A stretch of DNA of 35,579 nt from an uncultured Acidobacteriota bacterium (lineage in GTDB: Bacteria; Acidobacteriota; Vicinamibacteria; Fen-336). Made by a program: the position numbers and the translations under genes. Under the pieces are notes generated by a model, which saw nothing but the letters and a program-made list of their open reading frames with translations, did no database searches and was not told the origin of the DNA. This document shows, one piece after another, positions 1 through 35,579 of this stretch (its first letter is position 1; the number at the start of each line of letters is the position of its first letter). The stretch is taken from assembly GCA_902826455.1 (NCBI GenBank), contig CADEEV010000045.1, positions 1-35,579 of the forward strand. The letters are read 5' to 3'.

Positions 1-210
1 CCGCGTCCTCGCGGCCCATTCCGTGGCCGTCGTCGCGGACGCGGATCAGCGACTTGCCGCCGTTCTCCATCTCGACGAGGACGTTGCGGGCGCCCGCGTC
101 GAGGGCGTTCTCGACGAGCTCCTTCACCACCGAGACCGGCCGCTCGACGACCTCGCCGGCGGCGATCTTGTTGACGAGGTCGTCGTCGAGCCGCTCGATC
201 GTGCCCGGCA

Positions 211-211
<1 letters not shown>
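1..211 (-). CDS. mutL: DNA mismatch repair protein MutL, N-terminus (partial)
   Basis: This is the first 70 codons of MutL, the GHKL-type ATPase that links MutS mismatch recognition to strand incision; the rest lies outside the window. The translation carries the family hallmarks: [12 protein letters not shown], then [14 protein letters not shown], which holds the catalytic Glu and metal-binding Asn of GHKL motif I, then VRDDGHGM, the DxGxG motif II. The start is GTG at 211-209, sharing one base with the TAG stop of ppdK (TAGTG), with GGAGAAG a little over ten bases upstream inside ppdK, so it is probably coupled to ppdK. An in-frame ATG lies too far inside the ATPase fold to be the start. 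Identity is secure despite the truncation. Confidence 0.93.
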
Positions 212-3044
<2,833 letters not shown>

Positions 3045-3048
<4 letters not shown>

Positions 3049-5141
3049 GACTGACCTCCAAGCTTCGAGATGTCCGCAATGCGGTAGAAGAGAGAGAGCG
3101 TTTGCGACAGCAGCGCGAGGCGATTCGCCTTGAGCTTCGGGTCCTCGGCCATCACGTGCACGTCGTCGAAGAACTGCGCCACCGGCGCACGGAGGCCCGC
3201 GAGCGCCCGCAGCCGCGCCTCGTAGCCGCCCGAAGTGTCGGCCAGGCCCGTGACGGTCGCGTGAAGGGCGCGCTCCGGAGCCTCCGCGAACAGCGCCGGG
3301 TCCACGGCCGTGGCCGGTGCGTTCCCGAGGATGTTGCGGGCGCGCTTGAAGGCCGTGGCCAGCGCCTCGAAGTCGGCGCGGGCCTCGGAGCGCACCGCGT
3401 GCAGCGCGCGCACCCGGACGAGGGCTTCGCGGGGATCGTCGAGGGCATCCGGCTCTCGGGCCCCGAGCACGGCGTCGACCTCGTCCGCGGGGAAGCCGCG
3501 GGAGACGAGCACGTAGCGCAGGCGCTCCGTGAGGAAGGCGTTGAGGTCTCCGACAGCGGCGGGATACCCGGCCGTCGCGGCCGCCGCCAGCGCGCGCAGG
3601 CTCGGACGGGGCCCGCTGGCCGGCCAGAAGTCGAGAACGACGCGGATGGCGCCCTGGGCCGCGCGGCGCAGGCCATAGGGATCGCTGCTTCCCGTCGGCG
3701 CTTGACCGAGGGAGAAGTAGCCGGCGAGGGTGTCGAGCTTGTCGGCGAGCGACACCGCGGAGAAGGCTGCGAGCGCCTCGGAGGCGATGGCACCGGCGGG
3801 CGCGCTTCCTTCCTCGATCGACACCGGCTCGTAGTGCGCGCTGACGGCCGCCGCCACGATTGGCGAGGCGCCTTCGGCGCGCAGGTAGATGCCGCCCATG
3901 ACGCCCTGCAGCTCGGTGAACTCACGGACCATCAGGGTCGTCAGGTCGACCTTGGCCAGGAGCGCGGCGTCACGCGCCGCCGCCAGGTCGGTAGGGCCGA
4001 GCAGTTTCGCCGCGCCCATCGCCTCGACCAGGCGCACCATGCGGTCGGCCTTCTGGCGATAGGTGCCGAGCTTCTGGTGGAACGTGACGCCTTCGAGGTC
4101 GTCGACGCGGCTCGCGAGGGTGCGCTTGCGGTCTTCCTCATAGAAGAAGCGGCCATCGCGCAGGCGGGCCACCACCACGGCCTGCATCCCGCGCACCATC
4201 TCGGCGGCGGCCGAGCCGTCGGTATTGGTCACCGCCGCGAAGCGCGCGACCTGGCCCGACACCACGACCGGCAGGTACTTCTGGTGATGCACGAGGACGG
4301 TTTCCAGCACTTCGCGCGGCAGCGATTGGAAGCCCGGCGGGATGTCGCCCGTGACGACGGTCGGGTACTCGACGAGATCGCGCCACTCGGGCAGACCCTC
4401 GCGAATGCGGGCGACGCGCGCGTTCGGATCGAGCAGCACGAACGCCGCGGCGAGCTTGGCCTGGAGGTCGTCGAAGGAGCGGACCTTCAGCGGACCGCCG
4501 GCCTTGCCGCGCGGCAGGAAGCGATGGCCGTAGGTCGCGTCGCCGGACACCACGAGCGGGGCGCCCTGGGCGCCGACCTCGGCCGTGAAGATCGTGAACG
4601 GCACCACGGCGCCTTCGAGCAGCGCCACGATCCAGCGGATCGGCCGGCCGAACGAGAAGCCGCCCTTGCCGTCGTCGAGCCAGGCGTCCCAGTTCATGCG
4701 CTTCGGGAACGCGAGGGCCCGCAGCGTGGCCGCGATCACGGCCGGCAGCACCTCGAGCGTCGCGCGGCCCGGCGTCTTCTTGACGAACAGCAGGTTGAGT
4801 TCCTGCGGCGCCTTCGGATCCTTGACGCCGGTCTGCAGGGCCTCGGGGGCGACGCCGTTCTTCTTCGCGAAGCCCTGGGCGGCGCCGGTCCAGTTCCCCG
4901 CCGCGTCCTTCGCGACCTTGAGCGACGGGCCCCACACATCCGCTTCCTGATCGGCCTGGCGGGCGACGACGTCCACGGCGATCACGAGGCGGCGCGGCGT
5001 CCAGGCCACGCGCACGTTCGTGGGAGACAGCACCTCGCGCGTCGCGATCTCCGTGAAGCGCTCGGCGAGCTGCGTCGCGCTGCCGGCGAGCCACGAGGCC
5101 GGGATCTCCTCGCAGCCGATCTCGAGCAGGAACTCAGCCAC
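3045..5141 (-). CDS. glyS: Glycyl-tRNA synthetase beta subunit
   Basis: This is the beta chain of the bacterial alpha2beta2 glycyl-tRNA synthetase, the subunit that holds the tRNA-binding and anticodon-binding regions. The 698-residue product has normal family length and opens with [14 protein letters not shown], the classic GlyS N-terminus. Further hallmarks are [40 protein letters not shown] and [15 protein letters not shown]. The ATG at 5141 overlaps the 3' end of glyQ by 8 nt, and the TGA stop overlaps the ppdK TTG, so glyQ, glyS and ppdK look translationally coupled. Nothing is missing or broken. Together with glyQ this identifies the two-subunit bacterial enzyme rather than the single-chain archaeal/eukaryotic type. 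Confidence 0.97.
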
Positions 5142-6015
5142 GGGCGGCCTCCGGGCTCTCGGCTTCGGCCGGCGGGGCGACGTAGGCCGCGGCGATCGCG
5201 CAGGCGAGCTTGTTGATGGCGAGGATCATGCCGGCGCGTTGGCTCACGGAGATGGCGCCGCGCGCGTCGAGGACGTTGAAGGCGTGGGAGCCCTTGAGCG
5301 CCCAGTCGTAGGCGGCGAGCACCGAGCGGTCACCCGGCACCTTGAGCGTACGCCAGCCTTCGGCCATGTACTTCTCGAAGAGCGTGCGGTGCAGCTCGAC
5401 GTCGGCGAGCTCGAAGGAGTAGCGCGAGAGCTGGTACTCCTCCTCCTGCCGGACCTCGCCGTAGAGCGTGTCGTTCGACCAGCGCAACTTGTAGACGTCG
5501 TCCACGTCCTGCAGGTACATCGTGAGGCGCTCGAGCCCGTACGTGATCTCCGCGGAGATCGGCGCCAGGTCGATGCCGCCCGCCTGCTGGAAGTACGTGA
5601 ACTGCGTGATCTCCTGGCCGTCGAGCAGCACCTGCCAGCCGATCCCCCAGGCGCCCAGGGTCGGCGACGCCCAGTTGTCCTCCTCGAAGCGCACGTCGTG
5701 GCTCGCGGGATCGATGCCGAGCTGCACGAGGCTGCCGAGGTAGACGTCCTGGATGTCGGCCGGCGACGGCTTCAGGATCACCTGGAACTGCTGGTGCTTG
5801 TAGAGGCGGTTCGGGTTCTGGCCGTAGCGGCCGTCGGCCGGGCGGCGCGAGGGCTGCACGTACGCGACCTTCCAGGGCTTCGGTCCCAGCACGCGCAGGA
5901 ACGTCTCCGGGTGCATGGTGCCGGCGCCGACCTCGGCGTCCCAGGGCTGATGGATGAGGCAGCCGCGCTCGGCCCAGTAGCGCTGCAGGGTGAAGATGAC
6001 GTCCTGGAGATTCAT
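5134..6015 (-). CDS. glyQ: Glycyl-tRNA synthetase alpha subunit
   Basis: This is the catalytic class II alpha chain of the tetrameric glycyl-tRNA synthetase; it activates glycine with ATP and works only with GlyS. The 293 residues match the family length. Diagnostic stretches are [17 protein letters not shown] near the N-terminus, [15 protein letters not shown], the motif 2 region [20 protein letters not shown], and [25 protein letters not shown]. The ATG at 6015 follows the recO TAG stop directly (TAGATG), so the two are probably one transcript. The C-terminus ends in a short Ala/Pro/Glu-rich tail ([13 protein letters not shown]), which is harmless variation. Confidence 0.97.
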
Positions 6016-6765
6016 CTAGGCGGTTCCCCGCGCCACGTCGTGCATCACACGGTACGAGCGCAGGTCACGCTCGAGGTGGCGGCGAATCAGGTTCTGGTGG
6101 AAGGACTCGAGGACGCGCGCGGCCTCGGGCGGCGTCGTGACGGCCGAAGGCGCCGTCGCGAAGACCTCGCGCAGGAACTCGCGCACCGGCTTCTGCAGGA
6201 CCGGGCCGGAGGCGGGTCCGCAGCTCGCGCACACGAAGCCGTGGGTCACGTGGTGGTAGGCGAGGGGGCCGGAAGGCAGCGCGTTGCCGCAGGCCGCGCA
6301 GCGGTCGAGCTGCGGGTACAGGCCGGCGAGCCGCAGCAGCCAGGCTTCCAGGTAGCGCGCGAGCGCCACGATATCCCTTCCCTCCTCCGCCGCCCGGACG
6401 ACCGCGATCGCCAGGCGATAGACGGCGTCTTCCGCCTCGCCTTCCTGCGCGAACGCGTCGAGCAGCTCGGCGAAGTACGACAGCGTCAGGGACGTCTCGA
6501 GGCCGCGTCCGCCGGCCGGGAACGCCGACCGCACGAGATCGCACTGCCCGAGCCGGAAGAGCTCGGTGCCCTGCCGGCCGTAGAGCCCGACCCGGACCTC
6601 GCTCAGCGGCTCGAGGGCCGACTGGTACCGGCTCCGGGTTCCCCGCGCGCCTTTCGCCACCGCGCGAACCTTCCCTCGCTCGCGGGTCAAGAGGATGACC
6701 AGCTTGCTCGTCTCGCCCAGTTTGGAGGTCTTGAGGACCAGCGCGTCCGAGGCGATGGGAGGCAT
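6016..6765 (-). CDS. recO: DNA repair protein RecO
   Basis: RecO is the recombination mediator that works with RecR to load RecA on SSB-coated single-stranded DNA. The 249-residue product begins SDALVLKTSKLGETSKLVILLT, the N-terminal OB fold, followed by RVGLYGR and a helical middle. A zinc site is visible as CAACGN (Cys156/159) and CASC (Cys179/182). The ATG at 6765 is chosen because the conserved N-terminus begins there; the open frame continues upstream but overlaps the divergent promoter region and the opposite gene. No strong Shine-Dalgarno is visible. A -10-like TAGACT at 6803-6798 could give a leader of about 26 nt. It is the first gene of recO-glyQ-glyS-ppdK-mutL. Confidence 0.93.
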   Translation of the reverse strand: MPPIASDALVLKTSKLGETSKLVILLTRERGKVRAVAKGARGTRSRYQSALEPLSEVRVGLYGRQGTELFRLGQCDLVRSAFPAGGRGLETSLTLSYFAELLDAFAQEGEAEDAVYRLAIAVVRAAEEGRDIVALARYLEAWLLRLAGLYPQLDRCAACGNALPSGPLAYHHVTHGFVCASCGPASGPVLQKPVREFLREVFATAPSAVTTPPEAARVLESFHQNLIRRHLERDLRSYRVMHDVARGTA

Positions 6766-6797
6766 GGAATGAAGGAATCCGGCGGCGACGAGGCGCC

Positions 6798-6815
6798 AGT
6801 CTACACGAGTATGGT
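6798..6815. promoter_or_regulatory. Divergent promoter region between recO and the rhodanese gene
   Basis: Two -10-like hexamers sit back to back in the 63-bp gap. On the minus strand TAGACT (6803-6798) points to recO; on the plus strand TATGGT (6810-6815) points to the rhodanese gene, whose ATG at 6829 is 13 nt downstream. I find no good -35 on either side, so this rests on the -10 matches and on similarity to better promoters in this window. Confidence 0.4.
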
Positions 6816-6828
6816 ACCTTCCGGTTTG

Positions 6829-7281
6829 ATGCTCTTCGCGGCGCGGATCCTCCTGATCGTGGCCCTCGGCTCGGGCCTCGGGCTGGGCTGGAACGCGTTC
6901 TCCGGACGCGGCCTCGCGCTCACGGGAAACGTGTTCGTGAAGGCCGGCGACGAGCTCGTGGAGGCCGCGGCCGCGAAGGCGCGCCTCGGGAAGGGCGCGC
7001 TCTTCGTCGACGCCCGGCCCCTCGACTTCTACGACATGTCCCACGTCCCCGGGGCGCTGTCGCTGCCCGAGGACCAGTTCGACGTCGCCTTCGCGCGCCT
7101 CGAGCCCCAGCTGCGCGCGAGCCTCGACGTGATCGTCTACTGCGCGGGCTTCGGCTGCGAGGCGAGCCACATCGTGTCGCGCAAGCTGAAGGAGCGCGGC
7201 GTGCCGGCGGCGATCCTCCACGAGGGCTGGCCGGCCTGGCAGGACGCGGGCTACCCGACCCGCGAAGGGAAGCTGCCATGA
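6829..7281 (+). CDS. Membrane-anchored rhodanese-domain protein
   Basis: A 150-residue protein with an N-terminal hydrophobic segment (LFAARILLIVALGSGLGLGW), probably a signal anchor, then a single rhodanese domain. The domain shows ALFVDARPLDFYDMSHVPGA, the usual first strand and HIPGA-type motif, and the active-site loop CAGFGCEAS with the likely persulfide Cys105 and a second Cys110 five residues on, which could form a disulfide. It ends with the typical GWPAWQDAGYP. The ATG at 6829 is preferred because it lies just after a -10-like TATGGT; an in-frame ATG at 6811 would add six residues. It overlaps the next gene by 4 nt (ATGA). With a MauE-like partner, an envelope thiol or sulfur-transfer role is likely; the substrate is unknown. 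Confidence 0.85.
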   Translation: MLFAARILLIVALGSGLGLGWNAFSGRGLALTGNVFVKAGDELVEAAAAKARLGKGALFVDARPLDFYDMSHVPGALSLPEDQFDVAFARLEPQLRASLDVIVYCAGFGCEASHIVSRKLKERGVPAAILHEGWPAWQDAGYPTREGKLP

Positions 7282-7742
7282 ACCGGGGCCGTCGCTTCTG
7301 GATCGAGCTCGTGCTCGGGCTCGTGGTCGGCGGCGTCTTCGTCTACGCGAGCCTCGACAAGATCGCCAAGCCCCCCGACTTCGCCCGCATCCTCTACCAC
7401 TACCAGGTCATCGGGCCCTCGGCGACGATCCCGCCCCTGGTGCCCAACCTCGTGGCCGTGATCCTGCCGTGGGTGGAGCTGCTGATCGGCCTGGGCTTGA
7501 TCGTCGGCGTGCTGCGGCGCGAGTCCGCGGCGATCGCGGCCGTGCTGCTCGTCGTGTTCGTGGCCGCCGTGGGCTCGGCGCTCTACCGCGGCATCGACAT
7601 CGAGAACTGCGGCTGCTTCGCCGTGACGGGCGAGGGCCGCAAGGCCGGCCTGAAGCTGGTCCTCTCGGACCTGGGTCTCCTGGCCGCGAGCCTCGTCCTG
7701 CTGCGGCCGCGCCCGTTGACAAGCACCGGACGGGCCGCGTAG
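7278..7742 (+). CDS. MauE/DoxX-like redox membrane protein
   Basis: A 154-residue integral membrane protein with about four predicted helices (residues about 8-25, 48-75, 80-100 and 120-140). The motif IENCGCF, with Cys111 and Cys113 in a CxC arrangement, together with YASLDKI near the first helix and PWVELLIGLGLIVG, is characteristic of the MauE/DoxX group. Those proteins are thought to help disulfide or quinone-linked redox chemistry in the envelope. The start ATG overlaps the rhodanese stop (ATGA), so the pair is co-translated and may act on the same thiol relay. The MauE-like family call is fairly safe. There are no methylamine dehydrogenase genes here, so a role in methylamine use is not supported. 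Confidence 0.82.
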   Translation: MNRGRRFWIELVLGLVVGGVFVYASLDKIAKPPDFARILYHYQVIGPSATIPPLVPNLVAVILPWVELLIGLGLIVGVLRRESAAIAAVLLVVFVAAVGSALYRGIDIENCGCFAVTGEGRKAGLKLVLSDLGLLAASLVLLRPRPLTSTGRAA

Positions 7743-7745
7743 CAT
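7716..7745 (+). promoter_or_regulatory. Sigma70-type promoter of the lipoprotein gene
   Basis: A perfect -35 TTGACA (7716-7721) and a -10 TAGCAT (7740-7745) are separated by 18 bp. The ATG at 7756 is only 10 nt beyond the -10, so the transcript would start within a few bases of the start codon and carry almost no leader. The promoter lies inside the last codons of the MauE-like gene. Confidence 0.75.
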
Positions 7746-7755
7746 CCCAGCCCCG

Positions 7756-8367
7756 ATGAAGCCCACCGCGCCCTTTCGCCTGATCCTGCCCCTCGCGGGC
7801 TGCCTGCTCCTCTCCGCGTGCGACCAGCCGCCGGCCCGCGAGATCGCGGCGGCCGAGGCGGCCCTCGCCCAGGCCCGCAAGGACCAGGCCGACGCCTACG
7901 CTCCCGAGCAATGGAAGGCCGCCGAGGCCGCCCTCAACCAGGCCCGCCAGAAGGTCGACGCGAAGGACTATCGGGGCGCCCTGTCGTCCGCGATGGACGC
8001 GGGCGAGAAGGCCAAGGCCGCTTCCGGTGCCGTCGCCTCCGCCAAGCTCCTCGTGAAGGGCGCCGCCCAGATGGCCCAGGCCGAGGTGCAGGCCGGCCTC
8101 GACGAGGTCGCGGCGGTGCGCGAGGAAGCCGCGAAGTCGAAGGTCCCCGAGGAGGCGTTCGCCGCCGTCGAGGCGCGGGTGCAGGAAGCGACCGCCGGCG
8201 TCGCCGCCCTCACGGCCCAGATCGAGAAGGACGAGCTGCTCGAGGCCCAGAAGACTTCCGCCGACCTCAAGGCGCGCTTCGCGTCCCTCGGCGCCGACTT
8301 CCGCGCCGCCCTCGACGCCTGGCTCGCGGAGCATCCGAAGGGCCGCAAGGCCGTCAAGAAGAAGTAG
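7756..8367 (+). CDS. Small alanine-rich coiled-coil lipoprotein (DUF4398-like)
   Basis: A 203-residue lipoprotein. The signal peptide ends in the lipobox LSAC with the acylated Cys near residue 22. The mature part is almost entirely helical, rich in Ala, Lys, Glu and Gln, with repeats such as AEAALAQARKDQADAYAPEQ and WKAAEAALNQAR that resemble DUF4398 lipoproteins. It ends in a Lys-rich tail (KGRKAVKKK). An envelope structural or peptidoglycan-associated role is plausible but unproven. It has its own TTGACA/TAGCAT promoter and no Shine-Dalgarno, fitting a leaderless mRNA. Its 3' end overlaps that of the convergent dapF by 14 nt. Confidence 0.8.
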   Translation: MKPTAPFRLILPLAGCLLLSACDQPPAREIAAAEAALAQARKDQADAYAPEQWKAAEAALNQARQKVDAKDYRGALSSAMDAGEKAKAASGAVASAKLLVKGAAQMAQAEVQAGLDEVAAVREEAAKSKVPEEAFAAVEARVQEATAGVAALTAQIEKDELLEAQKTSADLKARFASLGADFRAALDAWLAEHPKGRKAVKKK

Positions 8368-9193
8368 CCGTCCACTCCCCTTCGAACAGGATCTCGGCCT
8401 CGCCCGTCTGCAGCACCCGGCCGCCTTCGGGCCACTCGACCGCGAGCGTCCCGCCGTCGCAGATCACGCTGACGCGGCGCTCCACGAGGCCCTTGACCAT
8501 CGCTGCCACCGCCGCGCTCGCGGCGCCCGTTCCCGAGGCGCGGGTGTAGCCGACCCCGCGCTCCCAGAAGCGCACCCTGAGCTCGCGCCGCGACACGACC
8601 GTCACGAACTCCACGTTCGTGCGCTGCGGGAAGAAGGGGTGGCTCTCGAGGGCCGCGCCGAGGCGCGCCACGGTCTCGTCGTCGGCCGGAGGGTCCACGA
8701 ACACCGCGCAGTGCGGGTTGCCGAGGGACGTGACCGTCACCTCGACGGTTCCGCTGGCGACGGCCAGCGGGTGATCCAGGATCGGCCCCGGGTGGCCGTG
8801 GATGGCCACGGGAATCGACTCGGCGGAGAAGCGCGGTACCCCGAGATCGTTCGTGACGCGGCAGCGGCCGCCTCCCAGGGGTTCCACCTCGACCTCGCGC
8901 GGCCCCACCACGGTCGTCACGACGTGGTGCCGCGGCACGAGCCCGCGCTCGACCACCAGCGCGGCGAGACAACGCAGGCCGTTGCCCGAGATCTCCGCCG
9001 GCGAGCCATCGGCGTTGATGAGCCGCATGCTGACGGCCTCGCCCTCGACCTCGTACAGGAGCACGCCGTCGGCCCCGACGCCGAGGTGGCGGTCGCACAG
9101 CCGGCGCGCCCAGCGCTCGAGGTCGCGGGGCGCCGCCACCGCGTCCACCAGCAGGAAGTCGTTGCCGAGGCCGTGGGCCTTCGCGAATCTCAT
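8354..9193 (-). CDS. dapF: Diaminopimelate epimerase family protein (Ser/Ser active site)
   Basis: The 279-residue product matches DapF along its length: KAHGLGNDFLLVD at the N-terminus, NADGSPAEISGNGLRC, TSLGNPHCAVFVD, ERGVGYTRASGTGAAS and LAVEWPEGG. DapF converts LL- to meso-diaminopimelate for lysine and peptidoglycan using two opposed catalytic cysteines. Here both positions hold serine: Ser69 in EISGNG (normally QCGNG) and Ser220 in RASGTG (normally ACGSG). The fold and the substrate-binding motifs around them are otherwise kept. Either this clade uses serines or the protein has another epimerase or isomerase substrate; no other dapF is in the window. The start ATG overlaps the upstream gene's TGA (ATGA), and the 3' end runs 14 nt into the convergent lipoprotein gene. 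Confidence 0.88.
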   Translation of the reverse strand: MRFAKAHGLGNDFLLVDAVAAPRDLERWARRLCDRHLGVGADGVLLYEVEGEAVSMRLINADGSPAEISGNGLRCLAALVVERGLVPRHHVVTTVVGPREVEVEPLGGGRCRVTNDLGVPRFSAESIPVAIHGHPGPILDHPLAVASGTVEVTVTSLGNPHCAVFVDPPADDETVARLGAALESHPFFPQRTNVEFVTVVSRRELRVRFWERGVGYTRASGTGAASAAVAAMVKGLVERRVSVICDGGTLAVEWPEGGRVLQTGEAEILFEGEWTATSS

Positions 9194-10233
9194 TTCTTCC
9201 TCTTGACGTTCACGCTGCGGTCCGGGGCCGGGAAGGTGCCGAGGCTCAGGATCGTCTCGCCGCGCAGCTGCTCGCCGCTGGGCGTCCAGCGCAGGCCGCC
9301 GTCGCCCGTCCAGTAGAGCCCGCGATCCGTGGCGAGGAACGCCTCGGCTCCGGCCTCGGGGGCCAGGGGGAACAGGAGGCGCAGCGCGCGCCGCCCCTCG
9401 ATGCCGACGTTCAGCGGCGTCCAGGTGACGCCGAGGTCGTCGCTGCGGAACACCCCGGCGTCGGTCGCGGCGTAGACCAGGGGCCCGAGCCAGTACAGGT
9501 CGTGGATCTCCCGACCCGCGAGGCCGGCCGCGAGCCAGTGGGTTCCACCGTCCGAGGACCGGTAGACGCCCGCGGTCCCGACCCCCACGAGCAACGCGGG
9601 GTCCGACGCGTAGTACGAGGACGCGGCGAGCGCCGTGACGGGACCCTCGGGCAGCGTGCCCTTCGGCGTCTCGAAGTGCTGGCCCGCATCCTGGGAGACG
9701 GCGACGCCCGACGAGGTCGCGGCGATGAGCGCGGGCCCGGGCCAGGCGAGGTCGAGCACGGCCGGGCCGGACAGGGCGGTCGGCGCGAACACGCGGTCGG
9801 CATCCTCCGCGCGGGCGAAGGCGTCGGGGCTCGAGCGCAGCAGGCCGCGGTCGGTCGCGAGGAACAGCGTCGCGTCCGCGAGCGGGAAGCGCGACGGCAG
9901 CAGCACCGAGCAACCCGGCTCCTGGGAGACCTGGCGCCAGGTATCGCCGAAGTCGAGGGACAGGTACAGGCCGCTGCTGGCGCCGACGTAGACCTGCGGC
10001 CCGAGGGGCACGAGACAGGACACGGCGCCGATCGCGTCGAGGCTCGCGCCGGGGCTGCGGCCGCGCACCCGCTCCCACGTCGTCCCCCAGTCGGTCGAGC
10101 GCCAGAGGCCCGAAGCCGTGCCCGCGAACAGCGTCAGGCTCGAGACCGTGGCGCCGTCCTGGGACTGGGCGGCGAGGGGCGCGGCCCAGGTCAGTCCGAG
10201 GACGGAGAGTGCGATCCCGAGGAGCGTCTTCAC
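9190..10233 (-). CDS. Secreted YCF48/BNR-repeat beta-propeller protein
   Basis: A 347-residue exported protein. The signal peptide (LGIALSVLGLTWAAPLAAQ) ends near residue 23. The body is a series of about 40-residue repeats of the sortilin/BNR and YCF48 type: GLWRSTDWGTTWERV, GLYLSLDFGDTWRQV, GVAVSQDAGQHFE, GVYRSSDGGTHWLAA, GVFRSDDLGVTWTPL and GLYWTGDGGLRWTP. Such repeats form beta-propellers and are common in photosystem assembly factors and in cell-surface proteins of Acidobacteriota and relatives. The GTG start overlaps the HIT gene stop (GTGA) and the stop overlaps the dapF ATG (ATGA), so it belongs to the rpsA-to-dapF operon. It ends in a basic VKRKK tail. Its ligand is unknown; photosystem genes are absent. 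Confidence 0.82.
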   Translation of the reverse strand: MKTLLGIALSVLGLTWAAPLAAQSQDGATVSSLTLFAGTASGLWRSTDWGTTWERVRGRSPGASLDAIGAVSCLVPLGPQVYVGASSGLYLSLDFGDTWRQVSQEPGCSVLLPSRFPLADATLFLATDRGLLRSSPDAFARAEDADRVFAPTALSGPAVLDLAWPGPALIAATSSGVAVSQDAGQHFETPKGTLPEGPVTALAASSYYASDPALLVGVGTAGVYRSSDGGTHWLAAGLAGREIHDLYWLGPLVYAATDAGVFRSDDLGVTWTPLNVGIEGRRALRLLFPLAPEAGAEAFLATDRGLYWTGDGGLRWTPSGEQLRGETILSLGTFPAPDRSVNVKRKK

Positions 10234-10712
10234 TTCGCGAAGAACGGCCGCAGCCGCTCGCACGCGGCCACGGGGTCCTCGGGAATGACCCGGGTCTCCC
10301 CCACCACGGTCATGAAGTTCGTGTCGCCGGTCCAGCGCGGCACCACGTGCTGGTGGATGTGCCCCAGCACGCCGGCGCCGGCCGAGCGTCCGATGTTCAG
10401 CCCGACGTTGACGCCGTCGGGCCGGTACACCTCCTGGAGCACGGCCTCGAGGCGGCGCGTCAGCAGCATCATCTCCGTGACCTCCGCCTCGCTCGCCTCC
10501 GAGAGGCTGCCGACGTGGCGCTTCGGGGAGATCATCACGTGGCCGGAGTTGTAGGGGTAGAGGTTCATCACCAGGAAGCACTGGGACGCGACGTGGACCA
10601 CCAGGCTGCCGGGCCGGCCGGCGCCTTCCAGGGCCGTGCACATCACGCACCCGGGCTCGGCCGTCGTCTTGCTCACGTAGGCGTTCCTCCAGGGCGAGCG
10701 GATGACGTCCAC
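10230..10712 (-). CDS. HIT-family nucleotide hydrolase/transferase (Ap4A phosphorylase-like)
   Basis: A 160-residue histidine-triad protein. The HIT motif HIHQHVVPRW places His118, His120 and His122 in the HxHxH arrangement, with His120 the expected nucleophile. The upstream NLYPYNSGHVMISPKRHVG is the usual HIT strand-loop. An N-terminal extension includes CVMC, which may bind zinc. The overall form, with VNVGLNIGRSAGAGVLGHIHQH, matches the bacterial Ap4A-phosphorylase/hydrolase-like branch acting on dinucleoside polyphosphates or nucleoside phosphoramidates. The GTG start follows the adenylate cyclase TAG directly, and the stop overlaps the next gene (GTGA). Exact substrate cannot be read from sequence. 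Confidence 0.88.
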   Translation of the reverse strand: MDVIRSPWRNAYVSKTTAEPGCVMCTALEGAGRPGSLVVHVASQCFLVMNLYPYNSGHVMISPKRHVGSLSEASEAEVTEMMLLTRRLEAVLQEVYRPDGVNVGLNIGRSAGAGVLGHIHQHVVPRWTGDTNFMTVVGETRVIPEDPVAACERLRPFFAK

Positions 10713-12476
10713 CTAGACCTCGTAGTCGACTTCGTAGACCGGGAAGCTCGAGCGCACGCCCTTGAACTTCGCGTCGCCCGCGTAGCGGATCAGGATGCGG
10801 CGACCGATCGACTCGTCGAAGTACTCCATCAGGCTGGCGCTGCCCTCGGGCCGGTGCACGAGGGGCAGGTGCGCCTCGAGCTGCACGAGGGTGTCGCGCG
10901 AGATCGCGACGCCTTCGTTGAACAGCGTGCCGGTCTTGTCGACGGTGACCTGCAGGCCCGAGGCCCGGGCGACCCCGGGAGGCGCCGCCTCCGAGCCGTC
11001 GTCCTCGTCGATCGAGCGCTTCGCGGCCGACGAGAGCCGCCCGGCCAGGTTGACGTTGCGGCCGATCACGGTGGCCTGCACCGACTCCTCGTCCACGATG
11101 AAGCGGGCCAGGTACACGCGGCCGTAGTGGATCGCGATGCCCATCTTGAAGTAGGTGCGGCCCTCCTCGCGCAGGCGGTGCAGCGTCTCCTGGCAGAGGA
11201 TCGCGGTGCGCAGCGCGTTCAGGGGATCGAGGGGATCGGCGTGCTGGGTCCCGAAGGTCATCATGATGCCGTCGCCCAGGAACTTGTCGATCGTGCCGTG
11301 GAAGCGCTTCACGAGGGGCACGAAGGCGTCGAAGACCGTGTAGAGCTCCTGGGTGAGGTCGCGCTCCGAGATCTGGCCCTCGGAGGTCTTGGTGAAGCCC
11401 CGCAGGTCGAGGAACAGCACCGTGGCGTTCACGGCGTTGTTGACGACGCGGGCGGACTCGCCGAACTCGTACAGCCGCCGGCCCCTGCCGACGCTCTCGT
11501 CGAGGTCGCGCTCGTGGACCAGGAAGACGCGCTCGCGGATTCCCGAGAGGATCTCGAAGCGCTTCACGCCCGAGACGAGGTCGAGGAACGTCTCGAGGAT
11601 CTCCGAGGGACGGCGGCGCTCGGTCTCTGCCTTCAGCTTGGGCGAGGCTACGAGCTTCGAGCCCACCGTCCAGGCGTCGGAGAAGAGGTAGGTCATGACC
11701 GGGGCGTTCATGATGATCTTCACGAGGCCCGGCTGGGTGGTCCACTGCTCGCGGGGCAGCCCCGGCATGTAGCGCTGGATGCGCGACACCAGGCCGCGGT
11801 CCGACTCGCGGATGCGGCGCTCGGCGTCGCGCAGCAGGGTCTGGTAGATCTCGAAGAACACGTCGACGGCCAGGCGATAGCGCTTGTTGACGGGCAGGTA
11901 CTGGTTGAAGTCGACGCTCTGGATCGTGGCCTCGGTGAAGGCGAAGCCGTCGTCGACGATCGCCTCCACGAGCGACGAGGATTCCTTCGAGTCCTTGCGG
12001 GCGCCCTGGTCGAGGTGCTTGTAGAAGGTGGCCAGCAGCGGGTGCAGCGAGTACTTGGCCTTGCGGACACCCGGGTTCTTGCTCTCGAGCTCCTTGAGGA
12101 TCTCCGCCACCTCGCGGGAGTGGGCGAGCCAGAACAGGTTCACGAGGCCGAGGCGGCGGTCGGCCGCGTGGGCCGAGGCGAGGACGCGGGTCAGGGCGGC
12201 CTCGTAGTCCGCCTGGTCGCGGGCCGCCTGGTCGGGGCGCGAGGCCCCCGGCGTCTCGACGCCGATCTGCACGAGCAGGCCCTGCAGGAAGCGCTGCAGG
12301 AGCGAGCGCAGGCGGGCGTGGGTGTGGACGAAGTACACCCGCTTGCCCTTCTCGACCTCGAGGGGCGGCAGGATCGGCAGCGGCGCCCCGAACAGGGCCT
12401 CGGCCTCGGACAGGCCTCCGGCCACGAATCGCGCGGTCAGGGGCTCGCCGATGTAGAGGCCTTCCTGGCCCGCCAT
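10713..12476 (-). CDS. Class III adenylate cyclase with large N-terminal helical domain
   Basis: A 587-residue soluble protein. The C-terminal half (about 345-580) is a class III nucleotidyl cyclase domain: TVLFLDLRGFTKTSE with the first metal Asp, GTIDKFLGDGIMMTFG with the adenine-selecting Lys and second metal Asp, and GRNVNLAGRL with the transition-state Asn and Arg. All catalytic positions look intact, and the Lys favours ATP over GTP. A stretch after AKRSIDEDDGSEAAPPG looks like a loop insertion. The first 340 residues are helical, without TM segments, and I do not recognise the domain; it may sense a cytosolic signal. The ATG overlaps the HU stop by one base (TGATG), and the stop abuts the HIT GTG. 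Placement in an S1/HU operon suggests a link to growth state (inference). Confidence 0.87.
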   Translation of the reverse strand: MAGQEGLYIGEPLTARFVAGGLSEAEALFGAPLPILPPLEVEKGKRVYFVHTHARLRSLLQRFLQGLLVQIGVETPGASRPDQAARDQADYEAALTRVLASAHAADRRLGLVNLFWLAHSREVAEILKELESKNPGVRKAKYSLHPLLATFYKHLDQGARKDSKESSSLVEAIVDDGFAFTEATIQSVDFNQYLPVNKRYRLAVDVFFEIYQTLLRDAERRIRESDRGLVSRIQRYMPGLPREQWTTQPGLVKIIMNAPVMTYLFSDAWTVGSKLVASPKLKAETERRRPSEILETFLDLVSGVKRFEILSGIRERVFLVHERDLDESVGRGRRLYEFGESARVVNNAVNATVLFLDLRGFTKTSEGQISERDLTQELYTVFDAFVPLVKRFHGTIDKFLGDGIMMTFGTQHADPLDPLNALRTAILCQETLHRLREEGRTYFKMGIAIHYGRVYLARFIVDEESVQATVIGRNVNLAGRLSSAAKRSIDEDDGSEAAPPGVARASGLQVTVDKTGTLFNEGVAISRDTLVQLEAHLPLVHRPEGSASLMEYFDESIGRRILIRYAGDAKFKGVRSSFPVYEVDYEV

Positions 12477-12754
12477 CAGCGCCGGTTGATCAGCTCCCGG
12501 AGCTCTTTGCCGGGCTTGAAGTGCGGGACCTTCTTGGCGGGAACGAGGACGCCGGCGCCGGTCTTGGGGTTGCGCCCCTTGCGAGAGTCCCGGCGCCGGA
12601 CACGGAAACTGCCGAAGCCACGAAGCTCGATCTTGTCGCCCTGCTGGAGGGCGTCCACGATCGAGGTGAAGACGGCGTCGACGATGACCTCGGTGTGCTT
12701 GCGGGTGAGATCCGAGACTCTCGAAACCTCGTCCACCAGCTCGGCCTTGGTCAT
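12476..12754 (-). CDS. HU/IHF-family DNA-binding protein
   Basis: A 92-residue nucleoid protein of the HU/IHF family. It has the whole pattern: MTKAELVDEVS, two N-terminal helices, GDKIELRGFGSFRVRRR, the DNA-gripping arm with GRNPKTG, and FKPGKELRELI at the end. It binds and bends the DNA minor groove as a dimer. The ATG lies 8 nt after the rpsA stop, an order also seen in gammaproteobacteria (rpsA-ihfB), so an IHF-beta-like assignment is possible, but sequence alone does not separate HU from IHF here. The TGA overlaps the adenylate cyclase ATG. Confidence 0.95.
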   Translation of the reverse strand: MTKAELVDEVSRVSDLTRKHTEVIVDAVFTSIVDALQQGDKIELRGFGSFRVRRRDSRKGRNPKTGAGVLVPAKKVPHFKPGKELRELINRR

Positions 12755-12762
12755 CGCCGGCG

Positions 12763-14490
12763 CTACTCCTTCTCGGCTTCTTCCTGACGGGCCTGCGCCG
12801 CGCGGAAGGCGTCGCCCAGCGTCGAGCGATCGCTCCCCGAGCTCTCGCGGTACGTCGCGAGGTCGCGCTGGGTCTCGTCCTGCTTCACGGCGCGGATCGA
12901 GAGACCGATCTTGCGCTCGTCGGCGGTGATCTTGAGGATCTTCATGGGGTGCACGTCGCCGGCCTTGAAGTGGGTCTCGGGGTTGTCGATGCGCTTCTCG
13001 TCGAGCTCGGAGACGTGGACGAGGCCTTCGATGCCCTCGGCCAGTTCCACGAACGCGCCGAAGTTCGTGAGGCGCACGATCTTGCCCTCGACGATGTCGC
13101 CGACCTTGTGGTGCGAGAAGAACTCGTCCCAGATGTCGGTCGCGAGCTGCTTGAGACCCAGGGACAGGCGCTGGTTGTCGGCGTCGATGTTGAGGACCAC
13201 GGCCTCGACGACGTCGCCCTTCTTGAGGATCTCGGACGGGTGCTTGACGCGCTTCGTCCAGGACAGGTCGGAGATGTGGATCAGCCCGTCGATGCCCTCC
13301 TCGACCTCGACGAACGCGCCGAACTCGGTGAGGTTGCGGACCTTGCCCTTGATCTTCGAGCCGACCGGGTACTTCTCCACGAGCTGCGCCCACGGGTTCA
13401 TCTCGACCTGCTTCAGGCCGAGGCTGATCCGGTGCGCCTCCTGGTCGATGCCCAGCACGGCGCACTCGACCTCCTGGCCGACGGTCAGGACCTTGGACGG
13501 GTGCTTGACCTTCTTGGACCAGGACATCTCGGAGACGTGGATGAGGCCCTCGACGCCCTGCTCGAGCTCGACGAACGCGCCGTAGTCCGTGAGGCTCACG
13601 ACCTTGCCCTTGACGCGCGCGCCGACGGGGTAGCGGATCGTCGCGGTCGACCAGGGATCGGCCTTGAGCTGCTTGTAGCCCAGGCTGACGCGCTCCGAGT
13701 CACGGTCGAACTTCAGCACGCTGACCTTGATCTCGTCGCCGACGTTCAGGACTTCGCTCGGGTGGTTGATGCGGCCCCACGACATGTCCGTGATGTGGAG
13801 CAGGCCGTCGATGCCGCCGAGGTCGACGAAGGCGCCGTACTCGGTGATGTTCTTCACGACGCCCATGAGGACCTTGCCCTCTTCGAGGGTGTCCAGGGTC
13901 TCGCGCTTCTTGGAAGCGTTCTCTTCCTCGAGAACGGCCTTCCGCGAGAGCACGATGTTGCCGCGCTTCTTGTTGACCTTGATGACGCGCATGCGCAGCT
14001 CCTGGCCCCGCAGGCTGTCCAGGTTGCGCACCGGGCGGATGTCCACCTGGCTGCCGGGCAGGAACGCGCGGACGCCGATGTCCACCGCGAGGCCGCCCTT
14101 GACGCGCTCGATGACCCGGCCCACGACCACGCGGCGCTCCTGGTAGGCGCGCTCCACGTCGTCCCAGACCTTCATCTTCTCGGCCTTTTCCTTGGAGAGG
14201 ACGATGTAGCCTTCCTTGTCCTCCGTCTTCTCCAGGAGCACGTCGACCGAATCGCCGACCTTGATGTTGATCTGGCCGTCCTCGCCGCGGAACTCCTCGC
14301 GGGCGATGACGCCCTCGGACTTGTAGCCGACGTCGACGATGACTTCGTTCTCCGACACGCGCAGCACGGTGCCGCGCACGACTTCGCCTTCGGCGAAGTT
14401 CTTGAAACTGACGTCGTACATGTCGAGGAGTCGTTCGAACTCCTCGGGATCGAGGGGCGCTTCTACGGCGGGATTTTCAATATCCGACAT
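12763..14490 (-). CDS. rpsA: 30S ribosomal protein S1
   Basis: A 575-residue S1 protein, the 30S component that binds mRNA upstream of the start codon. Six S1 (OB-fold) repeats are visible, the last four being nearly regular units containing GAFVDLGGIDGLLHITDMSW, GAFVELEQGVEGLIHVSEMSW, GAFVEVEEGIDGLIHISDLSW and GAFVELAEGIEGLVHVSEL. The degenerate first two repeats match the ribosome-docking end. The length is close to the E. coli type rather than the short Gram-positive form. ATG at 14490 has GGAGG 13 nt upstream, a rather long spacing. A TTGACA/TATCCT promoter lies about 85-115 nt upstream, leaving a leader of about 80 nt. First gene of rpsA-HU-cyclase-HIT-YCF48-dapF. Confidence 0.97.
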   Translation of the reverse strand: MSDIENPAVEAPLDPEEFERLLDMYDVSFKNFAEGEVVRGTVLRVSENEVIVDVGYKSEGVIAREEFRGEDGQINIKVGDSVDVLLEKTEDKEGYIVLSKEKAEKMKVWDDVERAYQERRVVVGRVIERVKGGLAVDIGVRAFLPGSQVDIRPVRNLDSLRGQELRMRVIKVNKKRGNIVLSRKAVLEEENASKKRETLDTLEEGKVLMGVVKNITEYGAFVDLGGIDGLLHITDMSWGRINHPSEVLNVGDEIKVSVLKFDRDSERVSLGYKQLKADPWSTATIRYPVGARVKGKVVSLTDYGAFVELEQGVEGLIHVSEMSWSKKVKHPSKVLTVGQEVECAVLGIDQEAHRISLGLKQVEMNPWAQLVEKYPVGSKIKGKVRNLTEFGAFVEVEEGIDGLIHISDLSWTKRVKHPSEILKKGDVVEAVVLNIDADNQRLSLGLKQLATDIWDEFFSHHKVGDIVEGKIVRLTNFGAFVELAEGIEGLVHVSELDEKRIDNPETHFKAGDVHPMKILKITADERKIGLSIRAVKQDETQRDLATYRESSGSDRSTLGDAFRAAQARQEEAEKE

Positions 14491-14575
14491 GGACTAAACG
14501 GAACCTCCAGCTTTTGGATTTGTCCAGGGCGACGTTGCCCTGTGAGAGGCTCCGCGCGGCAGGACTAAGCTCTTA

Positions 14576-14605
14576 AGGATATTCGGGTTAGAAGCGGACT
14601 GTCAA
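14576..14605 (-). promoter_or_regulatory. Sigma70-type promoter of rpsA
   Basis: On the minus strand a perfect -35 TTGACA (14605-14600) and a -10 TATCCT (14581-14576) are 18 bp apart. The -35 overlaps the TGA stop of hemD. Predicted initiation near 14569 gives a leader of about 80 nt before the rpsA ATG, long enough for autoregulation by S1, though I cannot show a fold. Confidence 0.7.
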
Positions 14606-15381
14606 CCCAGGGGCGCGAAAAACGCGAGGACCTGCGCGAGCATTCCGGCGTCGTTCGACGGACGCGCCTCGAATTTCACGTCGAGGCTCGACGCCTCGGC
14701 CCGGGCCCGCGTCACCGGCCCGATCACGCCGGCCGGAAACGCGACCGCCCTCGATCCCGCGGCGGCCACGAAGCCGGCCACGGCGGACGGCGAGGCGAAG
14801 AGCGCTATGTCCAGGCCCTCGTTGAGGATGGAGGCGAGCCGTGGCGCGAGGTCCGGGGGCGTCACGGTGCGATAGGCCGTGACCACGTCGACGCTCGCCC
14901 CGGCATCCCGGAGGCCGGCCGGCAGCACGTCGGCGGCCCGGTCCGACGCGGGGATCAGGAACCTCTCCCCCGTCACGCCCCGCACCCGGAACGCCTCGAG
15001 GAGCCCCTCCGCGCGGAACTGCGCGGCCGGGGCGAGGCTCACGTCGCCGCCGGCGAAGGCCGCGCGGAACGCGTCGCTGGTCGCGGCGCCGACGCTCGCG
15101 ACGGCCGTCCCGCGGCCCACGGCGGCGTCCGAGAGCCCGAGCGCCACGAAGCGCGCGCGCACGGCCTCGACCGCGTTGGCGCTCGTGAACACGAGCCAGT
15201 CGTACGCGTGAAGACGGCCGAGCGCGGCGTCGAGAGGGCCCGTGTCCTCCGGGGCGCGGATCTCGAGCAGCGGCAGCTCGACGACGTCGGCGCCGGCGGC
15301 AGCGAGACCTTTCGTCAGCCCCTCGGACTGCTCCGGCCGGCGCGTCACGAGGATGCGGCGGCCGTGGAGCGGCCCGCTCAC
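14602..15381 (-). CDS. hemD: Uroporphyrinogen-III synthase
   Basis: HemD cyclises hydroxymethylbilane with inversion of ring D to give uroporphyrinogen III. The 259-residue product shows the weakly conserved family pattern: RRILVTRRPEQSEGLTKGLAAAGADVVELPLLEI, YDWLVFTSANAVEAV, ASVGAATSDAF, FLIPASDRAADVLPAGL, ALFASPSAVAGFV and a final VIGPVTRARAE. The start is GTG at 15381, overlapping the hemC TGA (GTGA). Sequence conservation is low in this family, but position directly after hemC and the motif order make the call firm. Its 3' end contains the -35 of the rpsA promoter. Confidence 0.93.
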   Translation of the reverse strand: MSGPLHGRRILVTRRPEQSEGLTKGLAAAGADVVELPLLEIRAPEDTGPLDAALGRLHAYDWLVFTSANAVEAVRARFVALGLSDAAVGRGTAVASVGAATSDAFRAAFAGGDVSLAPAAQFRAEGLLEAFRVRGVTGERFLIPASDRAADVLPAGLRDAGASVDVVTAYRTVTPPDLAPRLASILNEGLDIALFASPSAVAGFVAAAGSRAVAFPAGVIGPVTRARAEASSLDVKFEARPSNDAGMLAQVLAFFAPLG

Positions 15382-16274
15382 GTCGCGAGCAGCGCGCCGG
15401 CGCCGCGCCGCAACAGCTCGTCGGCGACGTTGCGGCCCAGGGCCTCGGGCGGGCCGCCGCGGCCCTCGGCCCGCACCACGACGCGGCCGTCGACGCGCGC
15501 GACGAGGGCCCGCAGCCACAGGGCGCCGCCTTCCGCCTCGGCAAAGGCGCCGAGCGGCACGTTGCACCCGCCGCCGAGCCCGGCGAGCAGCGCGCGCTCC
15601 GCGGTCACCGCGGCGGTCGTAGGGCCGTCGGCGAGCGGTGCCACGGCCTCGGCGATCGCCGCATCTCCGTCGCGGCACTCCAGGGCGATGGCACCCTGGC
15701 CCGGCGCCGGCAGCACGACCGACGGCTCGAGGCGCTCGGTGATCTCGGCCGCCCGGCCCAGGCGCGTGATGCCGGCGGTCGCGATCACGATCGCGTCGAA
15801 GGCCCCTTCCTGGAGCCGCCGCAGGCGCGTGTCCACGTTGCCGCGCAGGTCCGCGATCGCGAGGTCGGGGCGCGCGGCGAGGAGCTGGGCCCGCCGCCGC
15901 AGGCTGGTCGTGCCGACGCGCGCTCCGGGAGGCAGCCCCGCGAGCGACGCGCCGGAAGCCGAGACGAGAGCGTCCCGCGGGTCGGCGCGCGGCAGCATCG
16001 CGCAGAGCCGCAGGCCTTCGGGAAGCTCCACCGGCACGTCCTTCAGGCTGTGCACCGCCAGGTCCACCTCGCCCGCCAGGAGCGCTTCCTCGATCTCCTT
16101 GAGGAAGGCGCCCTTGCCGCCCACCGGCTCGAGCCGGCCCTGGGTGCGGTCGCCCGTCGTCGTGATCACCTCGATCGACACCCCGTGGCCGCGACTCTCG
16201 AGCGCGGCCTTCACGTGCTCCGCCTGCCACAAGGCGAGGGCGCTGCCGCGGCTCCCGATCCGCAAGTTCGTCAC
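15378..16274 (-). CDS. hemC: Porphobilinogen deaminase (hydroxymethylbilane synthase)
   Basis: HemC polymerises four porphobilinogens to hydroxymethylbilane on a covalently bound dipyrromethane cofactor. The 298 residues have LRIGSRGSALALWQAEHV, VDLAVHSLKDVPVELPEGL, GTTSLRRRAQLLAARPDL, LRGNVDTRLRRL and GQGAIALECR. The cofactor-anchoring Cys237 is in GGGCNVPLGAFAE. The start is GTG at 16274-16272, where the conserved N-terminus begins. There is no Shine-Dalgarno; instead a -10 TAGAAT ends 6 nt before the GTG, so the mRNA is probably leaderless. It pairs with hemD by a GTGA overlap. hemC is separated from hemA by a plus-strand gene pair. Confidence 0.96.
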   Translation of the reverse strand: MTNLRIGSRGSALALWQAEHVKAALESRGHGVSIEVITTTGDRTQGRLEPVGGKGAFLKEIEEALLAGEVDLAVHSLKDVPVELPEGLRLCAMLPRADPRDALVSASGASLAGLPPGARVGTTSLRRRAQLLAARPDLAIADLRGNVDTRLRRLQEGAFDAIVIATAGITRLGRAAEITERLEPSVVLPAPGQGAIALECRDGDAAIAEAVAPLADGPTTAAVTAERALLAGLGGGCNVPLGAFAEAEGGALWLRALVARVDGRVVVRAEGRGGPPEALGRNVADELLRRGAGALLAT

Positions 16275-16275
16275 G

Positions 16276-16306
16276 CGGCGATTCTACGTCCGCGATAGAA
16301 TCGCCG
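16276..16306. promoter_or_regulatory. Symmetric divergent promoter with 11-bp inverted repeat
   Basis: CGGCGATTCTA (16276-16286) and its exact reverse complement TAGAATCGCCG (16296-16306) flank a 9-bp spacer. Each arm carries a TAGAAT -10 hexamer directed outward: minus strand 16286-16281 to hemC, plus strand 16296-16301 to the SPFH gene. hemC's GTG begins 6 nt after its -10, while the plus transcript has a leader of about 20 nt with GGAGG before ATG 16329. The symmetry also makes the site a possible operator. No convincing -35 was found on either strand. Confidence 0.6.
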
Positions 16307-16328
16307 TCTTTCGGCACGGAGGTGGACG

Positions 16329-17369
16329 ATGGGTCTCATGGACTTCATCAAGGGCGAGCTGCTCGAGGTCATCGCGTGGACGGACGATTCGCGCGACACG
16401 CTGTCCTTCCGTTTCGAGGACGAGGACAAGGCGATCAAGAACGGCGCCCAGCTCATCGTGCGCGAGTCGCAGGTCGCCCAGTTCGTGTACCTGGGCGAGT
16501 TCGGCGACAGCTTCGGGCCCGGCAAGCACACCCTCACGACCGACAACATCCCGGTGCTCACGAAGCTGAAGTCGTGGAAGTTCGGCTTCGACTCGCCGTT
16601 CAAGGCCGACGTGTACTACCTCAACACGCGGCTCTTCACGGGCAACAAGTGGGGCACCGCGAACCCGATCATGCTGCGCGACCCCGACTTCGCCATCGTG
16701 CGGGCCCGCGCCTACGGCACCTACGACTTCCGCATCGTGAACCCGAAGCTGTTCCTCAAGGAGGTCGCGGGCTCCGACCACAACTTCCGGCTCGACGAGT
16801 TCGACCAGACCATGCGCTCGCGCATCGTGAGCGTGTTCTCCGAGGCGCTTGCTGCGGCGAAGGTGCCGCTCCTCGACGTCGCGACGCGTTACGCCGAGCT
16901 GGGCGAGGCGCTCCTGCCCGTGATCAACCCCGCGGTCGGCGCGAAGTACGGCCTCGAGATCGCGTCCTTCGTGATCGAGAACGTGTCGGTGCCGCCCGAG
17001 GTCGAGGCGGCCATCGACAAGCGCTCGAGCATGGCGGCCGTCGGCAACCTCAACGACTACGTGAAGTTCCAGATGGCCCAGGGCATGGAGAAGGGCGGCG
17101 CCACGGGCGGCATGGCCGCCGAGATGGCCGTCGGTTTCCAGATCGCCCAGCAGATGATGCAGCAGCAGGGCGGCGTCCTCGCCGGCAAGGGCCCGGCCGC
17201 GCCGGGCGCGACGCCCGAGCTGCTCGGCGTCGCCGAGGCCGCGAAGGCCCTGGGCGTCTCCGAGCCCGACGTGCTCGCGATCCTCGAGTCGGGCGAGCTC
17301 CCGGGCAAGAAGATCGGCAGCACCTGGCGCATCAGGAAGTCGGCCCTCGACAGCTACCTCGAGAGCTGA
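16329..17369 (+). CDS. SPFH-domain protein (YdjI/virion-core-like) with C-terminal excisionase-type HTH
   Basis: A 346-residue protein. Residues about 1-240 match the soluble SPFH group related to B. subtilis YdjI: MDFIKGELLEVIAWTDDS, LIVRESQVAQFVYLGEFGDSFGPGKHTL, NIPVLTKL, FKADVYYLNTRLFTGNKWGT and YGTYDFRIVNPKLF. A Gly/Met/Gln-rich linker (GGMAAEMAVGFQIAQQMMQQ) follows. Residues about 297-345 form an excisionase/MerR-like helix-turn-helix: LLGVAEAAKALGVSEPDVLA, then SGELPGKKIGSTWRIRKSAL. SPFH proteins assemble on membranes and are often tied to envelope stress; the HTH suggests DNA or protein binding in the same chain. The start has GGAGG shortly upstream. The next gene lies in the same frame just after the TGA and encodes a zinc-ribbon membrane protein, a pairing also known for ydjI/ydjG. 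Confidence 0.86.
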   Translation: MGLMDFIKGELLEVIAWTDDSRDTLSFRFEDEDKAIKNGAQLIVRESQVAQFVYLGEFGDSFGPGKHTLTTDNIPVLTKLKSWKFGFDSPFKADVYYLNTRLFTGNKWGTANPIMLRDPDFAIVRARAYGTYDFRIVNPKLFLKEVAGSDHNFRLDEFDQTMRSRIVSVFSEALAAAKVPLLDVATRYAELGEALLPVINPAVGAKYGLEIASFVIENVSVPPEVEAAIDKRSSMAAVGNLNDYVKFQMAQGMEKGGATGGMAAEMAVGFQIAQQMMQQQGGVLAGKGPAAPGATPELLGVAEAAKALGVSEPDVLAILESGELPGKKIGSTWRIRKSALDSYLES

Positions 17370-17372
17370 CCG

Positions 17373-18473
17373 ACGCTCACCGCACTCGAGAAGCACGCCT
17401 GCCCGGCGTGCGGGGCGCAGGCCGAGTGGAACCCCGCGCGCCAGAGCCTCGTGTGCCCGTTCTGCGGCACCGAGTCCCCGTACGCCCTCGACAAGGACAC
17501 GGGCGCCGTCGTCGAGCTCGACCTCGTGAAGGCGTTGCGCGAGCTGCCGGACGAGGCGCGCGGCTGGGACACGGAGCGCCGCAGCGTACAGTGCCAGAGC
17601 TGCAAGGCGGTCTCGGTGTTCGCGCCCGACCGCGTGGGACAGAACTGCGACTTCTGCGGCTCGGCGGCTCTCGTCGACTACACGGAGCTGAAGGCGCCGA
17701 TCCGGCCCCAGAGCCTGCTGCCCTTCAAGGTCAGCGCGTCCCAGGTGCGCGAGAGCATCCGGGGTTTCTGGGCGAGCAAGTGGCTCGCCCCGAACGCGCT
17801 CAGGTCGCGGGCCCTCGTCGACCGGGTCCACGGCCTGTATCTTCCCTACTGGACCTTCGACGCGCAGGCCGTGTGCCCGTGGTGGGGCGACGCGGGCTTC
17901 TACTACTACGAGACCGAGAGCTACACGGACTCGAACGGGCGACGCGCGACACGCCAGGTGCAGCGGACGCGTTGGGAGAGCCGCTCCGGGACGTTCGAGC
18001 ACGTCTTCGACGACGCGCTGGTGCCGGGATCGCGCGGCGTGCCCCACGATCTGCTCGCCCAGGTCGAGCCCTTCCCCACCACGACCGACATGCTCCCCTA
18101 CGACAAGGGCTATCTGGCGGGCTTCGTGGTCGAGCACTACCAGGTCGTGCTGCTCGACGCGGCGCAGGCGGCCGAGGCGGGCATGGTCGCGACGCTGCGG
18201 CGGATGGCCTCCCAGGCGCTCGGCGGCGACACGCAGCGCGACCTGCGCATCGAGCCCGCGTTCTCGGGCCGCACCTTCAAGCACGTGCTGCTCCCGGTGT
18301 GGCTGCTCACCTACGACTACGGCCCGCGCACGTTCCAGGTCGTCGTGAACGGCGTCACGGGCCGCATCGCGGGCCGCTACCCGAAGAGCTTCTGGAAGAT
18401 CTTTTTCCTGGTGGTGGGCGCGCTGTTCGCCCTGCTCGTGATCCTGATCGTGTCGAGCGCGCTCGACCGCTAG
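17373..18473 (+). CDS. TFIIB-type zinc-ribbon membrane protein (YdjG-like), start codon non-standard
   Basis: A protein of about 366 residues resembling YdjG-type partners of SPFH proteins. It begins with a zinc ribbon CPACG...CPFCG, has a second CQSC...CDFCG, then a large beta-rich domain with LYLPYWTFDAQ, an aromatic region (GDAGFYYYETESYTD) and LLPVWLLTYDYGPRTFQVVVNGVTGRIAGRYPKS, and ends with one TM helix (residues about 340-362). It is in the same frame as the SPFH gene, directly after its TGA, and there is no ATG, GTG or TTG before the first CPACG. The first normal codon, GTG 17451, would delete half of the first zinc ribbon. I place the start provisionally at ACG 17373, 7 nt after GAGAG; TGA readthrough or a lost start are alternatives. 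The gene is convergent with hemA: both TAG stops lie in the palindrome TAGCGCTA. Confidence 0.72.
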   Translation, partial: TLTALEKHACPACGAQAEWNPARQSLVCPFCGTESPYALDKDTGAVVELDLVKALRELPDEARGWDTERRSVQCQSCKAVSVFAPDRVGQNCDFCGSAALVDYTELKAPIRPQSLLPFKVSASQVRESIRGFWASKWLAPNALRSRALVDRVHGLYLPYWTFDAQAVCPWWGDAGFYYYETESYTDSNGRRATRQVQRTRWESRSGTFEHVFDDALVPGSRGVPHDLLAQVEPFPTTTDMLPYDKGYLAGFVVEHYQVVLLDAAQAAEAGMVATLRRMASQALGGDTQRDLRIEPAFSGRTFKHVLLPVWLLTYDYGPRTFQVVVNGVTGRIAGRYPKSFWKIFFLVVGALFALLVILIVSSALDR

Positions 18474-18475
18474 CG

Positions 18476-19726
18476 CTACAGGCCGAACAGCCGGCGGACG
18501 AGTTCCACGGCCTCGGCGGCGCGGCCGCTCTTCGACATTTCCTTGAGCTCGGTCGTGGGCGTGTGGAGCAGCTTGTTGACCATCGCCGTCGTGGCGAGCT
18601 CGAGGGCCGCTTCCTGCTCGGGGCTCAAGGGCCCGAGTTTCTTGCGGGCCCGGTCGAGCTCCTCGCGCCGGATCTTCTCGGCCCGATGGCGCAGCGCCGT
18701 GACCATCGGCGTCACGTCGAGGGACTTCTGCCAGGAGAGGAAGTCGCGGACCTCCTCGTCGATGATCGCCTCGGCGGCCGCGGCCTCCTTCTGGCGCTCG
18801 CGCAGGTTGGCGTCGGCCACGGACTTGAGGTCGTCGAGGTCGTAGAGGAACACGCCCTCGAGCTTGCGCACCGAGGCCTCGATGTCGCGCGGCACCGCGA
18901 TGTCGATGAGGAAGAGCGGCCGCCGACGCGACTGGCGCGCCGCCTCGACGTCCTCCTTGCGGATCACGAGACCCGTCGCGCCGGTGCCGCTGATCACGAT
19001 GTCGGCCTTCGCGAGCTCGCCGCGCAGGCCCTCGAAGGGAACGGCCCGTCCGCCCAGGGCCGCCGCCAGCTCCTCGGCGCGCTCGAAGGTGCGGCCCCCG
19101 AGCACCGTCGCGAAGGCGCCGTTGCGCACCAGGTGCTTGGCCGCGAGCTCGCTCATCTTGCCGGCGCCCACGATCAGCACGTTGCGGTCCTTGAGCGAGC
19201 CGAAGATCTTGCGGGCCAGCTCGACCGCGACGTAGGAGACCGACACCGCGTTGTGACCGATCGAGGTCTCGGTCCGGGCGCGCTTGGCCGCCGCGAGCGA
19301 CCGGTTGCGCAGCGCGTTCAGGCCGCCGCCCAGGCTCGCCGCTTCCTCGGCCGCCTGGTAGGCGTCCTTGACCTGCCCCAGGATCTGCGGCTCGCCCAGC
19401 ACCAGCGAATCGAGGCTCGCGGCCACGCGGAACGCGTGGCGCACGGCGGCCTCGCCCGAGACCCGGTACAGGAACGGCTCGAGCTCGCCCATCGGCCGGC
19501 CGTGGAAGCTCGCGAAGCACGACGCGACGGCGTCGGCGGGATCGCCTTCCGCGGCTCCCGCGTAGACCTCGACGCGGTTGCAGGTCGAGAGGATCATGGC
19601 CTCGGCGAGGTGCGCCTCGCTCTTGAGACAGGCGAGGGCCTCGGCCATGCGCTCCTTCGGGACGGCGAGCGCCTCGCGGACTTCGAGGGGCGCCGTCTTG
19701 TGGCTGACGCCGACGACGACGATCAT
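18476..19726 (-). CDS. hemA: Glutamyl-tRNA reductase
   Basis: HemA reduces glutamyl-tRNA to glutamate-1-semialdehyde with NADPH, the first committed step of C5-pathway tetrapyrrole synthesis. The 416-residue product starts MIVVVGVSHKTAPLEVRE and has the catalytic Cys49 in ILSTCNRVEVY, LGEPQILGQVKDAY, the NADPH-binding VGAGKMSELAAKHL, SGTGATG, LIDIAVPRDIE and a C-terminal dimerisation helix ending in VNKLLHTPTTELKE. All key residues are present. The ATG is 4 nt after the ccsA stop, so the two are co-transcribed. hemC and hemD would normally follow directly; here they lie beyond an opposite-strand gene pair. Confidence 0.97.
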   Translation of the reverse strand: MIVVVGVSHKTAPLEVREALAVPKERMAEALACLKSEAHLAEAMILSTCNRVEVYAGAAEGDPADAVASCFASFHGRPMGELEPFLYRVSGEAAVRHAFRVAASLDSLVLGEPQILGQVKDAYQAAEEAASLGGGLNALRNRSLAAAKRARTETSIGHNAVSVSYVAVELARKIFGSLKDRNVLIVGAGKMSELAAKHLVRNGAFATVLGGRTFERAEELAAALGGRAVPFEGLRGELAKADIVISGTGATGLVIRKEDVEAARQSRRRPLFLIDIAVPRDIEASVRKLEGVFLYDLDDLKSVADANLRERQKEAAAAEAIIDEEVRDFLSWQKSLDVTPMVTALRHRAEKIRREELDRARKKLGPLSPEQEAALELATTAMVNKLLHTPTTELKEMSKSGRAAEAVELVRRLFGL

Positions 19727-19730
19727 GCGC

Positions 19731-20546
19731 TCACGAGGCCGGGTGCGACGCGCCCGAGAGCAGCGTCATCCAGGCGAAGGTGAAGACGACGGCCGCGAAG
19801 CCGACGATCCCGAGAAGCGCCGCCCGGCGTCCGCCCCAGCCGGTGCGCTGTCGCGCGGTGATCAGCACGACGTAGATGACCCACGCGATCGTCGCGCTCC
19901 ACTCCTTGGCGTCCCAGGTCCAGTAGACGCCCTTGGCGGCGCGGCTCCACAGCACGCCGGTCACGATCGCGAGGGTCAGGAAGCCGAAGCCGACGACGAC
20001 GCTGCGGCCGCTGATGCTGTCGCAGTGCTCGAGGCTCGGGATCAGGTAGTAGAGCGTGCGCGGCGCCCGCGACTTCAGCTCGCGCTCCTGGATCAGGTAG
20101 AAGATGCCCATGGCGAACGCCACGAACAGCGCGCCGTAGCCGAGCAGGGCCAGCGTGGTGTGGATGGGCAGGAACAGGCTCTTGAGGATCGGGTCCTCGC
20201 GCTCGGTCGCGGGAGACAGGGTCGCGACCAGCACCAGGGCGAAGGCGACGGGATAGACGACGAGGCCCAGCGCGTCGACCTTGGTGCGCACGTAGGTCGT
20301 GAGGAACGCCAGCACGGTCGCCCAGGCCAGGAACGACGCGCCGTCGTGGAGGCCCACGATCGGGAAGTGACCCACCTCGGTCCAGCGCTGGGAGAGGCTC
20401 GCGGTGTGGACGGCGAAGCCGGCCAGGGCCGCGGTCACGCTCCAGGAGCTGAGGAGCCGCCGGCGCGTCAGGGCATGCACCAGGACGTGCAGCGCACCTA
20501 CGGCATAGAGCCCGAGAGTGAGGAGGAGGTAGACCCGCGCGTTCAT
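19731..20546 (-). CDS. ccsA: Cytochrome c biogenesis protein CcsA/HemX-type heme transporter
   Basis: A 271-residue polytopic membrane protein of the CcsA/HemX/CcmC family, which moves heme across the membrane for attachment to c-type cytochromes and in some bacteria modulates HemA. About eight helices are predicted. The tryptophan-rich heme-binding WWD motif appears as GVYWTWDAKEWSATIAW, and histidines suitable as axial ligands are present (LPIHTTLALLGYGALFVAF and VGHFPIVGLHDG). It sits immediately upstream of hemA, the common ccsA/hemX-hemA order. No CcsB/ResB partner is visible in this window. The ATG at 20546 has no clear Shine-Dalgarno; a weak TACCGT -10 lies 15 nt upstream. Confidence 0.9.
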   Translation of the reverse strand: MNARVYLLLTLGLYAVGALHVLVHALTRRRLLSSWSVTAALAGFAVHTASLSQRWTEVGHFPIVGLHDGASFLAWATVLAFLTTYVRTKVDALGLVVYPVAFALVLVATLSPATEREDPILKSLFLPIHTTLALLGYGALFVAFAMGIFYLIQERELKSRAPRTLYYLIPSLEHCDSISGRSVVVGFGFLTLAIVTGVLWSRAAKGVYWTWDAKEWSATIAWVIYVVLITARQRTGWGGRRAALLGIVGFAAVVFTFAWMTLLSGASHPAS

Positions 20547-20589
20547 TGGCTGACCCGGCCCACGGTAGCACAGGAGCGGGCGCCCGCGC

Positions 20590-20699
20590 GGCGCATCGAG
20601 GGTACGTCGAGGGGATGTCGTCCCTGGCCGGGACGGTGGGATCGGTGGCGGGGTCGAAGGGGGGGCTTTGGGGGTGGGTGGTCCGCGCGGGCGCCCGGC
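20590..20699 (-). other. C-rich/G-poor transcript region with G-quadruplex motif on the opposite strand
   Basis: The gap between the Ig-like gene and ccsA is strongly strand-biased. The plus strand has GGGG, GGGGGGG, GGGGG and GGG tracts at 20650-20678 with loops of 5, 4 and 1 nt, a textbook G4 pattern. The minus-strand RNA, read from the Ig-like gene toward ccsA, is correspondingly C-rich and G-poor, as Rho-utilisation sites are. It may therefore end the upstream transcript. No gene is seen here. Confidence 0.45.
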
Positions 20700-21068
20700 C
20701 TAGTCGAAGAGGTCGTGGTGGCCGAGGCCACAAGGAATGAAGCGGCTGCAATGGGGCCGCACGCTGCGGCCGTGGCGGTCCACGAGTCCCGAGACGATCA
20801 CGAAGTGCAGGATGTCGGGGGTCAGGAAGCGGGCGGGATGGAACACGATCAGGTGGGCGTCGCCGCACAGCGCGAGGCGGCCGGGCACCGGGCCGCTCGC
20901 CTCCTGCACGCGCAGGGTATCGGCGTTCACCGTGCGCGGATCGAGGGCCGTCGAGATGCGCACCGCCACGGGCGAGTCGCAGAACACGCCGGTCGCCCCA
21001 TCGCCCGGGTTCACGTAGACGACCGCCGGGGGCCGCGTCGCGTCGGGCCGCCGGCGCGCGGCCTTCAT
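20700..21068 (-). CDS. Single SbsA/Big_5-type Ig-like domain protein
   Basis: A 122-residue protein made of essentially one bacterial Ig-like domain (SbsA/Big_5 type). The signs are VVYVNPGDGATGV, DSPVAVRISTALDPRTVNADTLRV, PGRLALCGDAHLIVFHPARFL and LHFVIVSGLVDRHGRSV, the usual order of strands. It has no signal peptide; the N-terminus is basic (KAARRRPDATRPP). Three or more cysteines, including one in VFCDSP and others in the tail PHCSRFIPCGLGHHD, are unusual for this domain, and the Cys/His tail might bind metal. The ATG overlaps the pseudopilin stop (ATGA), so it is likely made with the pilin. Function unknown; it may be a remnant of a larger surface protein. Confidence 0.68.
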   Translation of the reverse strand: MKAARRRPDATRPPAVVYVNPGDGATGVFCDSPVAVRISTALDPRTVNADTLRVQEASGPVPGRLALCGDAHLIVFHPARFLTPDILHFVIVSGLVDRHGRSVRPHCSRFIPCGLGHHDLFD

Positions 21069-21640
21069 CGCTCCCTCCAGACGTCGCCGCGGCAGATGAG
21101 GACGCTGACCTTCGCGGTGCCCGGCGTGACGCGCACGGCCGCCTGCTGCCCGACGCCGGCCAGGTAGAACGAGCCCGGGCTGGCCGTGCCCGTGGGCGAG
21201 AACGAGATCATGTTGGAGCGGCCGAAGCGGATGGGATCGTCGGTCGAGAGCGTGCCGCGGTCGGGCGGTATCGCGGGCACGCCCGGGTTGATCGCGATGC
21301 GGACGTCCGGAGCGCCCGAGGTGAGGAGGAACGGCCCGCGAACCCGGCGGTCGAGGCCTTTCGCGATGTCGGCGCTCAGCACGCCGTTGAACATCGAGTC
21401 CTCGTACACGCTGAAGTACATGCCGTCGGCGCGCGCCTCGAAGCGGATCGCGGTCTCCTTGCCGGAGCGGGCCGCGAGGGAGCGGGCGAACAGGAACTCG
21501 CCCTTGAACTTGCGAGCGACGCCGCGGAGCTGGGCGTCGACCGAGTACGCCTTGAGGGAGGGCGCGGCCACCGCGCACAGGACCATGAAGATCGCCATGG
21601 CCACGACCAGCTCGACCAGGGAATAGCCTGCCTGCTTCAT
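21065..21640 (-). CDS. GspH/FimT-family pseudopilin
   Basis: A 191-residue type IV pilin-like protein. The N-terminus MKQAGYSLVELVVAMAIF has a short basic leader, a prepilin peptidase site after Gly5, Glu at mature position +5, and a hydrophobic helix. The globular part resembles GspH/FimT minor pseudopilins, with ARSLAARSGKETAIRFEA early on and a C-terminal strand region ending in a single Cys. Such proteins form the tip of type II secretion or type IV pilus fibres. Only this one pilin is here, next to a ComEA-like gene, so a DNA-uptake or pilus-tip role is possible. A GGAG lies about 9 nt before the ATG. Confidence 0.87.
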   Translation of the reverse strand: MKQAGYSLVELVVAMAIFMVLCAVAAPSLKAYSVDAQLRGVARKFKGEFLFARSLAARSGKETAIRFEARADGMYFSVYEDSMFNGVLSADIAKGLDRRVRGPFLLTSGAPDVRIAINPGVPAIPPDRGTLSTDDPIRFGRSNMISFSPTGTASPGSFYLAGVGQQAAVRVTPGTAKVSVLICRGDVWRER

Positions 21641-21660
21641 CGCGGGACACTCCGTGAAGT

Positions 21661-21687
21661 GGAGGCGGCGGGAACGCCGCCGCCTCC
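21661..21687 (-). terminator. Hairpin between the comEA-like and pseudopilin genes
   Basis: GGAGGCGGCGG and its exact reverse complement form an 11-bp GC-rich stem with a 5-nt loop, starting 13 nt after the TAG of the comEA-like gene. There is no T-run after the stem on either strand, so it would be a weak or Rho-assisted terminator, or an mRNA-stabilising/attenuating hairpin ahead of the pseudopilin gene. Confidence 0.45.
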
Positions 21688-21700
21688 CCGGGTCGTGGGC

Positions 21701-22027
21701 CTAGCGGCTCGCGCTCTTGGGCGCGTCCCCCGCGGTGACGTGGGGCTCGAGCTTGCCGAAGTTCTTCTCGCCGATGCCCTTGATGTTCATGAGCTCGTTC
21801 GCGGCCTTGAAGCCGCCGCTCTTGGTGCGGTACTCCACGATGCGGGCCGCCAGGGACGGCCCGACGCCCGGCAACGACGCGAGCTGCTCGACGGTCGCGG
21901 TGTTCAGGTTGACCTTGCCGGCGGGCGCGGCCTTGGCCGCATCGGCCGCGAAGGCGATGCCCGACGACGCGAGGACGGCGACGGCCAGGGCGAGGGCGGC
22001 GGCGGCGAAACGAAGGGACTTGCGCAT
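21701..22027 (-). CDS. ComEA-like helix-hairpin-helix protein (exported)
   Basis: A 108-residue protein with a signal peptide or anchor (RKSLRFAAAALALAVAVLAS) ending around residue 28, a short Ala-rich spacer, then a double helix-hairpin-helix domain: VNLNTATVEQLASLPGVGPS, LAARIVEYR, then FKAANELMNIKGIGEKNFGKL. This is the non-specific DNA-binding module of ComEA, used in natural transformation to pull DNA through the outer envelope. Short stand-alone exported forms like this are common. The ATG at 22027 is well supported by AAGGAGAG about 6 nt upstream; the open frame upstream of it is not coding-like. The neighbouring pseudopilin fits a DNA-uptake context, but no comEC, comF or pilus motor is in the window. 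Confidence 0.88.
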   Translation of the reverse strand: MRKSLRFAAAALALAVAVLASSGIAFAADAAKAAPAGKVNLNTATVEQLASLPGVGPSLAARIVEYRTKSGGFKAANELMNIKGIGEKNFGKLEPHVTAGDAPKSASR

Positions 22028-22313
22028 GGGTTTCTCTCCTTGAAATGGGTCGGTTTCAGTTCCGGCGCCGGCCCCCGTCTCTCCCTCGGGAACCGGCGCC
22101 GGTCCGTCACACACGCCCGACCATGGAGCAACCCCGGTGCCGCGACGGGGATCGCGAGCGAAGTGCTTGAGGGCCGGAGGGTTGAGCGCGCAGGCGGGGT
22201 CGCGCGAGGCCGCGCGGGACGACAACGAGCGTTGTCGGGGGACGGTAGAGGTCCGAAGGAGTCTTGCGAGAGCGCGCTCACGCGGCGCGTGTCAACGCGC
22301 GTTGACGGCCGGG
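22028..22313. promoter_or_regulatory. 286-bp intergenic region with two perfect palindromes
   Basis: No gene is supported in this gap upstream of the comEA-like gene. It holds CGACAACG-AG-CGTTGTCG at 22220-22237 (8-bp arms, 2-bp spacer) and the perfect 16-mer GTCAACGCGCGTTGAC at 22291-22306, both containing an AACG/CGTT core, so they may be related binding sites. TTGACA (22295-22290, minus strand) lies in the second but has no good -10 at the proper distance. Two copies of the self-complementary CCGGCGCCGG (22062-22071 and 22093-22102) lie nearer the gene and could fold in the leader. Confidence 0.4.
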
Positions 22314-22772
22314 TCAGTTCTCGCCGGGCTCTTTGCCGAAGCGGCGCAGCCAACCGTCGACGTCGTCCTCGCGCTCGGGCTTCTCGGCGCCGGCCGAAGC
22401 GCCCTTGCCGACGCGGCGCTCCTCGTTGTTCCACTCGTGAGCGCGCAGCACGCCGGCGCCGAGGGTTCGGCAGTAGGAATAGAGGGCCTTGTCCGAGGTC
22501 ACGACGATCAGCTCGGCGGGCCGCGCCGAGCGCTCCACGAGCTCGCGGATCACCGTGTCGGCGTCCTGTCCGCGCGGGGGCACCCGGAGGCTCACGGGCC
22601 CCAGGTCCTGGGCGGCGAGGCCGTCCCGGAGCGGGGGGCCGTCGAAGACGATCGTGGCCTTCACGTTCTTGGCGCGGCAGAACGCCGCCACCCGGCGCAC
22701 CACCTCGTCCCGGCGGTCGTCGCTGCGCTGCGGCCCTCCCCAGGACCCGAGGAGGTTGTTGCCGTCGACCAG
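22314..22772 (-). CDS. NYN/YacP-like ribonuclease-fold protein, start codon non-standard
   Basis: A PIN-like NYN-domain protein of about 152 residues. The conserved first strand is LVDGNNLLGSWGG with the metal-binding Asp; later come VKATIVFDGPPLRDG, DADTVIRELVERS, LIVVTSDKALYSYCRTLGAGVLRAHEW and an acidic tail (KPEREDDVDGWLRRFG). Family members are RNA-processing or rRNA/tRNA-decay nucleases. The frame has no ATG, GTG or TTG ahead of the VDGNN motif; the first, GTG 22703, would delete the catalytic strand. I place the start provisionally at CTG 22772-22770. The gene overlaps the end of the upstream zf-TFIIB gene in another frame, so a +1 frameshift at its TAG is an alternative. Confidence 0.72.
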   Translation of the reverse strand: MVDGNNLLGSWGGPQRSDDRRDEVVRRVAAFCRAKNVKATIVFDGPPLRDGLAAQDLGPVSLRVPPRGQDADTVIRELVERSARPAELIVVTSDKALYSYCRTLGAGVLRAHEWNNEERRVGKGASAGAEKPEREDDVDGWLRRFGKEPGEN

Positions 22773-22782
22773 GTAGGGCGCT

Positions 22783-23115
22783 CTAGACTCCCAGCAGCTT
22801 GCGGAAGAAGCCCTGGCGGGCTTCGGCTTTCTGCAACAGCACCTGCTCGAGCTCGTTCGCGTCGAACCAGAGCCCCTCGCAGTACGTGCACTTGTCCACG
22901 CTGACGCCCGCGAGCTGCTCCTCGCGCAGGTCGTGGCCGCACTTGGGGCACTTCATGTGGTGCAGATCCCGGAGGCGCTTGCGCTCCCCCTCCTGCTCGG
23001 CCGCGGCACGGCTCTTCTCGCGCTGTTCGCGCTCGTGACGGGCCTTCTCGAGCAGCTCCCGCTCGTTCTTCAGGAACCACTCGTCCTCGCGCTTGCGGCC
23101 CGATTCGTCCTCCAC
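22783..23115 (-). CDS. zf-TFIIB domain protein
   Basis: A 110-residue protein. The first 55 residues are a highly charged helix, likely coiled coil (REDEWFLKNERELLEKARHE and on to EGERKRLRDLHH). A zf-TFIIB zinc domain follows: MKCPKCGHDLREEQLAGVSV, then DKCTYCEGLWFDANELEQVL, with four zinc cysteines in two CxxC pairs. It is small and cytosolic, perhaps acting on RNA or protein. The GTG at 23115 is chosen because GGGAGG lies 7 nt before it; an in-frame GTG at 23136 would add seven residues but lies only 12 nt after the -10. It has a strong promoter (TTGACA, 18 bp, TAGACT) and leads into the NYN gene. Confidence 0.85.
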   Translation of the reverse strand: MEDESGRKREDEWFLKNERELLEKARHEREQREKSRAAAEQEGERKRLRDLHHMKCPKCGHDLREEQLAGVSVDKCTYCEGLWFDANELEQVLLQKAEARQGFFRKLLGV

Positions 23116-23148
23116 GGTGCTGCCTCCCTCTTCCACGAAGCCGCGGCG

Positions 23149-23196
23149 AGTCTAGTCAATGGTCCGAGGAGGTGTCAAAGCGGTCCGTGCTAATAT
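23149..23196. promoter_or_regulatory. Divergent promoters for zf-TFIIB/NYN and DUF4388 operons
   Basis: Minus strand: perfect -35 TTGACA (23178-23173), 18-bp spacer, -10 TAGACT (23154-23149), driving the zf-TFIIB gene with a leader of about 25 nt that contains its Shine-Dalgarno. Plus strand: extended -10 TGCTAATAT (23188-23196), driving the DUF4388 gene; no -35 is obvious, as is usual for extended -10 sites. The two promoters are interleaved, so occupancy of one may affect the other. Confidence 0.68.
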
Positions 23197-23257
23197 GTTC
23201 ATGGCAAAGGCAATCCGGGCCATTCAAGCGTTCGGACCAGGGCTGCCGGGAGGTTGG

Positions 23258-25261
23258 ATGGCGGACGCGTTCCCCTTGAGCGGCGGCATCGATCCGAAGG
23301 CGTTCCCCTTCGTGATCGCCCATCTCCATCGGCAGGGCGCCACGGGCTCCCTCAAGGTCGACGGGCCGTCGTACCAGAAGGCCGTCTATTTCCGCGGGGG
23401 CCGCATCCTCTTCGGCTCCTCGAACGACCCCAAGGACCAGCTGGGAGCCATCCTGATCGAGACCGGGCGCATCTCGCCCGAGCAGCTCGAGGAAGTGAAC
23501 GCGAAGGTCGGGCCCGGCAACCCCCTCGCCAAGGTCCTGGCCGAGAGCGGCTTCGTGAACCAGCGCGAGCTCTCGGAGGCCGCCCGCACCAAGGTCGAGC
23601 GCATCCTCGCCGACATCATCTTCTACGACGGCGGCTCCTTCGAGTTCGAGGACGGCGTGCTGCCCAAGGGCGCCGTCGACCTGAAGCTCGTGACGGAGCG
23701 GCTGATCGTGGCGGCCGTGCGCCGTATCCAGGACCGCGCCTTCGTCCTGCGCCACATCGACGGTCTCGACGTGGTGCTCGTGCCGACCGCCGACGCCGCC
23801 CCGAAGATCGCCGAGCTCGACGCCGACACGACCGTGCTGCCCCAGCGCTTCGACGGCCGGCGCAACATCAAGGACGCCGCCGCGGACGCGCGCATGGACG
23901 AGTTCGACGCCGCCAAGATCTCGTGCGCCCTGCTGTTCCTGGGCTTCGTGGAGAAGGCCAAGACGGTCGGCATCGAGGAGACGCTGGGCGATTCGCCGGC
24001 GCTCTTCACGCCCGGGGACCTCGGCGCGGAGCTGGACCTCGGGGAGGCCGCGCGTCTCGCGGTGGACGGCCTGCCCCAGGAAGCGCCCGAGATGGACGCG
24101 ACGATGCTCATCAGCGAGCCGCCCGACTTCGACACGTCGCCGCCGACGCCCCTCGACACGCCGCCGCCCGCCGAGCCGGACGCGGAGCTCAACACGCTGC
24201 CGCGCATGAAGGCCCCCGAGATCCCGGCCGAGCCCCCGATTCCGCCGCCCCCGCCGGCGCCCGCTCCCCCGCCGCCTCCGCGTCAGCCCCTCACGATGCC
24301 GATGCCCCGCATCCCGGCCCCGACGCCGGTCCCGGAGCCGGAACGGCAGCGCGAGCCCGAGACGATCATCCTGCCCGGCCCCGGCGAAGGACCGTCGATC
24401 AGCGGCATCTTCCCCGTGCCTCCCGGGATCGAGACCGCGCCGGACCCGGTGACGCCGCTGCCGCCGAAGGCGACGGCGCCGCCCAGCAAGGAAGACCTCG
24501 CGGCGCTCGACGCGCTGCTGAACGCCCGCCACGTGGAGGGCCCGATGGCGCCCTTCGAGAAGGGCGGCCGGGCCAGCGACCCGCGCTGGGAGCCGCGCTT
24601 CGACGGCGGCAACCGCCGCAATCACCGAGCCTCCGCGGGCCGCGGCAAGCTGTTCGGCGCCATCGCCGTCCTGCTGCTCGCCGTGGGAGCGGCCGTCTGG
24701 TTCTTCCTCGTGGCGCCCCGCCTCGAGGCGCCGGTGACGCCGGCGACGACGCTGGTCGCCGCAGCTCCGACCACGACGACGCTGCCTGCGGCCACGCTGG
24801 CTCCGGCCACGAGCACGCCGCCCGCGCTCTCGGCCCCGGCCACGACCCCGCCGTCGAGCGCGCCGGCCCCGACGCCGACCCCGGCGCCGCCCACGACCCA
24901 GCCCGCGCGGACCGAGAAGGCGGGCTCCCTGGCCGACGCGCGGACGGCGTTCCGCCGCGGCGCCTTCGCGGAAGCGGCCCACGGCTTCACGACCAACCTG
25001 CGGGGCGCGCGGAACACCTACACGGTGCAGCTGCTCGTGGCCTGCTCGGACGAGACCGTGTCGAAGGCCGTGGACGCCGTCAGCGCCCCCGACCTGTTCA
25101 TCGTCCCGGTGAGCTACAAGGGTCGCAGCTGCTATCGCATCTGCTGGGGGCTCTACGACAGCGAGTCGCGAGCCCGCGCCGGCATCGGCTCGGTGCCCGA
25201 GTACTTCCGCAAGGGCGGCGCCAGCCCGAAGGCCGTGACCGCCGCCTCCATCCTTCCCTGA
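23258..25261 (+). CDS. DUF4388 (PATAN) protein with Pro-rich linker, one TM helix and SPOR-like C-terminus
   Basis: A 667-residue protein. Residues about 1-200 carry a DUF4388/PATAN domain (RQGATGSLKVDGPSYQKAVY, FRGGRILFGSSNDPKDQLGA, LIETGRISPEQLEEV), typical of signalling proteins of gliding or predatory bacteria. A low-complexity Pro/Ala/Glu region (about 280-420) follows, then a basic segment, one TM helix (IAVLLLAVGAAVWFFLV, about 468-485), a Thr/Pro/Ala linker, and a C-terminal domain from about 585 (NTYTVQLLVACSDETVSKA, then GRSCYRICWGLYDSESRA) that looks like SPOR. This suggests a cytosolic sensor tied to a periplasmic peptidoglycan-binding domain. GGGAGG 4 nt before ATG 23258 fixes the start; upstream in-frame ATGs (23159, 23195, 23201) lack that site. 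The next gene begins 5 nt later. Confidence 0.84.
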   Translation: MADAFPLSGGIDPKAFPFVIAHLHRQGATGSLKVDGPSYQKAVYFRGGRILFGSSNDPKDQLGAILIETGRISPEQLEEVNAKVGPGNPLAKVLAESGFVNQRELSEAARTKVERILADIIFYDGGSFEFEDGVLPKGAVDLKLVTERLIVAAVRRIQDRAFVLRHIDGLDVVLVPTADAAPKIAELDADTTVLPQRFDGRRNIKDAAADARMDEFDAAKISCALLFLGFVEKAKTVGIEETLGDSPALFTPGDLGAELDLGEAARLAVDGLPQEAPEMDATMLISEPPDFDTSPPTPLDTPPPAEPDAELNTLPRMKAPEIPAEPPIPPPPPAPAPPPPPRQPLTMPMPRIPAPTPVPEPERQREPETIILPGPGEGPSISGIFPVPPGIETAPDPVTPLPPKATAPPSKEDLAALDALLNARHVEGPMAPFEKGGRASDPRWEPRFDGGNRRNHRASAGRGKLFGAIAVLLLAVGAAVWFFLVAPRLEAPVTPATTLVAAAPTTTTLPAATLAPATSTPPALSAPATTPPSSAPAPTPTPAPPTTQPARTEKAGSLADARTAFRRGAFAEAAHGFTTNLRGARNTYTVQLLVACSDETVSKAVDAVSAPDLFIVPVSYKGRSCYRICWGLYDSESRARAGIGSVPEYFRKGGASPKAVTAASILP

Positions 25262-25266
25262 CCGGC

Positions 25267-26490
25267 GTGATCCCCCGCACGGCGGCGGCGCTCGTCCTGG
25301 CACTCGTCCCGCTCTCGGCCGCGGCCGACACGATCACGCTGACGAACGGCCGCGTGATCCAGGCGGACCGCACCTGGTACCAGGGCGACCAGCTGCTCTA
25401 CGAGAAGAACGGCGGCACCTACGGCCTGCCGAAGAGCATCGTCCAGAAGCTCGAGCAGCGCTCGCTGCCGGCGCCGACTGGCGACCCCGACATCCTGGAC
25501 GCACGACGCCTGCTGGCCGACGGCAAGCTCGTCGAGGCCGTGCGGCGCTTCCGCGCGGTCACGACCCGCGATCCGCGCCTGATGGCCGCGTGGCAGGGCC
25601 TCGCCGAGGCGTCCCTCGCGATCGGCGACGCGCGCGCGGCGCGCGAAGCCGCGGCCCAGGCCGTGCGCCTCGATCCCGCGAGCGCTCGCTCCCAGGCCCT
25701 GCTCGGCGACGCCTACACGGCCGGCGGCGATCGGGCCGGCGCCGAGGAGGCCTACCGGCGCAGCCTCGCGCTGCGCGCGGACCCCGACGTGAAGCGCAAG
25801 CTCGGCGACGTGCTGCCGGCTCCCACGGCGCCCTCGCGCGGCGCCCAGTTCCGCCTCAAGTACGACGGGGGCGTCAACGAGCCCCTCGGCGTCGCCGTGC
25901 TCAAGTCGCTCACCGATTCCTACGCAGAGTTCGCGGCCCGCCTCGGGATCAGCCCCGAGGATCCGATCACGGTCGTGCTCCAGACCTCGACCGAGTTCCG
26001 GGATCCGCGCGTGCCCGGCTGGGCCGAAGGCGTCAACGACGGCACGATCCGCGTGCCGGTCCAGGGCCTCGCGGCTCCCACGCCGCGCCTCGTGCGCGTG
26101 CTGCGCCACGAGCTGGCCCATTCCTTCATCGCGGCCCGCACGGGCGGCAACTGCCCCACCTGGCTCCAGGAAGGCATCTCGCAATGGCTCGAGGGCGGCG
26201 ACCCGACCCGCGAGGACGCGCGCCTCGTCAAGGCCGCGAAGGACGGCCACGTGCTGTCGCTCGCGAGCCTCGAGGGGCCCTTCGACACGCTGTCCGAGCC
26301 CGACGCGGAGCTCGCGTACGCCGAGAGCCTCTCGGCCGTCGCCCACATCCTGAAGCGCAGCGGCGAGCCGGGGCTGGTGCGGCTGCTGGCCGCCCTCGGC
26401 GACCGCCTGCCGTCGGAAGAGGCGCTCCCGGTGGCCCTCGCCCTCAGCTACCCCGAGCTGCAGAAGAGCTGGCTCGACAGCCTGAAGTAG
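25267..26490 (+). CDS. Exported TPR / peptidase MA-like metalloprotease
   Basis: A 407-residue protein with a signal peptide (PRTAAALVLALVPLSAAA), a short N-terminal strand region (TITLTNGRVIQADRTWYQGD), about three TPR-like repeats (about 75-180) and a C-terminal peptidase-MA/gluzincin-like domain. The zinc motif is intact: HELAH at 281-285, and the downstream Glu302 in WLQEGISQWLEGG is the likely third ligand. The start is GTG 25267, 5 nt after the previous stop; no Shine-Dalgarno is visible, so coupling to the DUF4388 gene is likely. The family is widespread in Acidobacteriota and relatives, with unknown substrates. With a SPOR-like membrane neighbour, an envelope processing role is reasonable but inferred. 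The gene converges on the glycosidase, with 4 bp between stops. Confidence 0.83.
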   Translation: MIPRTAAALVLALVPLSAAADTITLTNGRVIQADRTWYQGDQLLYEKNGGTYGLPKSIVQKLEQRSLPAPTGDPDILDARRLLADGKLVEAVRRFRAVTTRDPRLMAAWQGLAEASLAIGDARAAREAAAQAVRLDPASARSQALLGDAYTAGGDRAGAEEAYRRSLALRADPDVKRKLGDVLPAPTAPSRGAQFRLKYDGGVNEPLGVAVLKSLTDSYAEFAARLGISPEDPITVVLQTSTEFRDPRVPGWAEGVNDGTIRVPVQGLAAPTPRLVRVLRHELAHSFIAARTGGNCPTWLQEGISQWLEGGDPTREDARLVKAAKDGHVLSLASLEGPFDTLSEPDAELAYAESLSAVAHILKRSGEPGLVRLLAALGDRLPSEEALPVALALSYPELQKSWLDSLK

Positions 26491-26494
26491 CGGC

Positions 26495-29400
26495 CTAGCG
26501 GCCGGCGGCGTCGATCGGATCGCCCGGCGTCGTCGCCAGCACCTTCCCCGTCGCGCGCTCGAACAGCACGAGGCGCGCCCGTCCCGCCGCGACCGGGATC
26601 GATCGCGCCTTGCCGTCGATCACGACGCGGCGCCGGGCGGCAAGCGCCGTCTCGTTGACGCAGGTGACGAGCAGTGCGCGCGGCGCCGCCAGCACCCGGG
26701 CCGCCACGCGATCGTCCGACGGGTGCACGAGGACGCCGGCGCTCTTGAGCGCGGCGCCGAGCAGCGCCGCGAGCGGCTCCGGCTCCCGGGCGAACTCCAG
26801 CGGCAGCGGCTCGCGCCAGAGCGCCGCGGCCGTGTCGAAGGCGCCCGGGCCCTTGCGCAGCCGCTCGCCGAGCTGGCCGTCGAACGTGGCCCAGCCCGAG
26901 CCCCAGCGCGTGCGCTCGTGAACGGCCAGCGGCAGGTTCTCCGCGACGGCCCCGAGCGCCACGAGCGCCTCGCTGCGCCGGCCGTACGCATCGCCCTCCA
27001 GGGCGCCGGTGATCACGACGCGCGCGCCGGCGGCCGCGGCCGCGAGCAGCGCGCGGGCCGCCTCGTCGCTCAGCAGCTCGGGGCTCGGCACGATCACGAG
27101 CCGGGCCGGGGCGAGGCGCGCGCCGCCCAGGCGCTGGTCGGAAACCGCCGTCGGCACGACGCCGAAGCGCTCCGCGAGCAGGCGCACCACGCGCTTCGTG
27201 GCCTCGAGGTCCCCGGGACGCGCCGAGAACAGCCGCGCGTGGGGGATCACGAGCAGCACCGGGTCGGGCTCGAAGTCGTCGAGCCACGGCGCGGCCTTCC
27301 CGAAGAACGCCGCGGCGTCCGTGAGCGCGGCGAGCTCCGCCTTGGCGGTGCCGTCGGGGCGGAACACGCCGATCACGGACTCGTTGTCGATCGGCTGGAA
27401 CGGGTTGATGTTCCAGGCCCACTCGACGGCGCCCGCGCCGCGCGAGGCGAACGCGTAGGCCACCTTGCGCTCGAACAGCGCCGCGGCCTGGGCCTGGCTG
27501 CGCCACGGCCGGCCGTCGGCGTCCTCGAGCCGCATCAGGCCCGTCTCCTGATGGAGGTTCGGCTTCTCCGGCACCTTCGTCATGACACCGTCCCACAGCA
27601 GGTCGTCGTTGTTCCACCAGGTGTGGATCGCCGTGTAGTCGAGGGACTCGGCCATCAGCTGCTGCGCGGGACGCGTGTACGTGCCGCCCTCGTCCTGGCC
27701 GAGGGTGACGAGGGCGTCGCCCGAGGCGGCCCTCAGGATCTCGCGCAGGCGCCGCGCCCAGCCCGCGACCGCGTCCTGCGAGAAGAGCGCGAAGTCGTGG
27801 GCCTTCCGCGGCTGTCGCCCCTCGCGGATCATCGCGTAGCCCTGGTCCTCCTGGCTCGGCAGGTCGAGCAGGCCGTCGGTCGGCTCGCGCCAGAGGTCCC
27901 TCAGCACGCCCGGTTCGGAGCCGTGGCGCGCGCACCCAGCTCTCCCAGGCGGCGCGCTCCACCGGATCCCCGACGGGCCGGTTGCTCCAGATCGCCCACG
28001 GCGGCGCGTACGAGGGCTCGTTGATGAGGTCCCAGTGCACCCACGGCACGCCGCGATAGCGGCTGGCGACGAGCGTGAGGAAGGCCCGCTGTCCGTCGAG
28101 GGCGCGCGGGTCGAGGAACGGGTTCGTCCCGCCGTAGTACGGCGGCTGGAACGCGAAGAACGTGAAGCAGACCGGGATCCGATGGCGCGCCGCCGTCATC
28201 ACGTAGGCGTCGAGGGCGAGGAGCGCGCTCTCGTCGAAGGCGCCGGGGTCGAGCATCGCCCGCGACCACGCGGTCCACAGGCCGGTGCGCACGAGGTTCA
28301 CGCCGCGCCGGGCCATCTCGGCGAAGTCGCGGTCCCACTGGTGCGGGTTGGGCTCGAACAGGAACTTGCGATGGACGTCCGAGGCCATGTACGTGGTCCC
28401 GACGATCGGCGTCACCGCGCCGTCGCTGCGGAGCCAGTCGCGCGAGACCGTGAGCCGCGGTCCGGTCGTGAGCAGCGTCGTATCCCGGACCCAGAAGCCG
28501 GTGGTGGCCGTGCGGGGCGCGAACGGCGCCTCGGGCACCGCGACCTCCACGTGGTACAGGCCCGGGGCGAGCGGCGCCGCCGTCGGCAGCGACACGGTGC
28601 CGGTGCGGAACTCCGCGGGTCCGTCGAGACGCGCCTCGCCGGCGAACAGCTCCCGGCCCGCGCCGTCGGTGAGACGGACGGTCGCGCGCGCGGGCACGGC
28701 CTCGCCGGCCCGCGGGACCGGACGGTTCACGACGACGCGCACCGCGCCGGTCTCCCCGGCCTCGAGCGTCGCCCGCAGCGGCCGTGCCTCGACCTGGCCC
28801 GCGCCCTCGAGAGCGCGGCGCACCAGCGCCTCGACCAGCGCGGCGTCGAGGGTCGCGTCCGACGGCGCCAGCACCCAGCGCGCGCCCGCGTCGGCGCCGC
28901 GCAGGCGGTCGATGGCGAGCAACGGGCAGGCCCGCGGCAGACCGAGGGAGTCCACCACGTGGACGAGCGGCCGCAGCACGCCGTCGCGCACGCCTTCCGA
29001 GCCGCCCTCGTTGGCCATGTCCTTCCGCGTCGCGAGCCGGACCGTCAGCTCCCACGTGCGCGCGGGCTCCGGCGTGACGCGATCCCAGCCCGAGCCCGCG
29101 ACGCTCGTGACGGTCGCCGGCCCCGCGATGTCGCCGCGCGCGACCGTGTCGGCCGGGCCGATCTGCAGCTCGTGGGCGAACGTCGGCTGGCGCGTCGCCA
29201 GGACGTAGCGGCCCTCGACCAGGCGCACCGGCTGGGCGAACGGCTCGCCGCCCAGCACCACCAGTCCCCCGCCCTGCTGCACGAAGTCGCGGATCGCCGG
29301 CCATGCCTCGAGGGGGAAGGCGCTGCCGTACGGAAGGATCAGCGCGTCGAAGGCCGGCCGCTTCAGCTCGCGCTCGAGCGCGGCGGGCGACTCGAGGACC

Positions 29401-29570
29401 GTGACCGGCACGCCGCCCAGGGCCTGAGGCAGGTTCTCCAGGACGGGAGCATCGACGGTGGGAAAGCCCGGCGCCGAGAACAGCGCGGCACGCGGCGCCG
29501 CGGCCGCGGCGTCAGGCACGACGGAAAGAAGCAACGCGCCGGCGAGGAGGCCCGCCGACGCGGCCCTCAC
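26495..29570 (-). pseudogene. Secreted clan GH-A glycoside hydrolase, frameshifted
   Basis: Two frames together encode one exported protein of about 1025 residues. The first part (GTG 29570 to about 27930) has a signal peptide, a ThuA/GATase-like region (VTVLESPAALERELKRPAFD), beta-sandwich segments, and the start of a TIM barrel with the acid/base motif HWDLINEPSY (Glu518). The second part (about 27930 to TAG 26495) continues the barrel with the nucleophile region LVTLGQDEGGTY (27689-27691), then WWNNDDLLWDG, VEWAWNINPFQPIDNE and a C-terminal domain resembling GH42-type trimerisation and sandwich regions. The frames join at a CG-dinucleotide run at 27926-27933: adding one CG restores ...WVRARHGSEPGVLRDLW. 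Without correction the two catalytic glutamates are on separate products. The rest shows no stop or decay, so this is recent damage, a sequence error, or slippage. The GTG overlaps the epimerase stop. Confidence 0.78.
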
Positions 29571-30505
29571 GCTCCGTAGGCCTGCCGATACCAGTCGACG
29601 GTGCGCCGCAGGCCCGTCTCGAAATCCACGAGCGGCCGGTAGCCGAGCAGCTTCCGGGCGAGGCCGATGTCCGCGAGGCTGTGGCGGATGTCGCCCTTGC
29701 GCGCCGGCTTGCGGGTGGCCTTGGCGACGCCGCCGGTCTGCTTCGCGATGGCCGCGAGCACCTGCTTCAGGCTGACGCTGCGGCCGGTGGCGAGGTTCAC
29801 CGACTGGCCCGCGAGGCCCCTGGCCTTGAGCGCCTTCAGGTTCCCGGCCACGACGTTCGCGACGAACGTGAAGTCGCGGGTCTGGCCGCCGTCGCCGTAG
29901 ATCACGGGCGTGCGGCCCTCGAGGAGCGCCGTCGTGAACAGGCTGATGACGCCGCTGTAGGGCGAGCCCGGGTCCTGGCGCGGGCCGAACACGTTGAAGT
30001 AGCGCAGGGTCAGGGTCTCGAGGCCGTAGAGCTCGTGGAAGATGCGGAGGTAGTGCTCCCCCATCAGCTTGCCCACCGCGTAAGGCGAGAGCGGCTTCGG
30101 TTCCATGCTCTCGCGCTTCGGGGACTCCTTGCGCTCGCCGTAGACGGACGACGAGCCCGCGTAGATGAAGCGCCGCACGCCGGCGTCGCGGGCGGCGTTC
30201 AGCATCTCGAGGGTGGCGGTGGCGTTCGCGCGATGCGAGAGCGACGGCTGGTCGACCGAGCGCGCGACGCTCGGCACCGCGGCCTCGTGGTAGACGACCT
30301 CGATGCCCTGCACCGCCTTGCGCGCGGCCCGCGGGTCGGCGCAGTCGCCCTTCACGATCTCCACGTCGCCGCGGACATCGCCGAGGTTGTGGCGCTTCCC
30401 CGAGAACAGGTTGTCGAGGACGCGGACGTCGTGGCCGGCCTTCACGAGTGCGACCGAGAGGTGGCTGCCGATGAATCCGGCCCCACCGGTGACGAGAATC
30501 TTCAT
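29567..30505 (-). CDS. NAD-dependent sugar-nucleotide epimerase/dehydratase (extended SDR)
   Basis: A 312-residue extended short-chain dehydrogenase of the UDP-glucose/UDP-GlcNAc 4-epimerase type. It starts MKILVTGGAGFIGSHLSVAL with the GxxGxxG NAD site (residues 7-13), has VVYHEAAVPSVARSVDQP, the catalytic SSSVYGE and SPYAVGK (Tyr/Lys pair), LRYFNVFGPRQDPGSPYSGV and GDGGQTRDFTFVANVV. This pattern is usual for epimerases that make activated sugars for surface glycans. The exact sugar is not readable. A -10-like TAGTCT (30520-30515) lies 9 nt before the ATG, so the transcript may be nearly leaderless. The GTGA overlap joins it to the glycosidase, suggesting polysaccharide turnover and surface-glycan synthesis are co-expressed. 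Confidence 0.9.
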   Translation of the reverse strand: MKILVTGGAGFIGSHLSVALVKAGHDVRVLDNLFSGKRHNLGDVRGDVEIVKGDCADPRAARKAVQGIEVVYHEAAVPSVARSVDQPSLSHRANATATLEMLNAARDAGVRRFIYAGSSSVYGERKESPKRESMEPKPLSPYAVGKLMGEHYLRIFHELYGLETLTLRYFNVFGPRQDPGSPYSGVISLFTTALLEGRTPVIYGDGGQTRDFTFVANVVAGNLKALKARGLAGQSVNLATGRSVSLKQVLAAIAKQTGGVAKATRKPARKGDIRHSLADIGLARKLLGYRPLVDFETGLRRTVDWYRQAYGA

Positions 30506-30546
30506 GTTCCGGACAGACTACAACAGGGTCGTCGACAGTTGTGAGC

Positions 30547-30936
30547 GTTCGCAGAGCGGGTCTATAAGCCGGATCCTGTCGCCGGAGCCGAAGCCCCGGC
30601 CGGCGATCATTCCTCTAGCCCTGCGATTGCTCGCAGGGTCCAGCGACCTACCCGGGAGCTTCGGCCGGGCCAGCCTCGAACGCCCCCCTATTTGGTCTTG
30701 CTCCGTGCGGGGTTTGCCGTGCCCGTCGTGTCACCACGCCGGCGGTGCGCTCTTACCGCACCGTTTCACCCTTGCCACCCCGGGTCGCCCCGGAGTTCGG
30801 CGGTCTATTCTCTGTTGCACTTTCCCTGAGGTCACCCTCGCTGGCCGTTAGCCAGCGCACTGCCCATGGAGTCCGGACTTTCCTCCCCGGCCCGGTGACG
30901 TAGGACCGCGGCGATCGCCCGACCCGCTCTGCGAAC
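30547..30936 (-). ncRNA. rnpB: RNase P RNA (bacterial type A)
   Basis: About 390 nt encode the catalytic RNA that cuts 5' leaders from pre-tRNAs. The ends pair exactly over 16 bp (P1: 30936-30921 with 30562-30547). Conserved core elements appear on the minus strand in order: GAGGAAAGTCCGGAC (P4/J3-4), GGGAAAGTGCAACAGAGAA, GGTAAGAGCGCACCG, GGAGCAAGACCAAATAGG, GGGTAGGTCGCTG, AGGAATGATCG and ACAGGATCCGGCTTATAGAC. P3, P12 and P13/14-like stems indicate type A. The 5' end lies 6-7 nt after a TGCTATACT extended -10. Open frames across this region are accidental. No intrinsic terminator is evident downstream; the epimerase gene follows in the same direction. Confidence 0.97.
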
Positions 30937-30941
30937 GAGGC

Positions 30942-30950
30942 AGTATAGCA
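30942..30950 (-). promoter_or_regulatory. Extended -10 promoter of rnpB
   Basis: TGCTATACT (30950-30942) gives an extended -10 whose expected initiation site, 6-7 nt further on, coincides with the 5' end of the RNase P RNA at 30936. There is no -35 match. It begins right next to the TAG stop (30957-30955) of the VWFA-related gene. Confidence 0.72.
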
Positions 30951-30954
30951 GCCG

Positions 30955-33900
30955 CTACCGGGCGAGCCCGTCGCGGAGGCTCTTCAGCACCGCGTCCAGA
31001 TGGCGCGACGGGCCGAGGTGATAGGCCAGCCAGCCGTCCATCGGCTCGTCGGCCGCGGGGGTGGCGAGCGCGGTCTCGCGCACGGTGGCGATCCCGGCGC
31101 CGCGCTCGCCGGAGCGCACGAGCGCGTAGCTCAGGGCCATGTGGGCGGCCTGGGAACGCGGGTTCACCGCGAGCGCCGCCTTGTAGCTCGAGAGCGCGTC
31201 GGCGATGCGTCCCTTCCTCTCGGCCACGTCGCCCAGGAGAAGCAGGGCGAGCTGCTCGACCATCGGGTCGTCCGAGGCGGCCGCGATCCGGAGCTCGGGC
31301 TCCGCCTGCTCCGGCTTGTCGCGGCGCAGCAGGACCCGGCCCAGGCGCAGGTGCGCCTCGGCGAGATCGGGCCGCGCCTGGAGGGCGCGCCGGTAGAAAT
31401 CCTCCGCCTTGCCCAGGCCCTGGGCACGGTAGGCCACGAGCTGGAAGCGCGGCAGGGACTGCCAGCCGTCGGGCGGGGTCTCGAGATGGGTGCCGGGCGG
31501 CACGCTGTCGAGGGTCGAGCGGAAGTCCCAGATGGCCCCGAGCGCCAGCAGCGCGTCGGGGTTGCCGGCCTTGGCGCTCTCGTCGAGGACGCTCTCGGCC
31601 TCGCGCAGGCGCGCCGCGCCCAGCAGCTGATAGCCCACGGCCAGCAGCCACTGCCCCCGGAAGGCGCCGTCCTTCGTCTTCTCCAGGAACTGACGGCCCG
31701 CCGCCGAGTGGGCCGTCGCCGCCGGCGCGTCGCCGCGGTCCTCGGCCGCGCGCGCGGCATCGAGGTGCAGCACGGCCGCCGCGCGCCGGCACGCCTCGTC
31801 GCAAGCGGAGCCGCCGCGCGCGCCGTCGACCGCGGCCTTGAGCTCCCCCAACGTCCAGGACGACGCCGACGCGGCCGCGCCCGCGTCGCCCTTGCGATAG
31901 CTGTCGACGAGCGCCAGGTACCCGGCCGGGTTGCGGGGGCCGACGGGCACGCTCGCCGCGGCACGGGCCACGGCCACGGGATCGCCGACCACGAACGCCT
32001 CGGTGCGCTCGAGGGTCCGGCCCGCAAGCTCGTCGCGGATCTGCAGCACCAGCTCGTAGCGGCCCTGCGCCATCGTCTCCAGGGGCACGACGAGGGTCTG
32101 GGTCAGGTCGCCTTCGGGTCCCGGGGCCAGCGGGCTCGGCGGCTTGCTCGCGAGGGCGCGCCCGTCTGCGGCGCGCAGGCCGTAGCCGACCGTGACCTTC
32201 GGGCCCTGGGGCCCGGGCGCGGCGCCGAAGACCTCGAACATCCCGAACAACTTCGAGCCCGGAGCGAAGTGGCGCCGCGCGAGCATCACCGGCAGTTGTC
32301 CGCCTTGTACGTTCTCCAGCGTGTCCGTGAGCACCGGCGTGCTGGTGCGAAGGCCCTCCATCGCGGGCACGACCAGGCGCTGGCGTACCGAGCCGACACG
32401 GCCCGACTGCGGATCGCGCACCACGAGGCGCGCGTCGTAGGCGCCGGGGGGAAGCGAGAACGCCTGCTCGATCGCGGCCCAGCGTGCGCCCAGGGGATCC
32501 GCCCGCGTCGGCTTCACGGCCACGGTGGCTTCCTTGCGCAGAGGCGGCCCCGTGTCCGGCGCGAGGACGGCCAGCGTCTCGAGCACGCCGCCGAGACCTG
32601 CCGGGTCCACCTCGGCTTCCAGCACGACGCTGGTGCGTCCCCCGGCCGAGCCCGCCACGTAGGACGCGAGGCGCAGCGGGATGCCGCCGGCGTCGAAGGG
32701 CGCGTCGGCGAGCGACCGCAGGCGCGTCGCGGCGGTGGCCGGCGGCTGCGGTCCGCGCACGAAGTAGCCGCGGCGCGCCCGCAGCTCGACCCCTGCGCGC
32801 TTCACGCGCACCTCGATCCTGCGGAAGTCACCCGCCTTCGTGCCGGTCGGAGGCTCGTAACCGAGCAGGTAGTAGCTCTCCGATTCGCGGGCCACGCGGT
32901 CGAGGCCGGCGGCCAGGTCGTTGCTGTTCCGCAGCGTGAAGCCGCCGGTGTCGAGGGCGACGTTGTCGGCACCCGCCGCGACGCGATTGACGTCCTCGAC
33001 GATCTCGAACTGGTCCCGCTCGTCGGACGAGGGCCGGATGTCGGCGGAGTGCGTCCAGGCGCCGCCGACGAGCCCGCGCGCGTCCATGAAGTAGAGCGCG
33101 GCGTTGGCCCGCTGCGCCGTGGCCACGAGCTCCTGCCGGCCCATCGCGGTCTGCTCCTCGATGAAGCCCTCGGAGAGCAGCATCACGGTCTTGCGTCCCC
33201 GGAAGCCTTCCAGCAGCTCGAGCGCGCGCGTGACGGCGTTGAACGTCGCGGTGCGGCGCGTGAGGGCCTCCGTGTAGATCTGGGACGCCTCGGCCACGAT
33301 GCGCGGCGTGAGCACGTCGACTCCGGCGACGTTGATGGAACCGCGCACCGTGCCAGTGTCTCCCCCGCCGAACTCGTCGGATCGACCGCCCGCCTCCCTG
33401 CCGGGGATGACCTCGACTTCCATGTCGTAGAGGCGCTTGCGGACGCGGGCCAGCACCGTGGGATCGCGGCGCGCCGCCAGCATGGCCTCGTAGTCGCTCA
33501 TGTACCGCCCCGACACGCGCTCGGGCCGCTTGCCCTGCAGCCCCTCGAGGGTCTCGAGCAGCGCGGGGGCCGCCTCGGGCAGCGTCGCGCGGTAGCCGGG
33601 AAGCCCCGACGTCGGCACCAGCCACACGTGATCGCCCGGCCGCAGCTTTCCCACGAACTCGGTGACGGCCTTGCGTACGGCCCGGGCCGTGACGGGCGAG
33701 AGGTGGTTGTCATCGAACGCGAGCAGGAAGACGCGGCCGCGATCCTGCGCGGCGCGGGCGTTGCTCGCGAAGCCCTCGACCACGACGCCGGCCGGCGCTG
33801 CCTCGGACGCGATCGAGCGCACGGCCTCGAACGAGATCAGGGGGCGCGGCGCGCCCTCGTCGAGGACCTCGAAGTCGCCGCGCTGCAGGTCGCCGATCGG

Positions 33901-34065
33901 CCGGCCCGAGTCGTCGAGGGCGAGGACGTCCACGAGGACCTGATCGGTGCCGGCGGAGAACTCGACCGGAGGCGTCTGCGCCAGGGCCGGGAGGGCGAGC
34001 ACGGCCCAGACCAGGAGCGAGCGCGCGTGCCGAGTTCGCGTTTCCAGCGGTTCTTGATCCGGCAT
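30955..34065 (-). CDS. Secreted VWFA-related (Acidobacterial) protein with C-terminal TPRs
   Basis: A 1036-residue exported protein. After a basic N-terminus a signal peptide (LLVWAVLALPALAQ) leads into FSAGTDQVLVDVLALDDSGR, PIGDLQRGDFEVLDEG, the hallmark opening of the VWFA-related family abundant in Acidobacteriota. The VWA-like domain has VFLLAFDDNHLSP in place of a canonical DxSxS metal site, then LELLEGFRGRKTVMLLSEGF, VALDTGGFTLRNSNDLAAGL and YYLLGYEPPTGTKAGDFRRI, then VRVKRAGVELRARRGYF. The middle is beta-rich. About residues 860-985 contain TPR-type repeats (FYRRALQARPDLAEAHLRLG, ALSSYKAALAVNPRSQAAHM). Likely a periplasmic or surface protein-interaction scaffold; function unproven. The ATG at 34065 lacks a strong Shine-Dalgarno. 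The rnpB promoter directly follows the stop. Confidence 0.87.
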   Translation of the reverse strand: MPDQEPLETRTRHARSLLVWAVLALPALAQTPPVEFSAGTDQVLVDVLALDDSGRPIGDLQRGDFEVLDEGAPRPLISFEAVRSIASEAAPAGVVVEGFASNARAAQDRGRVFLLAFDDNHLSPVTARAVRKAVTEFVGKLRPGDHVWLVPTSGLPGYRATLPEAAPALLETLEGLQGKRPERVSGRYMSDYEAMLAARRDPTVLARVRKRLYDMEVEVIPGREAGGRSDEFGGGDTGTVRGSINVAGVDVLTPRIVAEASQIYTEALTRRTATFNAVTRALELLEGFRGRKTVMLLSEGFIEEQTAMGRQELVATAQRANAALYFMDARGLVGGAWTHSADIRPSSDERDQFEIVEDVNRVAAGADNVALDTGGFTLRNSNDLAAGLDRVARESESYYLLGYEPPTGTKAGDFRRIEVRVKRAGVELRARRGYFVRGPQPPATAATRLRSLADAPFDAGGIPLRLASYVAGSAGGRTSVVLEAEVDPAGLGGVLETLAVLAPDTGPPLRKEATVAVKPTRADPLGARWAAIEQAFSLPPGAYDARLVVRDPQSGRVGSVRQRLVVPAMEGLRTSTPVLTDTLENVQGGQLPVMLARRHFAPGSKLFGMFEVFGAAPGPQGPKVTVGYGLRAADGRALASKPPSPLAPGPEGDLTQTLVVPLETMAQGRYELVLQIRDELAGRTLERTEAFVVGDPVAVARAAASVPVGPRNPAGYLALVDSYRKGDAGAAASASSWTLGELKAAVDGARGGSACDEACRRAAAVLHLDAARAAEDRGDAPAATAHSAAGRQFLEKTKDGAFRGQWLLAVGYQLLGAARLREAESVLDESAKAGNPDALLALGAIWDFRSTLDSVPPGTHLETPPDGWQSLPRFQLVAYRAQGLGKAEDFYRRALQARPDLAEAHLRLGRVLLRRDKPEQAEPELRIAAASDDPMVEQLALLLLGDVAERKGRIADALSSYKAALAVNPRSQAAHMALSYALVRSGERGAGIATVRETALATPAADEPMDGWLAYHLGPSRHLDAVLKSLRDGLAR

Positions 34066-34131
34066 CGTGGCCGTCCTGTCTGCCCCGGTGCCACAACTGT
34101 CTCACATTCCGTACAACAAGTTGAACGACGG

Positions 34132-34830
34132 CTACAGCGCGTCGTGGAAGATCAGGCCCAGGGTATGGCGCCGGCCGGACCGTACGCGGCTCACGCCATG
34201 CCGCATCGTGACCCGATACGCGCCCCGCGTTCCCTGGACCGGCCGGTGGCTCACCGCGAACGCGACGCCGTCGCCCTGCCGCAGAGGCACGACCTCGGCC
34301 CGGGACTGCATCCGCGGACGCTGCTCGGTCAGCACCAGCTCGCCGCCGGTGAAGTCGCGGCCGGGTTCCGACAACAGCACGGCGACCTGGATCGGGAACA
34401 CGTGCTCGCCGTAGAGGTCCTGGTGCAGGCAGTTGTAGTCGCCCTCGCCGTAGCGAAGGATCAACGGCGTCGGCTTCGTCTGTCCGGCTTCGTGGCAGCG
34501 GTCCAGGAATGCGGCGTGGCTCGTGGGATAGCGCACGCGGCTGTCGAGCGCCGCGTTCCAGCGGTTCGCCACCGGCACGAGGCGCGCGTAGAGGGAGCCG
34601 CGCAACCCGGACACGAGCTCGGGCAGCGGGTTCGCAAAGTACTTGTAGTCGCCGCGGCCGAAGCCGTGGCGCGCCATCACGACGTGGCTCCGGAAGCGCG
34701 CGTCGTCGTCGAACCACTGCGAGGCTTGCGCGCACTCGTCTGCGGACAGCAGGCCCTCGAGCACGACACTCCCCTGCGCGTCCAGCTCCGCCGCGACGGC
34801 CGTCCACTCGTAGGCTGTGAGCGCTTTCAT
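34132..34830 (-). CDS. 2OG-Fe(II) oxygenase
   Basis: A 232-residue cytosolic dioxygenase using 2-oxoglutarate and Fe(II). The double-stranded beta-helix iron site is visible: HQD (about residues 135-137, in DYNCLHQDLYGEHVFPIQV) and the distal His211 in TMRHGVSRVRSGRRHTLGLI, with a following Arg able to bind 2-oxoglutarate. A conserved YGEGDYN precedes the HxD. This subgroup is often annotated as prolyl-hydroxylase-like; the substrate is not known. The ATG at 34830 follows the DUF2867 gene by 27 nt with GAGG directly adjacent, so the ribosome site is poor. It could be co-transcribed with the DUF2867 and VOC genes, perhaps as a small detoxification/oxidation unit (inference). Confidence 0.88.
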   Translation of the reverse strand: MKALTAYEWTAVAAELDAQGSVVLEGLLSADECAQASQWFDDDARFRSHVVMARHGFGRGDYKYFANPLPELVSGLRGSLYARLVPVANRWNAALDSRVRYPTSHAAFLDRCHEAGQTKPTPLILRYGEGDYNCLHQDLYGEHVFPIQVAVLLSEPGRDFTGGELVLTEQRPRMQSRAEVVPLRQGDGVAFAVSHRPVQGTRGAYRVTMRHGVSRVRSGRRHTLGLIFHDAL

Positions 34831-34857
34831 CCTCGAATGATCGTCCCGGTCGGCCTC

Positions 34858-35442
34858 TCACGCCTCCCGGATCTTGCGGTCCCACACCTCGCGCACGCGC
34901 CGCAGGATCGCGGGATAGATGAAGACGCGCCGGAACGGATCGATCAGCGCCATGTACCAGGATGTGAAGCGGCCCACGGGCCGGACGTAGATCGCCCAGT
35001 ACAAGCGATACCCCGCGGGCGCCTCGACCAGGCTGAAGACCGAGAAGGCGTGGACCGTCGGGTTGCGGATCTCGCCGATCGACTCGTGCTTCGATACGAA
35101 GAGCGTCTGGAAGATGCCCTGGGGAGTGCCCGGCGCCACGAGGGTGGCGGCGCGATCCTGGTCCGTGAGCTTGTGAAGGAAACTCTCGCGCGACGCTCCG
35201 GGCACATCGCGGTCCCAACCGAACGCACGGCCCAGCGCGGCCCGGAGCCCGAACAGGAAGCGCACGGGTGCGCTCACCTTCCTCAGGTTCTCGCCGGCGA
35301 ACAGCGCGTTCAGCTCGAGCACCGTGCGGCCGGGGCCGCCGCCCGGCAGGTCGATCGCCCACACGTCGTGGAGCGGAACGCCAGCGAGCAGGGAGTGCGC
35401 ACGAAGGTCGAGTCGGGCGTACTCCTCCGGCGCGACGCGCAT
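34858..35442 (-). CDS. DUF2867-family protein
   Basis: A 194-residue protein matching DUF2867: an N-terminal LLAGVPLHDVWAIDLP, then the diagnostic C-terminal run RNPTVHAFSVFSLVEAP, GYRLYWAIYVRPVGRFTSWY and MALIDPFRRVFIYPAILRRV. It has no signal peptide or clear TM helix. The fold is thought to be SRPBCC/START-like, a hydrophobic ligand pocket, but no ligand or reaction is established. In other genomes it is sometimes fused to NAD(P)-binding epimerase-like domains; here it stands alone. Start ATG 35442; the stop is 27 nt before the 2OG oxygenase. Confidence 0.82.
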   Translation of the reverse strand: MRVAPEEYARLDLRAHSLLAGVPLHDVWAIDLPGGGPGRTVLELNALFAGENLRKVSAPVRFLFGLRAALGRAFGWDRDVPGASRESFLHKLTDQDRAATLVAPGTPQGIFQTLFVSKHESIGEIRNPTVHAFSVFSLVEAPAGYRLYWAIYVRPVGRFTSWYMALIDPFRRVFIYPAILRRVREVWDRKIREA

Positions 35443-35452
35443 CGCGCTGACT

Positions 35453-35579
35453 CTAGGCCGGGACCGGCCGCGACTGCAGCTCGAGCACGTTCCCCTCGGG
35501 ATCGGTCACGTAGACCCACGTCAGCCTCGCGCCGAGCGCGTTCGTCAGCGTCACCACTTCTCCCACCGCCTGGCCGCCC
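35453..35579 (-). CDS. VOC/glyoxalase-family protein, C-terminus (partial)
   Basis: The last 42 codons of a gene entering from beyond the window end. The translation contains GEVVTLTNALGARLTWVYVT followed by DPEGNVLELQSRPVPA. The pattern Y-V-x-DPEGN-x-x-E-L is the C-terminal betaalphabetabetabeta strand and metal-binding Glu of the vicinal oxygen chelate superfamily (glyoxalase I, dioxygenases, bleomycin-resistance-like). Too little is present to say which enzyme. It ends 10 nt before the DUF2867 ATG, so the genes are likely in one operon. Confidence 0.75.
   Translation of the reverse strand, partial: GGQAVGEVVTLTNALGARLTWVYVTDPEGNVLELQSRPVPA

Follow-up and report, generated by a model that had tools for sequence, protein, structure and literature searches.

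The closest described counterpart of the locus examined here is pspA-ydjGHI of Bacillus subtilis, in which an SPFH gene (YdjI) lies next to a gene for a membrane protein with two zinc ribbons (YdjG). YdjG contains a YpeB-related domain, two zinc ribbons and a transmembrane segment (PMC11237479), and YdjG/H bring both YdjI and PspA to the membrane (PMC8581546). At the level of translation, the closest described systems are termination-reinitiation at ATGA and TGATG overlaps, where the start lies a few nucleotides from the upstream stop (PMC6728339, PMC10666635), and initiation at near-cognate codons. Re-initiation works at very short range and is strongly distance dependent (PMC10666635), and non-canonical re-initiation has been described in eukaryotes by Kalstrup and Blunck. 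In E. coli, initiation at near-cognate codons is weak, CUG giving 0.86% of the level of AUG, and CUG makes up 0.024% of bacterial starts (PMC11497404); switches from ATG to CTG amount to about 3 per 100,000 (PMC5622118).

The window is a stretch of 35,579 nucleotides from an uncultured Acidobacteriota species known from one assembly (71% GC, 108 contigs, 100% completeness, 0.97% contamination). An SPFH (Band 7) protein gene occupies positions 16329–17369 of the forward strand, running from an ATG at 16329 to a TGA at 17367–17369 and encoding 346 residues that end in LDSYLES. Pfam analysis revealed a Band_7_1 domain (PF13421, 2.5e-80) and a C-terminal HTH_17 domain at residues 298–346 (PF12728, 5.3e-12), and both the C-terminus and the position of the stop are conserved among relatives. 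The HTH_17, of the excisionase type (17221–17366), stands where YdjI-like proteins have their C-terminal zinc ribbon. The frame of the SPFH gene is shared by a zinc-ribbon frame that is open from 17370 to 18473 (367 codons, stop at 18471–18473), and alignment, structure model and Pfam matches identify this as a YdjG-like gene for a predicted tail-anchored membrane protein, placed at 17373–18473 of the same strand. The two genes lie between hemA and hemC, which are on the other strand, with nothing intervening. At 14602–19726 the pair splits an apparent hemA-hemC-hemD cluster, hemD being unconfirmed by model.

Alignment of the zinc-ribbon protein with its homologs revealed eight invariant cysteines (C11, C14, C29, C32, C75, C78, C93 and C96) and an architecture of two four-cysteine zinc ribbons, a beta-rich middle domain and a C-terminal transmembrane helix. 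The structure model of the protein gave a pLDDT of 80.7, with the terminal helix at residues 341–366. Pfam zinc-ribbon matches were obtained for 18 of the 21 family members, and one member gave a weak PepSY/YPEB match that can be set beside the YpeB-related domain of YdjG. No clear match to the protein was found in the PDB by sequence search or by fold search; the best fold match had a Z score of 3.4 and paired residues 6–42 with Rpb9-type zinc ribbons, and YpeB/NTF2 folds were absent from the fold-search matches.

The initial annotation had described an SPFH gene ending in TGA, a zinc-ribbon continuation in the same frame and the absence of any in-frame ATG, GTG or TTG before the first zinc cysteine, all of which was borne out when the sequence was checked. 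The TGA at 17367 lies 11 codons 5′ of the first cysteine codon (TGC, 17400) and thereby occupies the column in which the zinc-ribbon genes of the relatives most commonly have their ATG. It is followed by CCG at 17370 and by ACG at 17373–17375, the second codon past the stop and the best in-frame candidate start. A Shine-Dalgarno-like GAGAG (17361–17365) precedes this ACG by 7 nt, a spacing that had been given correctly; to this can be added that only three nucleotides (GAG) match the consensus core, making it a weak ribosome-binding site. A start-like CTG at 17366–17368 overlaps the stop as CTGA, but its frame is not that of the zinc-ribbon gene. The coding signal of the zinc-ribbon frame gave a codon-usage score of 189, with its onset one codon past the TGA, and conservation of the protein reaches back to LTALEKHAC. 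Since the frame is conserved up to LTALEK, translation of the N-terminus, through initiation or readthrough, must begin at or 5′ of a codon at about 17376.

The junction was compared with a sample of 80 distinct SPFH/zinc-ribbon junctions taken from whole genomes and contigs. The closest named relatives were mostly Acidobacteriota metagenome assemblies, including Vicinamibacteria, and the nearest was 67% identical; no closer relative was found within the genus, and two matches of comparable length from the same order were 53–54% identical. Nearly all relatives have an independent, ordinary start for the zinc-ribbon gene, the modal arrangement being an ATG placed exactly 11 codons upstream of the first cysteine. 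Four species of one genus, g21 (L006, L008, L022 and L025), have the SPFH stop, one variable codon and then CTG-GCN, with GGAG six bases 5′ of the CTG. A relative from another genus of the same family (L094) has CTG in the aligned column, 5 nt after GGGAGG, while the fifth readable g21 sister (L007) has GTG-GCA in that column and a different frame relative to its SPFH gene. Judged by alignment, the pattern in g21 and L094 is that of a real CTG start codon of the zinc-ribbon gene, and the relatives show putative unusual start codons, mostly CTG, recurring in this bacterial group. Long open frames were listed for three relatives (G099, 743; G127, 588; G189, 570); the one that was checked as a candidate natural fusion, L080 from G099, proved to be an out-of-frame GC-rich overlap.

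The explanation that best fits these observations, with a probability of roughly 0.55, is that the zinc-ribbon gene is a separate member of a two-gene operon and is translated by re-initiation at a non-canonical codon, most likely the ACG at 17373, to give a tail-anchored product. A ribosome ending the SPFH gene at TGA 17367 would re-initiate at once, 3 nt downstream of the stop and aided by the weak GAGAG, so that translation of the zinc-ribbon gene would be coupled to SPFH termination and the product would begin (M)LTALEKHACPACG.... The ACG is as far from its stop as the g21 CTG is from its own, and a gap of 3 nt would suit re-initiation. The lineage probably tolerates CTG starts, and the start of the window's zinc-ribbon gene is probably non-canonical. 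Initiation at ACG, as first proposed for this junction, is plausible in view of the CTG starts in the same gene of relatives and of the CTG and ATC starts in other genes of this genome, but ACG itself was seen at the start position in no relative, where the codon is ATG, GTG or TTG, or CTG in g21 and L094. Also against it are the poor ribosome-binding site and the likelihood that a near-cognate codon occurs by chance among ten codons. By analogy with YdjG/H, a tail-anchored protein with two cytosolic zinc ribbons would probably recruit its soluble SPFH-HTH partner to the membrane.

Several other genes of the window genome have non-canonical codons at the start position. QueA (L116:3694, contig C20), whose identity was confirmed by a model aligned from residue 2, has a CTG that is common to two genomes of the same order (L204 and L208, from G014 and G016), while most other relatives have ATG, GTG or TTG. 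In RecG (L114 near 4402, reverse strand) CTG stands in place of the ATG of several relatives; four other genomes (L287–L290) likewise show CTG there and no ATG, GTG or TTG. A 5′-3′ exonuclease gene (L230:17957) has ATC behind AGGAG in place of the ATG or GTG found in relatives, and infC has ATA behind GGAGG; non-AUG starts of infC (AUU or AUA) are well established. CTGA overlaps in which coding sets in at the CTG, and which have no alternative start nearby, numbered three in 0.84 Mb, the QueA gene providing one example. Two further genes were noted separately: one with an NYN_YacP domain (window 22317–22781, reverse strand) has GCG at the conserved start, in contrast to the ATG or GTG of its relatives in the order, and an M20 peptidase gene (L116 at 15762), a possible further ACG candidate, reads ACC ACG CGC where the relative nearest to it in layout shows GTG AGC CGC.

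When 1.63 Mb of the window genome were scanned with a crude gene finder based on codon usage, 29 of 1263 coding frames were flagged as startless, lacking any canonical start within 20 codons of where coding sets in. Many of these are likely to be false frames and resemble antisense ones; some, of the kind listed above, are real. A comparison of crude flag rates showed no excess of startless genes, the values being 18/626 here and 10/210 and 9/239 in two other genomes of its class. Genome-wide support from upstream ribosome-binding motifs was weak: near coding onsets they were enriched 5.7-fold for ATG but only 1.37-fold for ACG and 1.30-fold for CTG, and such starts are therefore rare even in the window genome. 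The wider proposal of an Acidobacteriota lineage with relaxed start selection, in which CTG and occasionally ACG or ATC would be regular at overlapping junctions for conserved genes (queA, recG and the zinc-ribbon gene) and N-termini would be systematically misannotated, is put forward as a rather doubtful one.

A strong rival to the ACG start, though in itself judged unlikely, is that a small indel at 17366–17378, either a real mutation or an assembly error, has recently removed a canonical or CTG start. The ancestor could have been a TGATG stop/start overlap from which two bases were deleted, or a CTGA overlap that gained one, the latter then reading CTG ACC GAC GTC ACC GCA CTC GAG. Both ancestors give the modal spacing of 11 codons and family-like N-termini, and removal of one base yields LTDVTALEKHAC, to be compared with PDVTAVEKFPC in L027 and the MTDVVAREKHAC start in L043. 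Spacers in the 80 junctions range from 33 nt upward, and the 33 nt between stop and cysteine in the window is the shortest among relatives of that layout, the next being 35 nt (TAATG, L005); CTGA starts are moreover present in the window genome. Set against this, the zinc-ribbon frame is fully open with no sign of gene decay, it is improbable a priori that a base error should fall in just these 15 nt, given the completeness and low contamination of the assembly, and other genes of the genome also lack canonical starts. The rival stays strong for want of a close relative: the plain alternative named in the initial annotation, a lost ATG or base error, is still a candidate, relatives at 67% identity or less being too distant to decide.

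Re-initiation at ACG has also to be weighed against readthrough of the TGA, which had been suggested to yield a single polypeptide with SPFH, HTH, zinc-ribbon and transmembrane parts and which is here considered very improbable. The shared frame, the C that follows the TGA and the missing canonical start are all compatible with such a fusion. It had been proposed that readthrough would gain support if relatives kept an in-frame stop without ATG, GTG or TTG, and three g21 species directly (L006, L008 and L022), together with L025, do so up to the conserved start column; however, the CTG behind GGAG is invariant in these species while the codon before it varies, and a CTG start explains this better. 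In the sister L007 the two genes are out of frame, with GTG in place of the CTG, so that no fusion is possible. Among the 80 junctions the SPFH stop may be TGA, TAG or TAA and the frame offsets between the two genes are mixed (34/27/19; chi-square P = 0.12). The SPFH C-terminus ends at the identical place throughout, and no fused open frame was found among the relatives, the one long frame checked (L080) included. Mixed offsets and independent starts indicate separate synthesis of the two proteins throughout the group and speak against readthrough; judged by these junctions, the zinc-ribbon product is a separate protein and not a readthrough fusion. Translation from GTG 17451, although this is the first canonical in-frame start, is scarcely credible, since the product of about 340 residues would lack the first zinc-binding cysteine pair, as had been pointed out, whereas C11 and C14 are invariant, CPACG and the preceding residues are conserved in all close relatives, the codon signal begins directly past the TGA, and conservation back to LTALEKHAC argues that this GTG is not the natural start.

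Gene-prediction programs usually accept no start other than ATG, GTG or TTG, and genes such as the zinc-ribbon gene are consequently truncated or lost; here a call truncated to GTG 17451 would drop one half of a zinc site. Core genes with conserved CTG starts within a single order would also offer a natural system for studying the evolution of start-codon fidelity.

Compared with the known systems, a start at ACG 17373 would resemble the near-cognate starts of infC (AUU/AUA) and the rare CUG starts in using a codon that differs from ATG at a single base, with weak initiation, here coupled to an upstream stop. It would differ from them in that ACG is a candidate only and in belonging to a lineage where several genes repeatedly have CTG at conserved positions. 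As in re-initiation at ATGA and TGATG overlaps, the start would lie a few nucleotides from the upstream stop, but the restart codon in the window is not ATG, GTG or TTG. As in B. subtilis, an SPFH gene is found beside a gene with two zinc ribbons and a C-terminal transmembrane helix, the arrangement of the YdjI/YdjG pair. In the window, however, the SPFH gene comes first and its product has no C-terminal zinc ribbon, ending instead in the HTH_17, while distant Clostridia-type relatives (L064, L066–L069) keep the ribbon. In its predicted domains the window pair resembles YdjI/YdjG; membership of the PspA system is not claimed, because the HTH_17 replaces the zinc ribbon and because pspA and ydjH (TPM) are not adjacent to the pair, whose immediate neighbors are hemC and hemA. 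To the SPFH/zinc-ribbon membrane pair described in the PspA envelope-stress system the operon adds a variant with an HTH tail.
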